A stretch of 64,000 nucleotides of DNA from Spirochaetota bacterium (GCA_003246895.1 QKCL01000019.1:1-64000); one strand, 5' to 3'; positions 1-64,000 are shown, counted from the stretch's first letter. Notes: generated by a model not told the origin, from the sequence alone. A program made the numbers and translations.

Positions 1-40
1 TGAGGCTTGACCATATTATTAAAACAAAAAACATTACAAA

Positions 41-73
41 AAAACCCTGTCCATTCGCGGACAGGGTTTTTTT
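41..73. terminator. Rho-independent terminator at window start
   Basis: An 8-bp stem (CCCTGTCC at 45-52, GGACAGGG at 59-66) with a 6-base loop is preceded by an A run and followed by seven T residues, so it can work in both directions. It probably ends a gene lying left of the window. The rest of 1-380 shows no gene I can support. It is AT-rich and holds a TTGACA hexamer at 319-324 as a possible -35 box for the gene at 381, without a convincing -10. Confidence 0.8.
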
Positions 74-380
74 GTGCTAATAATTCATACTTCTCCTGCT
101 TTAAACTTCTCTCTCCTGAAATTAATTATTGTTCATCCAGAAAATATAGTACTAGAAATCTACATATAATGAAGGTTTATGACAGTATTCACAATTGGTT
201 TGCCACGAGTAGAAATTGAAAATGAATTCTTCTTTCATAGGCCCATTATTACTACTAAATTCATTAAGTATCCAATTGCAGTAGGGCTTAACCGTTTACT
301 AAACATTCTGAATTTCTCTTGACACTATCAGTTTTGGAGTTTCTTCTTTACCCTTTAAAGAATTCAGTCAGGAGCGGTAA

Positions 381-1265
381 ATGAGTCCCATTAAGGCGGC
401 GGTTTCCGGAACATTATCCTATCTGAGAATGATAAAGTTCTCTCATTCTATTTTTGCTCTTCCATTTGCCTTTTCAGCAGTGGTGCTGGCCTGGGGCAGG
501 GTAAATGTTACTTCCCATATGATGATATGGCTTGTTGTGGCCATGGTAAGCGCAAGGTCAGCGGCAATGGGATTCAACCGGTTTGCCGATGCGGAGATTG
601 ATTCAGAAAATCCAAGAACCGCTGTGCGTGAAATACCCATGGGCAGAATCTCAAAGAAAGAGGCTCTTGTGTTTATTCTGATTTCATCTGCAATGCTGGT
701 ATTTGCATCATACAGGCTTTCGGTCGTATGTTTTTATTTCTCCTTCCCGCTGCTTATTCTTCTTTTCATTTACTCATATACAAAGCGTTTCACATGGTTT
801 GCCCATATATATCTTGGCCTTGTAATAGGACTTGCTCCGGTTGCGGTGTGGATCGCCCTTGTTGGCATGCCTGAACTTCCAGTTGTGTTTCTGGGCCTTG
901 TATCCATGACCCATATCGCGGGTTTTGATATTCTCTATGCATGTCAGGATGCCGAATTCGACAGGGAAAAAGGGCTCCATTCAATTCCGTCAAGGTTCGG
1001 TACAGGTTTTGCAATGAAGCTCTCCGCCCTGATACATGTTCTGACTGTGCTTTTTCTGGCCGGAGTCTATTTTACTGCAGATTTCGGAGTTCCATTCTTC
1101 GGCTTCGCGGCAGTCATTGCAGCTCTGCTCATTATAGAACACAGACTGGTGAATCCCGATGATCTGAGCAATATTAACATAGCATTTTTCCATATAAACA
1201 GTATTATCTCCGTGCTTGTACTGGGCGCGGTACTTACAGGTTATCTTACAGGGGGGAGAGTATGA
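381..1265 (+). CDS. ubiA: UbiA-family prenyltransferase (menaquinone, MqnP-like)
   Basis: This is an integral-membrane aromatic prenyltransferase of 294 residues, the usual length for the UbiA family. Two Asp-rich motifs that bind Mg-diphosphate are visible: NRFADAEID near residues 72-80 and a DAEFD in the second loop near residue 193. About eight hydrophobic segments follow the family pattern. An AGGAG at 370-374 precedes the ATG by 6 bases. The stop overlaps the UbiX gene by four bases (ATGA), so the two are translationally coupled. Together with the UbiD homologue at 5739 the set matches MqnP/MqnM/MqnL, which prenylate and decarboxylate 1,4-dihydroxy-6-naphthoate in the futalosine route to menaquinone. 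No mqnA-E gene is in the window, so a 4-hydroxybenzoate substrate (ubiquinone) cannot be excluded from sequence alone, although it is unlikely in an anaerobe. Confidence 0.9.
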   Translation: MSPIKAAVSGTLSYLRMIKFSHSIFALPFAFSAVVLAWGRVNVTSHMMIWLVVAMVSARSAAMGFNRFADAEIDSENPRTAVREIPMGRISKKEALVFILISSAMLVFASYRLSVVCFYFSFPLLILLFIYSYTKRFTWFAHIYLGLVIGLAPVAVWIALVGMPELPVVFLGLVSMTHIAGFDILYACQDAEFDREKGLHSIPSRFGTGFAMKLSALIHVLTVLFLAGVYFTADFGVPFFGFAAVIAALLIIEHRLVNPDDLSNINIAFFHINSIISVLVLGAVLTGYLTGGRV

Positions 1266-1849
1266 GAAAAAAAATAATAGTTGGTATTACCGGTGCTTCA
1301 GGCAGCATATACGGTAAAAACCTCATTGAAAAAATGTCTTCAATGGAGATTGACCTTCACACGATTGTTTCCGAAAAAGGAGAGGAGGTCTTTGAATACG
1401 AAACTGGCACTGGTTTTGCTTCGTTCATTGAGAAACTGAAATCCGGAAATCCCTCAGCTGTCATATATCAGGAGGATAACAGGAACATGTTTTCAAAAAT
1501 CGCAAGCGGTTCATTTGAAATTGATGCAATGGTGATTCTTCCATGTTCCATGAAGACACTCTCGGCCCTTGCAAACGGATACTCATCGAGCCTCCTTGAA
1601 AGAGCTGCTGATGTCTCTTTGAAGGAGAAGCGCAAACTGATTATAGCCCCAAGGGAGTCCCCGGTCAGTTCAATCCATCTGAGAAACATGCTCAGGCTTT
1701 CCGATTCCGGAGCAGTGGTAATGCCTGCGTCGCCGGGATTCTATACCCATCCTGAAACTATAGATGATCTTGCCGACTTCATTACAGGCAAAATTCTGAA
1801 CTCGCTGTCAATCGAACACGACCTGCCCACGGACTGGAGGGGGAGATAG
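1262..1849 (+). CDS. ubiX: UbiX-family flavin prenyltransferase
   Basis: A 195-residue flavoprotein of the UbiX/Pad1 family. It makes prenylated FMN, the cofactor needed by UbiD-type decarboxylases. The N-terminal GITGASGSIYG is the FMN-binding signature, and CSMKTLSALANGYSS in the middle and the late PASPGFY segment also match the family. It is coupled to the UbiA gene by a 4-bp overlap. Its natural partner is the UbiD homologue 3.9 kb downstream on the same strand, so the RND/TetR pair between them splits a functional group. In the futalosine pathway this protein is called MqnM. Confidence 0.92.
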   Translation: MRKKIIVGITGASGSIYGKNLIEKMSSMEIDLHTIVSEKGEEVFEYETGTGFASFIEKLKSGNPSAVIYQEDNRNMFSKIASGSFEIDAMVILPCSMKTLSALANGYSSSLLERAADVSLKEKRKLIIAPRESPVSSIHLRNMLRLSDSGAVVMPASPGFYTHPETIDDLADFITGKILNSLSIEHDLPTDWRGR

Positions 1850-1861
1850 AAAAATCTCCCC
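1840..1861. terminator. Hairpin between convergent ubiX and RND genes
   Basis: GGGGAGAT at 1840-1847 pairs with ATCTCCCC at 1854-1861 and spans the ubiX stop codon. There is no clear T run on either side, so it is a weak candidate for a shared terminator between convergent genes. Confidence 0.35.
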
Positions 1862-1868
1862 TCTATCA

Positions 1869-4800
1869 CTATCTGCCGGTCAGTCTCATTTTTATCAGTT
1901 TCAGGTCGTGTACGAAGACCATGTAGAGAAGGGGTACAATGAGAAGGCTGATAGCTGTTCCGAATATCAGTCCCCATGCCAGTGTTGAACACATCTGCGA
2001 AATGAAGGGGTCGTATCCCCCTATTCCGTAAGCGGTCGGCAGAAGCCCTGCCACTGTTGTAAGTGTTGAGAGGAGTATGGGCCTGAGTCTTGTTGAGGTC
2101 ATCTCCGCTACAGTCTCCCTCTCGAGAGGCTTTCCGTTCTCCTCACTTTTTGTGAGAATGTCGATTATTACAATTGAGGCGTTGATGACAACACCCATGA
2201 GCCCTATGGTGGCTCCTCCGGACATCATTGACATGGGGTGATTGTGCATGAGCAGCGTAAATACAACTCCTGGCAAGCAGAAGGGCAGTGAAAGGAGAAT
2301 AATAAAGGGCCTTCCGAATGAATTGAAGATCAGCACCATTACAAGGAGAATGGAAGCAAGGCTCAGAAGAAGCGCGCTTCCGAGGGAGCTGAATATCTTC
2401 TTCTGCTCAACAGGCTCTCCGGCATATTCTATGTATCCCTTCCATTTTTTTGTATTAAACTCCTTTTCTATGAGACTGTAGACCTTATCACCGGAGATGA
2501 TATTTCTGTCGGTATTTGCAAATACTGTGGTTGTCCTCTCTCCGTTGAAGTGCCTTATCTCCCCCCGACCCTTCTGTTTTTTAATCTTTAGAACCTCGCC
2601 CATGTTTATGAGATTGCCGCTGTTGTTCATTACCGGAAGGTCCTTAATAAAGGCCATGTTGCTCCTGGCCTGACTGTTGAGCCTGAGCCTGATGTCCATA
2701 TCACGTTCAATGTCTCTCAGTGTTGACACAATGAGCCCGTCAAATGATATACGCAGCGCGTCCAGTACGCTTTTCACGGAGAGTCCTGTCCTTGAAATGA
2801 GGTCATAGTTCATTACAATGTTCAGCTCATCCTTGCCTTCAATGTGGTCATCGTCTATGCCTGTGATGCCCTTTATGTTTGAAAGAAACTTTTTAAGTTC
2901 AAGGGCCTTTTTTTCCCTTGCATCGTCATCGTTTGAAACAACCCTCACTTCAACAGGCCAGCCCATTGGCGGCCCCAGACGTACAATCTCGAAAATATAA
3001 CGGCAGTTTTCTGAAACAGTGCTCCTGTCGAAGGTTTTCTTAAGATTCTCCATTATTGCAAATATGTTTCTGTCCCTTTCATTCAAGGGGGTGAGATAGA
3101 CAAAAATTACAGCAAGATTCTCCTGTGACCCTATTTCAGTGAGAATATCCCTGCTGTCTGTGCCTATGTGTGAACTCATTCCCAGAAATTCGCCGTTTCC
3201 AATGGATTTTTTTATGAGGGCCTCGGCTTTGGCTATTTCCATTGATGTCTTGTTCAGTGACTGGCCCCTCTGATACTTGAACTGTACTGTAAAACTCTCC
3301 ACCCCGTCCTGTGGGAAGGCATCTTTTTTCACGAAGTTCTTCATGAGAAACAGTGAAAAAACAAGAACTGCAACTGCCGCCGGTATGAAAAGATACCTGA
3401 ACCTTATTACAGTGAGGAGTATGCGTTTATATACTTTCACAAGCACCGTGAACTGAATGCCGCCCTCTTTTTTAATCCGCCGTGAAGCCGGTATTTTCAG
3501 CATGGACTCATGGCACAGATGTGAAGGGAGGAAGAGAAATACGTCTATCATTGATGCGGTAAGGGCAAGTGTGATGACAAAGGGTACCTGCCAGATGAAT
3601 TTCCCTGGAAACCCGCCGATCTGTGCAAGGGGAAGAAAGGCAAGTGCCGTTGTTGTCAGCCCCGCAAGTATCGGTTTCCACATGAGCCTTACCGCTGTCA
3701 CCGCAGCGTCGGTTTTGTCCATGCCTGAAGCCGTGTTCTGGTGGTACTGTTCCGTCATTACTATGGCGTCGTCGACGAGCATGCCAAGTACAACTATCAT
3801 GCCCACAAGTGAAATCAGGTTAATGGTATTGCCCGAAGCATAGAGGAATATCACGGCAAATACAATTGAAAATGGTATGCCGAAGGCAGTCCAGAATGCT
3901 GACTTGAAGTCGAATATGAGAAAGAGAAGGGTAATGACTATGACAAGCCCCAGAATAGCATTGTTTTTTGCAAGTTCCAGGCGGCTTCTGGCAAGGCTTG
4001 AATTGTCCAGAAGGATCTGCCATTTGACGCCGTCGGGCAGCTTCATGGTCTTCAGGTAGCTGTAGACCTTTTCACTTGTCTCTATTACGTCTCCATTTGC
4101 ATTTTTCTTCAGCACAAGTGTTGCCCCGGGCTTTCCGTTGTTTCTCACCATGAGTTTGTCGTTTTTAGGGAGAGTCTTAACTGCGGCGATGTCCCTTATC
4201 TTCACCCCGAATCTTGTTGAATCCCTGGACGTACGGATATTTGTGTCCAGAACCTCATCCATGGAGCTGTATCTGTTTATTGAAACAACCTTCTGTTCGC
4301 TGGAATATGACTCAAGCGTTCCGCCGGAACCCTCGAGATTCCGTTCATTTATCGCAGAGGCTATCATCTTCAGCCCCACATATTCCCTTCTGGCTTTCGC
4401 AGGGTCAATGAGGACATGTATTTCAGGGTCAGGGAGTCCTATGGCATCCACTGATGAAACATAGGGTATCTTTCTCAGGTCCCTTTCAACGGAAGGGAGG
4501 ACCTTTATCAGTGTTTCATAGTCTCCGGTAAATGCTATCTCCATGAACGGGTTATCATGGGATGTGACCTTGCGTATTACAGGGGGGCCGTCAAGGTTTG
4601 CCGGCAGGTCGTCGATTCTGTTGATGGCGCTGTCAACGTCGTTGTATAGCTGCTGAATTTCATCCGTGGTTGCGTCGTCATCTGCGCTGACAATTATTGT
4701 TGAATACCCCTCGTTTGATGCTGAGGAGATGTCCTTTACACCCGATACCTCCTGTAATTCCCTTTCTATGGGTACAGTGACATTTATCTCCACGTCCCTT

Positions 4801-4970
4801 GCAGAGGCACCGGGATAGATTGTGGTTATTATGATCTTGCCGAATGTGATTTCCGGGAATGCGTCCCTCTTTATCTGAAATATTGAAGTCACTCCGTAGA
4901 GAAAGACAACTGTGACGAGTACTGTTACCAGAAGTTTTCTTTTAATGAAGAATGCACTTATTTTTTCCAT
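1869..4970 (-). CDS. RND-family efflux permease
   Basis: A 1033-residue inner-membrane pump of the AcrB/MMPL-like resistance-nodulation-division superfamily, full length for the HAE type. It has an N-terminal TM, a first periplasmic porter domain (about residues 35-330), a TM bundle, a second periplasmic domain and a second TM bundle. The proton-relay Asp pair sits in LGMLVDDAIVM (TM4). The equivalent TM10 segment reads GVVINASIVIID, with Asn where AcrB has its Lys; that is common in non-AcrB RND branches. It is co-transcribed behind the TetR gene, whose end overlaps its start by 13 bp. No membrane-fusion or TolC-like gene is beside it, so it must borrow partners or work without them. Substrate unknown. 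Confidence 0.93.
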   Translation of the reverse strand: MEKISAFFIKRKLLVTVLVTVVFLYGVTSIFQIKRDAFPEITFGKIIITTIYPGASARDVEINVTVPIERELQEVSGVKDISSASNEGYSTIIVSADDDATTDEIQQLYNDVDSAINRIDDLPANLDGPPVIRKVTSHDNPFMEIAFTGDYETLIKVLPSVERDLRKIPYVSSVDAIGLPDPEIHVLIDPAKARREYVGLKMIASAINERNLEGSGGTLESYSSEQKVVSINRYSSMDEVLDTNIRTSRDSTRFGVKIRDIAAVKTLPKNDKLMVRNNGKPGATLVLKKNANGDVIETSEKVYSYLKTMKLPDGVKWQILLDNSSLARSRLELAKNNAILGLVIVITLLFLIFDFKSAFWTAFGIPFSIVFAVIFLYASGNTINLISLVGMIVVLGMLVDDAIVMTEQYHQNTASGMDKTDAAVTAVRLMWKPILAGLTTTALAFLPLAQIGGFPGKFIWQVPFVITLALTASMIDVFLFLPSHLCHESMLKIPASRRIKKEGGIQFTVLVKVYKRILLTVIRFRYLFIPAAVAVLVFSLFLMKNFVKKDAFPQDGVESFTVQFKYQRGQSLNKTSMEIAKAEALIKKSIGNGEFLGMSSHIGTDSRDILTEIGSQENLAVIFVYLTPLNERDRNIFAIMENLKKTFDRSTVSENCRYIFEIVRLGPPMGWPVEVRVVSNDDDAREKKALELKKFLSNIKGITGIDDDHIEGKDELNIVMNYDLISRTGLSVKSVLDALRISFDGLIVSTLRDIERDMDIRLRLNSQARSNMAFIKDLPVMNNSGNLINMGEVLKIKKQKGRGEIRHFNGERTTTVFANTDRNIISGDKVYSLIEKEFNTKKWKGYIEYAGEPVEQKKIFSSLGSALLLSLASILLVMVLIFNSFGRPFIILLSLPFCLPGVVFTLLMHNHPMSMMSGGATIGLMGVVINASIVIIDILTKSEENGKPLERETVAEMTSTRLRPILLSTLTTVAGLLPTAYGIGGYDPFISQMCSTLAWGLIFGTAISLLIVPLLYMVFVHDLKLIKMRLTGR

Positions 4971-5548
4971 TTATCTCCCCCTTTTCCGATGACAAGGTCT
5001 GTGTACTTCTGAAGCGTCGATGGATCGTTGAGGTCAAGGGAAAACATTTTTCTGAAAAGCCTGTCCATTATTATGGGCATGAGAATACTGGACATGCGGT
5101 CCATTACACTCATCATGGCAAGCTCCCTGTCCTTTGTGCCTGTTGCCCGGGACATGAAGTCTATCATGAGTGAGATGTTCTCTTTCATGAGGGGGATTAT
5201 TCTTCTTGTAAGGTCGGTATCTCTTCCCGAGGACATTTCTATAAATATGGCTCTTACTATTCCCGGGAAACGGCTGTTCAGGTTCATGTAGTCCTTTATG
5301 AGTGCCTCCATGCGTTCCTGTGGATTGAGTGTATCGTCTTTAAGAATTTTCATGGATTCCCTGAGCAGTTCGATGAAGTATATGAGGCTCTCGGCTATGA
5401 GGTTATCCTTGCTTTTAAAATGGTAATTGATTGAGGCTACGTTTACGTCCGCCCGGGATGCTATTCCGCGAACAGTAATGCCCTCTATGCCCTCCTGGCC
5501 TATCATGGTAATTGTTGTGAGAAGTATCTTTTCATCTGTGCTGTCCAT
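4958..5548 (-). CDS. TetR/AcrR-family transcriptional regulator
   Basis: The N-terminal helix-turn-helix (GIEGITVRGIASRADVNVAS followed by INYHF) is a clear TetR DNA-binding domain. The remaining 130 or so residues are a variable ligand-binding domain. I place the start at the ATG at 5548 (MDSTDEK), which has AGGGAG about 6 bases upstream, rather than at a TTG 27 bases earlier. It overlaps the RND pump gene, and a near-perfect palindrome lies just upstream at 5570-5594. The expected role is autorepression and control of the pump, relieved by a pump substrate. Confidence 0.88.
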   Translation of the reverse strand: MDSTDEKILLTTITMIGQEGIEGITVRGIASRADVNVASINYHFKSKDNLIAESLIYFIELLRESMKILKDDTLNPQERMEALIKDYMNLNSRFPGIVRAIFIEMSSGRDTDLTRRIIPLMKENISLMIDFMSRATGTKDRELAMMSVMDRMSSILMPIIMDRLFRKMFSLDLNDPSTLQKYTDLVIGKGGDKWKK

Positions 5549-5569
5549 GGGAGCTCCCTGTAATATGTT

Positions 5570-5594
5570 AAACAAGTGTTTAAAACATTTGTTT
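5570..5594. promoter_or_regulatory. Probable TetR operator
   Basis: A 25-base palindrome with left arm AAACAAGTGTTT and right arm AAACATTTGTTT around a central base has one mismatched pair. It lies 22 bases upstream of the TetR start codon, within the promoter/leader zone of the tetR-RND operon. Position and symmetry fit an autoregulatory TetR site; direct binding is inferred. Confidence 0.65.
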
Positions 5595-5738
5595 GAAAAG
5601 TCAACTAAAATATCCTTTTAAATAATAGAGTAATCTGAAGAAATGGTTTTTTATTTTTACTTGATATAAAGACTTTCCAGTGTTCACCATGGGTTTTATT
5701 TTTCAGGCACGGGAATTTAATAAGAGGGGTATGCGGCT

Positions 5739-7601
5739 ATGGCAGTTAATTTCAGAAATCTCGGTGAATTCATTGATGAACTTGAACGTCAGGGGGAACT
5801 TGTAAGGTTCAGGGGGGAGGTGTCCTGTGACCTTGAAATTACTGAGATCACGGACCGCATGTCAAAGTCTCCGGGCGGAGGCAGGGCCATACTCTTTGAA
5901 AATGTCAAGGGGTCCCGGTTTCCAGTTCTCACCAACCAGTTCGGAAGCATGAAACGGATCTCCATGGCCCTGAACAGCGGAAGTCTCAGTGAACTTTCAG
6001 ACAGAATCTCCTCCATTATAAACATGAAGCCTCCACAGAGTTTTTGGGAAAAGCTGAAGATGCTCCCTGAACTGGTTAAGTTTTCTAAATTTCTTCCCGG
6101 AAAACACAGGGGCAAGGCACCCTGCCATGAGGTTGTGCTTAAGGGGGGAGATGCGGACCTTACCCATATACCTGTACTCAAGTGCTGGCCCCAGGACGGC
6201 GGCCCCTTTGTGACCCTGCCACTTGTATTCACAAAGGGGCTCACAGACGGCAGGAGAAACTGCGGAATGTACCGTATGCAGGTCTTTGACAGAAATACCA
6301 CGGGAATGCACTGGCACATACACAAGGACGGAGCGCATCACTTTCATGAGTACAGAAAGGCCGGCAAAAGAATGGAAGTTGCGGTTGCAATTGGTGCAGA
6401 CCCTGCCGTAACCTATTCCGCAAGTGCGCCCCTTCCCAGGGGAATAGACGAGATGCTCCTTGCAGGTTTCATTAGGCAGGGAAGGGTTAAGATGACAAAG
6501 TGTTTAACAGTTGACCTTGAAGTGCCGGCGGAGGCGGAGTTTATAATTGAAGGGTATGTTGACCCGGAAGAGACACGTATTGAGGGGCCCTTCGGCGACC
6601 ATACAGGCTACTATTCCCTTGCCGATTACTATCCGGTTTTTCATGTAACTGCAGTGACACACAGGAAGAATGCAGTATACGGCGCCACTGTTGTGGGAAG
6701 GCCTCCAATGGAGGACTGCTACATGGCCCTTGCCACTGAGAGAATTTTTCTGCCAATGCTTAAGACTATTTTCCCGGAGATAAAGGACTACTGGCTCCCA
6801 TGGGAAGGGGTATTTCACAACATAGCAGTTGTTGCAGTGGACAAGGAGTTTCCCCATCATGCAACAAGGGTCATGAACGGCCTATGGGGTTCAGGGCAGA
6901 TGAGCTTTGCGAAGATGCTTCTTCTCATAGATGATGAAGAACTTCTTAAAAATCCAATCAGGCTCATGGAGACAGTGCTTGAGAGAATCGATTTTAATTC
7001 TGATATTGTCATTACAACCGGTGTCCTGGACGTTCTTGACCATTCGGCAGATAAGCCTTTGTACGGCGGGAAGATGGGAATAGATGCAACGGAGCGGATT
7101 GCCGGCGAGGTTGAAAGAGCCGAGCCATTCATGGCAAAGAGGATGGGTAATGATGAACTCATTGAGAGGGTAATGGGGCTTGAGGAAAATGTGCAGGATG
7201 TTAAAATTTATTTTGAAAACATTCAGAGAAGGATTGTGTGTTCGGCAATAAAAAAGACAAGAGTGAAAAATTCAAAGTACTTCATGGAGAAGTTCACAAA
7301 AAGCAGGCTTCTGCGGGGGCAGGGAATATTCGTTCTCTTTGACCATGACATGGATATCTGTGACGGTTCGCTTCTTCTGTGGAAGGCATTCAATAATGTG
7401 GACCCTATCCGGGATATAGTGAAAGAAGGAGACAGGGTGGTGGTTGATGCAACGAGAAAGGGTAAGGCCGACGGGCACTCAAGGGAATGGCCCGAGGATA
7501 TTGTTATGTCTGAATCTGTGGTACACAGGGTGAATGAGCTCCTTGAAGCTGAAGAGAGTGAAGTACTCAAGGGGCTTGCAAAAAATGATCAGGGTAAATG
7601 A
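5739..7601 (+). CDS. ubiD: UbiD-family decarboxylase (MqnL-like)
   Basis: A 620-residue prenyl-FMN-dependent decarboxylase, at the long end of the UbiD family as MqnL proteins are. Family signatures are the CGMYRMQVFDRNTTGMHWH segment, SASAPLPRGIDE, and the EGPFGDHTGYYS motif that carries active-site residues. An AGAGGGG at 5724-5730 is spaced 8 bases before the ATG. It is likely to decarboxylate the prenylated dihydroxynaphthoate made by the UbiA homologue, with cofactor from the UbiX homologue, at the inner face of the membrane. Its 3' end overlaps the queE start by 17 bp. Confidence 0.93.
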   Translation: MAVNFRNLGEFIDELERQGELVRFRGEVSCDLEITEITDRMSKSPGGGRAILFENVKGSRFPVLTNQFGSMKRISMALNSGSLSELSDRISSIINMKPPQSFWEKLKMLPELVKFSKFLPGKHRGKAPCHEVVLKGGDADLTHIPVLKCWPQDGGPFVTLPLVFTKGLTDGRRNCGMYRMQVFDRNTTGMHWHIHKDGAHHFHEYRKAGKRMEVAVAIGADPAVTYSASAPLPRGIDEMLLAGFIRQGRVKMTKCLTVDLEVPAEAEFIIEGYVDPEETRIEGPFGDHTGYYSLADYYPVFHVTAVTHRKNAVYGATVVGRPPMEDCYMALATERIFLPMLKTIFPEIKDYWLPWEGVFHNIAVVAVDKEFPHHATRVMNGLWGSGQMSFAKMLLLIDDEELLKNPIRLMETVLERIDFNSDIVITTGVLDVLDHSADKPLYGGKMGIDATERIAGEVERAEPFMAKRMGNDELIERVMGLEENVQDVKIYFENIQRRIVCSAIKKTRVKNSKYFMEKFTKSRLLRGQGIFVLFDHDMDICDGSLLLWKAFNNVDPIRDIVKEGDRVVVDATRKGKADGHSREWPEDIVMSESVVHRVNELLEAEESEVLKGLAKNDQGK

Positions 7602-8211
7602 AATATTCTATTCACTCCAGGGGGAGACCACAATGGCGGGGTTTACCTCGGTCTTTGTGAGGCTCACGGGATGCAACCTTTCATGCAGGTTCTGTGATAC
7701 AAAAAGAGCCATGGATTACGGGGAGGAGATGACAGTTTCCGGAATCGTAGAACGGGTCAGGGCCATGGAACCCTTTGACCATGTCACAGTTACGGGCGGC
7801 GAACCTCTCCTTCAGAATGAATCTTTTGAGCTTCTGGAGAAACTTGCAGAATCCGGTTACTCTGTGCAGGTTGAGACAAACGGGTCAGTTGACTTTACTG
7901 GAGTATCCGGAAGGGTTCGCATCATTGCAGATGTGAAGACCCCCTCAAGCGGAGAGGAGAACTCCTTCAATATGAAAAATATTGAACGACTTGGTGTAAA
8001 TGATGAAGTGAAGTTTGTTATTTCAGACAGGGCAGACTATGATTTCTCTCTAAGATTTATGAAGGAGAATATGCCTTCCCTGAAATGTGTTGTTAATTTT
8101 TCTCCAGCCTTCGGCACAATGAGCGCATCTGAACTTTCGGGACTGATAGTTTCGGACAGGCTGAATGTAAGGCTTAATGTTCAGCTCCATAAAATTGCGG
8201 ATTTTAAGTAG
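7585..8211 (+). CDS. queE: 7-carboxy-7-deazaguanine synthase QueE
   Basis: A 208-residue radical SAM enzyme that converts 6-carboxytetrahydropterin to 7-carboxy-7-deazaguanine for queuosine synthesis. The N-terminus IFYSLQGETTMAGFTSVFVR is typical of QueE, and the cluster motif is CNLSCRFC (C-x3-C-x2-C). I chose the ATG at 7585, 17 bp inside ubiD, because homology starts at MIRVNEIFYS; the longer frame from 7534 adds an unlikely extension. No other queuosine gene is in the window. It seems carried along with ubiD by translational coupling rather than by shared pathway. Confidence 0.88.
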   Translation: MIRVNEIFYSLQGETTMAGFTSVFVRLTGCNLSCRFCDTKRAMDYGEEMTVSGIVERVRAMEPFDHVTVTGGEPLLQNESFELLEKLAESGYSVQVETNGSVDFTGVSGRVRIIADVKTPSSGEENSFNMKNIERLGVNDEVKFVISDRADYDFSLRFMKENMPSLKCVVNFSPAFGTMSASELSGLIVSDRLNVRLNVQLHKIADFK

Positions 8212-8217
8212 ATGTTA

Positions 8218-8236
8218 CCCTCTGTGCAGCAGAGGG
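8218..8236 (+). terminator. Hairpin downstream of queE
   Basis: CCCTCTG (8218-8224) and CAGAGGG (8230-8236) form a 7-bp stem just after the queE stop. No T run follows, so termination is uncertain. The remaining sequence to 8461 is AT-rich and should hold the promoter of the next gene. Confidence 0.3.
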
Positions 8237-8461
8237 AAGTCCCGCTCCATAATACTACGTTATATGCCGCATTTATTTACAGAATACCGGCCTTTGAAGT
8301 AATCTTTTACCTTGAAGTAACAGCTTTTTGAATTTATGAGTTGCGGATTTTCTGTAATGATTATATAATCGAAACGTTTTCTGTATACTTGCCATGCTCA
8401 ATTTTGAACTAATATCTTATGAACATTTTATGATTTCATTATGACTGGGGGAGCGGCTAAT

Positions 8462-10576
8462 TTGAAGGTGCTTGACTATATTAGGTTTTCATTCAGAAGC
8501 AAACTCATTGTGTTCTTTATAGTTCTGCTCACTATTTCAGTTTTTGTCATAGGTTCAACGGGATATTTGATTTCGAGGGATGCCCTTGAAGAGAAGGGGA
8601 AGACGATACTGAAGAACAGTGTGCTCATGGCCATGGACATAATCAGCCGCGAATATGACCGGGTTAAGTACGGCTACAGTGACAGGGAAACTGCACAGGA
8701 AACCGTAAAGAATATTCTTCTGGGCCCCATGAACAGTGACGGGACCAGGACACAACTCAGCAGAATAGACCTTGGAATACACGGCTATTTCATTATATAT
8801 GACAGTAAAGGCAATGAGGTGATGCACCCCTTACTCGAGGGTAAAAATGTCCTGAATGTCAGGGACCTTAATAACCGCAAAAGATATCTGGTACAGGAAC
8901 AGATAGAGCTTGCCATGAACGGCGGGGGATACATGTACTACTCCTGGTATTCTCCTGATTCCAATGTGAGTGAAGAAAAGATTTCATTTGGAAAATACTT
9001 TCCCCAATGGGACTGGATTGTTGTTGCTGCATCCTATAAAAGCGATTTTGACAGTTCGGCAAATTACATACTCTTTATTACATTCACTATGGTCCTGATT
9101 GTGACAGTCATAATATCAGCAATAATAATTTTTTACGTTAAAACAGTAACCAGGCCTATTACTGATGTGGTAAATGGAATGGGGTGTGTTGCTGAAGGTA
9201 ACCTTTCAGAGATAAAAGCCAGCTCATCCCATGATGAGGTTGAACTTCTCATTGATGGATACAACAACATGATTGCTTCCCTCAGGTCAGCAGGGGAGGA
9301 TATAGAGAAAAAGAACAGTTATATCTCATATCTGGCCTTCCATGATGAAATGACTTCACTGCTCAATACCAACGGACTGAAATCACTGGTCAACGGCCGT
9401 ATTAAAGACGGATGCAGCCAGGCTTACCTGCTGCTTTTTGACATTTACGGATTGAAGATAATCAATTCAACACTGGGATATGAACAGGGCGACCATATAT
9501 TAAAACTCATAGGAAGTTATTTTCATCAGATCAGCAGTGACAGTTTCCATGTGGGGAGAACCAGCAGCAACGAATTTGCCATATGGCTTGAAGATTCGGA
9601 TGCTGAGGATGTATCTGAAAAAATAAATTTACACAAAGAAACAGCTAGAAAGCATCTTGAGAGGCACGGCTATAATCAGATAGTTGACATGCATAAGGTC
9701 ATGGTTGAATTTCCCCTTAATGGTTCAGATTTTGATGTGCTCTATGAAAAGGGCATGATAGCAATGAAGCTTTCCAAGGAGAGAAATGATCTCTCACTGC
9801 TGGTCTACAGGGACTACATGAAACTTTCTGTGGAAAATGAAGTACGTATGCAGAGGCATCTCAAGACAGCAATTGACCGGAAGGAATTTGTTGCTGTCTA
9901 CCAGGAGCAGGTGGACCATGTCACGGGCAGGGTAGTGGGTGTTGAGGCACTTGCAAGGTGGAATTCTCAGGAACTGGGAGTGATACCGCCCGGGATTTTT
10001 ATCCCCGCAATGTCTCAGCTCAATCTCATGACAGAATTCAGCGAATACATGATGAAGACTGTTTTCGGAGAGTATCCCAAACTTGTAAAAAAATATCATG
10101 ACGACATCAGGGTATCCATAAATATTTCACCGTCATTTTTTGTGGACAGGAATTTTTATGAAATAACAGAGAAAGCGGTCAAGGGTTACAATATTCCGCC
10201 CGGGAATGTAACAATTGAAATTACTGAGGACGTTTTCATCACCGATTTTGACGGAGTCTCCTCCACAATCAGCCGCCTTCATGAGTTTGGAGTCCGCATA
10301 GCAATTGATGATTTCGGTACAGGCTATTCTTCGCTCAATTATCTTACAAATATAAAATTTGATGAAATGAAAATAGACAAGATTTTCATAGATAAAATAA
10401 TTGATGATCCGGGAGCTTTCAGACTGTTTCAGATTCTCTGTGATATTGCAGACATATACGGATATGACATTGTGGCTGAAGGTGTTGAAACAGAGGATCA
10501 GCTTGAAAAGATAAGAGAAACATCACTGAGAATTATTCAGGGGTATTACTATTCCAAACCTGAACCGCTTGGTTAA
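8462..10576 (+). CDS. Cache-HAMP-(degenerate GGDEF)-EAL c-di-GMP phosphodiesterase
   Basis: A membrane sensor of about 704 residues. Order: TM (about 13-35), periplasmic Cache-type sensor (about 60-195), TM (about 200-225), HAMP, GGDEF-like domain, EAL domain (about 470-704). The GGDEF motif is replaced by SSNEF within RTSSNEFAIWL, so cyclase activity is unlikely. The EAL domain keeps EALARW, the EITED segment, IDDFGTGYSSL and KIDKIFID, as in active c-di-GMP phosphodiesterases. I prefer the TTG at 8462, because GGGGGAG (8447-8453) is placed 8 bases before it; the ATG at 8441 has no ribosome site. The ligand of the Cache domain is unknown. Confidence 0.88.
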   Translation: MKVLDYIRFSFRSKLIVFFIVLLTISVFVIGSTGYLISRDALEEKGKTILKNSVLMAMDIISREYDRVKYGYSDRETAQETVKNILLGPMNSDGTRTQLSRIDLGIHGYFIIYDSKGNEVMHPLLEGKNVLNVRDLNNRKRYLVQEQIELAMNGGGYMYYSWYSPDSNVSEEKISFGKYFPQWDWIVVAASYKSDFDSSANYILFITFTMVLIVTVIISAIIIFYVKTVTRPITDVVNGMGCVAEGNLSEIKASSSHDEVELLIDGYNNMIASLRSAGEDIEKKNSYISYLAFHDEMTSLLNTNGLKSLVNGRIKDGCSQAYLLLFDIYGLKIINSTLGYEQGDHILKLIGSYFHQISSDSFHVGRTSSNEFAIWLEDSDAEDVSEKINLHKETARKHLERHGYNQIVDMHKVMVEFPLNGSDFDVLYEKGMIAMKLSKERNDLSLLVYRDYMKLSVENEVRMQRHLKTAIDRKEFVAVYQEQVDHVTGRVVGVEALARWNSQELGVIPPGIFIPAMSQLNLMTEFSEYMMKTVFGEYPKLVKKYHDDIRVSINISPSFFVDRNFYEITEKAVKGYNIPPGNVTIEITEDVFITDFDGVSSTISRLHEFGVRIAIDDFGTGYSSLNYLTNIKFDEMKIDKIFIDKIIDDPGAFRLFQILCDIADIYGYDIVAEGVETEDQLEKIRETSLRIIQGYYYSKPEPLG

Positions 10577-10649
10577 GTCTAAAGATAAAAGTGTAAAGTT
10601 GAACGGACCTGTTAAAAACTTTGTACCTTTTACTTTCAACTTTAGACTT
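10575..10649. repeat. Imperfect inverted repeat after the EAL gene
   Basis: AAGTCTAAAG at 10575-10584 is mirrored by CTTTAGACTT at 10640-10649, and the sequence between has further loosely complementary A/T-rich stretches. It overlaps the stop codon of the EAL gene and ends just before the ribosome site of the next gene. It may be a degenerate dispersed repeat or a processing hairpin. Confidence 0.4.
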
Positions 10650-10673
10650 TTAAATTTTATGGAGGAGGTTGCC

Positions 10674-11051
10674 GTGAAAAATGTTTCAATACTAATGGCT
10701 TTATTGTTCTCTTTCACTGTATCCTGCAGCAGCGTCTTTCTTCCCTCAATTTTTTCAGACCCGGTATTTGTCGGTTCAAAACAGAACGGATTTAAACAGT
10801 GCAGAGATTGCACAGTTTCACCGGAGAAGGCATATGAACTTGCGGAACCTTTCCTTGAAAGAACCCATGAACTGAGAAATGCAGTGAGAAACTTTCCTTC
10901 ACACAGGCTTAACATGGATGACTATATTCTCCTTAAGGGCAGGTATTATTACATTGCACGTGACAACTATCCCTACAAAACATGGTGGGCATACTTTAAC
11001 CATGCAGTGAGGGTCAACTGCATGACAGGAGAAGTGAAGGAGCCGGAGTAG
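10674..11051 (+). CDS. Small predicted lipoprotein, unknown function
   Basis: I do not recognise a family. The GTG at 10674 follows a strong GGAGGAGG (10661-10668) by 5 bases, giving 125 residues; the longer frame from 10569 would place that site inside the gene. The N-terminus is a signal peptide ending FTVSC, a plausible lipobox, followed by a Ser-rich linker. The mature part contains HRLNMDDYILLKGRYYYIAR and a short Trp/Tyr-rich region. It is the first gene of a same-strand run that continues with DUF3592, TIGR04222-like and radical SAM genes, with gaps of 49, 0 and 9 bp. Confidence 0.75.
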   Translation: MKNVSILMALLFSFTVSCSSVFLPSIFSDPVFVGSKQNGFKQCRDCTVSPEKAYELAEPFLERTHELRNAVRNFPSHRLNMDDYILLKGRYYYIARDNYPYKTWWAYFNHAVRVNCMTGEVKEPE

Positions 11052-11100
11052 AACTTTTCTGCCGGTATTGAAACTGAATTTTGTTTTCAGGGGTAATTGA

Positions 11101-11700
11101 ATGACAGGAATTCTTGGGGTAATCAAAAAAAATTTTCCATACACTGCCGGTGCACTTGCACTGGTCACAGGATTATTTGCACATTCCTCATGGTCTCTTG
11201 CCGTAAAATATGAACAGAAGGAACTGCCCATGATCATTGACAGCATGAAATGGCCGTCAGTTTCCGGCAGGATAACCGGCCACGATATAGCGGAAGTGGA
11301 AAGCGGGCGTCTGTCACACAGTCCTAAAACGGCTTATTATGCAGAACCTGCATACTCCTACATTGTGAACGGTAAGAATTATTCAGGAAAAAAGTTAAGC
11401 TTCCTCCATGCCAACAACGGTACAGGAATCAAACGGGAAGACGCAGAAAAAATACTGAAAAAATACCCTGTGGGAACAATTGTCAGGGTTTACTACTCTC
11501 CTGCAAAACCATCAGTCAGTACATTGATTCCCGGAAACAGGGAAATGGAGAAAGGTCTTGCCGGTGAAATATCATCTTTTTATTCTTTCTTTATGCTCTT
11601 TACCGGAATATCAGTAGTTCTCATTATAGCAACGGTACTGACAGCTGAAGAATTCAGAAGTTCAGAAAAAAAAAATAATAATATACAGAGGAGACAATAG
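11101..11700 (+). CDS. DUF3592 membrane protein
   Basis: A 199-residue protein with one TM near each end (about 15-35 and 155-178) and an extracytoplasmic beta-rich middle. The middle matches the DUF3592 pattern: WPSVSGRI near residue 51, a YSYIVNGKNYSGKKL segment, and YPVGTIVRVYYSPAKPS near residue 122. Members are usually uncharacterised envelope proteins. Its stop codon abuts the start of the next gene (TAG at 11698-11700, ATG at 11701), so it is co-translated with the Cys/Gly-tailed protein and probably works with it. Confidence 0.85.
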   Translation: MTGILGVIKKNFPYTAGALALVTGLFAHSSWSLAVKYEQKELPMIIDSMKWPSVSGRITGHDIAEVESGRLSHSPKTAYYAEPAYSYIVNGKNYSGKKLSFLHANNGTGIKREDAEKILKKYPVGTIVRVYYSPAKPSVSTLIPGNREMEKGLAGEISSFYSFFMLFTGISVVLIIATVLTAEEFRSSEKKNNNIQRRQ

Positions 11701-12630
11701 ATGTTAGATCTTATCGAATCCATACCGGGACCTGTTTTTCTTGCGGTATATTTATTCTACGCCGTTGCTGTTATTTTAATAATGAAAAAATTAGCCGCTG
11801 GAAATGCCGGATATTCCGGTATGCCTGTGGAACCGACCAGCCTGTCGCCGGTTGAGCTGTCCATTCTTGGAAACGGGACAAGGGGGGCAGTGGTTACAGC
11901 TGTTTTTTCACTTTGGGAGAAGGGGCTGGTAGACGTTTCATCGGAAGACGGAAAGGTAAAGATAATTCCGAAAAAAGGTGACCGGAAAGGGCTTAACTCC
12001 ATTGAAAGTTCAATATATGACAGGGCATCGGGAACTGATACCTTCCTGAAAGATCTTACCGGAAGCGGTTTTGCCGCCAGTGCTGAAAACATTACAGCTG
12101 CTGAACGCGGCAGGCTTGTAAATCTCGGCCTTCTCCCTGACATTGCAATGATAGACCGGCACCGGAATGCATCGGCGGGTGCGGTGATTCTGCTGATTGT
12201 ATTCGGAGGAATAAAACTTTTTCTGGGAATTTCAAATGAGAAACCTGTGACTTTTCTGCTAATACTGATGGTGATATCAGTCATTGCCGCTGTTTTCATG
12301 ATCAGAAAAAAAAGCATGTCCGCCACAGAATCCGGGAAGAGACTTCTCGAGAGGTCCAGGACCAGGTTCAGTCATCTTAATCAGGCAGAATCCGGAAAGT
12401 CAGTACTTTCAAACAAAGACCTTCTCTACGGCGCTGCACTTTTCGGAATCTCCGGACTTGCGGGCGGTGCAATTCTCGGGGAGCTGGGTGATGTGGCCCT
12501 CCTTGACAAAGGTTTAAAGTCATCGTCCGGGACCGGTTCAGGGTGCGCGTCCTGTTCAGGGGGATGTTCAGGTGACGGAGGTTCAGGAGACGGCTGCGGC
12601 GGCGGCTGCGGCGGCTGCGGAGGAGATTAG
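11701..12630 (+). CDS. TIGR04222-type membrane protein with Cys/Gly-rich tail
   Basis: A 309-residue protein. There is an N-terminal TM (about 12-30), then a soluble region containing LSPVELSILGNGTRGAVVTA and two further hydrophobic segments (about 160-177 and 181-201). I match this layout to the TIGR04222 family from memory. The last 36 or so residues are almost only Gly, Ser, Asp and Cys, with six cysteines in CASC, GGC, DGC, GGGC and GGC contexts. AGGAG about 8 bases before the ATG supports the start. The next gene, 10 bp on, is a radical SAM/SPASM enzyme, the kind that modifies Cys- or Gly-rich peptide tails. Tail modification or metal binding is inferred; the family has no established function that I know of. 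Confidence 0.82.
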   Translation: MLDLIESIPGPVFLAVYLFYAVAVILIMKKLAAGNAGYSGMPVEPTSLSPVELSILGNGTRGAVVTAVFSLWEKGLVDVSSEDGKVKIIPKKGDRKGLNSIESSIYDRASGTDTFLKDLTGSGFAASAENITAAERGRLVNLGLLPDIAMIDRHRNASAGAVILLIVFGGIKLFLGISNEKPVTFLLILMVISVIAAVFMIRKKSMSATESGKRLLERSRTRFSHLNQAESGKSVLSNKDLLYGAALFGISGLAGGAILGELGDVALLDKGLKSSSGTGSGCASCSGGCSGDGGSGDGCGGGCGGCGGD

Positions 12631-12639
12631 AAACAGGGA

Positions 12640-13641
12640 ATGTCTTCCTTCGCAAAATTTACATTCCAGTGGCACATAACAGACGCCTGCAATCTTAAAT
12701 GTCTGCACTGCTATCAGGAGAGTCATGAACGTAATCATACGCCTTTTCATGACCTGATGAAGATTCTGGACAGTATTGAAAACTTCACCCAAAGGCTCAG
12801 GAGAACAGAACGATTTCACATTAACCTCACAGGAGGAGAGCCCTTTCTCCACCCCGACTTCTTTAATCTTCTCAACGAAATCGTAAAAAGAAAAAGGTTC
12901 ACCTTCGGCATTCTCACAAACGGTTTCATTACAGGTCCCGATCATTTTGAAAAGCTGAAGAGGCTGAGTCCCTCGTCTGTTCAGGTCAGTGTTGAAGGAT
13001 CGAAAAGGACACATGAACTGATCCGTGGAAAGGGAACATACGGGAAAGTGAAGGAGTCCATGAAACTTTACAGAAGAAATAACATTCCTTTCATGGTCTC
13101 TTTTACTGCAAACTCAAAAAATTACATGGAATTTTCACATGCCGCGGGACTTGCGAAAAGATCCGGCGCATTCAAGGTCTGGACCGACCGGTATATCCCT
13201 TCAGGTAAGGATGACCCTCTCTGTCTCAGCATGGAAGAAGCCGGGGAATATTTCAGATTTATCTGTAAGGAGAAAAGAAAAAGAGGGCTGAACCCATTTC
13301 AGAAAACAGAAATAGCTTCACACAGGGCCCTGCAGTTTATTGAATGCGGCGGCGCTCCATACAGCTGTTCCGCCGGGAACAATCTTCTTTGCATAATGCC
13401 AAACGGCGATGTTTATCCCTGCCGCAGAATGCCTCTATTGTCAGGGAATGTCCATGATCAGGGCATAGCTGAAATTTATGAAAAGAGCACTCTCCTGCAG
13501 AAACTGAGGAAAAGAGAAATACCTGCCATGTGCAGGTCATGCTATTACAGGGATTCATGCAACGGGGGACTCAAATGCCTCTCATTCTCCATGACAGGTA
13601 CACCATTCCTGGGTGACCCGCATTGCCCAATTGGCAAATGA
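12640..13641 (+). CDS. Radical SAM/SPASM-domain protein
   Basis: A 333-residue radical SAM enzyme. The SAM-cluster motif CNLKCLHC sits at residues 17-24, followed by NLTGGEPFLHPDF (the GGE motif). The C-terminal third has a SPASM-like cysteine set: CGGAPYSCSAG, CIMPNGDVYPCRR, then CRSCYYRDSC and further Cys residues before the end, enough for one or two auxiliary 4Fe-4S clusters. Such enzymes typically cross-link or epimerise peptides, or mature other enzymes. The start lies 9 bp after the Cys/Gly-tailed membrane protein, and GGAGGAG inside that gene's last codons may serve as its ribosome site. The tail of that neighbour is the obvious candidate substrate, but this is inference. Confidence 0.9.
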   Translation: MSSFAKFTFQWHITDACNLKCLHCYQESHERNHTPFHDLMKILDSIENFTQRLRRTERFHINLTGGEPFLHPDFFNLLNEIVKRKRFTFGILTNGFITGPDHFEKLKRLSPSSVQVSVEGSKRTHELIRGKGTYGKVKESMKLYRRNNIPFMVSFTANSKNYMEFSHAAGLAKRSGAFKVWTDRYIPSGKDDPLCLSMEEAGEYFRFICKEKRKRGLNPFQKTEIASHRALQFIECGGAPYSCSAGNNLLCIMPNGDVYPCRRMPLLSGNVHDQGIAEIYEKSTLLQKLRKREIPAMCRSCYYRDSCNGGLKCLSFSMTGTPFLGDPHCPIGK

Positions 13642-13754
13642 GCGGGCCTCAGAAATCTTTTCATGTAAAATACTTGATATCTCACTGTAATGTATTACTA
13701 TACTGCTGTCTTTATATATAATGTTTTCTGAAAAAACAACCGGAGTATGCAATC

Positions 13755-14900
13755 ATGAAATTTGGTAAACTGATGCATCTTAATGTATACACTGCACTAC
13801 TGTTTTCCGCAGCCCTGATGAGTTTCTCCTGCTCAAATCCTCCTGCATCTGAAAAGGAGCCTTCATATTCAGTTTCAGAACTGGTCCAGGCGTCCCGGGA
13901 CGGGGATCTGAAAAGGGTAAAATCTGTTTTAAAGGATGTGAAGGAGACGGGACGGTACGGTGACCTTGCACTGCTCAGGGCAGCCGAAAAGGGCCGTCTT
14001 GAAGTGATAAAATATCTCATGGGTAAAGGTGCAGTGGTAACTGTTCTGGAGGATCCCGACAGATCAGCCCTCTCCGCTGCTTCATGGCACGGCCATATGG
14101 GGACAGTGAAATTTCTTCTGGAGAAGGGTGTAGACCCTGATCTGGGCGGAGGAAAGCCTCTGATCAGTGCATGTACAAACGGTCATATTGAAATTGTCAG
14201 GCTTCTGTTGAAGTCCGGTGCAAGGGCTGACGGAGTTGAAGGGAGCAGGCTGAAGCCGCTGGTCACTGCATGTGTCTTCGGCCGTTACAGTATAGCTGAA
14301 CTGCTGCTGAAGTCGGGAGCTGACGTCAACCGCAGGGAAAATCCCGGCGGTACGGCACTGATAGCTGCCTGCAGTTCTTCACTGTTTAAGGGGAGTGAAA
14401 AAACCAGAACCGCGGCAATGCTCCTGAAAGCCGGTGCTGACCCCAATATCAGGGAGGATTACAGCGGAAAGACTGCACTTATCGCCCTGAAATACTGGGA
14501 CGAACCCGGGAGAAGCCCGTCATATGAAGTGGTGAGCCTCCTTCTGGAAAAGAGGGCACTGGTGAATGTTCAGGACAGGGAAGGGAGGACGGCACTCATG
14601 AATGCAGCAAACGTTTCCAACCTGAAGGCAGTGCAGCTTCTTCTCAAAGCCGGCGCTGATGTGCATCTGAAAAGTTCGGAAGGGAAAACCGCGTTTATGC
14701 TCGCGGCAGGTACAGAAAACCCAAACAGAAAAAAAGATTCCATGGAAATATTGAAACTCCTTTTAAAATCCGGCAGTGAAATAAACCTTAAGGATAAAAA
14801 TGGGTACACAGCCGTTGATTATGCCGGCATGCACCACTGGACAGAAGAGGTCTCTGAATTTCTCAGGGCTCATGGGGGCAAGGGTAGATTTCAGAATTGA
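13755..14900 (+). CDS. Ankyrin-repeat lipoprotein
   Basis: A 381-residue exported protein. The signal peptide ends in LMSFSC, a lipobox, so it is likely lipid-anchored. From about residue 45 to the end there are nine or so ankyrin repeats of about 33 residues, recognisable from G-HIEIVRLLLKSGA, KSGADVNRRENPGGTALIAA and KAGADVHLKSSEGKTAFMLA. The repeats form a protein-binding solenoid, here on the periplasmic or surface side. It may belong with the preceding radical SAM group, but the 113-bp gap with AT-rich sequence suggests its own promoter. Confidence 0.9.
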   Translation: MKFGKLMHLNVYTALLFSAALMSFSCSNPPASEKEPSYSVSELVQASRDGDLKRVKSVLKDVKETGRYGDLALLRAAEKGRLEVIKYLMGKGAVVTVLEDPDRSALSAASWHGHMGTVKFLLEKGVDPDLGGGKPLISACTNGHIEIVRLLLKSGARADGVEGSRLKPLVTACVFGRYSIAELLLKSGADVNRRENPGGTALIAACSSSLFKGSEKTRTAAMLLKAGADPNIREDYSGKTALIALKYWDEPGRSPSYEVVSLLLEKRALVNVQDREGRTALMNAANVSNLKAVQLLLKAGADVHLKSSEGKTAFMLAAGTENPNRKKDSMEILKLLLKSGSEINLKDKNGYTAVDYAGMHHWTEEVSEFLRAHGGKGRFQN

Positions 14901-15131
14901 ATGGCTGCCGGTTTTAGCATACACGTTATTTTTCATATATATGGTCAGTGTGAATACCCTGCAAAAGAATTTCTGTATTATAACCTGGTCTCTAATAATT
15001 AAAATTTTGAGCAGGATCTTCATTATATTAATAGAATAAATAGCGGTAACCACGATATTGTTAAAATTGTACTGTATCCTGTCATCTGGTTATCACGATT
15101 TCTGTATGCGTGCAAATCGCTGGAGGTTTGT

Positions 15132-16151
15132 ATGAAACTGGTATTTATGGTGACAATGTTTTTGCTTATTCAGGGGGTGCTATTCTCCCAGGGTACATCG
15201 ACGATGGAAGACGAAAGGGATATGACGGAACAGTTTTTTAATATTCAGGCTGGCATATCCGTTATTCCGCTGACATACTGGCATTTCATACAGGCCGGTC
15301 CGACTAATCTCAAATATGATTTTGACAGAACGCGATCGATAACATATGAGGCGAACTTACGACTGGGGATTTTTTCTTCTGGCGGCTATGCCTCTGTGGA
15401 AAATATAACAGGCAGACTGGATACAATTCTGGGGTATATAGGGATATCATCGGTCTCACTGCGGATTTCCGAAGGTAGTATCAGCGGAAGCGGAGAGTGG
15501 TCCGGACCGTTAGGTTCAGATATGAAAAGAAACTTTAAATTTGATGACAGAATACGCAGCTACGATCTTGTTTACAACGGAGATGAAAAGTTGATTCCGG
15601 GGTTAAAGAGCTGGTTTGCCGGCATTACCTATACCGAGCTTACTGTTCCGATGGAGATTTCAGTCGATGTCCAGCCGGTAAGCGGATATCTTCAGAGTGG
15701 GAATCCAGTGTATGACGAGAAATTCAGGCTGAAGTCCATCGGTTTCGTGTTTGGCTTTGATATGCTTAAAGACAAAAATAGAAAGCAGGGATTTGATATA
15801 TTCGCTGCATCACACGACAGGTTTAACCTATACAACAGGTTTGCTTTCAGCGACAGGGCGGTGGCGAGGGCGCTGGACATGAATCCCGGGTATGATCCGG
15901 AAAGAACCACCGGAACTCAATTTTATCCTGTCGGAGCGGGCTATCTTGACAATGAGACCACAATCGGTATCTGCTGGACGAATATTTTTTCCGGTGGGCA
16001 CGTCACCTTCGCGGTCGGGTACGATCTGGTATGGGGATTGATTTCCGGGCCCTGGGGAGATCTCCCGGGCAAGGGAGAGATGAGTCTCGAGGGTGACAAC
16101 ATGATATTTTTCCGTCACGGGGTGATTTTTCGAGTTTACGGGATATGGTAG
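15132..16151 (+). CDS. Exported hypothetical protein, probable beta-barrel
   Basis: I do not recognise the family. The 339-residue product starts with a signal peptide (cleavage near FSQG, residue 20). It then consists of alternating polar/aromatic stretches without long hydrophobic helices, and ends with FRHGVIFRVYGIW, an aromatic C-terminus typical of outer-membrane barrels. GGAGG at 15121-15125 lies 6 bases before the ATG. It stands alone between the ankyrin gene and a 514-bp region with a minisatellite. The sequence from 14901 to 15131 shows no other gene. Confidence 0.72.
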   Translation: MKLVFMVTMFLLIQGVLFSQGTSTMEDERDMTEQFFNIQAGISVIPLTYWHFIQAGPTNLKYDFDRTRSITYEANLRLGIFSSGGYASVENITGRLDTILGYIGISSVSLRISEGSISGSGEWSGPLGSDMKRNFKFDDRIRSYDLVYNGDEKLIPGLKSWFAGITYTELTVPMEISVDVQPVSGYLQSGNPVYDEKFRLKSIGFVFGFDMLKDKNRKQGFDIFAASHDRFNLYNRFAFSDRAVARALDMNPGYDPERTTGTQFYPVGAGYLDNETTIGICWTNIFSGGHVTFAVGYDLVWGLISGPWGDLPGKGEMSLEGDNMIFFRHGVIFRVYGIW

Positions 16152-16218
16152 GCGCACACACCGGATCTTTTTGTATTCAATCCACAAGCCCGATTGTCAG
16201 CCGGACGGAGGCCGTTTC

Positions 16219-16428
16219 ATGGTCGGGACCATTGATTTTATACTCTAGAGAGTAAATTTCATGGTCCCGAGTGTTAATTTAACTCTCTGGAGTGTCGTTT
16301 TGACTCTCTGGAGTGTTGTTTTAACTCTCTGGAGTGTCGATTTGACTCTCGGGAGTGTTGTTTTAACTCTCGAGAATGTCGATTTGATGCAATGATGTGT
16401 CGATTTAACTACCGGAAGCGTCTTTTTG
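16219..16428. repeat. 21-bp tandem repeat (minisatellite), about ten units
   Basis: Seven consecutive 21-base units run from 16282 to 16428, with more degenerate units back to about 16219. The first full unit begins ACTCTCTGGAGTGTCGTTTT; later ones alternate GTCG/GTTG and TTTG/TTTA. Each good unit contains the near-palindrome ACTCTCTGGAGT. The 21-base period is a multiple of three. One forward frame stays open from ATG 16261 to TGA 16395, a 44-residue product with a TLWSVVL heptad. A reverse frame also stays open (KTTLQRV heptads) but has no start codon. I list it as a repeat, not a gene. The rest of 16152-16665 has nothing else I can support. Confidence 0.85.
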
Positions 16429-16665
16429 ATGCAAAGGTGCGATCCAGGAACGTGGATCCCCTATGCCCCCTTGCGTGTTCCCTGATTTATAACTTAAAAC
16501 TGGAAATGCAGATAAATTTACTTATTATTATTGGGGAGTAGTGAATTGCTTTGTGTTCTTTCATGAGAAGTGACATAAAATTACTGATTGACGTATTTAT
16601 ACATTTTTGTTTACATATTTTTTCGCTGTCCGTTTTTTGAAATTATAGATTTATCGGAGAATGCC

Positions 16666-17925
16666 ATGGCCAAGCACGTAATTGAAGAAGCTAAAAGATG
16701 TCTGGGATGCAAAAAACCCAGATGTGTGGAGGGGTGCCCTGTTTCAACACCCATTCCTCAGGTAATTGACATGCTTCTTCACGGGAAGATAAGGGAGGCA
16801 GGAGAAGTTCTTTTCAACAATAACCCCCTTTCCATAATATGCGCCATGGTTTGCCCTCATGAGTTCCAGTGCGAAGGACACTGCATTCTGGGGAACAAGG
16901 GTATGCCTATTCATTTCAGTTCCATTGAACACTATATATCCGATTATTTTCTGAACCTGGAAGCTGAAAGACAGGTTACTGATCCGAATAAGAAAGTTGC
17001 CCTCATCGGTTCCGGCCCTGCGGGCCTTACTCTTGCCTTTATCCTTGTCCAGAGGGGATATGACATTACCATCTTTGAGGCATACGAAAAGATCGGCGGC
17101 ATTCTCCAGTTCGGCATACCCGATTTCAGGCTTCCAAAACCTTTCCTTGACAGGATTCAGAAAAAGCTGCTGAAAATGGGAGTTAAAATAAGGCCCAATA
17201 CACTCATCGGCCCCAATCTCACAATCGATGACCTTAAACGTGACGGATACAAGGCCATCTTTATAGGTACCGGTGTCTGGAAGCCCAACAAACTCAACAT
17301 TCCGGGAGAGAGCCTCGGCCATGTGCACTTCGCAATCGATTATCTGAAAAAACCCGAGGCCTACAATCTTGGTGAAACACTCTATGTAATAGGCGCGGGC
17401 AATGTTGCAATGGATGTAGCAAGAACTGCTCTCAGGCGCGGTGTCCAGGAGGCCATTGTTGTAAACAGGCTGGGCGAGAAGGAGATGACTGCAAGGCCTT
17501 ATGAGGTTGAATACGCCAGGCTTGACGGGGTTCAGTTCCTGTTTAATACATCTCCCAAAAAGATCGTTGATGACGGGCTTATCTGCTGCAGCAACGAAAC
17601 ATCAAGGGATGAAGAGGACAGGATAGTAATAAAGGAAATAGAGGGCACTGAAACCTTCTACAGGGCGGATTCAGTAATTGTTTCAATAAGTCAGGGGCCC
17701 AGAAACAATATTGTGGCCAACACAGAGGGAATAAATACAGGGGTTTCAGGGCTGGTCAAGGTTGACAGCCACGGACAGACAACCCTGGAGGGGGTATTCT
17801 CATCAGGAGATGTTGTTACCGGCGGGAAGACTGTTGTTGAGGCCGTAAAATATTCAAAAATTGTGGCTGATTCAATTGATGAATACATACAGAGTAAGTA
17901 TTTTAGTAACAGGGAGGAACAGTAA
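16666..17925 (+). CDS. GltD-like NAD(P)-dependent FAD/Fe-S oxidoreductase
   Basis: A 419-residue homologue of the small (beta) subunit of NADPH glutamate synthase. The N-terminus has two cysteine groups for 4Fe-4S clusters (CLGCKKPRCVEGC and CAMVCPHEFQCEGHC). Then come the FAD-binding GSGPAG and the NAD(P)-binding GAGNVAMDVA. I start it at the ATG at 16666 (GGAGA 5 bases upstream) instead of the longer frame at 16588, because family homology begins at MAKHVIEEAKRCLGCKKP. No large glutamate synthase subunit is beside it, so its electron-acceptor partner is unknown; such orphan GltD proteins often pair with ferredoxin-linked enzymes. Its stop overlaps the next small gene by one base (TAATG). 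Confidence 0.93.
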   Translation: MAKHVIEEAKRCLGCKKPRCVEGCPVSTPIPQVIDMLLHGKIREAGEVLFNNNPLSIICAMVCPHEFQCEGHCILGNKGMPIHFSSIEHYISDYFLNLEAERQVTDPNKKVALIGSGPAGLTLAFILVQRGYDITIFEAYEKIGGILQFGIPDFRLPKPFLDRIQKKLLKMGVKIRPNTLIGPNLTIDDLKRDGYKAIFIGTGVWKPNKLNIPGESLGHVHFAIDYLKKPEAYNLGETLYVIGAGNVAMDVARTALRRGVQEAIVVNRLGEKEMTARPYEVEYARLDGVQFLFNTSPKKIVDDGLICCSNETSRDEEDRIVIKEIEGTETFYRADSVIVSISQGPRNNIVANTEGINTGVSGLVKVDSHGQTTLEGVFSSGDVVTGGKTVVEAVKYSKIVADSIDEYIQSKYFSNREEQ

Positions 17926-18086
17926 TGGATGAATCATTGAGTGATGCAGTAAAATATATTTCAGACACTCTTAAGGCAGAACCCGAAATTGATATGCTCA
18001 AACTCATTGAGGAGGTCAGCCAGAAGTTTGACCTGAATCCAATGCAGGAGGAGTTTCTCACGGGAAAGTATATCCTTAAGAGATAG
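17925..18086 (+). CDS. 53-residue protein coupled to the GltD-like gene
   Basis: I do not recognise this gene. An ATG at 17925-17927 overlaps the last base of the preceding stop, with AGGGAGGA (17911-17918) placed 6 bases before it. The product begins MDESLSDAVKYISDTL and ends FLTGKYILKR. It is charged and helical, without membrane segments or cysteines. Translational coupling and a strong ribosome site suggest a real small subunit or regulator of the oxidoreductase. It ends 4 bp before a convergent gene. Confidence 0.7.
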   Translation: MDESLSDAVKYISDTLKAEPEIDMLKLIEEVSQKFDLNPMQEEFLTGKYILKR

Positions 18087-18090
18087 GTCT

Positions 18091-18369
18091 TCAGTTGAAT
18101 TTAACAAGCTCCACCAGTTCAGGCATGGAGTGGCTAATCTCGTTCATTGCTGCGTTTAGTTCATCTATTTTTCCAAGTACAAAGTCTATTTCTCCTTCAC
18201 TGCTTCTGCCCGATGCAAGGTTCTCCTTCAGAATTTTCACTGTTTCAAAAAAGTCCATTGCATAGGCGTTAAGCCTTTCACAGGATTTCTCCACTTCACT
18301 GTATATTCTCAGGGTTTCTGGATTTTTTGTGTCCATTGGGATAAGTCTTAGTCTGTATTTCTCCTTCAA
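18091..18369 (-). CDS. Small helical hypothetical protein
   Basis: The 92-residue product is rich in Glu, Lys and Leu, predicted all-helical with coiled-coil tendency, and has no signal or TM segment. The start is a TTG with GAGG (complement of 18377-18380) 7 bases upstream; an ATG 11 codons in (MDTKNP) has no better site. The family is not recognised. The 288-bp region 18370-18657 separates it from the divergent pyrophosphatase gene and must hold both promoters. Confidence 0.62.
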   Translation of the reverse strand: MKEKYRLRLIPMDTKNPETLRIYSEVEKSCERLNAYAMDFFETVKILKENLASGRSSEGEIDFVLGKIDELNAAMNEISHSMPELVELVKFN

Positions 18370-18657
18370 AGCTGTACCTCGTCTATGTTAATGCTGCATG
18401 AATGATGCAGGTATTGTACAATGTATAATTCCGGCGCAGATATACGTCATTTATAAATTAACAGTCCCATTCAGGATATTCAAATAAAATCCCAATGATG
18501 GACTCAAAAAAATATTTATGATAATTACTGATACCTGCTTTTCATAAATTGTACAGCGGGTGAGTATGTTAATTTTCAGAAGTCCCTTTATAGTAATTGA
18601 CATGACGGGTCGGTTTTCCATTTTAAAAGGGATAAAAATCGTCACAGGAATAATACT

Positions 18658-20301
18658 ATGAAAAACATATATGTAATTGGCCATAGAAACCCCGATACCG
18701 ATTCCATTGTTTCGGCAATTGCCTATGCTGAACTCAAAAAAGCCCTGGGCTATGATAATGTTGTGCCGGCCAGATCCGGCAAGGTTAATCCCCAGACAGA
18801 GTATGTTCTGGGCAGGTTCGGGATTCAGCATCCGGAATTCATAAGCGACCTCATCCCCAAGGTGAAGCACCACATGACAGTGGAGCCTGTAACTCTTCCG
18901 CGTAATACCCCCCTCTGGCATGCAATGCAGATTCTGAACCGCAACCAGTTCCGGATGCTTCCTGTTGTGGATGATGAGGGCAGATACATCTCCTGCCTCC
19001 ATGATAACACATTTGTTGAAAACATGATGGAGAGGATTGATCCAAGGAGAAACAGCATTATCTCCACTTCCCTTGGCCATCTCATTGAAACACTGAACGG
19101 CCAGGCAATTGTGGAGTATAATAGAAATGAAATCTTCAAGGTACAGGTACTTGTTGCCGCATCTGATGTTTCCACCCTGCGTGAGTTTGTCGATATAATG
19201 CCTGCGGAAAATTCCATTGTATTTACCGGAGACCGTGAGGACATTCAGGCATACTGCATTGAAAAAGGGGTCAAGGCCCTTATTCTCACAGGTGGCAAGA
19301 CCATTTCAAGGGAGCTGAAAGACCTTGCCAAGGAAAAAAAAGTTTCTGTTATATCAACGCCATATCAGACGTCCAGCGCATCATGGCTTTCCCTTTACTC
19401 GGTTCCCGTTGAGTTTGTGGGAGACAAAAAGCTGGAACCTGTAAATTCCGAGGATTATGTAAAGAGTGTCAGGGACCATATTGCCGATTCCCCCTCAAGG
19501 GCGCTTCCCGTTGTGGATGATTCCATGAAGGTAACGGGTGTATTCTCACAGGTAGACCTCATGAAGAAACCTGATGTTGGTGTAATCCTTGTTGACCACA
19601 ATGAACTGTCACAGGCAGTAGACGGTGTGAAGGATGTGCAGATTCTCGAGATAATAGACCACCACAGGCTGGGCAATCCCCCAACATCATACCCCATAAC
19701 TTTTATCAACAGGCCGGTCGGTTCAACATCGACCATTATCGCAAACCTCTACAGGGACAGTATGGTTCCTGTGAGGAAGGAGATAGCTTCACTTTTACTT
19801 GCGGGAATTCTCTCTGACACACTGGTTCTCAGGTCTGCAACAACAACACCACTTGACAGGGACACTGCAGATTACCTTTCCAAAATAACCGATCTGGATA
19901 TAGATGAATACGGCAGGGAGATCGCCGCAGCAGCGTCAGTCATCAGCAGCAAGCCCGTTGATGAAATAGTGAACATGGACATGAAATCCTATGATGAACT
20001 ATCATTCTCCTTCACAGTAAGCCAGGTTGAGGTCAATACGACAAACGAGATAATGGAAAGATCAGTAGAAATTTCACAGTACCTTGATAACCTCAGGGAG
20101 TCAAAGGGGCTGCTCTTCTCGTCACTCCTTGTCACAGACCTGAACAGCTTCAACAGCTATTTCTTTGTGAGCGGCAGTGAGGACTTTGTTAAAAAGATAA
20201 ACTATCCAAAACACGGGGACGGAATATTCCTTCTGAAGGATGTCCTTTCAAGGAAGAAGCAGCTCATGCCATATCTTTCAGATATTCTGAAGAAACTGTA
20301 G
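18658..20301 (+). CDS. Mn-dependent inorganic pyrophosphatase with CBS and DRTGG domains
   Basis: A 547-residue cytosolic family II pyrophosphatase. The catalytic DHH domain is split by a regulatory insert. GHRNPDTDS (residues 8-16) comes first, then a CBS repeat (about 70-130), a DRTGG domain (about 145-245) and the second CBS repeat (about 255-305). The rest of the DHH domain follows with VDHNE (about 311) and DHHR (about 334), then DHHA2. This layout is known from nucleotide-regulated CBS-PPases, where adenine nucleotides bind the CBS pair and dinucleotides act with DRTGG. It drives biosynthesis by removing pyrophosphate. AGGA 8 bases before the ATG supports the start. Confidence 0.95.
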   Translation: MKNIYVIGHRNPDTDSIVSAIAYAELKKALGYDNVVPARSGKVNPQTEYVLGRFGIQHPEFISDLIPKVKHHMTVEPVTLPRNTPLWHAMQILNRNQFRMLPVVDDEGRYISCLHDNTFVENMMERIDPRRNSIISTSLGHLIETLNGQAIVEYNRNEIFKVQVLVAASDVSTLREFVDIMPAENSIVFTGDREDIQAYCIEKGVKALILTGGKTISRELKDLAKEKKVSVISTPYQTSSASWLSLYSVPVEFVGDKKLEPVNSEDYVKSVRDHIADSPSRALPVVDDSMKVTGVFSQVDLMKKPDVGVILVDHNELSQAVDGVKDVQILEIIDHHRLGNPPTSYPITFINRPVGSTSTIIANLYRDSMVPVRKEIASLLLAGILSDTLVLRSATTTPLDRDTADYLSKITDLDIDEYGREIAAAASVISSKPVDEIVNMDMKSYDELSFSFTVSQVEVNTTNEIMERSVEISQYLDNLRESKGLLFSSLLVTDLNSFNSYFFVSGSEDFVKKINYPKHGDGIFLLKDVLSRKKQLMPYLSDILKKL

Positions 20302-20368
20302 ATTTCTTTTTGTTGCATTATTATCTGCAGTATCTATAATCCGGTAAATTACAGAAACCGGAGGGGTT

Positions 20369-21142
20369 ATGAAGAGACTCGAAGGAAGGACAGTTTTTAT
20401 AAGCGGGGCAAGCGGCGGGATCGGGAGGGCATGTGCCGAATATTTTGCCCAGGCCGGATCAAGGGTCGTAATAGGCTCAAGGAGCCTTGGAAAGCTCCAG
20501 GATGTGGCGCGGGAGATTTCTGAAAAGACAGGCAGCCCCGTACACGCTGTTGAACTTGATGTGACAGACAGGGAAAATGTGAAAAGGGCTGTTGAATCTC
20601 TTCCGGCTGAGTTTTCATTCATTGATATACTGATAAATAACGCGGGGCTTGCCCTGGGGCTCGAAAAGGTTCAGGACGGCCATATCGATGACTGGGACAC
20701 AATGATTGACACAAATGTAAAGGGCCTGCTCTACCTTACAAGAATGATTGTTCCGGGAATGATAGAGAGAGGATACGGCCACGTTATAAATATAGGCTCC
20801 ACAGCTGCCATTCACGCTTACCCTAACGGTGCTGTGTACTGCGCAACAAAGGCTGCTGTAAAGTTCATAAGCGACGGCCTCAGAATGGATGTTGTTGACA
20901 AGCCAGTGAGGGTCACAAATATCCAGCCCGGAATGACGGAAACGAATTTCAGTACAGTAAGGTTCAAGGGTGATGAGGGAAAGGCGTCAAAGGTATATGA
21001 CGGTTTAAAGCCTCTGTCTCCGGATGATATTGCAGATATTGTTCTATATACCGCTTCAGTACCTGAACATGTGCAGATACATGAGGTAACTGTTACACCA
21101 ACATGTCAGGCAACTGGCAGGGTCATACACAGGGAAGGGTAG
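20369..21142 (+). CDS. Short-chain dehydrogenase/reductase (YdfG-like)
   Basis: A 257-residue classical SDR. It has the cofactor loop SGASGGIGRA, the NNAG motif, and the catalytic Ser-Tyr-Lys in GSTAAI...YCATKAAVKF. An Arg in GSRSLGKL after the second strand suggests NADP preference. The closest general type is the 3-hydroxy acid/serine dehydrogenase YdfG, but the substrate is not determined. It follows the pyrophosphatase by 67 bp and may share its transcript. It ends 7 bp before a convergent gene. Confidence 0.93.
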   Translation: MKRLEGRTVFISGASGGIGRACAEYFAQAGSRVVIGSRSLGKLQDVAREISEKTGSPVHAVELDVTDRENVKRAVESLPAEFSFIDILINNAGLALGLEKVQDGHIDDWDTMIDTNVKGLLYLTRMIVPGMIERGYGHVINIGSTAAIHAYPNGAVYCATKAAVKFISDGLRMDVVDKPVRVTNIQPGMTETNFSTVRFKGDEGKASKVYDGLKPLSPDDIADIVLYTASVPEHVQIHEVTVTPTCQATGRVIHREG

Positions 21143-21149
21143 TTCAGGA

Positions 21150-21998
21150 TTAGAAATAGAGGCCTCCGGTTATGGATAAGAGAATGGTGTGAACTGAAGT
21201 TTTTTCACCGATCTCCCCTCCGTATACCGGGAGCCTGTTGTCGAGTTTAAGACCTGTGTATATGTATGAAATGCCGATGCTGAAATGCCCTGTGGAAACT
21301 GCAGTACCCAGAATAATCTGTTCTCCTCTCACCTTTGTTACATACTCACTTTCATCGAATGTTGTTCCGTAATCCCTTTTTGATGGAAAGGCGGTGAGTA
21401 CTCCGTCGAAAATTTTTCCGTAAAGGAAATAGAGCTCAATGCATATATTTGTGCTGCTGTCGGGAAAATACTTCAGAACAGGCCCTGCGGTGAGGGCCTT
21501 ATACCTGAGAAGCATCCCACCGTATGACACGACCTCGTGCTTGTCCTGGTCGAGTTCGTAGTCGTCGTCATAATCATCCTCGTCTTCAAAAAAAGCCTTG
21601 AGAAGCTCCTCCAGAAAACTGTTATTTCCCACGGATGTATCCTGGTTTATGTAATTTGCAGTTATGCCCAGTCTTAAGCCCAGAACAACCGGTGACCCTG
21701 CAGATGTTTTTCTGTGAAATGGAGTCACATCGGCAAATGCGCCAAGGAGCCAGTATGTGTGGTTGGGTCTTGAAGCTTCAGTGTCTCCGTCATCCCATTC
21801 ATAGTTAAGGACAAAGCTGTCAAATTCCTTGTCTATGATTTCACCCCATGCAGTTCCTACTCCGCCCATTAGCTGAAAACTGAAAATTGAGTTTGCATAA
21901 AAGCGTTCTGGGGTGTATCCGTAGTCTTCGCAGTAAGAGAGTTTTCCTGTTAAGGTGATGAAAATAACGCATGCAATGCAGATCAGATATTTAACCAT
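21150..21998 (-). CDS. Exported hypothetical protein, probable outer-membrane barrel
   Basis: The family is not recognised. The ATG at 21998 (MVKYLICIACV) is preferred over the one 6 bases earlier, because AGGAG lies directly against the first and 7 bases before the second. A signal peptide is followed by a 260-residue domain of alternating beta-like segments. It includes an acidic loop with EDEDDYDDDYELDQDKHE near residue 145, which could bind a divalent metal. The protein ends with a hydrophobic SITGGLYF, typical of barrel C-termini. It is probably co-transcribed with the amidohydrolase gene upstream (38-bp gap). Confidence 0.72.
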   Translation of the reverse strand: MVKYLICIACVIFITLTGKLSYCEDYGYTPERFYANSIFSFQLMGGVGTAWGEIIDKEFDSFVLNYEWDDGDTEASRPNHTYWLLGAFADVTPFHRKTSAGSPVVLGLRLGITANYINQDTSVGNNSFLEELLKAFFEDEDDYDDDYELDQDKHEVVSYGGMLLRYKALTAGPVLKYFPDSSTNICIELYFLYGKIFDGVLTAFPSKRDYGTTFDESEYVTKVRGEQIILGTAVSTGHFSIGISYIYTGLKLDNRLPVYGGEIGEKTSVHTILLSITGGLYF

Positions 21999-22042
21999 GT
22001 CCATTCTCCTTCCGACTGTTGAATTTTGCCCTGTAATACGGT

Positions 22043-23260
22043 TTACTGAAACTGCATGAACACAGCTTCTCCTGACTTTATGACCGAATGAATCATTTTC
22101 AGGTTTTCCATTTTTACAAGGGGGTTCTCTTTAACTATGAGAATATCCGCGACTTTACCCTTTTCAAGTGATCCCCTGCTTTTGAGTTCGAGAACCTCCG
22201 CAGGGTTCAGGGTCATCATCTTTATTACATCAAGGCAGCTCAGTCCGGTCACTCTATGTATGAGTGCGGCATGGTTCACCAGTTCATCGGGACCGTTGCC
22301 CTTTGTTCCCGCGTCTGTGCCCAGTATTGTTGTCATGCCCGATTGTATGTTCCTTACTGTGGCTTCAATTCTGTCTTTCTGGAGCTTCCTCAGTTTTTCG
22401 ATATCCTCTTTTTTTGTATACAGGGTTTCGGGATCTTTTGAGTAAATGCTTGGAAGGGCCGTGCAGTATGCGGTTCCGTTCTGGGCCATGAGATTGAGTA
22501 TGTTTCCATCAATATCAATTCCGTCACCCTTTCTCCAGCTTCCGTGCTCGATTATGTGTACACCAGTTTCAAAGGCCTTTCTCATCCCTTCGGAAGTATG
22601 GATGTGGGCTGAGACTTTTTTGTTATGGGCATTGGCAAAATTTACAAGTGCCGAGATCTCCTCACTGCCGTACTGGTCAATGAGGGGGTTACTGCCCGGG
22701 GTCATATTCCCTCCGGAAATAATGACCTTGAAGAAATTCACATTCTCACTGAAGAGTTCTTCTGCCGCGGCAAAAACCTCTTCTGCGGTATTTGCTTCGA
22801 TTCCCGCAAAGTATACATGGCCGCCCCGTGTTGTAATTGCCCTGCCTGATGTGAGTACATTGGGTCCTGTGACCCTGCCTGTCAATATGTCGTTTCTGAG
22901 CCTCAGACATGTATCCCCTTTTGAACCGCAGTCCCTTACTGTTGTTATTCCGTTCTGAAGTGCAATCCTGGCATTTTTCAGGCTCATGTCATAGAGAGTT
23001 TCATCGTCTGAACTGAGCATCTCATCAAGGGGGGAATCGCTTCCGGAAAAATTCAGGTGCAGGTGGCTGTCAATGAGTCCGGGGAGAACAAATTTTCCCA
23101 TGGCATCGATTGTTTCGATGTTTTCATCAGGTACATCATCTGTTTCATTAAGAGGTGAAATGGACTCAATAATTCCGTCTTTAATTTTTATCAGTGATGG
23201 GGGAGATATGAGCCCGTTCCTTATGTTAATGAGTCCGTCTGTTTTAATGCGAAGTTTCAT
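22043..23260 (-). CDS. Amidohydrolase-family protein (imidazolonepropionase/prolidase-like)
   Basis: A 405-residue metal-dependent hydrolase. The first metal motif is GLIDSHLHLNF (HxH) near residue 62. Later metal ligands sit in SAHIHTSE and HIIEHG, and the catalytic Asp in LGTDAGTKGN. The closing VADILIVKENPL is the usual return to the small beta-sandwich. There is no signal peptide, so it is cytosolic. Similar proteins hydrolyse dipeptides or cyclic amides; the substrate here is not known. GGAGGAG lies 5 bases before the ATG. Confidence 0.93.
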   Translation of the reverse strand: MKLRIKTDGLINIRNGLISPPSLIKIKDGIIESISPLNETDDVPDENIETIDAMGKFVLPGLIDSHLHLNFSGSDSPLDEMLSSDDETLYDMSLKNARIALQNGITTVRDCGSKGDTCLRLRNDILTGRVTGPNVLTSGRAITTRGGHVYFAGIEANTAEEVFAAAEELFSENVNFFKVIISGGNMTPGSNPLIDQYGSEEISALVNFANAHNKKVSAHIHTSEGMRKAFETGVHIIEHGSWRKGDGIDIDGNILNLMAQNGTAYCTALPSIYSKDPETLYTKKEDIEKLRKLQKDRIEATVRNIQSGMTTILGTDAGTKGNGPDELVNHAALIHRVTGLSCLDVIKMMTLNPAEVLELKSRGSLEKGKVADILIVKENPLVKMENLKMIHSVIKSGEAVFMQFQ

Positions 23261-23390
23261 TCAATCTCCTCCATGAGAAATAATTCCTTAACTTTAATAA
23301 TGAAGTTTTTTGGGAGTTAGGCGTTTTTTTAATCGACTTTACCATTTTACAATAATATAAATTCGGAAGCTATAAATCAAGGAGAATTAC

Positions 23391-24485
23391 ATGTCTGAGA
23401 TGCAGGAGCCAGTGGAAGCAGAGGTACCGGGAGGCGGAAACACAGAGGAAAAAAATCCGTTTCGATTCAACGGAAGCGCAATGGAGTTTTTCAGAATATG
23501 GATAGTCAATGTGGGGCTCAGCATCATGACTCTGGGTATCTATTCAGCATGGGCAAAGGTTAGAACAAGGAAGTATTTTTACGGTAACACGGTTCTTGAG
23601 GGGACTTCTTTTTTTTATGATGCAAATCCTGTTGCCATTCTGAAGGGACGGATCATCGCCTTTCTTCTGATTACCCTGTATTCCATTATAATGAAATTTC
23701 TGCCCACATTCAGTCTGCCAATGATGATGGCGGTACCGGTGCTGCTCATGGTTGTCTATGCTGTATTTTTACCATGGCTTGTCATGAAGAGCCTCAGGTT
23801 TAATATGAGAAGCACCTCCTACAGAAACATCCGGTTCGGGTTTGACGGGACATGGCTGGACATATTCATATACTGGGTCGTTATGTCTGCAGCCGGCCTT
23901 TTTACATTCGGCCTCATACTGCCCTTTTCGCAGTATCTTCAGAAGAAGTACCTGATCGAAAAGACCAGATTCGGTAAAACCAGTTTTTCAACTGACGCAA
24001 CGGCCGGTTATTTTTATGTCTGCCACATAATCGCAATTGTTGTGGCTTTTTTCATTATGCTTTTTCTCCTGCTCATAACCGGAATATTCACTCCGCTTCT
24101 TGCGGGGCTGCATTTAAGTCCCCAGACTCTTATACTCATTTATTATCCTCTGTTTATTTTTCTTTCTTTGATAATTTATCTTTTTATAAAGGTTTCAATT
24201 TTCAATTACATGATAGGCCATACAACTCTTGGTGAAAAGAAGTTCTACAGCAGTCAGAAGACAATGGATGTGGTCAAAATTTATTTTTCAAATATATTTC
24301 TTGTTCTGCTTTCCGCAGGTCTGCTTATACCATGGGCCATGATCAGAATTTACAGGTACAGGGTTGAGCATCTGTCTGTGAGCAAGTCAGGGTCTCTTGA
24401 TCTTTTCGAAGCCGGTGAAGATGAAAAAATAAGTGCATTGGGGGAGGAGATCGGTGACTTTTTCGAAATCGACATTTCACTGTAA
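23391..24485 (+). CDS. DUF898 (YjgN-family) membrane protein
   Basis: A 364-residue inner-membrane protein. Its repeated motif FRFNGSAMEFFRIWIVNVGL with YSAWAKVRTRKYFYGNT is diagnostic of DUF898, and the same fold recurs in the second half (YRNIRFGFDGTWLDIFIYW). About eight TM segments are present. The function of the family is unknown. In several bacteria it is linked to an M48 metallopeptidase, as here: the next gene overlaps it by 32 bp. Quality control of membrane proteins is a reasonable guess. Confidence 0.9.
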   Translation: MSEMQEPVEAEVPGGGNTEEKNPFRFNGSAMEFFRIWIVNVGLSIMTLGIYSAWAKVRTRKYFYGNTVLEGTSFFYDANPVAILKGRIIAFLLITLYSIIMKFLPTFSLPMMMAVPVLLMVVYAVFLPWLVMKSLRFNMRSTSYRNIRFGFDGTWLDIFIYWVVMSAAGLFTFGLILPFSQYLQKKYLIEKTRFGKTSFSTDATAGYFYVCHIIAIVVAFFIMLFLLLITGIFTPLLAGLHLSPQTLILIYYPLFIFLSLIIYLFIKVSIFNYMIGHTTLGEKKFYSSQKTMDVVKIYFSNIFLVLLSAGLLIPWAMIRIYRYRVEHLSVSKSGSLDLFEAGEDEKISALGEEIGDFFEIDISL

Positions 24486-25527
24486 TATTGAAGGAAATAT
24501 CTATGACAGTGTGGTGTCAGGAAAAAAAGGCGGGACATTGACTGTTCATGAAACAGGGGAGGTCATCCTCTGCGGCGAAGACGGGAGCCGGAGTGTTTGC
24601 AGTTCAGGAGATCTAAGGATTGAGCCCAGGCTTGGGAATACTCCCCGCAGAATTGTCTTTCCGGAAAATATCGTCTTTGAAACAGAAGATAATGATTCCG
24701 TTGACAGCCTCTATATTCTTACCGGAGGAGGGCGCTTTTCATCCTTTATACACATTATGGAATCCAGGTGGAGATACTTTGCAGCAGCTCTTGCAGTTAT
24801 AGTCATATCTGTTTTCTGCACCATGAAGTTTGCCGTGCCGGTTATGGCAAAAACCGTTGCCTTTGCAATTCCTCCGAAGTATCTGAAGGCCATAAGTGTA
24901 AAAGTTGAAACTTCACTCGACTCAGGTTTTCTTGAAAAATCCGGACTAAAAAAGTCAAAAATTTCAAGGGTTCAGAATAATTTCAGGTTTGTCACTGATA
25001 CGGTAAAGAAATCCGGAAATTTTGACTTCAGGCTCATTGTTCGTAAGGGGGGTATTGTGGGGGCAAATGCCTTTGCACTGCCTGACGGAGCGGTTGTAAT
25101 AACAGATGAACTTATAGGGCTTTCGGGAAATGAAAAAGAAATCATTGCTGTGCTGGCCCATGAAACAGGCCATGTTATTAACAGGCATGGACTGAGAATG
25201 CTTCTGCAGGATTCCGTTGTTTCCCTTTTGGTGATGTTTGTTACAGGAGACGTGCTGTCCTATGCATCGGTGGCTGCCGCTTTCCCGGCTCTTCTCATAA
25301 ACAGGGGGTATTCAAGGGATTTTGAAAGGGAAGCTGACATGTATGCTCTGAATTTTCTGAAGATGAAAGGGATAGATCAGGTGAATTTTTCCAATATACT
25401 TTCAAGGCTTCAGAAGGAGCATGGTGCTTCTGGCGGAGGAAACAGTCTTCTTTCCACTCATCCTTCAACAAAGGAACGTATAAAGAATTTTATGAAGTAT
25501 AGTAAAGAGGGTGCAGATAATCTGTAA
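24454..25527 (+). CDS. M48-family metallopeptidase with N-terminal domain
   Basis: The zinc motif HETGHVINRHG with the downstream Glu in SRDFEREADMYAL identifies an M48 (HtpX/Oma1-like) protease. The N-terminal 85 or so residues form a small beta-rich domain, followed by one TM segment (about 102-125); the protease domain lies beyond it. I start at the GTG at 24454, just after GGGGGAGGAG (24440-24449), inside the end of the DUF898 gene. The two genes are tightly coupled and probably form one membrane complex. A hairpin at 25522-25559 closes the unit. Confidence 0.9.
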   Translation: MTFSKSTFHCNIEGNIYDSVVSGKKGGTLTVHETGEVILCGEDGSRSVCSSGDLRIEPRLGNTPRRIVFPENIVFETEDNDSVDSLYILTGGGRFSSFIHIMESRWRYFAAALAVIVISVFCTMKFAVPVMAKTVAFAIPPKYLKAISVKVETSLDSGFLEKSGLKKSKISRVQNNFRFVTDTVKKSGNFDFRLIVRKGGIVGANAFALPDGAVVITDELIGLSGNEKEIIAVLAHETGHVINRHGLRMLLQDSVVSLLVMFVTGDVLSYASVAAAFPALLINRGYSRDFEREADMYALNFLKMKGIDQVNFSNILSRLQKEHGASGGGNSLLSTHPSTKERIKNFMKYSKEGADNL

Positions 25528-25559
25528 TCCTTCCATGTAAAAACAACGGAGGATTACAG
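25522..25559. terminator. Hairpin between convergent M48 and GT2 genes
   Basis: CTGTAATCCTTCC (25522-25534) pairs with GGAGGATTACAG (25548-25559), giving about a 12-bp stem that includes the M48 stop codon. There is no strong T run, but the position between convergent genes fits a bidirectional terminator. Confidence 0.5.
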
Positions 25560-25586
25560 AGATTTCCAGCGGCTTTTCTTTCTCTG

Positions 25587-27107
25587 CTAGCTTTTACGGG
25601 AAAAGATAAAGCTCAGCGGTGCATGTAGCAGTGAAAGAAATGATGTGTATGCAAAGCCTATAAAGAAAAGCATTGTAAGCGGCAGAGAAATGAACAGGTC
25701 CTTTGACACAATGAAAAACAGCGCATAGGCCATGTATACAGCAAGACAGAATTCAACAATTGAAACCCAGTCTATCTTTTTCAGCCTGTATGAATTGTTT
25801 ACTACCTTTTTTGTGTGAATTTTTACATTATGTTTTTCATTCATTGAAACATTGTATTTCGGTGTTCTGTTGAACGGGCTCTGTTTTTTGAAAAGGGCTT
25901 CTATTACTGCCTTTGTGTTGTTTATGCTCAGGCCTATTCCGATTGCAACAACAAATGGAAGATATTTGAATATACTGCCTGTTGACCGGTTCTGGACACT
26001 GAGTGTTTCCTTCAGTACAATGACTTCTGTGTAGAAATAGAAAAGAAAAACCGACAGTGTGGCAAATATAAAGACGGGCAGATCCAGGAAGGCTATATTC
26101 TGCCAGCCGTTTTTGTATCTTACAATAATTGAAAGCGGCATGAGAACTGTAAGAAGAACCATTAGGGGATATGCGAAGTTTGCCCCGATATGGAAAAACG
26201 CCTCTGATTTAATCTTGAAGGGCAGGTCGGATTTCAGGATTTTTCCCGCAAGTTTCATGCATGTCTGAATGGAACCTTTTGCCCATCTGAACTGCTGGGA
26301 CTTGAATGCCGACATTTCTACCGGCAGTTCTGCAGGTACGCAAAGTTCGGGAAGATATATGAAATTCCAGCCCTTCAGCTGAGCCCTGTAGCTTAGATCA
26401 AGGTCCTCGGTGAGCGTATCATGCTGCCATCCGCCTGCATCTGTTATGGTCGCCTTTCTCCATATCCCGGCAGTGCCGTTGAAGTTGAAAAAACGTCCCG
26501 ATCTGTTTCTGGCTGTGTGTTCGATCATGAAATGCCCATCCAGAAGAATGCTCTGACATTCAGTGAGCAGAGAATATCCCCTGTTTACATGATCCCACCT
26601 TGCCTGAACCATTCCTATTTTATTATCTGTAAAATAGTGTACAGTTTTATTTATAAAATCTTTTGGAGGGAGAAAGTCTGCATCGAATACAGCGATAAAT
26701 TCGCTGTCTGTCATTGCAAGTCCCTTTTCAAGAGCACCAGCCTTGAATCCGCTTCTGTCAGTTCTGTGTATATACTTTATGTTGAAGCCCTGGTTTTCCT
26801 TTTCGAGGCATTTGTTTCTGGCAATTTCTACTGTTTCATCGGTTGAGTCGTCGAGGACCTGTATTTCGAGGAGTTCTCTGGGGTAATCCAGTTCAGTTAC
26901 ACTGTCAATTAGGCGCTCAACAACATATTTTTCGTTAAAAACCGGAAGCTGAACAGTTACTTTGGGAAGCTTTTTGAATGTTGATTCCGGATTGATTTTC
27001 TTTTTTCTGTATTTTTTAAAAAGATATATCGTATGATATCTGTTAATGCCGTATACAGAGAGTATCAGCAGAATAACAAGATACACCACAATAAATAGGG
27101 TTTCCAT
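25587..27107 (-). CDS. Family 2 glycosyltransferase, cellulose-synthase-like
   Basis: A 506-residue processive-type glycosyltransferase. After one N-terminal TM comes the GT-A domain with VTVQLPVFNE, LDDSTDE, the metal-binding AVFDADFLPP, TEDLDLSYRAQ and QQFRWAKGSIQT (the QxxRW motif of processive enzymes). Four or five TM segments follow. Such enzymes build beta-linked polysaccharide or glycolipid at the inner membrane. It is a single-gene unit without a PilZ domain or Bcs partner nearby, so the product is unknown. The 199-bp region upstream is AT-rich and shows no gene. Confidence 0.93.
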   Translation of the reverse strand: METLFIVVYLVILLILSVYGINRYHTIYLFKKYRKKKINPESTFKKLPKVTVQLPVFNEKYVVERLIDSVTELDYPRELLEIQVLDDSTDETVEIARNKCLEKENQGFNIKYIHRTDRSGFKAGALEKGLAMTDSEFIAVFDADFLPPKDFINKTVHYFTDNKIGMVQARWDHVNRGYSLLTECQSILLDGHFMIEHTARNRSGRFFNFNGTAGIWRKATITDAGGWQHDTLTEDLDLSYRAQLKGWNFIYLPELCVPAELPVEMSAFKSQQFRWAKGSIQTCMKLAGKILKSDLPFKIKSEAFFHIGANFAYPLMVLLTVLMPLSIIVRYKNGWQNIAFLDLPVFIFATLSVFLFYFYTEVIVLKETLSVQNRSTGSIFKYLPFVVAIGIGLSINNTKAVIEALFKKQSPFNRTPKYNVSMNEKHNVKIHTKKVVNNSYRLKKIDWVSIVEFCLAVYMAYALFFIVSKDLFISLPLTMLFFIGFAYTSFLSLLHAPLSFIFSRKS

Positions 27108-27306
27108 GTTTACATACCATCCTGTGTTGCATATCTAAATGCCTGTTCCGGATAAATATAACAGGATTCATTTAAACTCATAAAAAGAATACAAAATATT
27201 TATAGCACTAAATATGTCAATTTTTTTGTGGTTAAATGTCAATGCTTTTTTAAAATAGTGCAATAATGGATAATGCTTGAAAAGTTGAAGGAGAAGGTTC
27301 TGTGAA

Positions 27307-27861
27307 TCATCTGGAAAGAAGTATTTTTAGTCCGATTCCCACGAGGAGTATGCCCCCTGCAATTTCCATTTTCTGGCCAATATGCTCCTTCAGTTTATAT
27401 CCCATTATTACACCGTAGATACATATAAAGGAAGTAATTATGCCGATTAAAAATGACGGGAGAATGATTCCTTCGTCGATGAGCGAGAAACTCACGCCCA
27501 CTGCAAGTGCATCGATACTCGTTGCCACAGAAAGTACCATAAGTCTTTTGAAATTCATAACGTTTTCACAATGGGGCGGATCATTGCTCTCTCTGATGCC
27601 TTCAGATGCCATTTTCAGGCCGATATATGAAAGGAGGCCGAATGCAATCCAGTTAGCATAGGTCTGAACCTCTTCGGAAAAAAGATTCCCGCCAAGCCAT
27701 CCGGCAATGGGCATGATGGCCTGAAAAATGCCGAAAGACAATGCAACAGTAAGAATGTTTTTCCATGGCATCTTTTCAGATGAACAGCCGTATGATATTG
27801 ATACGGCAAATGCATCCATTGCCAGGGCAACTGCAATGATGAGAATTTCAAATATGGACAT
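27307..27861 (-). CDS. mntP: MntP-family manganese efflux pump
   Basis: A 184-residue membrane protein with six TM segments and the two internal repeats of the MntP (DUF204) family. The diagnostic Asp residues lie in ALAMDAFAVS and SVATSIDALAVG. It exports Mn2+ from the cytoplasm. The start lies 14 bp inside the end of the UDP-sugar pyrophosphorylase gene, so it is translated from that mRNA. I see no Mn-sensing yybP-ykoY element in front of it, in contrast to many mntP genes. Confidence 0.92.
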   Translation of the reverse strand: MSIFEILIIAVALAMDAFAVSISYGCSSEKMPWKNILTVALSFGIFQAIMPIAGWLGGNLFSEEVQTYANWIAFGLLSYIGLKMASEGIRESNDPPHCENVMNFKRLMVLSVATSIDALAVGVSFSLIDEGIILPSFLIGIITSFICIYGVIMGYKLKEHIGQKMEIAGGILLVGIGLKILLSR

Positions 27862-29233
27862 TTTTTTCCAGATATACCTTTTCAGAATCTGGTATAACTG
27901 TTTCCGGCTTTATGTCTTTTCCGTCAACTGAAAAGAGAGGTGATATTTCAATTATTTCTGTTCTCTCCGGAATTTTGACACCGGACCTGGTCAGCCAATG
28001 CCGGCAGAGACTGGAAATAAGTTCCTTTGCAGTTGCAGGAGAGTCCTTTCCCTCTGCATTTTTTACCGGGGCAAATTCCTCTTCCCTCACTGTTTCATAA
28101 ATCATGTCTTTTTTGCAGATTGGGAGAGCATCAAAGATGAATTTTTCGTATTTTATCCCTTCAATCTCCTGAGGTTTTGCATCGATACAGGCTTCTATTT
28201 TTTTTATGGCCCTGTGATAGGGTAGGCCCGGATCTCCGACATCTGTTATTCTGTTTATGAAATCTGTGTTGAAAAGATGTATGGCCGTATTACCTGCGGA
28301 ATAGAGCAGCCTTCCGTCCTGGTCAGTTGCGTTTAGTTTTTCATCGGGCATGTCTGAGTATTCAACAATTCCGGTTTTGCCGGTTTCGGTTTTGATAAAG
28401 ACACCAGTTTTTTCTTCGGCATAGGCCTTTGGTATCGCCTTGCTGGAGATCTCCGCCGATTCCATTATGTGGAAACCGGTAAAGACGGGATCGAGTATTT
28501 TTACAAGCGGGTTGTCCACCTGGAAATAGGATACTGTTTCAATGCCGAGTTTATTTAAACTTTCAAGGGCTCCTGAGGATTTCAGGGCCGAGAGGCTGCC
28601 TCCGTGTCCGTCAGGGTTCATGAAAATTGAGGATTTTGATTCCATGATCAGTTTCCCGTTCAGGTCAAGAGAGGGTATCATGTTTTGTGGAAATATGAAG
28701 ACAAGTTCACTGTCCAGGCCGAAGAAACTGTTTTTTTTAAAGAATTCAACAGTCTCATCGTGGTTTGCCACGGATGTCATCACCAGAAATGGTATTTTTA
28801 CGCCGTATTTTATTTCGTATGCCCTGATCTTTTCTCCATGAAAGTGAAAAAGACTTTTGCCGCTCACAGGGCCTATTGGAAATATTCCTTTTGGACCTTC
28901 ATATCCAAGTCTGGATCCCTGCCCTCCCGCAACAAGGAAAGCGGCCATCTTTCCTGAACTGATATGTTCTTCTCCGGTTCTGTATGCTTCGTCTATTTTT
29001 TCAGGGCAGAATTTTTCTGGACGAACAGTCGGGGCCGGCGTATAATTTGTTATATGACTTCTGTCCTCTTCGCTAAAGAGCCTGTTCATGAGATTAAAAT
29101 CAACAGAATTCAGTTGTTTCATGAGTGATTTTTTCTCTTCTTCATTGAGCATGTCCCAGTATCTGAAAACATGGGACTGCCCCTGATCATAGACCTTTCT
29201 TATGAGTTCTTCATGTCCGTTGTAGTTAATCAT
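27848..29233 (-). CDS. UDPGP-type UDP-sugar pyrophosphorylase
   Basis: A 461-residue nucleotidyltransferase of the eukaryote-like UDPGP/UAP family. The uridine-binding loop reads LVAGGQGSRLGYEGPKGIFP, followed by family segments including DPVFTGFH. It probably makes UDP-N-acetylglucosamine or a related UDP-sugar from the sugar 1-phosphate and UTP. The N-terminal 100 residues are the helical extension seen in UAP1 proteins. It is co-transcribed with mntP (14-bp overlap), and its metal dependence may explain that pairing. The GT2 enzyme next door could use its product. Confidence 0.9.
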   Translation of the reverse strand: MINYNGHEELIRKVYDQGQSHVFRYWDMLNEEEKKSLMKQLNSVDFNLMNRLFSEEDRSHITNYTPAPTVRPEKFCPEKIDEAYRTGEEHISSGKMAAFLVAGGQGSRLGYEGPKGIFPIGPVSGKSLFHFHGEKIRAYEIKYGVKIPFLVMTSVANHDETVEFFKKNSFFGLDSELVFIFPQNMIPSLDLNGKLIMESKSSIFMNPDGHGGSLSALKSSGALESLNKLGIETVSYFQVDNPLVKILDPVFTGFHIMESAEISSKAIPKAYAEEKTGVFIKTETGKTGIVEYSDMPDEKLNATDQDGRLLYSAGNTAIHLFNTDFINRITDVGDPGLPYHRAIKKIEACIDAKPQEIEGIKYEKFIFDALPICKKDMIYETVREEEFAPVKNAEGKDSPATAKELISSLCRHWLTRSGVKIPERTEIIEISPLFSVDGKDIKPETVIPDSEKVYLEKNVHI

Positions 29234-29442
29234 CTGTACCCTGTAGTAATGAGTGTATTATATATATACAACAATCCGCTAACGTTTGCAACTTTTTATG
29301 TTAATTATATTAATTTATTGTTAAACTAATTTTTTGTCTTTTCTCCGGCAGGAGAGAGTTAATCATTTTTTTATGTTCATATCAAATAATTGACTAAATT
29401 CATGCTGTTTTGTAATCTGTTACAGTTTTCAGGAGGCTCCAG

Positions 29443-30303
29443 ATGCAGAAAAACATTGAAAAGATAAATACTCTCCTTGAGTCATTTCCCTATATCAGGG
29501 AATTTATAGGGAAGACTGTTGTAATCAAATATGGCGGTAATGCCATGATAGACGAGAATTTAAAGAGGTCCTTTGCCAAGGATGTGGCAATGCTCAAACT
29601 TGTGGGAATAAACCCGGTTGTTGTTCATGGCGGCGGCCCCCAGATAGGAAAGCTCCTTGAACAGGTGGGGAAGAAGACAGAGTTTGTGGACGGGCTCCGT
29701 GTAACCGACAGTGAAACGATGGATATTGTGGAGATGGTTCTGGTGGGCAAGGTAAACAAGGAGATTGTCAACAACATCCATATAGCCGGAGGGAATTCAG
29801 TGGGAATATCCGGGAAGGACGGAGGGCTCATTGTTGCGGACAAGAAATATCACGGAAAAAACAATGAGAAAATTGACATAGGCCAGGTCGGGGCTGTGAA
29901 AAAAGTGAATCCGGGAATTATCAGAATTCTGGAGAGAGACAGGTATATTCCTGTGATTGCCCCCATCGGAGCAGGAGAGGACGGCCAGACCTATAATATA
30001 AATGCGGATACGGCTGCCGGGAAAATAGCTGAAGCCCTTGGAGCTGAAAAGCTTATCCTTCTTACAGATATTTCCGGTGTAATGATTGAAGGGAAGCTTG
30101 CATCTACAATGACAACTGAAGAAGTGGCAAAGAATATTGAATCCGGGGAGATAAACGGCGGAATGATTCCCAAGGTGAACTGCTGTGTTGAGGCTGTTGC
30201 ATCGGGTGTGCAGAAGGCTCACATAATTGACGGACGACTGGAGCACGCGGTTCTTCTTGAAATATTTACAGATTCAGGCATAGGCACAGAGATTGTACTC
30301 TGA
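29443..30303 (+). CDS. argB: Acetylglutamate kinase
   Basis: A 286-residue amino acid kinase that phosphorylates N-acetylglutamate, the second step of arginine synthesis. [10 protein letters not shown] is the phosphate loop, [14 protein letters not shown] binds substrate, and the C-terminal half carries [10 protein letters not shown] for ATP binding. The N-terminal helix before the kinase core ([20 protein letters not shown]) is the feature of arginine-feedback-inhibited hexameric forms. No other arginine gene is adjacent. The 209-bp region upstream is shared with the divergent pyrophosphorylase gene. The ribosome site is AGGAG near 29431. Confidence 0.97.
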
Positions 30304-30399
30304 TCCGGGTGTGTATTTTGAACTTCCCTTATTCAGAATTTTTTTGAATTGCAAATATTTTTGTTTGACAAGAAAGATCAGTTTTATAGGTTAGTTCAC

Positions 30400-30483
30400 G
30401 GAAAGTTGTCCGAGTGGTCGATGGAGGCGGTCTTGAAAACCGTTGGGTTAATAGCCCCGGGGGTTCGAATCCCTCACTTTCCG
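30400..30483 (+). tRNA. tRNA-Ser (anticodon TGA)
   Basis: An acceptor stem GGAAAGT/ACTTTCC closes an 84-base cloverleaf with a long variable arm, as in class II serine tRNAs. The anticodon loop reads CTTGAAA, giving TGA. The T arm has GGTTCGAATCC. CCA is not encoded. Confidence 0.93.
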
Positions 30484-30505
30484 AATATTTTTTTATTTTG
30501 AGTAG

Positions 30506-30594
30506 GGAGAGGTGCCCGAGAGGCCGAAGGGGATTGCCTGCTAAGCAATTGTACCTATATACTGGTACCGAGGGTTCGAATCCCTCCCTCTCCG
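30506..30594 (+). tRNA. tRNA-Ser (anticodon GCT)
   Basis: The acceptor stem GGAGAGG/CCTCTCC, a long variable arm and a TGCTAA anticodon loop (GCT) define a second serine tRNA of 89 bases, 22 bp after the first. The T arm is GGGTTCGAATCCC and CCA is not encoded. Confidence 0.93.
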
Positions 30595-30608
30595 AATAAA
30601 AGGATGAC

Positions 30609-30950
30609 ATGACCCGACAAGAACTCCTTGCAAAATTTCCATATTTAACCTATTTCCCTTTTATTGGCTGGTTCTTTCCCGCTATTCTTAAAAAAGATGA
30701 CGAATTCCTGATTTTTCATTCAAAGCAGGCGTTTTTGATGGCTGCATATACTGCGGTTGTCTGTTCATGCCTTTTCTTGATTTCAGGTATTATCAATTCC
30801 CCGGTTGTGAAATTGGGGGTTATCTCCATTATTTATTTTCATTATGCAGTATATTGTATATTCTGTATTCTGGGAACTCTGAGTATTAAAAAGGGAGAGA
30901 AAAAGAATCTTCCAATAGTATCAAAATATACAAACAGATTTCAGCTATAA
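30609..30950 (+). CDS. Small membrane protein (DUF4870/Tic20-like layout)
   Basis: A 113-residue protein with three hydrophobic segments (about 15-30, 43-62 and 68-92) and a charged C-terminus. The arrangement, with FHSKQAFLMA between the first and second segments, recalls the DUF4870/Tic20-like family, but I am not certain. AAAGG is spaced 6 bases before the ATG. It sits between tRNA genes, only 3 bp before tRNA-Arg, so it is probably co-transcribed with the tRNAs and released by tRNA processing. Confidence 0.75.
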   Translation: MTRQELLAKFPYLTYFPFIGWFFPAILKKDDEFLIFHSKQAFLMAAYTAVVCSCLFLISGIINSPVVKLGVISIIYFHYAVYCIFCILGTLSIKKGEKKNLPIVSKYTNRFQL

Positions 30951-30953
30951 AAT

Positions 30954-31027
30954 GCGTCTGTAGCTCAGCTGGATAGAGCGCCGGACTACGAATCCGTAGG
31001 TCGGGGGTTCGAATCCCTCCAGACGCG
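30954..31027 (+). tRNA. tRNA-Arg (anticodon ACG)
   Basis: The acceptor stem GCGTCTG/CAGACGC, D arm TAGCTCAGCTGGATAGAGC, anticodon loop CTACGAA (ACG) and T arm GGTTCGAATCC give a standard 74-base tRNA. CCA is not encoded. The ACG anticodon implies A-to-I editing by TadA. Confidence 0.95.
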
Positions 31028-31039
31028 CATATATTTCTA

Positions 31040-31067
31040 AAAACCCCTGATTTTTCAGGGGTTTTTT
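31040..31067 (+). terminator. Rho-independent terminator of the tRNA unit
   Basis: CCCCTGA (31044-31050) and TCAGGGG (31055-31061) form a stem with a 4-base loop, followed by six T residues. It ends the tRNA-Ser/Ser/membrane protein/tRNA-Arg transcript. Confidence 0.92.
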
Positions 31068-31164
31068 ATGCGAACAATTAACTGAAATTTTATATCTTCT
31101 TTAACTTAGTCCAATAGTAACCGTTTATCTGAAGTGATTATAAAAATATCAGGAGGCCGGATAA

Positions 31165-31401
31165 ATGAGAATTATTGTATTTCTGTCATTGAGCCTTGTT
31201 TTACTCTACGGTTTAGGCGCAATAAACCTCAACAGGCAGGGGGCTTTTCCGGGGCCTGCAGAAAAGTGGTCTGGTGAAGATTTTGACGGAAAACCGGGCA
31301 TGATTAAAAACACCAGCACTTATTCGATAATAACAGAGAGATCTGTTCTGCCGAAAGAAGGTGATGGGGCACTTTGCGGGCTAATAGGAAAATCATATTA
31401 A
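31165..31401 (+). CDS. Small exported hypothetical protein
   Basis: The 78-residue product has an N-terminal signal or anchor (residues 1-20) and a short polar remainder. AGGAGG at 31151-31156 is placed 8 bases before the ATG, which is the main support. No family is recognised. It ends 34 bp before a convergent histidine kinase gene. Confidence 0.6.
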   Translation: MRIIVFLSLSLVLLYGLGAINLNRQGAFPGPAEKWSGEDFDGKPGMIKNTSTYSIITERSVLPKEGDGALCGLIGKSY

Positions 31402-31434
31402 TGATAAAAAATTATAATGTCCGGTGCAGGAGCC

Positions 31435-34400
31435 TTACTTCTGGCCGCTGTATTTATTAATACGTTTTAAAAGATAATTTTTATCATAGGGTTTTGTTAT
31501 AATCTCATCAGCTCCGGATTTGAGTATTCGGGTCTTGTCGTCTTTATGTGCATGGGCGGTAACTGCAATTATAGGAATAGTTCCGGATTCTTTGTTTTTA
31601 CGGATATTAAGGATTGCGTCAAGGCCGTTCATTTTCGGCAGTCCAATATCCATGAGTATTAGGTCAGGATTCTTTTCCAGAGCTATTTTGACTGCATCAA
31701 TTCCATTTGAGGCTTCCAATACATCATATCCATGTTTCTGAAGAATGTTTCTAATGAAGAGGAGGCTTATGCGGTCATCTTCAGCAACAAGAATTGTTTT
31801 TATTTTTTTTCTGAAGTTTTTGTTTCTGTTTTCATCAATAATGTGTTCAGATATGTCTGCTGAAGATTTTATTCCCGGAGGTATCTTTACTGTGAATGTG
31901 GTTCCCTTTCTCTGATTTGATGTTACTTCAATTGTTCCGGCCATGAGTTCAGTGATATTTTTTACAATGGCAAGGCCTGCTCCGATACCCTGGACTTTTT
32001 TAGTGTAGGGGTTTTCCAGTTGATGAAAGGGTTTAAATATTTCTTCGATTTTTTCCGGAGCGATTCCAATTCCTTCGTCTGAAACGGTAATTTCCAGAAG
32101 TTTTCCGCCTCTGACTTTAAGAAGAACCCTCCCATTATCTGAAAATTTTATTGCATTTGAAATAAGATTCATCACGATCTGGGAAATCCTTGCTTTGTCT
32201 CCAATCCACGAAAGTTCATTCTCCTCATGTTCAAAAACAAGGTCTATTCCGTTTTTTGAGGCTTTGTCGGAGAAAAGGCTTCCCAGCATCTCAAACTGTC
32301 TTATTACGTCAAATTCTGTATAGTGGAGTTTCAGCTTATGGGTATCTATTCTTGAGAGATCGAGAAGATCCCTTATTATTGTGAAGAGATTATTTGCCGC
32401 GTTTTCAGCCATTTCAAGATAGTTCAACTGTTCCTGGCCCAGACTGGTTTCTTTTAGGAGGTTGTGCATGCCCATTATGCCGTTTAAGGGTGTTCTAAGT
32501 TCATGGCTTACATTGGCAAGAAAGGCACCTTTCAGTCTGTCGCTCTCTTCGGCCTTCTCCTTCTCCTTTATGAGTCTTTCTTCATATTCTTTACGTTCTG
32601 TAATGTCATGGATCAGGCACAAATAGAGTTTCCTGCCTCTGAACGTTACAAGATTGCCGAAAATTTGTGCGTAGAATTTTTTACCTCCCTTCCCTCTGCA
32701 GATGATGCTGCCCTTGAATTCCCTGCCCTTGCCTACAGATTGTTTAAAATCCGAACATATTGAGTGTGATTTAGGAGAAACAAGGTCGAATAGAGTCATT
32801 TTTGTTATTTCGTTTTCCGGGTAGCCGTATAGCCTGCAGGCTGTGGGATTTACGAATTCAATGCGGTTATCATCTGAAAAAATGATAATCCCGTCAAGAT
32901 TTGCATTGAATATGGTTTTATAGAGACTCTCACTGCTGGCAAGTTCCTCCTGTGTGCTGATTGTTTCAGTAATGTCATGTATAATTGTATAGAGCAGATG
33001 TTTATCTCCGAAGGTCACATATCCGGAATATACCTGAACATCCCTTATCTCTCCGCTAGCGAGCCTGTGTTTAAACTGAAAAAATTTTCTTTTGTATTTC
33101 ACGGCATCCTTCATTTTTAGTCTGACTTCTTCTTCCGGAAGCGTATTTATCTGTGAAATATTCATGGATTTAAGCTGCTCCATGCTGTAACCGTAAAATT
33201 TGACGGCGGCCTCATTTGTATCCAGAATACTACCAGTGTCCGGATCAAGAAGAAACATTACAGAACCGCTTTCATAAAAAAGAGAACTGTATCTCTGGTC
33301 GCTTTTTTTAAGTTCCTCGTATGCTTCTATCCTTTTGGTAATGTCCCTGTTGCTGCTTCTGTATCCTATATGCTTACTGTTGTTGAATATCTTTTTGCAT
33401 CTGTGCTCTATCCATTTTTTGTTTCCGTCTTTGGCGGTTATACAGAAGTTTATGGGATTTTTAAGGAAGTCATTTTCATAGAGTGCTTCCGAATTGAATA
33501 TATGGTCATCCCACAGGGGCCTGTAGTTTTCACAGATAATATTCCGGAGGAGATCGGGATTATCAAAGAACTCATCGGGAGAGTATCCTGTAATATCTTC
33601 ACATGCAGGTGAACAGTATTTGAGATTATGATTTTCGTCATACCAGAGTTCCCAGTTGAATGTATGATCCGCAATCGTCTTGTAATTCATCTGGCTTTCT
33701 GTAAGCTCTCTTTTGGTTTTTTCTATGAGATGTCTGAATACAATTAAGAGCAGGATTGAAGCATTGAGAACGACTATCATTATTATTATGGTAGCTGAAA
33801 GCCACAAGGGCCTTTCCTGATGTTCATGCTTATCTGTCCATTCTTCGAGTATCTGGTAATAGTAGCTCTCAGGGTTTTCCTTGATTTTTCTGAGTTCCGT
33901 GTCAATCAGTTTCAGTACAGGTATAAGTTTGGCAGAATCTTTTTTGCATGCAACATACTTTGCTGAAGGGGAGAAAATAATATTCGACGGTTTGACATGT
34001 TTATTATTTACAGGGTATCTGTTAAAAAAAACACCTGCATCAATTTTACCTGAACCGATTGCATAAATAATGTCTTCATAGCTGTCAAAAAACACAGCTG
34101 AATATGGTATGCTGAAGGATTTCATCATTTCAGTAAAGTTTTTGCCATTCAGATCCTTTCTCTGTATTCCGATACGCTTATTTTTAAGATCCAGAATATT
34201 CTCTATTGAACTTCTCCGGTTTATGTTTATACGGGACCATGTGGTAGTGAAGGAGATATCGTTGAAGTCAAAATGCTTTTCTCTTTCAGTGTCTCTGTTG
34301 AACGGCATGATAAGATCAGAATATTCCTTAAGAACCGAGTTATAGGCATCATTGATAGATGTGAAGTAATTAAAATGCAGTTCATATTTTTCATCCAGTA

Positions 34401-34575
34401 TTCTTTTCAGAATGTCCGGGAATATTCCTTTAATATCACCTTCATGGGTTTTGAAGGAGAGGGGCTTTGCTTCAAAAACAGCTATCGTGATTTTATTTTT
34501 TTCTTCAGAGAATGCCGATACAGCAGTCAGCAATACAGCCAATAATATAAGAAATATTTTTTTTGAAAATTTCAT
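31435..34575 (-). CDS. Hybrid histidine kinase with SBP-type sensor and three PAS domains
   Basis: A 1046-residue membrane kinase. A signal peptide is followed by a periplasmic solute-binding domain of the SBP_bac_3 type (about 25-250), a TM (about 260-285), three PAS domains (about 290-680), HisKA with FLANVSHELRTPLNGIMGM, HATPase with GIGIAPEKI and GIGAGLAI, and a C-terminal receiver with LILMDIGLPKMNG as phosphorylation site. The binding-protein sensor suggests detection of an amino acid or similar small polar compound, as in EvgS/BvgS relatives. No Hpt domain or cognate regulator lies beside it, so the phosphate target is unknown. Confidence 0.95.
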   Translation of the reverse strand: MKFSKKIFLILLAVLLTAVSAFSEEKNKITIAVFEAKPLSFKTHEGDIKGIFPDILKRILDEKYELHFNYFTSINDAYNSVLKEYSDLIMPFNRDTEREKHFDFNDISFTTTWSRININRRSSIENILDLKNKRIGIQRKDLNGKNFTEMMKSFSIPYSAVFFDSYEDIIYAIGSGKIDAGVFFNRYPVNNKHVKPSNIIFSPSAKYVACKKDSAKLIPVLKLIDTELRKIKENPESYYYQILEEWTDKHEHQERPLWLSATIIIMIVVLNASILLLIVFRHLIEKTKRELTESQMNYKTIADHTFNWELWYDENHNLKYCSPACEDITGYSPDEFFDNPDLLRNIICENYRPLWDDHIFNSEALYENDFLKNPINFCITAKDGNKKWIEHRCKKIFNNSKHIGYRSSNRDITKRIEAYEELKKSDQRYSSLFYESGSVMFLLDPDTGSILDTNEAAVKFYGYSMEQLKSMNISQINTLPEEEVRLKMKDAVKYKRKFFQFKHRLASGEIRDVQVYSGYVTFGDKHLLYTIIHDITETISTQEELASSESLYKTIFNANLDGIIIFSDDNRIEFVNPTACRLYGYPENEITKMTLFDLVSPKSHSICSDFKQSVGKGREFKGSIICRGKGGKKFYAQIFGNLVTFRGRKLYLCLIHDITERKEYEERLIKEKEKAEESDRLKGAFLANVSHELRTPLNGIMGMHNLLKETSLGQEQLNYLEMAENAANNLFTIIRDLLDLSRIDTHKLKLHYTEFDVIRQFEMLGSLFSDKASKNGIDLVFEHEENELSWIGDKARISQIVMNLISNAIKFSDNGRVLLKVRGGKLLEITVSDEGIGIAPEKIEEIFKPFHQLENPYTKKVQGIGAGLAIVKNITELMAGTIEVTSNQRKGTTFTVKIPPGIKSSADISEHIIDENRNKNFRKKIKTILVAEDDRISLLFIRNILQKHGYDVLEASNGIDAVKIALEKNPDLILMDIGLPKMNGLDAILNIRKNKESGTIPIIAVTAHAHKDDKTRILKSGADEIITKPYDKNYLLKRINKYSGQK

Positions 34576-34809
34576 TTGGACTTTACCATGAATTAAATTA
34601 CTTTAGGAAAATAAGAAAAATATCCGGAAAAGGAAAATAATTCTCAGAATATAATCAGATAATTAATATGGAAGAATGATGGAAGGCGATTTAAAAAGCT
34701 GTTTTGGGACGGACAGGATCCGGGAAAACCTTTTCTGCTGTTTTGAGAGATGTATTTCAGGCTTAAAAAAATTATAGACAAATATTATATTTTGTATGTA
34801 GTGTAAATT

Positions 34810-35145
34810 ATGGAAATCAAGTATAGAAAAACAGAAACAGATTTATTCGTTTATCCAGATGCACCCATGGATATCGGTTTTGCACCTGTTGCGGAAAAAT
34901 TTATCAGCGATCTGGTGAAGGAAAATCCGGACCTCAATCTGGTAATAGACATGAAAGATGTGGGTTATGTAAACAGTTCAGGTCTTGGAGTGCTTATCTT
35001 TCTCTCCAAATTGCTTAAGTCAAACAACAGGGAGCTGAGGGTTGCAAACATGAATCGTACAGTCCAGAAGGTTATAGATATACTCGATGCCAATGACATA
35101 CTGAATACATATTCCTATGATGATGATCTGAAAAGCGGGGAATAA
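34810..35145 (+). CDS. STAS-domain protein (anti-sigma factor antagonist type)
   Basis: A 111-residue single-domain STAS protein. The conserved loop reads DVGYVNSSGLGVLI, with the Ser that is phosphorylated by SpoIIAB/RsbW-type kinases. Such proteins release sigma factors or signalling complexes when unphosphorylated. Neither a partner-switch kinase nor an SpoIIE-type phosphatase is adjacent. The 234-bp region upstream separates it from the divergent kinase gene. Confidence 0.92.
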   Translation: MEIKYRKTETDLFVYPDAPMDIGFAPVAEKFISDLVKENPDLNLVIDMKDVGYVNSSGLGVLIFLSKLLKSNNRELRVANMNRTVQKVIDILDANDILNTYSYDDDLKSGE

Positions 35146-35200
35146 CCTTTTCAGGATTATTTGTATTGATAAAAAACCGACATTCTGTATTTTTGTGAAA

Positions 35201-36877
35201 ATGAAAAGAATATTAATGATCGGCATTAATGCACGGTACAGCCACTCAAATCTGGCACTACATTACCTTCGGCAATATATAGACTCTCCAGAATACCATA
35301 TTGATATAAAAGAATATTCAATAAAAGAGAATTTATCAAAAATTCTTTGTGATATAAAAGGGTCCTGCGCTGATGTACTGGTTCTGTCGGTTTACATCTG
35401 GAATTCCATAATTGTTAAGCAGCTTCTGAAAGACCTTTCAGATAGTTTAGCAGATACCCCACGTGTTATTCTTGGCGGGCCTGAGGTAAGTTATACGCCG
35501 CAGGCATGGATAGATAATTTTTCTGCAATTGATTATATTATTGCCGGGCCGGGAGAGGAATCACTAAAAAGAATTCTTGACTCCATGGATTCGGCTTCCA
35601 TGGATAAAATAGTCCGGTATCCCAATCCTCCATTTGATGAGATTCCGTTCCCATACATTGATAATGATTTTGAAAAATTCAGTCATAGAATCGTGTATTA
35701 TGAGAGCTCAAGGGGCTGTGCCTTTAACTGCTCCTACTGTCTTTCTTCAAGAAGGGATCAGAAAACGGAGTTCAAATCATCGGAAAAGGTGTTTCATGAA
35801 CTTGACCAGATATGCAGACATAATATCAGAACATTAAAATTTGTGGACCGCACATTTAACTGCCCTCGTGGGAGAGCACTTCAGATCTGGAAATATATAG
35901 CTGAAAAATATTCAGGAAGAGGGATTGTTTTTCATTTTGAAGTACATCCGGAACTGCTGGATGAAGAAGATATTGAGTATCTTTCAAGTGTGCAGGACGG
36001 GCTTTTTCAGTTTGAAATCGGGATACAGTCCATGAATCTTCGGACTCTTAAGGAAATAAACCGGCTCTTTAATCTGGAGAAGGTTATCACAAATGCACTG
36101 AGAGTCTGCCTAATCGGCAGCATACACTGTCACGTTGATATAATAGCCGGGCTTCCCTTTGAGGATCTGGAGAGTTATATATATTCTTTTAACATGGTTC
36201 ACGGGCTGGGGGCTGATCATTTTCAGCCCGGAATACTTAAAATTCTTCCGGGGACTGAAATGTACGACAGGGCATCGGAATACGGCATGGAATGGTCTAC
36301 TGAGCCTCCATATGAAGTTATGTGCAATAAATGGATCGGCATGGAAGATTTCGCAATGGTCAAAGGAGTTTCGAAAATTACTGAACTCATCTTTAATTCT
36401 GGAAAATTTTCAACAGCCCTGAATTTTATGCTGGAGAAAGCTGGAAGTCCCTGGGAACTGTATAAAACTCTCTGGCTTGATTATTTCAGGAAGGCCGACT
36501 TTATCAGGGATTTTGATTCTGTAGGCATGCTTCTTATGAAATATATGGAGGATAGGGTTGAAAGACGGGATTTTGAGTATTTCATCGATCTTCTTGCCAT
36601 GGACTGGGTGAGGATCTCAAAAAAATGCCACTTCCCTGAAGCATTAAAGAAACATATAAGAGAGAACGCAAGAAAAACCGGATACCGTTATTTTATTGAG
36701 AAATCAAGCAACAACATGATTGAAGCTGACGGCATTTTTTTTACTTCAACAATGCTTAAAAAAAGTATTTTTTATATACCGCTTTCAGACAGATTCAGGA
36801 ATGAGCAGGGTGTTGAGTACGGTGTTGTATTTCTTACTTCAGGGGAAAAGCTGCTTTTCCCTGAGGAAGTTCATTGA
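35201..36877 (+). CDS. B12-binding radical SAM protein (DUF4080 type)
   Basis: A protein of about 558 residues. The N-terminal 130 residues are a cobalamin-binding Rossmann-like domain (MIGINARYSHSNLAL). The radical SAM core follows, with SSRGCAFNCSYCLSSR (C-x3-C-x2-C near residue 175). The C-terminal 200 residues match the DUF4080 extension. Class B radical SAM enzymes of this group methylate or rearrange unactivated carbons; the substrate is unknown. The start could be GTG 35195 or ATG 35201; neither has a good ribosome site. It lies 55 bp after the STAS gene. Confidence 0.9.
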   Translation: MKRILMIGINARYSHSNLALHYLRQYIDSPEYHIDIKEYSIKENLSKILCDIKGSCADVLVLSVYIWNSIIVKQLLKDLSDSLADTPRVILGGPEVSYTPQAWIDNFSAIDYIIAGPGEESLKRILDSMDSASMDKIVRYPNPPFDEIPFPYIDNDFEKFSHRIVYYESSRGCAFNCSYCLSSRRDQKTEFKSSEKVFHELDQICRHNIRTLKFVDRTFNCPRGRALQIWKYIAEKYSGRGIVFHFEVHPELLDEEDIEYLSSVQDGLFQFEIGIQSMNLRTLKEINRLFNLEKVITNALRVCLIGSIHCHVDIIAGLPFEDLESYIYSFNMVHGLGADHFQPGILKILPGTEMYDRASEYGMEWSTEPPYEVMCNKWIGMEDFAMVKGVSKITELIFNSGKFSTALNFMLEKAGSPWELYKTLWLDYFRKADFIRDFDSVGMLLMKYMEDRVERRDFEYFIDLLAMDWVRISKKCHFPEALKKHIRENARKTGYRYFIEKSSNNMIEADGIFFTSTMLKKSIFYIPLSDRFRNEQGVEYGVVFLTSGEKLLFPEEVH

Positions 36878-36944
36878 AAAGAATTGATTTTAACGGTACT
36901 AATGATTATTTTTTATAAACATCTATGACTCAAAGAGTGAGTGT

Positions 36945-38516
36945 ATGAATGAAATAGTGCTGATGCTTTCTGTTATGGTTTTTTTTATTTCAGTAGTGTT
37001 TATTGTAAGGACAAGATACTGCAGGCAAAAGTACGGACTTATATTTGATTCGTCCAAAGACCTGTTGCTTATAATTCAGGATGGTGTTATCGTAGACTGC
37101 AATATGAGTGCTGCAAATTTATTTGCAGTTTACTGCGGTGATATTATCGGAAGAAGCATACTTGAGTTTTCTCCGGAGAAACAGCCTGACGGATACAGGT
37201 CTGTCCAGTTTCTTGAAGAGATCAGGGATAAGTGCCTGTCTACGGGAACGGCTGAGGCAGAATGGTTTCTGGACCTTCCCCAGGGCAGGGGAACATTTGT
37301 TCATATAGTCTTTCTCCGGCGGGGTATAGGGAAGAAAATTTATGGAATTGTCAGGGATATTGATTATGAGAAACGGCTTGAATCCCAGATCAAGCAGTCC
37401 CAGAAACTTGAAGTTGTGGGTCTCCTTGCAGGCAGTGTGGCGCATGATTTTAATAATAAGCTTGTAAGTATTCTGGGGAATGCGGAACTTCTCCTTAAAA
37501 AAATGGAAGGGGATTCAGACAGCAGAAAATATGCAGAGTTGATAATGGACGGGGCCTATCAGGCCAGGGATCTGACAAAAAAAATTACACGGTTCCTGAG
37601 AAAGGACCGTTTTCTATCCGAGAAGGTTAATCTTCATGAGTTAATTGATCTATCTGTTGATTTTCTGGAAAAAAATATTGATAAGAAAATTTCCATTGTC
37701 AAATCATTTGCTGCATCAAACGCCATGGTAATAGGCGACAGTACTCTCCTCCAGAGCCTTTTATTGAATCTCGAAATGAATGCGGCCGAGGCCATGCCGA
37801 ACGGGGGAGTTCTTACTTTTTCGACCACCAATCTTGAACTTGATTCCTCTTTCTGTAAGTATGAACCATTTTATCCGGAGCCTGGAATGTATATTGAAAT
37901 CAGTGTTGCCGATACCGGAATCGGCATGTCCCAGAAGGTAATGAACAGGGCATTCCAGCCCTTTTATACGACCAAATCGGGCGGAAGTGCGGGACTCGGG
38001 CTTTCAGCTGTTAACAGTGTAGTGAAGGATCATAAGGGGTTTGTCAAAATCTACTCTGAGGAGGGTCTCGGTACTGTTGTAAATCTTTTCTTTCAGGTTG
38101 CCCCGGGAACTCCGGTTGTTCGTGAGGAGAAGAATCATGACATGGTCAAGGGTTCAGGAGCTGTCATGGTTGTGGATGATGATTTAATGGTTCTGGAAAC
38201 AACAAGTGACCAGCTCAGGTCTCTGGGATTTGAGGTCCATGCATTTTCCTCCGCCTCAGAAGCCCTGGATTTTTATAGAAAAATACAGGGTGAAGTGGTA
38301 TTTTCTGTAATTGATGTAAATATGTCGGAGATTAACGGGCTTGAAGCCGTTGCAATAATCAAAAAGATTAAACCTGACAGCAGGATTCTTCTTAATTCGG
38401 GTTTCAGTGAAGAATTCGTTCTGGACGGCAAGGGGAAAATTGAAGGTGTCTATTTCATACAGAAGCCCTTTGTGCTTAACTCTCTCAGCGTGGTAATTAA
38501 AAAAATAATATCATGA
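36945..38516 (+). CDS. PAS hybrid histidine kinase with C-terminal receiver
   Basis: A 523-residue protein. It has one N-terminal TM (about 3-22), a PAS domain (about 28-145), a HisKA of the HDFNN type (GSVAHDFNNKLVSILGNAEL), HATPase (MNAAEAMPNGG, DTGIGM, GGSAGLGLS), and a receiver with VVDDD and the phosphoacceptor in VIDVNMSEING. No output domain is present. It ends 12 bp before a convergent kinase with the same HisKA-HATPase-receiver order, which suggests a duplicated pair. Confidence 0.93.
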   Translation: MNEIVLMLSVMVFFISVVFIVRTRYCRQKYGLIFDSSKDLLLIIQDGVIVDCNMSAANLFAVYCGDIIGRSILEFSPEKQPDGYRSVQFLEEIRDKCLSTGTAEAEWFLDLPQGRGTFVHIVFLRRGIGKKIYGIVRDIDYEKRLESQIKQSQKLEVVGLLAGSVAHDFNNKLVSILGNAELLLKKMEGDSDSRKYAELIMDGAYQARDLTKKITRFLRKDRFLSEKVNLHELIDLSVDFLEKNIDKKISIVKSFAASNAMVIGDSTLLQSLLLNLEMNAAEAMPNGGVLTFSTTNLELDSSFCKYEPFYPEPGMYIEISVADTGIGMSQKVMNRAFQPFYTTKSGGSAGLGLSAVNSVVKDHKGFVKIYSEEGLGTVVNLFFQVAPGTPVVREEKNHDMVKGSGAVMVVDDDLMVLETTSDQLRSLGFEVHAFSSASEALDFYRKIQGEVVFSVIDVNMSEINGLEAVAIIKKIKPDSRILLNSGFSEEFVLDGKGKIEGVYFIQKPFVLNSLSVVIKKIIS

Positions 38517-38528
38517 TAATGTGAATGT

Positions 38529-41066
38529 TTAATATTTTTCCGTTATTATTTCTGAAATGGATTTTGACAGACTCGAGAGTGTATAGGGCTTCTGGATAAA
38601 GGACTTGATGCCAAGGTTCAGGAGTTCTTCAATCCTTTCATCTTTTAAATATCCGGAAGCCAGAAGTACAGGAACTTTGCTGTTTATTTTGTTTATTTCA
38701 AGGAACGTTTCCCTGCCGGAGATATTCGGCATGACCATGTCGAGCAGTATGGCGTTGATTTCACTGTTTCTGGATTTGAATATATCTATTGCTGTCATTC
38801 CGTCTTCTGCGGTAATTACTGTGTAGCCGCATTTTTCAAGTATTCTTCTGGCTGTCTTTCGCATGAGATTCTCATCATCCACAACAAGCACAGTACCTGT
38901 TCCCATAACTATTGTTGTTTCGGTTTTACTGATTACCCTGGCCGAAACTGTCTTGTTGTCCGATACCGGAACATATATTCTGAAGGTTGTACCTTCCCCC
39001 GGAGTGGAATTGACTTCTATGAATCCGTTGTGCTGCTTGATTACATTATATGTCATGGAAAGGCCAAGCCCTATGCTTTTCTTCCCCTTCTTTGTCGTAA
39101 AAAACGGGTCGAATATTTTCTGAAGGTTCTCCCTGGGGATTCCCACTCCCGTATCTGTAACTGAAATTTTCCAGTAATCGGAGGGCCTTATATCCGGATT
39201 TCCCTTTAGAGCAGGGGAATCCCTGTTTATCTTTTCAATGGTGAGAGCAAGATCTCCTCCCCATTTGCTTTCGTTGTCTTTCATTATAGTCATTGCATGG
39301 GAACTGTTAATTGCTATGTTAAGTATTGACTGCTCTATAAGATTTGTGTCAATTTCGGAGAGAGCGGGTTCGTTGAAAGGGGTAAATGAAATATTTATTG
39401 ATTTGTCGAATGAGTTCTCACACAGGTGTATTACGTTGTCAATGCAGTGGTTCAGGTCTGCGGTAACAAAAGAGAGGTTCTGTTTTTTTGAAATGAGAAG
39501 AAGCTGGTTTATCATTTCCGATGCCCTTGAACTTGCCTCATTAAGTGTATCAAGGTATTTCTGGAGTTTGTTTTTTTCGAATGTTTCTGTTTCATGGAGG
39601 TGAAAGTCCATTAGAGACAGTGTGCCTATTATTCCGCCGAGAACATTGTTGAAGTCATGGGCCAGACCTCCCGCCAGTGTACCTATCATTTCCATTTTCT
39701 GTATCTGGTGGAGCTGGTTGTCCCGTTTAATTATCTCCCTCATATCGCGGATGACTGTTTCTACGCTCTCCCTGTCACGGAAGGTAATATTGCTGGAAGA
39801 GATAGTTGAGGGTACTTCATGGCCGGAAGAGTCTATGAACAAGACAAAGTAGTCTTTCAGTTTGCCCTGTTCATCAAGGGCTTTTATTATTTTATTTCTG
39901 TCATCATCGGGGTTTTTATATAACCCCGAAATGTTGAAGTCAGCCAGATCCCTGTCGCTGTATCCGAATATTTTTTTGAAATTTTCGTTATATGATACCA
40001 GTTTTCCTTCTCTTGTGGTGATTACTATGGCATCAGGAGCAAGGCTGAAGAGGTTCCTGAAGTTTTCTTCGTTTTTAAGTGCCCTTAACTCGGCGATTTT
40101 CCTTTCTTCATTTGATTTGAGAAGAAAAAATATAAGTACCAGCAGCAGAAGAATACCCATGAGTATGAATATTACTGTAAAGATCTGTTCCCTGGTAAGC
40201 GAGGCACTGTGGCTGCTGTCAACAAGATAGATTATATCCCAACCCGTATAACTGATGGATTCCTTGAGCAGATTGTAGGCTGTGCCGTCAAGGCGTACTG
40301 TGTTTCTGTTCAGGAGTTCGGGCATGGGGTCAAGGGGCTGGTTGTAGAACTGCTTTGATTTTTTTATTATGTCAATGTCGGTTCTGCTCAGGGGGAGAGC
40401 TGATCTGTAGAGCCATTTGGAAATGTTTGTTGCGAATATTATTCCGTCCTGTGAAAGAAGAAAAACAGGGTGACGGGATCCTTTCAGAATCTGATCCACT
40501 TTGTCCATGTCCATTTTTATGACCATTACACCGATAATTTCTTTTCTGCTGTTTGAGAAGACCGGTGAACTGAAATATACTCCCCTTTCATTTGTAACAA
40601 CGCCAAGGGCCGGGTAAATATATTTTTTTCCGGACATGGCCTTTTTAAAATACGGTCTGAAGGAGAAGTTATGGCCTGTAAGAGTCTGATTGTTGTCATA
40701 GGGTGAGCATGCCTTTACAATCCCTTTTTTATCTATGGTATATACGATAGCCGCATCATAGAGCAGTTTTGTAGTATTTAATACTGTGAGGATGTTTTTG
40801 TTGTCGGGTCTTGTAGCCCCTTTCAGTAAATTCACAACTTCGTTATTTTTTGAGAGTGAAAATACGGCTGTCTGGAGGCTGTTGAAATAGTATCCTTCCA
40901 GTTCAAGTTTAATCTCCGTGATCTGTTTGTTGTGATATGACTGGAGATTGTGTCTGGACAGAAATGAAAATGATGTTATGATTATGAAGACAAGAAAGAG
41001 AATGACAAAGGAAAAAATCATAAGCCGGTTTTCAATAATTTTTCCCGTTTGTTTAAAAATTTTCAT
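38529..41066 (-). CDS. dCache-PAS hybrid histidine kinase with C-terminal receiver
   Basis: An 845-residue membrane kinase. It has TM1 (about 14-36), a large periplasmic dCache-type sensor (about 40-290), TM2 (about 297-317), PAS (about 335-455), HisKA with GGLAHDFNNVLGGIIGTLSL, HATPase (DTGVGIPRENL, IGLGLSMTYNV), and a receiver with LLDMVMPNISG and IQKPY. The core closely resembles the convergent kinase ending 12 bp away. dCache domains usually bind small metabolites; the ligand is not predicted. Confidence 0.94.
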   Translation of the reverse strand: MKIFKQTGKIIENRLMIFSFVILFLVFIIITSFSFLSRHNLQSYHNKQITEIKLELEGYYFNSLQTAVFSLSKNNEVVNLLKGATRPDNKNILTVLNTTKLLYDAAIVYTIDKKGIVKACSPYDNNQTLTGHNFSFRPYFKKAMSGKKYIYPALGVVTNERGVYFSSPVFSNSRKEIIGVMVIKMDMDKVDQILKGSRHPVFLLSQDGIIFATNISKWLYRSALPLSRTDIDIIKKSKQFYNQPLDPMPELLNRNTVRLDGTAYNLLKESISYTGWDIIYLVDSSHSASLTREQIFTVIFILMGILLLLVLIFFLLKSNEERKIAELRALKNEENFRNLFSLAPDAIVITTREGKLVSYNENFKKIFGYSDRDLADFNISGLYKNPDDDRNKIIKALDEQGKLKDYFVLFIDSSGHEVPSTISSSNITFRDRESVETVIRDMREIIKRDNQLHQIQKMEMIGTLAGGLAHDFNNVLGGIIGTLSLMDFHLHETETFEKNKLQKYLDTLNEASSRASEMINQLLLISKKQNLSFVTADLNHCIDNVIHLCENSFDKSINISFTPFNEPALSEIDTNLIEQSILNIAINSSHAMTIMKDNESKWGGDLALTIEKINRDSPALKGNPDIRPSDYWKISVTDTGVGIPRENLQKIFDPFFTTKKGKKSIGLGLSMTYNVIKQHNGFIEVNSTPGEGTTFRIYVPVSDNKTVSARVISKTETTIVMGTGTVLVVDDENLMRKTARRILEKCGYTVITAEDGMTAIDIFKSRNSEINAILLDMVMPNISGRETFLEINKINSKVPVLLASGYLKDERIEELLNLGIKSFIQKPYTLSSLSKSISEIITEKY

Positions 41067-41213
41067 TATCGAAGGTCAACCTCTTCTAAGTTATGCGAAC
41101 GGGTATAATATATAATATGTACAGGCAAAAAGAAAGATTAAAATATTGTGAACTTCAAAATTATCCTGACTGCTCTGGAGTATGCCTGCTCCGGACGTAA
41201 CTAATGAAGGATA

Positions 41214-42191
41214 TCAGATATTCCCTCTGTCCTGTTTCAGTATTGATGTATCTATATCCGGATGTCTGGAGATGAATTCATCTGTTTTCATGTCTATTCT
41301 CTCATTATGAAGTCTGATGCTTTCAGGATCAGGGTCAAGAGGCCTGTGACTAATGAATTTTCTGAGCTGGTCTATCTCCTTCATTATGCTGATTGAATCA
41401 GGGTTCATGTGGCTTTGGCAGAACTTTTCCCATATGTAGTCTATGGCGCTTTGTGATGGATGTATCATGTCCCTTTCATAGAAACGGTAGTCTCTCAGTT
41501 CATCCATGAGTATTTCGTATGATGGGAAGTATCCGGTTCCGGAGGTTCCTGCGATTATATCATTAATTGCAAGGAACAGGGCCGATTTGCTCAGCTGGTT
41601 TTCATGCGCTCCGTCTCTCCAGTGCCGGACCGGGCTAACAGTAAAAATGAAGGAGATGGAGCTGTTTATTTCTCTTATTTTTTTAATGGAGGAGAGGAGG
41701 GCAGCTGATATTTCTGATACTGTGAGCATTCTTTTCGTGAATTCATGCTGTGGAATTTTGTGGCAGTTTGCCGCGATGGATGATGTCTTTCTGTGAATGT
41801 ATGCCCATGCCGTGCCGGGGGTAATTATGGCTGCATTGCAGTTTTTCAGGTATGACCGGGCTTGTTCAATTGAACTGTTTATTTTTGTAAGGCATTTTTC
41901 AGGGTCTCTGTCCGAAAAAAACCCGTGGTGATTCATGCTGTACCATCTGCCTCTGTTTTCCAGGAGATCTTCCTGTGTGTATTTTTTTCCTGAGGCAGTT
42001 TCTGTCAGTGACAGTGCTATTGATACGGGGTTGTATATTATTCCATGGGGATTTGATGCTCCGTTAAAGAGATAATTTCTTAATTTTCCGGCAATATTCT
42101 CTGCAAAGCAGGAGCCTGCTGTTAAATATGTTGTGCTGTGGCTGATTTTTATTGCTGATTCAGCGGTTTTTACCTGGGTCCTGAAATCCAT
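41214..42191 (-). CDS. GSCFA-domain protein
   Basis: The sequence TAGSCFAENIAGKLRNYLF near residue 25 is the GSCFA motif that names this family, an SGNH-like hydrolase fold. NPHGIIYNPVSIALSL and the later RDMIHPSQSAIDYIWEKF also fit, the last supplying a probable catalytic His. At 325 residues it is normal length. No signal peptide is seen. Substrate unknown; family members are often near polysaccharide genes, but here the neighbours are a kinase and cobalamin genes. Confidence 0.92.
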   Translation of the reverse strand: MDFRTQVKTAESAIKISHSTTYLTAGSCFAENIAGKLRNYLFNGASNPHGIIYNPVSIALSLTETASGKKYTQEDLLENRGRWYSMNHHGFFSDRDPEKCLTKINSSIEQARSYLKNCNAAIITPGTAWAYIHRKTSSIAANCHKIPQHEFTKRMLTVSEISAALLSSIKKIREINSSISFIFTVSPVRHWRDGAHENQLSKSALFLAINDIIAGTSGTGYFPSYEILMDELRDYRFYERDMIHPSQSAIDYIWEKFCQSHMNPDSISIMKEIDQLRKFISHRPLDPDPESIRLHNERIDMKTDEFISRHPDIDTSILKQDRGNI

Positions 42192-42301
42192 TCTGCCTCT
42201 TGTCTTTGCATGTTATAAAAAAACGAACTTTTGTAATTATGGAAAATAATTATTGAAATTATTGTTTATAGAAAAATTATTGTCAATAAATGATTTTCCC
42301 C

Positions 42302-42315
42302 AATTCCCGGGAATT
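42302..42315. promoter_or_regulatory. Palindrome upstream of the cobalamin genes
   Basis: AATTCCCGGGAATT is a perfect 14-bp palindrome ending 28 bases before the methyltransferase ATG. It could be a small operator or chance. The 152-bp interval is too short for a full cobalamin riboswitch and none of its conserved boxes is seen. Confidence 0.3.
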
Positions 42316-42343
42316 TTGAAGCTGGTATAACAGGAGAACAGAC

Positions 42344-43063
42344 ATGACCTTAGGAACCCTTTATGGAATAGGAATCGGCCCGGGTGATCCCGAATTAATG
42401 ACAGTCAAGGGCGCCAGACTGCTTTCTGAGGCAAAACATATATTTGTACCGAGAGGCCATAAGGGCAGGGATAGTGTAGCCCATAACATTGCAGGCGGGT
42501 ATTTTTCGAAAGAGGCTGAAATACATGAAGTAGTTTTTCATGCGGCAGAGGACAGCGACGGGCTCCAGAAGTACTGGTATGATGTCGCAAGGGATGTTGC
42601 TTCGGTTATTGAAAAGGGTGATGATGTGTGTTTCATTACTCTGGGGGATGCGCTCTTTTATTCCACATACATATATGTGGTCTGGGAACTTAGAAAAATT
42701 CTTCCTGAAGTCGTAATTGAAACTGTGCCGGGAATCCCTGCTTTCAGCGCAGTGTCTTCTATTGCCGAATTCCCTCTGGGATACAGAAAAAATCCTGTAC
42801 TTGTAATTCCCGCAGATGATGAAATGGATGTCCTCAAAAGGGCTGTGAAGAACGACTGTTCAATTGCCATCATGAAGGTGGGCAACCATTTTGAAAAGAT
42901 TCTGGAAATACTTGAAGAAAACAATCTGGTCAACAGAAGTGTCTTTGTGGCAAAGGTGGGACTCCCTGAACAGCGTATAGAATGGGATTTAAGGTCTCTA
43001 AAGGGTAAAATTACCAAGAAAGAATATCTTTCAATAATTCTTATTAATAATAATAGCGATTAA
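42344..43063 (+). CDS. cobI: Precorrin-2/cobalt-factor II C20-methyltransferase
   Basis: A 239-residue SAM-dependent tetrapyrrole methylase. The N-terminal LYGIGIGPGDPELMTVKGAR is the CobI/CbiL signature; the middle has FITLGDALFYSTY and TVPGIPAFSAVSS. It methylates C20 of precorrin-2 (or cobalt-factor II) in corrin-ring synthesis. The next gene, 8 bp on, encodes the following enzyme. AGGAG 9 bases before the ATG supports the start. Whether the aerobic or anaerobic route applies cannot be read from this pair, though the overall gene content suggests anaerobic. Confidence 0.94.
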   Translation: MTLGTLYGIGIGPGDPELMTVKGARLLSEAKHIFVPRGHKGRDSVAHNIAGGYFSKEAEIHEVVFHAAEDSDGLQKYWYDVARDVASVIEKGDDVCFITLGDALFYSTYIYVVWELRKILPEVVIETVPGIPAFSAVSSIAEFPLGYRKNPVLVIPADDEMDVLKRAVKNDCSIAIMKVGNHFEKILEILEENNLVNRSVFVAKVGLPEQRIEWDLRSLKGKITKKEYLSIILINNNSD

Positions 43064-43071
43064 GGTGGACT

Positions 43072-43815
43072 ATGTCAGCAGGTAAGGGAAAAATATATCT
43101 TGTGGGGCTGGGGACCGGAAACCGTCTGGACCTGACACCACGGGCAGTTAAGGCTCTTGAGGAGAGTGATTCTATTGCCGGATATCATAAATATATTGAA
43201 TATATTGAGGACATCACCCGTAACAAGAGTGTAATAGCCTCGGGGATGAAGAAGGAGATTGACAGGTGCAAGGCCGCAGTTGAAGAGGCTCTGAAAGGGA
43301 AGGTGGTTTCTGTGGTTTCTTCAGGAGATGCCGGAGTGTACGGCATGGGCGGACTGGTTCTTGAAATAATATCAGCTGAGAATCTTGATCTGGATGTTGA
43401 ATTTATTCCCGGAATAACAGCGGCAACAGCAGCTGCCGCCCGTGTGGGAGCTCCGTTCATGCTCGATTTCGCGGTAATAAGCCTCAGTGACCTTCTTCAG
43501 GATTGGGATGTAATTCTGAAAAGACTTGAGGCGGCTGCCTCTGCGGATTTTGCTGTTGCTCTTTACAATCCAAAAAGCATGAAGCGTGTTACCCAGATTG
43601 AAGATGCGGCAGCCATATTCAGAAAATACAGGCCCGGTACAACTCCCGTGGCCATATGCACATCTGTTGGACGTGAAGATGAGAAAATAGTAATTTCAGA
43701 TCTTGATAATTTCCTCAATGAGGAGATAAACATGTTCAGCATTGTACTGATAGGCAACAGTACAAGTGTTACTGATAAGGGCTGGATCATTACTCCAAGG
43801 GGTTACAGGGTTTAA
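43072..43815 (+). CDS. cobJ: Precorrin-3B/cobalt-factor III C17-methyltransferase
   Basis: A 247-residue tetrapyrrole methylase. KIYLVGLGTGNRLDLTPRAV, then VSSGDAGVYGMGG and EFIPGITAATAAAARVGAP, place it with CobJ/CbiH, which contracts the ring while methylating C17. The closing SIVLIGNSTS is also typical. It is an operon with cobI (8-bp gap). No CbiE/T/D/F/C genes are in the window, so the rest of the pathway must be elsewhere. Confidence 0.94.
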   Translation: MSAGKGKIYLVGLGTGNRLDLTPRAVKALEESDSIAGYHKYIEYIEDITRNKSVIASGMKKEIDRCKAAVEEALKGKVVSVVSSGDAGVYGMGGLVLEIISAENLDLDVEFIPGITAATAAAARVGAPFMLDFAVISLSDLLQDWDVILKRLEAAASADFAVALYNPKSMKRVTQIEDAAAIFRKYRPGTTPVAICTSVGREDEKIVISDLDNFLNEEINMFSIVLIGNSTSVTDKGWIITPRGYRV

Positions 43816-43832
43816 TATTCTTATGTAAGTTT

Positions 43833-43850
43833 CTGTTCCTGTAGGAACAG
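43833..43850. terminator. Hairpin after cobJ
   Basis: CTGTTCC (43833-43839) pairs with GGAACAG (43844-43850) around TGTA. There is no T run. Its arms recur in the 36-bp palindrome at 60687-60722, so it may be a dispersed repeat used as a terminator between convergent genes. Confidence 0.45.
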
Positions 43851-43896
43851 GAGACTTCGAAAAGGTTCAGGCAGTCTGGTTTTTGTATCAAGAAAA

Positions 43897-43919
43897 CTGG
43901 GCAGCTTGCACTGCCCCAG
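43897..43919. terminator. Second hairpin between cobJ and the regulator gene
   Basis: CTGGGCAG (43897-43904) pairs with CTGCCCCAG (43911-43919) with one bulged C. It lies in the 225-bp gap between convergent genes and could terminate either. Confidence 0.4.
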
Positions 43920-44040
43920 AAGGAGAGTTTACACTTATTTGATATTCATTTCTTGTATTTATGGATATTTAATATTGAGTTTATTTGGATTAATGTCAAA
44001 TTTTTTTCCATAAGGGTTTTTCTTAAAAAATAAGTTTTTG

Positions 44041-45009
44041 TCATGTTCTTCCGGTTATTTTTCCCAGATTTGCCAGATCATACCCTCCAAGAGTACTTAT
44101 TTCATTCCGGAAATCTTCAGAATTTATGATGTCAAACAGAACCTTGAATTTTGTTGTATTGAAATCCTCTGTTTTTACGGCCAGTTCGTATTTTTCTGTC
44201 TGGAGAGGGATGAATTCAATGCCCTGAACCTGCTGTGCAGCTTTTTCATTTCCTATTGATACATCCGCCCCTCTCTGGGATATTATGCTTGCCGCTGCAA
44301 GATGTGACTGTGATTCCCTCTGGTAACCGTTTATTGAAGCTGATGATACTTTCATTTTTCTTAATTTTTCATCCAGCAATACTCTGACCCCGGCACCTTT
44401 TTCGCGGTTTAAAACCGTAAGGTCGCTTCTCAGAAGGTCGCTCCATCCCTTTATTTTTTTCGGATTACCCTTCTGGACATAAAATCCCACATTTCTGCAG
44501 GCCAGGTGTATGAGCGTGCAGGGAATTCCAGGCACCAGTGATTTAACGTAGCTTAGATTGTATGTGTCGGTGTCTCCATCCCATAGGTGAACTCCAGCGG
44601 CATCAACTTCACCCTGATACATGGCATAGAGTCCGTTGTAGCTTCCATGGTATGATCTCAGGCCTTTTATCTTGGCCGGAGACATTTCCAGATACCTGCA
44701 GAGAATATCAAGCATCAGATCCTGGCCGGAAATTATCAGTGTTCTGCTGTTCGTTCTGGTGCTGTCCCGGGAATCGCTATTGACGCTGATAAATTCATCA
44801 TGAGGCTGCGGCTGTTCTGCTGTTTCAAAAATGGTGGATTTCTTTTTGTGGTTCTTGTATGCTTCAACATCTTTCAGGTCTACCCGTACCTTTCTGCCGA
44901 TATGGTAGGCCTGCAGTTCCCCTCTCTTTATGAGTTCATATACAGTTGTTTTTGCGATTTTCAGTATATCTGCAACTTCCTGGGGAGTCAGTGATGTATC
45001 CTTGTTCAT
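44041..45009 (-). CDS. HTH plus periplasmic-binding-like regulator (probable Mo/W sensor)
   Basis: A 322-residue cytosolic regulator. The N-terminus is an excisionase-type winged helix (LTPQEVADILKIAKTTVYEL then IGRKVRVDLKDVEAY). From about residue 85 there is a PBP-like domain (PF12727 type: GLYAMYQGEVDAAGVHLWDG, NREKGAGVRVLLDEKLR). Such fusions control molybdate, tungstate or related oxyanion genes. I start at the ATG at 45009, with AGGG 8 bases before it, rather than a longer frame from 45069. It is divergent from the ABC ATPase with its riboswitch-like leader, and that position supports the role. Confidence 0.9.
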   Translation of the reverse strand: MNKDTSLTPQEVADILKIAKTTVYELIKRGELQAYHIGRKVRVDLKDVEAYKNHKKKSTIFETAEQPQPHDEFISVNSDSRDSTRTNSRTLIISGQDLMLDILCRYLEMSPAKIKGLRSYHGSYNGLYAMYQGEVDAAGVHLWDGDTDTYNLSYVKSLVPGIPCTLIHLACRNVGFYVQKGNPKKIKGWSDLLRSDLTVLNREKGAGVRVLLDEKLRKMKVSSASINGYQRESQSHLAAASIISQRGADVSIGNEKAAQQVQGIEFIPLQTEKYELAVKTEDFNTTKFKVLFDIINSEDFRNEISTLGGYDLANLGKITGRT

Positions 45010-45325
45010 TTTATAGCCCTTGTTTAATCTTTTGTGAGGATTTTTAACGTGTCCTGCAGTAAAAATCAATTAAAAAAACGGATTTATTCCATTGATATGC
45101 TGTTTATGTTTGTTTCTGAATGTTTTTATTGGCAATGTTAATATGATGTTAATTAATTTATGTTCGTTTGTGTTTGTTTATATTAATTGTTGACTGTTCC
45201 GGTTGGCTGTTGTAACTGTATTGTTAAGATTAGTTAAAATGATCTGTTACAAAGGTAAACCTGGATTTAATATATCGGAATACAGATCTGAAGCAGGCGG
45301 CACGATAAGTTTTGTATTTTATAAA

Positions 45326-45401
45326 GGGAGCCGGCCACCTCCTGGGAATAAACAGCTGTAGTTGATCTCATACTGTGTGAATTATCCCCAAGCCGGCTCC
45401 C
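45326..45401 (+). ncRNA. Moco/Wco-riboswitch-like RNA
   Basis: A perfect 10-bp outer stem (GGGAGCCGGC at 45326-45335, GCCGGCTCCC at 45392-45401) encloses CACCTCCTGGGAATAA and a matching TTATCCCC, which pair as GGGA/TCCC and TAA/TTA with one bulge. A short ACAG/CTGT helix is inside. The strand entering the first internal helix resembles the molybdenum cofactor RNA motif as I remember it, but I could not run the covariance model. It sits 45 bp before an ABC ATPase start and opposite a probable Mo/W regulator. Between 45010 and 45325 I see only AT-rich sequence with presumed divergent promoters. Confidence 0.6.
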
Positions 45402-45445
45402 TGTTATAAATGCCTGCACTTAATAAAATATTCAGGAGGGTGTAC

Positions 45446-46234
45446 ATGAAAGTTGAAGCAAGAAATCTTGATATCGGTTACGGACCCCTGAAATTGTTTT
45501 CCGGGATTAATCTCTCCTTCAAATCGGGGGAGATGGTTTCTGTTCTGGGGCCTAACGGCATAGGCAAGACAACATTTTTAAGAACTCTCCTGGGGCTTCA
45601 GGAACCTCTCACAGGTGAGGTAAGAATAAATGGTGAAAATATCTATAATATAAAATGTGACAGGAGAGACAGAATATTCTCCTATGTACCCCAGAATACA
45701 AATTTATCGTTTCCATTCCCTGTAATTGATGTTGTGCTCATGGGCAGGTCTCCATGGATCCCGTCATCTTCAGAGCCGGGGAAAAAGGACCGCAGAATCG
45801 CCATGGAGACACTGGAAATGCTTTCAATGGGGCATCTGGCAAAAAAGGATTTTCTGAAACTCAGCGGCGGGGAGAAGAGACTGGTTCTCATTGCAAAGGC
45901 CATATGCTGCAGACCGAAATTCCTTGTGCTTGATGAGCCCGCTTCGGGGCTTGATTTTTTAAATGAGAGCAATGTGCTTAATGAACTGAAAAATATTTCA
46001 GGTCACGGTGTGGGTGTGGTTATGACTCTCCGCCATCCCAATCATGTTTTCTATCTGGGTGGCAAAACTCTGCTCATGGGCAGAGACAATTCAATTAAGG
46101 AAGGAACTCCATATGAAGTTCTGTCCGAAGAGGCCATCAGGAATCTCTTCGGAATTCAGGGCAGAACAAGCTTCAGCGGTTCAACTGATAAAATCAGGGC
46201 ATTTGCAATGCCCCTTGCAGGGAAGCCGGCCTGA
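45446..46234 (+). CDS. ABC transporter ATP-binding protein (FecE/MolC type)
   Basis: A 262-residue ABC ATPase. Walker A is GPNGIGKTT, the signature reads LKLSGGEKRLVLIAKA, and Walker B is FLVLDEPASGLD. It belongs with the FepC/BtuD/MolC branch that drives uptake of metal chelates, B12 or molybdate. I start at the ATG at 45446 with AGGAGGG 5 bases upstream. The riboswitch-like leader and Mo/W-type regulator make molybdate or tungstate the likely substrate. No permease gene accompanies it, which is unusual. Confidence 0.9.
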   Translation: MKVEARNLDIGYGPLKLFSGINLSFKSGEMVSVLGPNGIGKTTFLRTLLGLQEPLTGEVRINGENIYNIKCDRRDRIFSYVPQNTNLSFPFPVIDVVLMGRSPWIPSSSEPGKKDRRIAMETLEMLSMGHLAKKDFLKLSGGEKRLVLIAKAICCRPKFLVLDEPASGLDFLNESNVLNELKNISGHGVGVVMTLRHPNHVFYLGGKTLLMGRDNSIKEGTPYEVLSEEAIRNLFGIQGRTSFSGSTDKIRAFAMPLAGKPA

Positions 46235-46280
46235 AATGTATTTACCCGGCTTACAGCAGAATCTCCAACATTAAATTTTG

Positions 46281-46348
46281 TGTCCGGTATAATTCCTTGG
46301 GGCAGTAGATGTTTACTGTCACGGGGAATTTACCGGACATCCTTTTTT
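46281..46348 (+). ncRNA. Structured RNA element or attenuator before the binding-protein gene
   Basis: TGTCCGGTA (46281-46289) pairs with TACCGGACA (46331-46339). After one bulged T the helix continues with AATTCC/GGAATT. Inside is an asymmetric loop of TTGGGG and TCACGG, then a CAGTA/TACTG hairpin. A six-T run follows at 46343-46348. It can act as an intrinsic terminator for the ATPase gene or as a ligand-sensing attenuator for the gene at 46452. The purine-rich internal loop is more elaborate than a terminator needs. Confidence 0.6.
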
Positions 46349-46451
46349 GTGCCTGCAATATTAACACACATGTAATAATATGATTTAAAAAATTGGTGAT
46401 TGAGTTTTATGGAATGTTATACTTGTAATAATCTGACTTAAGGAGATAATA

Positions 46452-47666
46452 ATGCATGTTAATAGTGATATGACTGTGAAGGAGATTCTTTCTTCTTACC
46501 CCTTTCTCATGGCAATATTCAGGAATCATGGCCTGGGCAAGTTTGAAGACAAGGAGGTCCTTGAAAAACTCGGTTCCATGCTGAAACTTAAAACAGCCCT
46601 TAATGCAAAGGAGCTGAACAGTGAGATATTCGTTGATATGCTCAACACATCCATTGAAGAGAACTCGAAGCTTCAGTCATTCAGCATAACATCAAATCCT
46701 GAGAGACAGAGGGAACTGACTCTCCTGGCCCTGCTTCCGTGCGGCATGAAGATGCCCTTTACCAGGACACTTGAAAAATTTATCGCAGACTATAACAAAG
46801 CCGGAAACTCCCCCATACATTTTCTGACAGAGGGGAATGTGAACCATGAGATATCATATCATGAATATATAGACAGCATAACCGACCCTGATGAGCTTCC
46901 CGATGTAATAGTGAGTTCTGATATAAACAGTTTCTATCATAAATCTTTCCTTGAAAAATTCGCAGAGAAAGGGGTCTTCGTTGATGTTACTTCGGGCCCC
47001 ATGAACTGTGTTTATGAAGGCCTTGACTATAGAGACCCGAAGGGATATTTCACAATGCTTTCATCGAACCTCCTGGTGCTTGTTGTAATCGAAGAACTCA
47101 TGGGAGACCTTAAAATTCCTGAAAAGTGGGAAGATCTTCTTAAAGAAGAGTATAGGGATACTCTTGTCATGAGAGGGGACGGCAGGTTTTTCTGCAATGG
47201 CGTACTTCTTCCGTTTTATAAAATGTTCGGCCTTGAGGGGGTAAAAAAGCTTTCAAATTCTGTATGTCTGGGACTGCACCCGGCCGAAATGGTTAAGATG
47301 ATCGACAGCCGTAAAAGCGATGTGCCTCCAATGTATGTGATGCCTCTGTTCTTTTCCGAGAACATAAAGCACAGGGACAGAATAAAGATCATTGCCCCTG
47401 AAGAGGGAGCCATAATCAGCCCTGTTCAGATGCTTGTGAAGAAGGAGGCTGCTGAAAGAGTGAAACCTCTGACCGATTTTCTCACAGGAGAGGTCATGGG
47501 TGAAACCTGTGCAAACGCCTTCTTCCCCACAACAAATGCAGGTGTCGAGAATTACATGAAGGGTATAGAGAAGCTCATGTGGCTGGACTGGGATTTCCTC
47601 TACAGTGACGATGTGGGGAAAATGAAGAACGAAATAGCGGAAGTCTTCATGGAGAAGTTTAAGTAA
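46452..47666 (+). CDS. Cytosolic substrate-binding-like protein with DUF1858 domain
   Basis: A 404-residue protein. The N-terminal 60 or so residues match DUF1858 (DMTVKEILSSYPFLMAIFRN then HGLGKF). The rest is a type II periplasmic-binding fold (LPDVIVSSDINSFYHKSFL, NAFFPTTNAG). There is no signal peptide or lipobox, so unlike normal ABC binding proteins it appears cytosolic. AGGAG 6 bases before the ATG supports the start. It follows the ATPase by 217 bp with a structured RNA between. A role in Mo/W oxyanion binding, storage or sensing is inferred from context. Confidence 0.85.
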   Translation: MHVNSDMTVKEILSSYPFLMAIFRNHGLGKFEDKEVLEKLGSMLKLKTALNAKELNSEIFVDMLNTSIEENSKLQSFSITSNPERQRELTLLALLPCGMKMPFTRTLEKFIADYNKAGNSPIHFLTEGNVNHEISYHEYIDSITDPDELPDVIVSSDINSFYHKSFLEKFAEKGVFVDVTSGPMNCVYEGLDYRDPKGYFTMLSSNLLVLVVIEELMGDLKIPEKWEDLLKEEYRDTLVMRGDGRFFCNGVLLPFYKMFGLEGVKKLSNSVCLGLHPAEMVKMIDSRKSDVPPMYVMPLFFSENIKHRDRIKIIAPEEGAIISPVQMLVKKEAAERVKPLTDFLTGEVMGETCANAFFPTTNAGVENYMKGIEKLMWLDWDFLYSDDVGKMKNEIAEVFMEKFK

Positions 47667-47674
47667 ATATTACT

Positions 47675-47689
47675 TCCCCTACGGGGAAT
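47675..47689. terminator. Small hairpin between convergent genes
   Basis: TTCCCC (47675-47680) pairs with GGGGAA (47684-47689) around TAC, just before the end of the convergent gene at 47699. Its TTCCCCTACGGGGAA sequence resembles part of the 60687-60722 palindrome. Confidence 0.4.
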
Positions 47690-47698
47690 TCATGCCTG

Positions 47699-48142
47699 TC
47701 AGGAGCCGGTATCGGCCATGAAACCGGCTTCACTGAAGCTGTACCCTTTGAGTAACGGAGAGGCATCGAAGATGTATGCTTTCTGAAAAGAAGAAAATCC
47801 CATGGAGGAGGCTGTCTGCAGCTGAGAAGGACCCTTTGTTTCTGTTTCTTTATTTATATTTCCTGTCATGTACTGCGATATGAAAAGATTGTATCCATTA
47901 GAAGATTGTTTTCTGCGTAAGGCAATGGAGTTGTACCGGTCTTTCTCCTCTCCCGGGAGAGACTGCCAGGCCTTTACTGCAGCGGTAAAGAGGGAGCGGT
48001 TCTCTCTCTGTTTCTCTGTGCCGGGGTTGCAAGGTACAACATAACGCCTTGCAAAGAGCTTTCCGTTGATTTGGTAAAATACAATGTTGCCCATTCTGCC
48101 TGAAAGCCGGGTAAATATGGGGTTCAGTTTCACTTTTGCCAT
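47699..48142 (-). CDS. Conserved hypothetical protein with N-terminal KVKLNPIF motif
   Basis: A 147-residue cytosolic protein. Its start (MAKVKLNPIFTRLSGRMGNI then VFYQINGKLFARRYV) and the middle AWQSLPGEEKDRYN recall a small conserved family found sporadically in anaerobes, but I cannot name a function. AAGGAG lies 6 bases before the ATG. The C-terminal 50 residues look poorly structured (Ser/Thr/Gln-rich). The Lys/Arg-rich N-terminal half could bind nucleic acid. Confidence 0.75.
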   Translation of the reverse strand: MAKVKLNPIFTRLSGRMGNIVFYQINGKLFARRYVVPCNPGTEKQRENRSLFTAAVKAWQSLPGEEKDRYNSIALRRKQSSNGYNLFISQYMTGNINKETETKGPSQLQTASSMGFSSFQKAYIFDASPLLKGYSFSEAGFMADTGS

Positions 48143-48667
48143 GGTTTACTCCTTTTTTATAGATACGAAGATGGCGCTTAAAAATTAAGCATAAAACAGG
48201 TTTTGTCCAGTAATTTTCTTCATTGGCAGGAGAATAAGTAACCACGGACACGAATGATATTCACGGATAAGACAGCGGCGTCTGAAATGTCATAATGAGC
48301 CCGAGGGGCGTGATGATCTCCGGTGAAGTAACGTATAAAATACCTGAATCAGATAGATACTGAAAACTGTAGCATGGAGATTGTCGTGTCCGCATTTAAC
48401 CTCCTCAGAATGACGTATTCCTTCATCATTTAGTTTTCATCTTAAATCTTGGTGGTTTAAAAATTTTATATAAAAGCTTTATCCGGTATGGAATAATAGT
48501 ATTGCTTGCAGAAACTTAAAAAAAGTATATTACTGCATTCTTTCCTTGATATAGAGAGCCTTTTATGGCATGATACTTTCTGAAAATGGTACCGGCGCAT
48601 GAAAATGCTGTATTTTCATTGGCTGTTTTTGCTGAAAAAAATATAAATATATATATGGAGAATTCAG
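48143..48667. other. 525-bp intergenic region without a gene
   Basis: No frame with a plausible ribosome site is present. The stretch near 48240-48270 (CCACGGACACGAATGAT, TTCACGGATAAGAC) looks like degenerate dispersed-repeat debris. The right half is AT-rich and presumably holds the promoter of the FecR lipoprotein gene. Confidence 0.5.
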
Positions 48668-49570
48668 ATGAACGCTTTCAAAGGCAAATTACTGCTTATT
48701 CCTGTTTCCTTTTTGTTGTTTATTTCGTGTGGTGACAGGAATGAAAAGGGAGTCTATATCTCTTTTTTTGCAGGTGATGTCAAGGTAAAGAGAAGTGGAG
48801 GGCAGGAGGTTCCTGTGCAGCTCAAGGCTTTGGTGAAGGATGGAGATACCTATTGTGTTGGTGAAAAATCATTCCTTGTCCTGAACGGAAGCGAGGGGCT
48901 CTCTGTCCGTATTGAACCCGATACGGAAATAGTAATTAAAAGCGTTGAAAAATTTGAGAAGAGGGAGTTGTCCCTTGTAAACGGACGTGTACTTTCCAGA
49001 CTCAAGGCCCTGAAGTCGGGGCAGATATATATGGTTAAGACTCCCAACAGCATCGCCTCTGTTCGGGGGACTGAGTTTATCACAAAGTATGAGAAGGGTG
49101 TAACAACTGTTTCTGTTTTCAGGGGAGTTGTGGCTGTTAAGGCGATTGCAGGCAACAGTGAAAAGTCCGTGCCTGCGGATAAGACCGGAATTGTTGAAGG
49201 AGACAAGGGTGAAGTAATCATCAGAGACAATAATGCTGTTGAAAAGCTTGAACTGGGCAAGTTCGCCATAACTCCTGACATTGAAAAAATAGAAGAGAAG
49301 AAAGCGGAAGACCTGAAAAAGGCCTTTGAAGGTGTGGAAGAAAAGAGCAGTGAGATTGAAGAAAATATAAACAAAATATCTGCGCCTAAACGTCTCACAC
49401 TGGATGACCTGAAGAAAAAATACGGGAAGATAGATATCGTTACTCTCTATAACGGTAAGGTGATTCGGGGTGTAATAAGGTCGAGAGGGGCGGTTTTCCG
49501 TATACTCACACCGGGAGGGATGAGGACTCTTAACGGAAAACAGGTCAAGAATACCAGAACCCAGAGATAG
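48668..49570 (+). CDS. FecR-domain lipoprotein
   Basis: A 300-residue protein with a signal peptide ending LLFISC (lipobox). The FecR domain spans about residues 25-175 (VYISFFAGDVKVKRSGGQE, KTPNSIASVRGTEF, VSVFRGVVAVKA). A Glu/Lys-rich helical linker follows, and a C-terminal module of about 50 residues reads KYGKIDIVTLYNGKVIRGV and onward. The same FecR core recurs in the partial gene at 63565, and the same C-terminal module in the FecR protein at 62476. FecR domains often transmit envelope signals to ECF sigma factors, but no sigma gene is adjacent here. Confidence 0.92.
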   Translation: MNAFKGKLLLIPVSFLLFISCGDRNEKGVYISFFAGDVKVKRSGGQEVPVQLKALVKDGDTYCVGEKSFLVLNGSEGLSVRIEPDTEIVIKSVEKFEKRELSLVNGRVLSRLKALKSGQIYMVKTPNSIASVRGTEFITKYEKGVTTVSVFRGVVAVKAIAGNSEKSVPADKTGIVEGDKGEVIIRDNNAVEKLELGKFAITPDIEKIEEKKAEDLKKAFEGVEEKSSEIEENINKISAPKRLTLDDLKKKYGKIDIVTLYNGKVIRGVIRSRGAVFRILTPGGMRTLNGKQVKNTRTQR

Positions 49571-49588
49571 GCAGAAATAACGGAGTTC

Positions 49589-49606
49589 CCGGAGGCCTGC
49601 CTCCGG
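49589..49606. terminator. GC-rich hairpin downstream of fecR
   Basis: CCGGAGGC (49589-49596) and GCCTCCGG (49599-49606) form a very stable stem but with a 2-base loop and no T run. It may protect the 3' end of the FecR mRNA. Confidence 0.4.
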
Positions 49607-49759
49607 AGTATAAAAGAGACGCTCCGTTGTGTCTAATAGAGGGTGTGTCGGGGTGTGTCAGGAAATCAGCAAATTTTAAGTAAGCAGCAGTAAATCGCCG
49701 TGATTGATTAAATTTTATTCATTGTCTGCTGTCTGGTGAAAAGTGATAGTGAATGGCAG

Positions 49760-49790
49760 GGAACGGCCGCGGCCGTTCCGTACTTTTTTT
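49760..49790 (+). terminator. Perfect 20-bp palindrome with T run
   Basis: GGAACGGCCGCGGCCGTTCC at 49760-49779 is a perfect palindrome, followed by GTAC and seven T residues. It probably terminates the FecR transcript. Its outer bases (GGAAC/GTTCC) match the palindrome at 60687-60722. Confidence 0.6.
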
Positions 49791-49868
49791 CATGGGTTGT
49801 ATATACCGTAACTGTATTTTTGTAAGGCAGCAGGTTAAAAAAATTCTACTGCCTCGGATCTAACTCCT

Positions 49869-51335
49869 TTACTCCTGCGGGACGATTGTACCGTCGCCTT
49901 TGAGTTTTACTACGAGCATGTCGCTGCCTGTACTATATGAGTTGACCGGTGTTTGTCCGCCCAGGCCTGATATGTCTGCAGTTGAGTATCCTGCGATAAG
50001 ATATCCTCCGTCTGCGGCCTGATTTACAGACCAGGCATAATCATTTCCTGAATCACCCAGGAATGTGTACCATGAGACATTCCCGGCTGAGTCAAGTTTT
50101 ACGGTAATCATGTCGCTGCCTGTACTATATGAGTTGACCGGTGTTTGTCCGCCCAGACTTGATATGTCTGCAGTTGAGTATCCTGCAACAATGCAGCCGC
50201 CGTCGGAGGTTGAATCTACAGAATATGCATTATCAGTTCCTGAACCTCCCAGGAATGTGTACCATGCGACATTCCCGGCTGAGTCAAGTTTTACGGTAAT
50301 TATGTCATTACCTGAGGTATAGTTGTTAATCGGTGATTTTCCATTCAGGCTTGATATGTCTGCCATTGTATAACCTGCGACAATACAGCCGCCGTCGGAG
50401 GTTGAATCTACAGAATATGATACATCAGTTCCTGAACCACCCAGGAATGTGTACCATGTGACACTTCCGGCTGAATTGAGTTTTACGGTAATCATGTCAT
50501 TACCTGAGGTATATGAGTTGACCGGTGATTGTCCGCCCAGGCTTGATATGTCTGCATTTGTATATCCCGCGACAATGTAGCCTCCGTCAGAAGCCTGCGT
50601 TACAGCCCTCGCATTATCAGTTCCTGAACCACCCAGGAATGTGTACCATGCGACATTCCCGGCTGAGTCAAGTTTTACGGTAATCATGTCATAACCTGAA
50701 CTATATGAGTTGACCGGTGTTTGTCCGCCCAGGCTTGATATGTCTGCACTTGTACATCCTGCGACGATGTAGCCGCCGTCGGAGGTTGAATCTACAGAAT
50801 ATGCATAATCAGTTCCTGAGCCTCCCAGGAATGTGTACCATGCGACATTCCCGGCTGAATCGAGCTTTACTATGAACATGTCGGCAGATGATCCGCTATA
50901 GGAATTGATAGGTGATTTTCCATTAAGGGTTGATATGTCTGCACATGCGTATCCTGCGACGATGTAGCCGCCGTCGGAGGTCTGCTGCACAGACTGGGCC
51001 TGGTCAAGTGATGAAGTACCCAGGAATGTGTACCATGCGACACTTCCGGCTGAATCGAGTTTTACTATGAGCATGTCCCTATCTGAGGTATAGTTGTTAA
51101 TCGGTGATTTTCCATTCAGACTTGATATATCAGCATTTGAAAATCCTGCGACGATGCAGCCGCCGTCGGAGGTCGAATCTACAGAATATGCAATATCACT
51201 TCCGGAGCCTCCCAGGAATGTGTACCAGCTTTTCTGCTGAGTTATATCATTGTAAACATCGTGCAGCAGGTTATCACAGCCGCAGAGTCCGCAGATTGAT
51301 AATATTATGAATGATAAAAAGATTCGTATTTTCAT
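49869..51335 (-). CDS. Lipoprotein with seven near-identical propeller-type repeats
   Basis: A 488-residue exported protein. The signal peptide ends GLCGC, a lipobox. After a short linker come seven consecutive repeats of 63-64 residues, each starting WYTFLGGSG and containing SDGGYIVAG, ADISSLGG and MITVKLDSAGNV. Seven such units fit a beta-propeller of the SBBP type. The repeats are also very similar in DNA, which indicates recent expansion. It is probably surface- or periplasm-exposed and may bind a ligand or polysaccharide. It lies 21 bp after the FN3/barrel gene and is likely in the same operon. Confidence 0.92.
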   Translation of the reverse strand: MKIRIFLSFIILSICGLCGCDNLLHDVYNDITQQKSWYTFLGGSGSDIAYSVDSTSDGGCIVAGFSNADISSLNGKSPINNYTSDRDMLIVKLDSAGSVAWYTFLGTSSLDQAQSVQQTSDGGYIVAGYACADISTLNGKSPINSYSGSSADMFIVKLDSAGNVAWYTFLGGSGTDYAYSVDSTSDGGYIVAGCTSADISSLGGQTPVNSYSSGYDMITVKLDSAGNVAWYTFLGGSGTDNARAVTQASDGGYIVAGYTNADISSLGGQSPVNSYTSGNDMITVKLNSAGSVTWYTFLGGSGTDVSYSVDSTSDGGCIVAGYTMADISSLNGKSPINNYTSGNDIITVKLDSAGNVAWYTFLGGSGTDNAYSVDSTSDGGCIVAGYSTADISSLGGQTPVNSYSTGSDMITVKLDSAGNVSWYTFLGDSGNDYAWSVNQAADGGYLIAGYSTADISGLGGQTPVNSYSTGSDMLVVKLKGDGTIVPQE

Positions 51336-51356
51336 TGTCTATGCTCCTTGTTGCTG

Positions 51357-52775
51357 TTACATGTCGAGCCGGCATGTCAGACCGGCTCTGAATGAAGTAA
51401 AATACATCTCTCCGTCCTTTTCGAAAAGGGCTCCGTATCTGCCTCCAAGGGTAATTGAAAAATTTCTGTTAAAATTGAAATCAATGTCAAGGCCTGCCGA
51501 TGCAATGGGTTCCCAGGCTGATTCGGTTTTGTAAACGGAACCGCCGCCTTTCATATATGAAACTTCCAGGTATGCATACCCCGCTGAAAGTGCGGGGGTA
51601 ATTGTGAGAAGCCTGGAAGGGTGTAAGGAATATCCGCAACATGCTGTTACCGGGATCATCCGGAAGTACTCAACCTCCTCCTCAAAGCCGCCGCTCTGAA
51701 CATATCCTGATTCGATTCCTATGTGTAAGTTTCTTGTGAGGAGGTTTGAGATTTCCGCCTTCACAAGTCCGCCCATGCCGGAATCGGCAATGTCGGCGAA
51801 GTTTCCCTTGGGCATGAAATAAACAGCCTCCATGGAGAGTCCCCACCTTTTTTTCAGTGTACTCACTGTAATGCTTTTTTCTGATTCGGTTCCCAGGTCG
51901 TCCACTGCCCGGACAAGAAAAATGTGAGTATCCTTGTAGTCAAGTCCTGGTATAGAATGGGATGTGTTCCGGGTCTGAGATATCTTCACAAACCGGCCGT
52001 CCTTCTTCTTGTATATGTTGTAGCCTTTAACAGAACCGTCCGCATCTGTGGAGGGGTTCCACGAGAGAACCGCTTTCAGCTTTCCATTCTTTTCAAAAGA
52101 CTGGGATATGGATAAATCAGGCACGGTGGGTTTTATGTTCACCGTAGCAGATTTGACCTCGTCACTGGGCAGGGATTCCTTTTTCTCCTTGTCTATGGCA
52201 GTTACATAAATTGAATATTTTGTGTTGCTCTTCAGTCCTGTGACTTTGAAACTTGTATCTTCCAGCTTTCCAGCTACTCTGAATTTTTTCTCTGAAGATG
52301 ATTTCAGATAGACTATATAAGATTCCGGTTTTACAAATGGAGGGTTCCACTTCAGTTCGATCCATGTGGTGCCTGCCTTTGCCGCAAGGTCTGTGGGGTT
52401 TGATCTGGTAAGGAACATTACCTTTGTACGTTTTATCTTAAACTCTTCAGGCTTATAGAGGTCCTTGCGGAAGGTGTAGGTTTCCTGGTCTTCATCCACC
52501 ATGTACCCTTCAATGACTTTACCGCTTGTAAAACGGATAAAGACCTTGCCCATGTAGAGCTGAGTGTACTGGATACGCATAATGTCGGATTGGGGTACTG
52601 TTATCAGTTTCCGGTTATCCGATCTCCTGAAAGTAACCGCCTTTGCTCCGTCTCTTATGATGCTCCCCTGAATTATGGAACCGTCTTTTTTGAATATATA
52701 TTCAGCATGCCCTGCCGGTGGGATGACTAAAATTGCTGAAATAATGGTTAAAGTGAATAGAATGCTTTTGTACAT
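51357..52775 (-). CDS. Exported protein with SH3-like N-terminus, two FN3 domains and a C-terminal barrel
   Basis: A protein of 472 residues. Signal peptide (about 1-24, cleaved after GHA), then a small beta module (KKDGSIIQGSIIRDG, repeated as RFTSGKVIEGYMVDE), two fibronectin type III domains (about 110-215 and 216-310; IELKWNPPFVKPESY, KAVLSWNPSTDADGS), and a C-terminal part of about 160 residues with outer-membrane barrel character (AEISNLLTRNLHIGIESGYV). I start at the ATG at 52775, because the longer frame includes its ribosome site GGGGGAG. It probably anchors in the outer membrane, with FN3 domains reaching into the periplasm. Confidence 0.85.
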   Translation of the reverse strand: MYKSILFTLTIISAILVIPPAGHAEYIFKKDGSIIQGSIIRDGAKAVTFRRSDNRKLITVPQSDIMRIQYTQLYMGKVFIRFTSGKVIEGYMVDEDQETYTFRKDLYKPEEFKIKRTKVMFLTRSNPTDLAAKAGTTWIELKWNPPFVKPESYIVYLKSSSEKKFRVAGKLEDTSFKVTGLKSNTKYSIYVTAIDKEKKESLPSDEVKSATVNIKPTVPDLSISQSFEKNGKLKAVLSWNPSTDADGSVKGYNIYKKKDGRFVKISQTRNTSHSIPGLDYKDTHIFLVRAVDDLGTESEKSITVSTLKKRWGLSMEAVYFMPKGNFADIADSGMGGLVKAEISNLLTRNLHIGIESGYVQSGGFEEEVEYFRMIPVTACCGYSLHPSRLLTITPALSAGYAYLEVSYMKGGGSVYKTESAWEPIASAGLDIDFNFNRNFSITLGGRYGALFEKDGEMYFTSFRAGLTCRLDM

Positions 52776-53052
52776 CTGCTCCCCCACTACTGAAGTTTTC
52801 TTTATACACTCTATTTTCTGTCATAAGTCCCTTCAGAATCGACATTTTATATTTTATTTTAAATTGTTTTTTATGAATCAAATCATCCGGAGCTAACATC
52901 CTGATCTGATTTGTTTATATATTGCACCATTACACCAAATTAACGTCAATATGTCAAAGGTTATATGGCTTGATTGAGCTATAATTATTAACACATTGTA
53001 TATAAATGTTCTGAAAAATGAGTGCTGTAGATATTGGGAGGTAGGAGGGACT

Positions 53053-53214
53053 ATGTTAGGTGTTGCGATACACCGGTTTCGCCTGCACCTGGGGCCAGGT
53101 TATTGTGAGAAACACGGCTGCCGAGTGATAATCGGCATTTTTATGCAGATCATTGTATCGCGACACTCGAGCGTGGGTTTGTCATTTAGTGAACCGATGC
53201 GGGACATCTTTTAA
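53053..53214 (+). CDS. Doubtful 53-residue frame over an inverted-repeat element
   Basis: An ATG with AGGAGG 4 bases upstream opens 53 codons, ending at the TAA at 53212-53214. The product has HRFRLHLGPGYCEKHGCRV in the middle and resembles nothing I recognise. The same DNA can fold into a long-stemmed structure (53060-53166), so the frame may be incidental. It ends against the convergent thioredoxin-like gene. From 52776 to 53052 I see no other gene. Confidence 0.35.
   Translation: MLGVAIHRFRLHLGPGYCEKHGCRVIIGIFMQIIVSRHSSVGLSFSEPMRDIF
53060..53166. repeat. Inverted-repeat element with internal hairpins, possible structured RNA
   Basis: GTGTTGCGATACA (53060-53072) pairs with TGTATCGCGACAC (53154-53166) as 13 bp with one G-U pair. 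Inside, ACCTGG/CCAGGT, GTG/CAC and TGCCGA/TCGGCA form three further hairpins in order. The wobble pair and multi-branch shape suggest RNA, but a small non-coding mobile repeat is also possible. Confidence 0.5.
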
Positions 53215-54096
53215 TTATCTGGGATCCCCCTTCAGAAAGGGCGGTTTAAAACTTTCTTCCCTGTTTCCGGTTCCGCCCGGATAGAGTTCTTTTATTTTTT
53301 CCATCTTCTCTTTCAGATCTCCTGCTTCTTTCAGGCCCACAATGCATTCCTTTGCAGTACCATCGGGAGAAAGAAGGGCAATGAAGGGATAGCCTGCTCT
53401 CCGGTCGGTTCGGCCAGATTCTCTCAGTTTTTTCCACATAAGGTTTGAAAGGTTACGGTCTTTTTTACCGTCACCGCTGACTGCAATAAATGATTTTGAG
53501 AGTTCTATGATTTCCGATTTTTTCAGGATTGTTCCTTTAAGGGTGTTGCAGAACCCGCAGTTTTCGGAATATATGAACAGTAAAACGGGTTTGTTCTGCT
53601 GTCTGGATTCTTCCAGGGCTTTATCAACTGATGTTAACCACTCAATTTTAGGGCGTTTGGCAAATTCTCCGCTCTCATAGCTTGCTGCTGCTTTGTCTAA
53701 AATCTCCGCCATATCTTTCCCCGGACTGTCTTTACAGACAATTATCTCCTCTTGTGGTGTTAGTACAAAAAGGGTAGGCATTCTGACGCTGTTGAGACCG
53801 GAACGGTTCAGGAATTTCCACAAACGCCACCAGGCCGGTGTGTTGTACTCAGTTTTAACAAGTATAGGTACGAAGCGTTTTAACTGTTCTTCAACTCCCG
53901 GCCGTTGAGATATAAAATATTCCGGTGTCTGACGTGATTTTGCTGAAAAAGCGATATAGCATACCGGTTTATTCTCCTTTCTGGCAAGCTCAAGTGCTTC
54001 GTCATAGTCACTGTTCCACGGTATTACTGCGCTGCTTTTCAGGGCAGCCAGAAGTATAAACAATGCCGGTAAGAAAAATGTTTTTTTAAAGCTCAT
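53215..54096 (-). CDS. Exported protein with two thioredoxin-like domains
   Basis: A 293-residue product. The start is taken at the ATG at 54096 (MSFKKTFFLPALF), with AAGGAG 8 bases upstream, rather than a frame 36 codons longer. A signal peptide (about 1-23) leads to a first thioredoxin-like domain whose active-site region reads CYIAFSAKSRQ, with no CxxC. The second domain has SENCGFCNTLKG, a real CxxC (about residues 180-183), and the cis-Pro segment RRAGYPFIAL. It is probably periplasmic and redox-active through the second domain only. The last 12 residues are encoded by a CCCCCTTCAGAAAGGG-type repeat and are likely not part of the fold. Confidence 0.85.
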   Translation of the reverse strand: MSFKKTFFLPALFILLAALKSSAVIPWNSDYDEALELARKENKPVCYIAFSAKSRQTPEYFISQRPGVEEQLKRFVPILVKTEYNTPAWWRLWKFLNRSGLNSVRMPTLFVLTPQEEIIVCKDSPGKDMAEILDKAAASYESGEFAKRPKIEWLTSVDKALEESRQQNKPVLLFIYSENCGFCNTLKGTILKKSEIIELSKSFIAVSGDGKKDRNLSNLMWKKLRESGRTDRRAGYPFIALLSPDGTAKECIVGLKEAGDLKEKMEKIKELYPGGTGNREESFKPPFLKGDPR

Positions 54097-54213
54097 GGGC
54101 CGTGCTCCTTGCGGGGAATGTTGATATTGAGAAAGATATAACAGATTCCGGGGATAACAAATAAAAAACTTAATGATGGCAAGGCCAGTATCCTGTATTC
54201 CCAATAATAGAAC

Positions 54214-54241
54214 TTGACGTTAGTAATTTGACAGGTATAAT
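54214..54241 (+). promoter_or_regulatory. Sigma-70-type promoter of the moaA unit
   Basis: TTGACG at 54214-54219 and TATAAT at 54236-54241 are spaced 16 bp apart and face moaA, giving a leader of about 80 bases. The best -35/-10 pair I saw in the window. Confidence 0.6.
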
Positions 54242-54329
54242 CCATAAATAAACAGTATATCTTATTGAATATAACTGATATATAGGGCATAGAGCATGAA
54301 TTTGAAATCAATAAGGGAGAGGTGAACCG

Positions 54330-55286
54330 GTGATCGATGGTGCAGGCAGAAAGATCAATTACTTACGGCTTTCAGTAACAGATTTATGTAATCTGAGGTG
54401 TCAATACTGCATGCCTGAAGCCGGTGTTAAAAAGTTCGGCCATGGTGAGACATTGCGGTTTAATGAAATCCTGAGAATTGTTGAAACACTCTCTCAAATG
54501 GGAATTGATAAAGTGAGAATCACTGGGGGTGAGCCTCTGGTAAAAAAAGGCATTATTTCTCTCATCGAAACCATTAATAAGATGGATGGGATTAAGGAGC
54601 TGGTAATGACGACCAATGGACAGCGTCTGGAAGAGATGGCTGAGTCGCTGAAAGATGCAGGTATCTGCCGGATCAATGTGAGCCTTGACTCCCTGAATCC
54701 TGAAAAATATGCAAGTATCACCCGGGGGGGTGATCTGGAAAAGGTCTTAAGGGGCATCAGGAAAGCCAAAGAGGTGGGCATGACTCCCATCAAGCTGAAT
54801 GTAGTTCTAATCGGCGATTTTAATGACGACGAAATCGTAGACTTTGTAGAGCTCACAAGAAATGACGATATGGAGGTCAGGTTCATTGAGTTAATGCCAG
54901 TTGGAGAAGTAGCCTCCTGGAGTGAAAGGAATTTTATGACAGGTGAAAGTGTTCTTGAAGAGGTCCCTGAATTAGAGGCCATTGAAAAAGAGGACAGGTC
55001 CTCTCCTGCTGATTACTACAGGCTGCCTCATGGTAAGGGTAAAGTCGGGATTATACGTCCCATTACCTGTAAGTTCTGCAGTGCCTGCAACCGGATTCGG
55101 TTAACATCAGACGGAAAGCTCAGGTACTGCCTCCATTCAAACCATGAACTGGACCTAAAAGTCGTCATGGATGATCATGGAGATATTATGAAAGCGGTTG
55201 AAGAGTATATTAGTTTAAAACCTGCGGAGCATCATCTGGAGCATCATCAGTATGTGACCAGGTCAATGTTTGGAATAGGCGGATAG
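54330..55286 (+). CDS. moaA: GTP 3',8-cyclase MoaA
   Basis: A 318-residue radical SAM enzyme that starts molybdopterin synthesis from GTP. The N-terminal cluster motif is CNLRCQYCMPE and RITGGEPL is present. The second cluster sits in CKFCSACNRIRLTSDG (about residues 247-262) with a further Cys in LRYCLHS. The start is GTG at 54330 with GGGAGAGG 7 bases upstream. It heads a run of moaA, MOSC, E1-like, AOR and sulfur-carrier genes. In this setting the pterin probably ends up as the tungsten or molybdenum cofactor of the AOR. Confidence 0.96.
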   Translation: MIDGAGRKINYLRLSVTDLCNLRCQYCMPEAGVKKFGHGETLRFNEILRIVETLSQMGIDKVRITGGEPLVKKGIISLIETINKMDGIKELVMTTNGQRLEEMAESLKDAGICRINVSLDSLNPEKYASITRGGDLEKVLRGIRKAKEVGMTPIKLNVVLIGDFNDDEIVDFVELTRNDDMEVRFIELMPVGEVASWSERNFMTGESVLEEVPELEAIEKEDRSSPADYYRLPHGKGKVGIIRPITCKFCSACNRIRLTSDGKLRYCLHSNHELDLKVVMDDHGDIMKAVEEYISLKPAEHHLEHHQYVTRSMFGIGG

Positions 55287-55295
55287 GAGATAATA

Positions 55296-55742
55296 ATGGG
55301 AAAAGTATTAGGCAAGGTGTCGGGCATTAATATCAGCGAAAAAAAGGGTGTTGTCAAGGAGCCCATCTCAAGCGGAGAATTTATTGCTGATTTCGGATTA
55401 AAAGGAGATGCCCATGCAGGCAAGTGGCACAGGCAGGTCTCCCTGCTGGCTCAGGAGAGTATAGACAAGATGACAGCAACCGGGGTAAAGGGGCTGTGTT
55501 CGGGAAAATTTGCTGAAAATATTACAACTGAAGGTGTTATTCTCCATGAACTGCCTGTGGGTACACGATTGAAGATAGGAGAAACCGTTCAGGAGGTATC
55601 CCAGATCGGCAAGGAATGCCATGACGGGTGTGAGATCAAGAAAACCGTTGGGCAGTGCATTATGCCGAAAGAGGGTATCTTTACAAAGGTCATCGTGGGC
55701 GGCGTGATACATGTCGGGGATCAGATAGAAACCATTAACTGA
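55296..55742 (+). CDS. MOSC-domain protein
   Basis: A 148-residue single-domain MOSC protein. The N-terminal GLKGDAHAGKWHRQVSLLAQ and the FAENITTEG segment match the domain, and the conserved Cys lies in GKECHDGCEIKKTVGQCIMP. MOSC domains bind the pterin cofactor or carry activated sulfur in Mo-enzyme maturation. It is 9 bp after moaA and 20 bp before the E1-like gene, so all three are co-transcribed. Its likely job is cofactor modification for the AOR downstream. Confidence 0.93.
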   Translation: MGKVLGKVSGINISEKKGVVKEPISSGEFIADFGLKGDAHAGKWHRQVSLLAQESIDKMTATGVKGLCSGKFAENITTEGVILHELPVGTRLKIGETVQEVSQIGKECHDGCEIKKTVGQCIMPKEGIFTKVIVGGVIHVGDQIETIN

Positions 55743-55762
55743 TAATAATTTCAGGTGAAACC

Positions 55763-56461
55763 ATGACATCAAGACGCAGCGCCAGATACATGAGAAACGG
55801 TGATTGTATCACTGAAGATGAGCAGCAGTTACTGTCCCGGGCAAGGGTATGTGTCCTTGGCTGCGGCGGATTGGGCGGTTATATTATCGAGATGCTGGCC
55901 AGAGCCGGTTTCGGTTATCTGAAAGTTGTGGACGGGGATGTCTTTGATGAAAGCAATTTAAACCGTCAGATTCTATCCAATCCGGATAATTTAGGCAGGA
56001 ACAAAGCCCTGGCGGCAGGTCTCCATGTTCAGGCAATTAATAGCGAGATAAACTGTGTACCCATACCTGAATATATATCTGCTGATAATGTTCAGGCCCA
56101 TATTGGTGACTGTGATATTGTCATGGATGCGCTGGATGATATGGCTGTCCGTAAAATTGTTGCAGGGGCCTGTCAGGAAATGGGGAAAGTATATATTTAT
56201 GGAGCAATAGCCGGCTGGTACGGCCAGGTTGCAACCATTCATTCCGGCGATGTTACCTATCCTTTGCTTTTTGACTATCATCAAAGGCGCGGGGAGGAAG
56301 TCCGCCTGGGCAATCCCTCCTTTACACCGGCCGTTGTTGCAGGCATAGAGGTCAGTGAATGCGTGAAAACAATTCTGAATAAAGGAAAAAGTTTAAGAAA
56401 TTCCATGATTTCTATTGATTTACTGAATAATGAGGTAGAAACAATAAAAATTGAAGTTTAA
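55763..56461 (+). CDS. E1-like adenylyltransferase (MoeB/ThiF/HesA family)
   Basis: A 232-residue E1-like protein. VLGCGGLGGYIIEMLARAG is the ATP-binding loop, and DGDVFDESNLNRQI holds the Asp and Arg used for adenylation. No CxxC pairs are present, so the zinc site of standard MoeB is absent. It should adenylate the C-terminal Gly of a sulfur-carrier protein; the MoaD-like protein at 58844 is the natural partner. Start at the ATG after AGGTG. It precedes the AOR gene by 231 bp, which hold a separate promoter and leader. Confidence 0.92.
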   Translation: MTSRRSARYMRNGDCITEDEQQLLSRARVCVLGCGGLGGYIIEMLARAGFGYLKVVDGDVFDESNLNRQILSNPDNLGRNKALAAGLHVQAINSEINCVPIPEYISADNVQAHIGDCDIVMDALDDMAVRKIVAGACQEMGKVYIYGAIAGWYGQVATIHSGDVTYPLLFDYHQRRGEEVRLGNPSFTPAVVAGIEVSECVKTILNKGKSLRNSMISIDLLNNEVETIKIEV

Positions 56462-56479
56462 TTGTTAAATTTATGTGGA

Positions 56480-56504
56480 ATTATACCATATTATATGGTA
56501 TAAT
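56480..56504. promoter_or_regulatory. Palindromic operator over the AOR promoter
   Basis: ATTATACCATAT and ATATGGTATAAT flank one central T to make a 25-bp palindrome with no mismatched pairs. The right end doubles as a TATAAT -10 box (56499-56504). A dimeric regulator bound here would block transcription of the AOR unit. The regulator's identity is unknown. Confidence 0.65.
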
Positions 56505-56516
56505 ATAAAGAGTTAA

Positions 56517-56670
56517 CCAGTCCGAGTTGGCATTTCTAAGGTTTCGGCTATGGGTGCTAACCAATGGGTGGAACAGGAAACTGGACTGCCTCCCGTTATT
56601 TGGAAAGGATTTGGATATAACAAGTTGCATACTGTTATCCAATGCTTCTGCAGCAATTGCGGAAGCCAAC
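56517..56670 (+). ncRNA. Structured 5' leader of the AOR gene, riboswitch candidate
   Basis: CAGTCC (56518-56523) pairs with GGACTG (56583-56588), enclosing GTTGGCA/TGCTAAC (56526-56532 with 56555-56561, one G-U pair). A further hairpin lies near 56613-56640. GCCAAC at 56665-56670, close to the ribosome site at 56680-56685, can alternatively pair with the same GTTGGC strand, so a switch is possible. The aptamer class is not recognised; a metal-pterin cofactor ligand is a guess from context. Confidence 0.5.
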
Positions 56671-56692
56671 CAAACCAATAGGAGGTATTAAA

Positions 56693-58432
56693 ATGATGAA
56701 ATTCATTCGCGTCGACATGACAACTCTGTCTTCAACTACAACAGATGTCCCTGAAAAGTACGCAGGATTAGGCGGCAGGGCTCTCACATCAAATTTCGTC
56801 AATGACGAAGTAAAGGCCTCATGTCATCCCCTGGGCAGGAATAACAAACTGATTATTGCACCGGGTCTGTTAAGCGGGACGTCAGCACCTAATTCCGGTC
56901 GTATATCAGTGGGAGCTAAAAGCCCCTTGACCGGTACTATCAAGGAATCCAATTCCGGCGGTTCATCTTCACAGATGCTGGCCAAAATGGGCATCAAGGC
57001 TCTGGTTATTGAAGGCATGCCTAAGGGCGACAAGTTCTATATTATTAAAGTTGCAATGGATGGCGTGACCATTGAAGAAGCTCCGGAAAAAATTCTTAAC
57101 GGATGCGGTAACTATGATGCCATTAAGATATTGAATGAGAAATACGGAGACCATGTGGGAATGGCTTTGGCCGGGCCGGCTGGGGAGTATAGAATGCCGT
57201 CGGCAAATATTTCATTTAAAGATCCCGACGGCAACATGCGGAGTGCCGGACGCGGCGGATTAGGCGCTGTTCTGGGCTCAAAGAAGGTTAAGGGGATTGT
57301 TATTGATCCCACAGGGGCAGGGAACGTACCCATCGCCGATCCTGAAGCATTTCAGGCTGCGTCAAAAGTATTTGCCAAGGCATTACTTGACCATCCTGTT
57401 GCCGGACAGGGACTGGCTGCCTACGGTACAGATGTACTGGTAAATATTCTGAATGAGGCTGGCGGACTTCCTGCTCATAACTTTACTGCCGGAAGAATAG
57501 ACCATAATGATAACATTTCCGGTGAGACAATGAACGCTACTATTTCTGAACGCGGCGGTGAGGGGAAAGTATCACATGGCTGTCATAAGGGATGCATCAT
57601 AAGGTGTTCCCAATGGTATGCTGACAAGCAGGGCAAGTATATCACAAGCGGATTCGAATATGAAACAATCTGGGGCCTCGGCGCAGATGCAGGTATTAAG
57701 AGTCTGGATGCCATCGCATATATTGACCGTGCAATGGATGATGTTGGAGTGGACAGTATTGAAACAGCAGTGGCAGTTGCAACAGCCATGGAGGGCGGAC
57801 TCATTCCATGGGGCGATGGCGAAGCTGTTCTTAAAATAGTGAAGGGAATTGCAAAGGGAGAGCCTCTCTCAAGAATCATTGCCGGGGGAACTGCAATTGT
57901 CGGTAAAGTCTGCGGCCTATACAGGGTTCCCGTTGTCAAGGATCAGGGTATTCCTGCTTATGACCCGAGAGCCGTAAAGGGTATCGGCCTGACCTATGCA
58001 ACAACAACCATGGGTGCGGACCATACTGCGGGTTACTGTATTTCCGGTAATATTCTTAAAGTGGGTGCAGACCTTGATCCGCTGAAAAAAGACGGACAGA
58101 TCGAATACGCAAGGGCAATGCAGATCGGTACCGCAGCTGTGGACAGTACAGGAATGTGTCTCTTCGTTTACTTCGGTATAGCAGATAATCCTGCCGGCTA
58201 TCAGGCCCTCATCGATATGATCAATGCTCAATACGGCATCAGCCTTACTTCTGCCGACGTGGATGAGCTGGGCAAGTCTGTGCTTAAGGTTGAACTTGAA
58301 TTTAACAGAAAAGCCGGTTTTACCAATCTGGATGACAGGCTGCCTGAGTTTATGGAATATGAACCTATAGCACCTCATAATGTAGTATGGGATTTCACAC
58401 CTGAAGAAATAGATGAAGTAATGAAGTTTTAA
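56693..58432 (+). CDS. aor: Aldehyde ferredoxin oxidoreductase family protein
   Basis: A 579-residue tungsten- or molybdenum-pterin enzyme of the AOR family, near the family length (about 600). It oxidises aldehydes to acids with ferredoxin, or runs in reverse. The N-terminal domain holds the pterin (AGLGGRALTSNFV, GRISVGAKSPLTG). The 4Fe-4S cluster ligands are GCHKGCIIRC (about residues 297-306) and the distal Cys of DSTGMC (about 489). VGVDSIETA is the mid-protein pterin motif. Start at the ATG at 56693, 7 bases after AGGAGG; a longer frame from 56642 runs into the leader. No ferredoxin gene is adjacent. Confidence 0.96.
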   Translation: MMKFIRVDMTTLSSTTTDVPEKYAGLGGRALTSNFVNDEVKASCHPLGRNNKLIIAPGLLSGTSAPNSGRISVGAKSPLTGTIKESNSGGSSSQMLAKMGIKALVIEGMPKGDKFYIIKVAMDGVTIEEAPEKILNGCGNYDAIKILNEKYGDHVGMALAGPAGEYRMPSANISFKDPDGNMRSAGRGGLGAVLGSKKVKGIVIDPTGAGNVPIADPEAFQAASKVFAKALLDHPVAGQGLAAYGTDVLVNILNEAGGLPAHNFTAGRIDHNDNISGETMNATISERGGEGKVSHGCHKGCIIRCSQWYADKQGKYITSGFEYETIWGLGADAGIKSLDAIAYIDRAMDDVGVDSIETAVAVATAMEGGLIPWGDGEAVLKIVKGIAKGEPLSRIIAGGTAIVGKVCGLYRVPVVKDQGIPAYDPRAVKGIGLTYATTTMGADHTAGYCISGNILKVGADLDPLKKDGQIEYARAMQIGTAAVDSTGMCLFVYFGIADNPAGYQALIDMINAQYGISLTSADVDELGKSVLKVELEFNRKAGFTNLDDRLPEFMEYEPIAPHNVVWDFTPEEIDEVMKF

Positions 58433-58440
58433 TTGTATTC

Positions 58441-58481
58441 ACATATCCTGCCGGAGTTCTGTCCGGCGGGATATGTTTTTT
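58441..58481 (+). terminator. Terminator/attenuator between AOR and the Ubl genes
   Basis: ACATATCC and GGATATGT plus the inner GCCGGA/TCCGGC make a stem of about 14 bp, followed by six T residues. It lies 9 bp after the AOR stop and just before the AGGAGG of the next gene, so the sulfur-carrier genes are probably expressed by partial read-through at a lower level than AOR. Confidence 0.85.
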
Positions 58482-58495
58482 AGGAGGACTCAACC

Positions 58496-58831
58496 ATGGC
58501 GGATCGAGGGAAACAACTTGAAATTCGCGGCTTTTTACAGCTGGATAGTTTTTTACGAAAACGCTATGGCAGCATGCCCTTTTATTATGAGATCAATGAG
58601 CCTATATCTGGACTTGCATTGTCGCAGGAACTGGGCATTGAGCGTAAAGACATTGAAGTCATTTTCATAAACGGATTTGTATATGAGCTTGAGCATATGA
58701 TTGAACCGGGTGACCGCATCGCATTTCTTCCACCTGGGTGTCCCGGGCCCTACCGCATAGCATTAGGCTTTTACAGTAAAAATCAGGGCAATGAGTCTAA
58801 TTTTAAAATACAGAAGGATGAGGAGTCCTGA
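58496..58831 (+). CDS. Ubiquitin-like MoaD/ThiS relative without Gly-Gly end
   Basis: A 111-residue beta-grasp protein. Its core FLQLDSFLRKRYG, ELGIERKDIEVIFINGFV and GDRIAFLPPG resembles the Mut7-C-linked ubiquitin-like group. It lacks the terminal Gly-Gly of sulfur carriers, and ends with a polar tail (KIQKDEES) beyond PPGCPGPYRIALG. It may act as a structural or regulatory subunit rather than a sulfur donor. AGGAGG lies 8 bases before the ATG. It is 12 bp upstream of a true MoaD-like gene. Confidence 0.82.
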   Translation: MADRGKQLEIRGFLQLDSFLRKRYGSMPFYYEINEPISGLALSQELGIERKDIEVIFINGFVYELEHMIEPGDRIAFLPPGCPGPYRIALGFYSKNQGNESNFKIQKDEES

Positions 58832-58843
58832 AAGGTATAACAG

Positions 58844-59068
58844 ATGAAAATTACCGTACGTTTATTTGCTACATTCAGAGAGAACCGGGAAAAGGAAAGC
58901 ACCATTGAGACAGCCCCCGGCACAAAAGTGGAAGATGTTGTCCGCACATTTAACATTCCGCCTGAAGATGTGGCTATAATCATGATTAACGGAAGAGGAA
59001 AGACACTGAAGGATGTCCTGAGCGAAGGAGATGTTCTGGCGCTGTTTCCGCCCGTAGGCGGCGGCTGA
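58844..59068 (+). CDS. moaD: MoaD-like sulfur-carrier protein
   Basis: A 74-residue beta-grasp protein with KITVRLFATFRENR at the start and GDVLALFPPVGGG at the C-terminus. The Gly-Gly end allows thiocarboxylation after adenylation, most likely by the E1-like protein at 55763. It would deliver sulfur to make the dithiolene of the pterin cofactor. No moaE homologue is in the window. Confidence 0.9.
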   Translation: MKITVRLFATFRENREKESTIETAPGTKVEDVVRTFNIPPEDVAIIMINGRGKTLKDVLSEGDVLALFPPVGGG

Positions 59069-59221
59069 TGGTGTAAAACCTCAGTTATTGAGATATCTCC
59101 CTGTGAAACCCAAAAGCATATCTATCCCATTTAATTTACTGTTCCCGTCTATCCGCTGTAATCTTTTAAATAAAAATGTCACCACAGATATGAAAGATAT
59201 AAGGCTGGCAATATCCATGTC

Positions 59222-59416
59222 ATGAACCTGAAGAAGACCGATATAACATATATGAGGCAGTATTCTGCCGAATGCGGATGCTGTATCGGTTCAATTGAGG
59301 GTATGTCTGTGGCTTCGGTTCAGGAGAAAAAGATCAGGGTGGATATAATGATACCGGATGATGCTGAAAAATTGAAAATGAAATGGAAACTCCGAGAAAA
59401 GCCTGTAAAGGTCTGA
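59222..59416 (+). CDS. Small Cys-containing hypothetical protein, doubtful
   Basis: A 64-codon frame ends exactly where the convergent AraC gene ends. The product has ECGCCIGSIEGM, a compact Cys motif that could bind metal, and a Lys-rich end. There is no good ribosome site; the nearest purine run is about 18 bases upstream. Real expression is uncertain. Between 59069 and 59221 nothing else is seen. Confidence 0.35.
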   Translation: MNLKKTDITYMRQYSAECGCCIGSIEGMSVASVQEKKIRVDIMIPDDAEKLKMKWKLREKPVKV

Positions 59417-60196
59417 TTACCTTTTCTTTCTGAATTCTCCCGGAGAGACCGGGAAATATAAAGAAAAGTCCCTGTAGAGTGACGACAGGGACTCGTACCC
59501 GCATGAGTAGCAGATTTCCGTAATGGCCCTGTCTGTTGTTTCAAGGAGTACTGATGCCCTGAATACCCGGTATAGCCTGAGGTAGCTGTTTATTGTAATG
59601 CCCGTCTCTTCCCTGAATATTCTTGAAGCGTGTCTTTCTGTTACGGGGACAACAGAGGTAATGGAAGCCAGCCCTGTATTTTCTGCGTAGTGCTCATGTA
59701 TGTAATGGGCCATGAGTCTGTTCTCCTGCCTTTTCGGCAGCGGCAGGGTCAGGGGGAACCTGTTTGCCGACACATCCTCTTTAATTATACGTACCAGAAG
59801 TTTAAGGCAGTCTCTTTCTGTTTGCGATACAAGTGGTTCGAGTCTCCTTCCGCAGAGCCTGTCAACGAGCGAAACTGCAAGGGGTGAAGGGGAGAACACG
59901 GCAATCTCCTTCATGGATGCCTTAAAAAAAGAGGTGCCCATGTATATGGATCTGTATTTTACCCCGGTTCCGGTTACCTCTGTGCGGTGGGGAGCCCCTG
60001 CGGGGATAAACGCGGCCATGCCGCTGTACTGGGGCAGTCTTTTTGTGCCGTCTTCCAGTATGGAAACACCGCTCTCTATTAACAGAATCTGGTCGTATCT
60101 GTGGCTGTGTGGTTTTTCCGTGGACCAGTTTTTGAGTTTCCCGTGGTTCGAAAAGGCCTCTGTGTCTTTTATGTCCGGTCCGTAACTGTATTCCAT
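59417..60196 (-). CDS. AraC-family transcriptional regulator
   Basis: A 259-residue regulator. The N-terminal cupin-like domain ([33 protein letters not shown]) is the sensing part. The C-terminal third has the AraC double helix-turn-helix ([40 protein letters not shown]). It is divergent from the CMD-family gene, whose start is 91 bp away, so it most likely controls that gene and possibly itself. Confidence 0.93.
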
Positions 60197-60286
60197 AAAT
60201 GTCCTGATTTGAGAATATTATGTCATTCTTTGCAAATACGGTCAAGGGATAATGTGCTATGTTACTGTAAAAACGGAGGATTTAAT

Positions 60287-60664
60287 ATGAACGAACGGTA
60301 TGAACAGGGTATGGCAAAGCTCATGGAAATTGACGGGGCAGCGGGCGAGGCAGTGACAAGGAGCCTTGAAGATGTATGCCCGGACCTGGCGCGTTATACG
60401 ATCGAGTTTCCATTCGGAGACATATACAGAAGGCCCGGCCTTGACCTGAAGTCCAGGGAAATAGCAACAGTTGCCGCTCTTACGGCTTTGGGTACCATTC
60501 CCCAGCTCAAAGTCCACATACACGGCGCTCTGAATGTGGGGTGCTCAAAGGAGGAGATAAAGGAGGTCATAATCCAGATGGCCGTTTATGCGGGATTTCC
60601 AGCTGCCCTTAACGGAATGTTTGCAGCCAAAGAGGTCTTTCAGGAAAGAGATTCAGGGAAGTGA
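60287..60664 (+). CDS. Carboxymuconolactone decarboxylase-family protein
   Basis: A 125-residue all-helical CMD/AhpD-fold protein: [20 protein letters not shown], then [21 protein letters not shown] and [20 protein letters not shown]. The redox CxxC of AhpD is missing, so it is of the decarboxylase-like, non-peroxidase kind. CGGAGGA at 60274-60280 sets the start at 60287; a frame opening at 60101 is too long. It is transcribed away from the AraC gene and is probably induced through it. The substrate is unknown. Confidence 0.92.
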
Positions 60665-60686
60665 AGTCACCCGCAGGGACCCGTAC

Positions 60687-60722
60687 CCCCGTAGGGAACA
60701 GTCGCGACTGTTCCCTACGGGG
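60687..60722. repeat. Perfect 36-bp palindrome (dispersed-repeat type)
   Basis: CCCCGTAGGGAACAGTCG is followed directly by its exact reverse complement. It sits 23 bp after the CMD gene. Parts recur at 43833-43850, 47675-47689 and 49760-49779, so it seems to be one member of a palindromic repeat family. It could act as a terminator or REP-like site. Confidence 0.8.
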
Positions 60723-60849
60723 CGACTGAATGACACATTTTTTAATTAAAATCAGAACTGAAAATATGCTTCCGCCGTCACAGATCTGAAATGGTTATAT
60801 TTATTTACAGTATCAATAACTGAATAAAAGAGATTAAGGGAGAATGACC

Positions 60850-61707
60850 ATGGGAAAAAATATCCTGAAAAGAACTGCAGGATTTCTTCTTTTAGTGACA
60901 GTGATGCTTCAGGAACCTCTGCTCTCTGCTGAAGAGACTGAGACCGGAATCCGTACTGCTGTTGAAATCTCAAAAACCAGTGTCTATTTGTGGGAACGGG
61001 TATTGCTGCGATATTATATCTATACAAGCGGCAGTGACGAAATAAAGATAGACGACATTAAAAACGTACCTGTTGCTCCGGCATTGATGATGGAGAAAAT
61101 TGATGAGAACATCGGCCTGAAGACTGTAATGATAAACGGGAAAAAGATGGTCCGGCGGCATATCTGCACTTTCGAATGCATCCCCGAGAAAACCGGAACA
61201 CTGGAAACCGGTACCGGTTCTGCAGTTATTTCCTATGACAGGGGTTCAGGTCTTTCCGGGTTCAGCCGCATTAGATACCTTATGTTTGAAAAAAGAAAAA
61301 TTAAAGTACTTCCACTTCCGGCAAAGGGCAGGCCCCATGACTATTCAGGCCATGTCGGGAACTTCAGAATAAAGGTTTCAGGCAATAACAGGAGGGTTAA
61401 TCTCTCGGAAATGACTGTACTGACTATCTCTGTGGAGGGTACGGGAAATATCTATGGCCGAAGGAGGCCTGTTCTGGTTCCAGGTTACGGATTCAACTGT
61501 ATTATCATGGAGGAGAAGACCAGGAAATTTACAGAGGGCGGTAAAGTCAGAGTCAGAAATACTTATTCGCTGAATATTTCTCCTCTTGTAACAGGGAAAC
61601 TGGACGTGGGATATCTCAAACTTGATTTCTTTGATCCGGAAAAACGCAGATATGCAACAGTAAAGTCAGAGAGGATATATCTTGATGTGACAGATGGAAA
61701 AAAATGA
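60850..61707 (+). CDS. BatD-like exported protein
   Basis: A 285-residue product after choosing the second ATG (60850), which has AAGGGAG 7 bases upstream. A signal peptide (about 1-27) precedes two Ig-like beta domains. VGNFRIKVSG and LTISVEGTGNIYGRRRP match the BatD family (PF13584), whose members sit beside BatA/B von Willebrand proteins in aerotolerance operons. No C-terminal TM or BatA/B/MoxR gene is present, so it is a short orphan. It may serve as a periplasmic scaffold. Confidence 0.8.
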   Translation: MGKNILKRTAGFLLLVTVMLQEPLLSAEETETGIRTAVEISKTSVYLWERVLLRYYIYTSGSDEIKIDDIKNVPVAPALMMEKIDENIGLKTVMINGKKMVRRHICTFECIPEKTGTLETGTGSAVISYDRGSGLSGFSRIRYLMFEKRKIKVLPLPAKGRPHDYSGHVGNFRIKVSGNNRRVNLSEMTVLTISVEGTGNIYGRRRPVLVPGYGFNCIIMEEKTRKFTEGGKVRVRNTYSLNISPLVTGKLDVGYLKLDFFDPEKRRYATVKSERIYLDVTDGKK

Positions 61708-61939
61708 CGGTCCCGGTGATAAACCCGCCGGCTCTGTTACACTCCCCAATGATAAAAGTCCATATCATCCGAATTTAAAATATCCCCCCTGTACGGCAAA
61801 AAACTGTTTAATACAGTTTCAAATAACGGCAGCTCTCTTTAATGAAGTATAAAAATATTGACTTTTTTTATATCTCACCTGAAAATTTGGGGAATTAATC
61901 CGCACATGTTCAACTATATATATAAGGAAGGCCGGACCA

Positions 61940-62479
61940 GTGAGTGTTGCAGAAAAGCTTTCATCGGAAAGTACCAGAAGGTTTGTTGAGTGCTATGACC
62001 TGTATTTTTCACTGGTATTCAGTTCTGTCTATTCAAGGGTAGGAAATTTTCACGACGCAGAGGATATTTCCCAGGAGGTGTTTTTAAGGCTCCATGATAA
62101 AATAGAAGAGGTCAATGAGCCCAGGAAATGGATATTCGGATGCCTGAAAAATGTGGTCATGGACCATTACAAGAAAAAGAGCAACAGTGATTTGGATATA
62201 GATGTTCTACTCAATGATGTTACAATGGGCTATGTGAACGGTTTCCGTGACGCCAGAGTCATTATCAAGGAATGCCTGGATCAGGTTCTTGAAGAATCCG
62301 GGTACAGGGATGCTGCGATTTTTGAGCTTGTTTCAATGTACGGCTACACATTCAGGGAGACAGCAAGGCATCTGAATATGAATTACAAACAGGTTATATA
62401 CCGTTACAGGGCTCTTGCGGCAAAGCTTCTGGAAAAGCTCAGAACCAGAGGAATCAGCGACCCAGGGGACCTGCTGTGA
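61940..62479 (+). CDS. ECF-type RNA polymerase sigma factor
   Basis: A 179-residue sigma-70 family protein with only regions 2 and 4. Region 2 has SRVGNFHDAEDISQEVFLRL and KWIFGCLKNVVMDHYKKK; region 4 has SMYGYTFRETARHLNMNYKQ. The start is GTG at 61940 with AAGGAAGG about 8 bases upstream. Its stop overlaps the FecR gene by four bases (GTGA), so the two are made in fixed ratio and the FecR protein is likely its anti-sigma partner. The 232 bp upstream hold no gene. Confidence 0.92.
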   Translation: MSVAEKLSSESTRRFVECYDLYFSLVFSSVYSRVGNFHDAEDISQEVFLRLHDKIEEVNEPRKWIFGCLKNVVMDHYKKKSNSDLDIDVLLNDVTMGYVNGFRDARVIIKECLDQVLEESGYRDAAIFELVSMYGYTFRETARHLNMNYKQVIYRYRALAAKLLEKLRTRGISDPGDLL

Positions 62480-63546
62480 AAGAGAAGAAGATAATAGAAA
62501 GCGTCCTTGTCAGGTACGGGCTTGTTCACAGAATAACATCCCGGGAAAAGGGGAGGATATACCTGTCCGGAAGAAAGGGGCTGGTGAAGATACTTTCCGG
62601 AAAGGGCAGAGACAGGTTCCGGATCAAAGCAGTACTGAAGTTTTATTATATGCTGAAGCATCTGGGTTTTTCATTGACTCCTGTTTCAGCATTGAGATTT
62701 GCTCAGGGTATGGGGGCTCTGGCCTTTGTATTTATTATGGTTTTTTCTTTTGCATTATACAGAAATTACGGCCATGACAGTACCGTGGCAGAGAGAACTG
62801 CCGGAGAACAGGTGAGACTGGTTTCACAAAGCGGCACATTATCACGTGCAGCAGATAAATCGGGCAGTCTATTCCATGATAAATACATCAGGGAAAAAGA
62901 AAAGTTTCTCACAGGTTCCGGTTCATGTGCTGTCATGTCCATACCCAAAGGAGCCGTTCTCATAGCAGGACCGGAAACTCTTTTCAGTCTTGATAAATAT
63001 TCAGTGAATGAGACATCTATATATATTGAGAGGGGTTTTCTTTTTTCAAGGGTAAGGAACCCCTACGGAGCAGTGTACAGTGTTAAAACTTCCAGTGTAA
63101 TCGCCACTGTTAAAGGGACTTCCTTTGCCGTTACCGCAGGGAAAGGGGCTTCACTGGTTGAAGTACTGAAAGGAACCGTTACAGCTGCAGATAAAGAAAC
63201 CGGCACTGTACATGAGGTTCAGGCAGGTTTCTGTTTCAGTAATGGAAAGGTTCTTCCACTTTCTGAAAAGAGGCTTCAGGTTCTGAGAAAACTTGACAGC
63301 ACCGATTCTGGGGACCCTTCATCCGCTTCAGGCGTGGTCAAGTATTTTGGAAGCGCTTCAGGCGGTTCAGGTTTCAAAGAGGCCCTTGAGAAATACGGCA
63401 GGGTCGATGAAATAACCCTCTACAGCGGCAGAAGGTACCGGGGGGTTATTCTGTCGCGGGGTGAAAACTATAGAGTAATGACTGCCCGGGGTATTGTGCA
63501 TATTCCGGCCAGAGAAATAAAAAATACAGTTACAAGAAAAAAGTAA
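62476..63546 (+). CDS. Membrane-anchored FecR protein, probable anti-sigma partner
   Basis: A 356-residue protein with a cytosolic N-terminal segment of about 75 residues, one TM (about 77-97) and a periplasmic FecR domain (YSVNETSIYIERGFLFSRV, KTSSVIATVKGTSFAVTAGK). The C-terminal module (KYGRVDEITLYSGRRYRGV onward) matches that of the lipoprotein at 48668. The N-terminal part lacks the usual zinc anti-sigma motif, so it may bind the ECF sigma in another way. It is coupled to the sigma gene by a 4-bp overlap. No TonB receptor is present, unlike FecIR systems. Confidence 0.9.
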   Translation: MKEKKIIESVLVRYGLVHRITSREKGRIYLSGRKGLVKILSGKGRDRFRIKAVLKFYYMLKHLGFSLTPVSALRFAQGMGALAFVFIMVFSFALYRNYGHDSTVAERTAGEQVRLVSQSGTLSRAADKSGSLFHDKYIREKEKFLTGSGSCAVMSIPKGAVLIAGPETLFSLDKYSVNETSIYIERGFLFSRVRNPYGAVYSVKTSSVIATVKGTSFAVTAGKGASLVEVLKGTVTAADKETGTVHEVQAGFCFSNGKVLPLSEKRLQVLRKLDSTDSGDPSSASGVVKYFGSASGGSGFKEALEKYGRVDEITLYSGRRYRGVILSRGENYRVMTARGIVHIPAREIKNTVTRKK

Positions 63547-63564
63547 GTCAAGAGGAGTTGCATT

Positions 63565-64000
63565 ATGAATTTTTCAAAATTGGTATTATCTGTAATGGTT
63601 TCAGCACTGGTCTTTACTGTATCATGCGGTGGCGGCAAGCAGGCGGCATCAGGCGGAGTTTATGTTTCGTTCTTTGCGGGTGACGTGAGGGTTGTAAAGG
63701 CCGGAGGAAAAGAATCAGCAGTTTCCATGAAAGCCGTGGTTACTGACGGCGACATCTACAGGGTCGGAGAAAAATCCCTTCTCATACTGAGCGGCAGCGG
63801 CGGGCTTACTGTGCGGATTGAGGCGGGTACAGAGGCTGTTATCAAGTCTGTGGAGGACATTGCAAACAGGGAGATCTTTCTGAATCAGGGAAGAATACTC
63901 TCCAGCCTTGACAAACTCAAGAAGAATGAAAGGTATACTGTGAAGACAAAGACAACTGTTGCATCTGTCAGGGGAACACAGTTTATTACAAAATATGACG
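63565..64000 (+). CDS. FecR-domain lipoprotein, cut by the window end
   Basis: The first 145 residues are visible and no stop is reached. A signal peptide ends FTVSC (lipobox) followed by a Gly-rich linker. The FecR core (VYVSFFAGDVRVVKAGGKE, KTKTTVASVRGTQF) is a close paralogue of the lipoprotein at 48668. GAGGAG lies 7 bases before the ATG and the gene is 18 bp after the membrane FecR gene, so it belongs to the sigma-fecR operon. Confidence 0.9.
   Translation, partial: MNFSKLVLSVMVSALVFTVSCGGGKQAASGGVYVSFFAGDVRVVKAGGKESAVSMKAVVTDGDIYRVGEKSLLILSGSGGLTVRIEAGTEAVIKSVEDIANREIFLNQGRILSSLDKLKKNERYTVKTKTTVASVRGTQFITKYD

Follow-up and report, generated by a model that had tools for sequence, protein, structure and literature searches.

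We identified, in a Spirochaetota genome, a pair of adjacent genes that probably forms a two-gene protein-tail modification module, consisting of a membrane protein with a Gly/Ser/Cys-rich C-terminal tail (the carrier) and a dedicated radical SAM/SPASM enzyme. Judged from sequence and gene neighborhood, the enzyme very probably acts on this tail. The pair belongs to a run of four genes in the window, that is, the whole 64,000-nucleotide stretch of DNA that was analyzed (Table 1), and all four open reading frames lie where the preliminary description had placed them.

Table 1. Features of the gene run in the window
Feature	Length	Position	Strand	Basis
Candidate small lipoprotein, GTG start at 10674	125 aa	10674..11051	+	...SFTVSC/SS
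DUF3592 protein	199 aa	11101..11700	+	PF12158, 59.2 bits (cut-off 25.3)
TIGR04222 (near_uncomplex) membrane protein	309 aa	11701..12630	+	NCBIfam TIGR04222
C-terminal tail, proposed enzyme substrate	residues 273-309	12517..12627	+	sequence
Radical SAM/SPASM enzyme, proposed tail-modifying enzyme	333 aa	12640..13641	+	Pfam Radical_SAM, SPASM

The carrier scores 124 bits against the NCBIfam TIGR04222 profile (cut-off 43), which places it in this family, and also shows a weak, below-cut-off match to DUF2207_C; it is the only TIGR04222 copy in its genome. Its final 36 residues, SSSGTGSGCASCSGGCSGDGGSGDGCGGGCGGCGGD, are mostly Gly, Ser and Asp and end in GCGGCGGD. They contain six Cys with Asp close by, so that the tail noticed in the preliminary description is indeed present, and it is of the Cys-rich, low-complexity C-terminal kind found in MNIO-type TIGR04222 systems. 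Hydropathy analysis of the carrier indicates three to four hydrophobic segments. In the AlphaFold model (pLDDT 73.5), TM1 (~10-34) is followed by a soluble helical/beta-hairpin domain (residues 50-141), TM2 (~148-178) and TM3 (~184-203), then by short helices up to residue 274 and by the tail, which is disordered (pLDDT < 50). A fold search of the PDB with this model and a plasmid search with the carrier each returned no match.

The tail is likely to face the cytoplasm. In carriers of the lipoprotein-like and TPM types, a signal peptide is followed by one TM, and therefore the tail must lie inside; for the TIGR04222 carriers, the assignment is based on three strong TMs. In the window carrier, only short broken helices were modeled at residues 238-254 beyond the three long TM helices. 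Nevertheless, a weak fourth hydrophobic segment (241-259, score 1.78; below 1.5 at the equivalent place in L023 and L018) counts against regarding the cytoplasmic topology as settled. Positive-inside counts in the 15-residue flanks are frequently tied, so the argument for a cytoplasmic tail does not rest on charge alone. Such a location would suit a cytosolic, oxygen-sensitive enzyme. It differs from the periplasmic location proposed in 2025 for TIGR04222 tails on the basis of AlphaFold-based reasoning (PMC12452194).

The enzyme gene starts closely downstream of the carrier gene, as described earlier, with a gap of 9 bases between the carrier stop, which ends at 12630, and the ATG at 12640. 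Both the Radical_SAM and the SPASM matches of its product exceed their Pfam cut-offs, and the auxiliary-cluster cysteines ascribed to it are all there: the CxxxCxxC motif (C17/C21/C24) and seven SPASM cysteines (C243, C261, C298, C301, C307, C313 and C329). These 3 + 7 positions are unchanged in the nine aligned members of its clade. The enzyme core begins at residue 6, leaving no space for an N-terminal RRE domain, and no Pfam RRE match was found in the enzyme, the DUF3592 protein or the lipoprotein. In the NCBIfam search, the enzyme passed no profile cut-off: the best profile was SbtM (TIGR04082; 156 of 350 bits), with the ACGX system (TIGR04340; 139 of 400 bits), the PapB ranthipeptide maturase (NF047865; 97.7 of 340 bits) and StsB (82 of 625 bits) scoring lower. 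Because SPASM enzymes without a linked tail also reach 127-151 bits on the SbtM profile, best profile matches alone leave the chemistry unfixed. The structural model (pLDDT 84) matches SkfB, SuiB, anSME, CteB and PqqE. Among the nearest solved folds are those of SkfB (6efn) and CteB (5wgg), which form thioethers, but fold likeness in the predicted model does not distinguish between thioether and heterocycle formation.

The pairing of this enzyme clade with the tail is conserved far beyond chance. An alignment search with the window enzyme against 84,980 GTDB species genomes returned 80 loci, and the eight closest relatives (36-42% identity; from Nitrospina, a Spirochaetota MAG, Thiotrichaceae, three Ruminococcus, Electrothrix and a betaproteobacterium) all adjoin a membrane protein with a Gly/Ser/Cys tail. 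The Spirochaetota MAG (G166, locus L024) belongs to the same order as the window genome. In the enzyme tree, the window enzyme falls within a nine-member clade (support 100/97), every member of which is tail-linked, and the tail label requires 3 changes on this tree compared with 14.9 in shuffles, none of 500 shuffles being as low. A separate sample of 331 genomes yielded two strong enzyme matches (440 and 480 bits), both tail-linked, one of them in the Electrothrix genome (G397) already found by the GTDB scan, and 26 next-best loci (223-265 bits), none of which is tail-linked. Altogether, all 12 clade members whose flanks could be read, from Spirochaetota, Nitrospinota, Pseudomonadota, Thermodesulfobacteriota and Bacillota, are tail-linked, against 0 of 26 other loci (Fisher p 4e-10, relatedness ignored). 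The pairing was also recovered from the opposite side, by searching for TIGR04222 in Pseudomonadota, where a window-type enzyme lies 3 bases downstream of the carrier in G708 and G788. Together, these results make the probability of a chance neighborhood practically nil. In two further genomes, G792 and G752, the enzyme opens a contig and the carrier contig ends within the tail; with the assembly breaks falling in the Gly-rich tail (L128, L133, L156 and L159), draft genomes probably yield too low a count of tail-enzyme pairs.

The tail and the enzyme persist while the remainder of the carrier changes, which makes the tail very probably the substrate. Beside window-type enzymes, TIGR04222 carriers were found in the window, L023, L025, L028, G708, G788 and G1355, and TPM-domain carriers with a signal peptide in L026, L029 and L030; in G166 the carrier is of the signal-peptide or lipoprotein type with a single TM, and in L027 it is small, with about three TMs. 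The G166 scaffold recurs in the Elusimicrobia locus L047 (43% over 119 aa) beside a radical SAM enzyme of a different lineage. The end of the tail is the best-conserved feature. A terminal CGGC is shared by all 16 aligned TIGR04222 proteins regardless of the type of enzyme next to them, as revealed by the tail alignment that had been suggested as a check, and GCGGC occurs near the end of 23 of 28 tails (8 of 12 window-type, 6 of 6 SbtM and 9 of 10 MNIO loci), compared with about 2% of shuffled tails. The neighbors of the tail Cys are always Gly, Ser or, rarely, Ala, and CxxC spacings are common. The number of Cys drops to one in L026 and to two in L025 and G708, so a reaction involving many Cys is not general.

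Several observations concern the carriers themselves. The Ruminococcus TPM-domain proteins with Cys tails lie at L029:7158-7982, L030:7169-7993 and L026:99-1433, and in L030 the tail and enzyme genes are followed by a gene for a MoxR-like AAA ATPase. In L047, a gene for a DUF2207_C membrane protein (L047:158-2065) immediately precedes those for the tail carrier and its radical SAM enzyme, hinting at a common role of DUF2207, TPM and TIGR04222 proteins. Six TIGR04222 Cys tails (L113, L120, L121, L123, L124 and L125) have no modifying enzyme within 1.5 kb, and 4 of these 6 genomes contain an unlinked MNIO. A peptide of 60 aa that ends in TDCSHCGDSCHGDGECGGDGD is encoded at L068:2096-2278, a short distance upstream of the gene for an ACGX/SbtM-like radical SAM enzyme, and is a free-peptide counterpart of the membrane-protein tails.

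Three further enzyme lineages adjoin the same type of tail, namely SbtM, MNIO and the L047 enzyme. Tails are paired with true SbtM in the Spirochaetota G174 and G158, which belong to the same order as the window genome, and with MNIO in the Spirochaetota G176. The six tail-linked enzymes of this second radical SAM clade score 428-513 bits for SbtM, all above the cut-off of 350. Their profile alignments begin only at about position 196; of the N-terminal region, the tail-less SbtMs L052 and L074 keep a larger share. A tree that groups the window clade and the tail-linked SbtMs together was rejected (p-AU 3.3e-7), so that these separate clades look like separate recruitments. The identification of the window enzyme itself as SbtM was likewise rejected on its profile score and this tree test, and thus the chemistry is not transferable by homology. 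MNIO adjoins 12 sampled TIGR04222 loci (one from Spirochaetota, nine from the phylum sample around Acidobacteria G405 and two around Polyangiaceae G403), and none (PF05114) was found in the window genome. Among 13 genomes with both tail and radical SAM enzyme, 11 lack MNIO, one gave a weak match and one, G395, carries a full-length MNIO gene elsewhere in the genome in addition to the tail-enzyme pair. In 12 further Pseudomonadota and Acidobacteriota genomes with TIGR04222, MNIO is present in 5 and the window-type enzyme in 4, with no overlap.

We propose that the C-terminal tail would serve as a built-in RiPP-like core peptide that, after membrane insertion of the carrier (three TMs, N-out/C-in), remains on the cytoplasmic side, where the enzyme, with SAM and its auxiliary clusters, may oxidize tail Cys flanked on both sides by Gly or Ser (Gly/Ser-Cys-Gly/Ser). 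As the product, a 5-thiooxazole, with four H lost per Cys, would be the likeliest; we make this assignment tentatively, by analogy, and give it somewhat less than an even chance. SbtM has been reported to turn Cys into 5-thiooxazole with the loss of four hydrogens (PMC11002830, PMC12538549), and MNIO enzymes form the same thiooxazole heterocycle in bufferins and related metallophores (PMC12538549, PMC12668002). Because members of the SbtM and MNIO families adjoin such tails, the simplest assumption is that the window enzyme also makes thiooxazole, and tails with one or two Cys fit a single-residue reaction. As a speculation, the modified tail might bind a metal such as copper or sense redox or thiol stress at the membrane face.

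The main competitor of a heterocycle, unlikely but deserving attention, is that the enzyme introduces thioether bridges (sactionine or ranthionine) that link Cys sulfur to carbons of Gly, Ser or Asp, so that the tail would become a cross-linked knot. This is the chemistry of many SPASM peptide maturases, thioether formers are among the nearest solved folds, and the window tail has Asp near Cys. However, several clade tails lack Asp, so that Asp-dependent thioethers are rejected as a general rule, and one tail has a single Cys; furthermore, the PapB and StsB scores are far below their cut-offs, and the same tails are paired with MNIO enzymes, which are reported to convert Cys into a heterocycle. 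That the tail stays unmodified and binds a metal or cluster, with the enzyme directed at a different region of the carrier, at some other protein or at a small molecule, is improbable. The common CxxC spacings and the existence of Cys tails with no adjacent enzyme would agree with it, but unrelated domains replace the rest of the carrier while tail and enzyme are retained, one or two Cys alone make a poor metal ligand, and three further enzyme lineages (SbtM, MNIO and the L047 enzyme) adjoin the same tail type.

The preliminary description had also included the DUF3592 protein and the lipoprotein in the system. The four genes are closely spaced and, as had been noted, the DUF3592 stop (11698-11700) directly abuts the carrier ATG at 11701, so the DUF3592 gene is probably co-transcribed with the tail protein gene; a scan for promoters and terminators gave results at chance level only. 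Nevertheless, that all four genes form a single functional system is very doubtful, given that no homologue of either protein was found at any other fetched locus, including those of the other clade members. The two were therefore rejected as conserved partners and, by this comparison, appear not to be part of the conserved unit. An open reading frame does head the run, but its identity as a lipoprotein is no more than plausible, with no family match in NCBIfam or Pfam. Thus, of the co-occurrence that had been proposed as a check, the radical SAM subfamily and the tail protein recur together in five phyla and DUF3592 does not; likewise, the SPASM-tail pairing withstood two of the findings that had been named as counting against it, the neighborhood and the tail both being conserved, except for the DUF3592 and lipoprotein genes.

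Other genes were observed around the tail loci. Directly 3' of the window enzyme, 13755-14900 encodes an ankyrin-repeat protein with a lipoprotein-like signal, which shows no sign of module membership. A nucleotidyltransferase-like gene (~250 aa) recurs beside window-type, SbtM and MNIO tail loci (L018:8629-9381, L109:713-1459, L023:9059-9814 and about 15 further tail loci); its motif, GS...DIN/DVN/DLN, suggests that the second catalytic Asp is perhaps degenerate. A K+ channel with TrkA-N domains is encoded between the tail gene and SbtM in G174 and G158, and such channel-like proteins (L018:10312-11793, full-length; L020:9793-11541; L109:3439-3693, cut) adjoin SbtM-type and one MNIO-type tail locus, which raises the possibility that the modified tail is connected with ion flux. 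Neither gene adjoins the window pair.

The tail of a multi-TM protein, regarded in the preliminary description as an unusual substrate, had already been proposed as such, since Cys-rich tails of TIGR04222 membrane proteins were put forward as MNIO substrates in 2025 (PMC12452194); in that paper, radical SAM appears only within the reference list. The window locus shares with the TIGR04222-MNIO loci the carrier family, a Gly/Ser/Cys tail ending GCGGC and an adjacent enzyme gene, but has a radical SAM/SPASM enzyme in place of the multinuclear iron oxidase, in a genome without MNIO. The radical SAM/SPASM architecture is common to the window enzyme and SbtM (thio(seleno)oxazole maturase); however, SbtM is reported to act on a precursor peptide rather than a membrane-protein tail, and the two are not sisters in the tree. 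The sactipeptide and ranthipeptide maturases SkfB, CteB and PapB resemble the window enzyme in the SPASM domain, Cys-containing substrates and a similar fold, but act on small free precursors, usually with an RRE, whereas the candidate substrate here is a 309-aa membrane protein and no RRE was found. The ACGX system also combines a related SPASM enzyme with a Cys/Gly-rich target, but the window enzyme scores well below its cut-off, and the relative at L068 adjoins a free peptide. Compared with RiPPs sensu stricto, the candidate substrate is the end of a full-sized protein, not a small free precursor with a leader, and the window has no RRE in or beside the enzyme.

In the open-licence literature, we found no publication on a pairing of radical SAM enzymes with TIGR04222 tails, an absence that is no proof, and nothing linking the TPM domain or DUF2207 to radical SAM, nor anything on TIGR04082. 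As far as checked, what is new comprises the clade of radical SAM/SPASM partners, the exchange of carriers and of enzymes, and the probable cytoplasmic location of the tail.

To conclude, the pairing names an enzyme for the tails in genomes without MNIO and offers a testable prediction for TIGR04222 proteins, whose role is not assigned. In addition, we see an even chance of a general bacterial module, in which Gly/Ser/Cys tails on unrelated membrane proteins would be modified cytoplasmically by interchangeable, independently recruited enzymes (the SPASM clade, SbtM, the L047 lineage and MNIO) converging on one Cys-derived heterocycle; these unrelated iron enzymes would then have converged on one substrate. 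RiPP-type chemistry has mostly been studied on small cleaved peptides. The pairing widens the idea of peptide-modifying enzymes whose targets include the tails of full-sized proteins, and a SPASM clade in the same slot as MNIO and SbtM would put RiPP-type chemistry in the working structure of membrane proteins. If the general module is true, full-length membrane proteins carry this chemistry as a permanent part.
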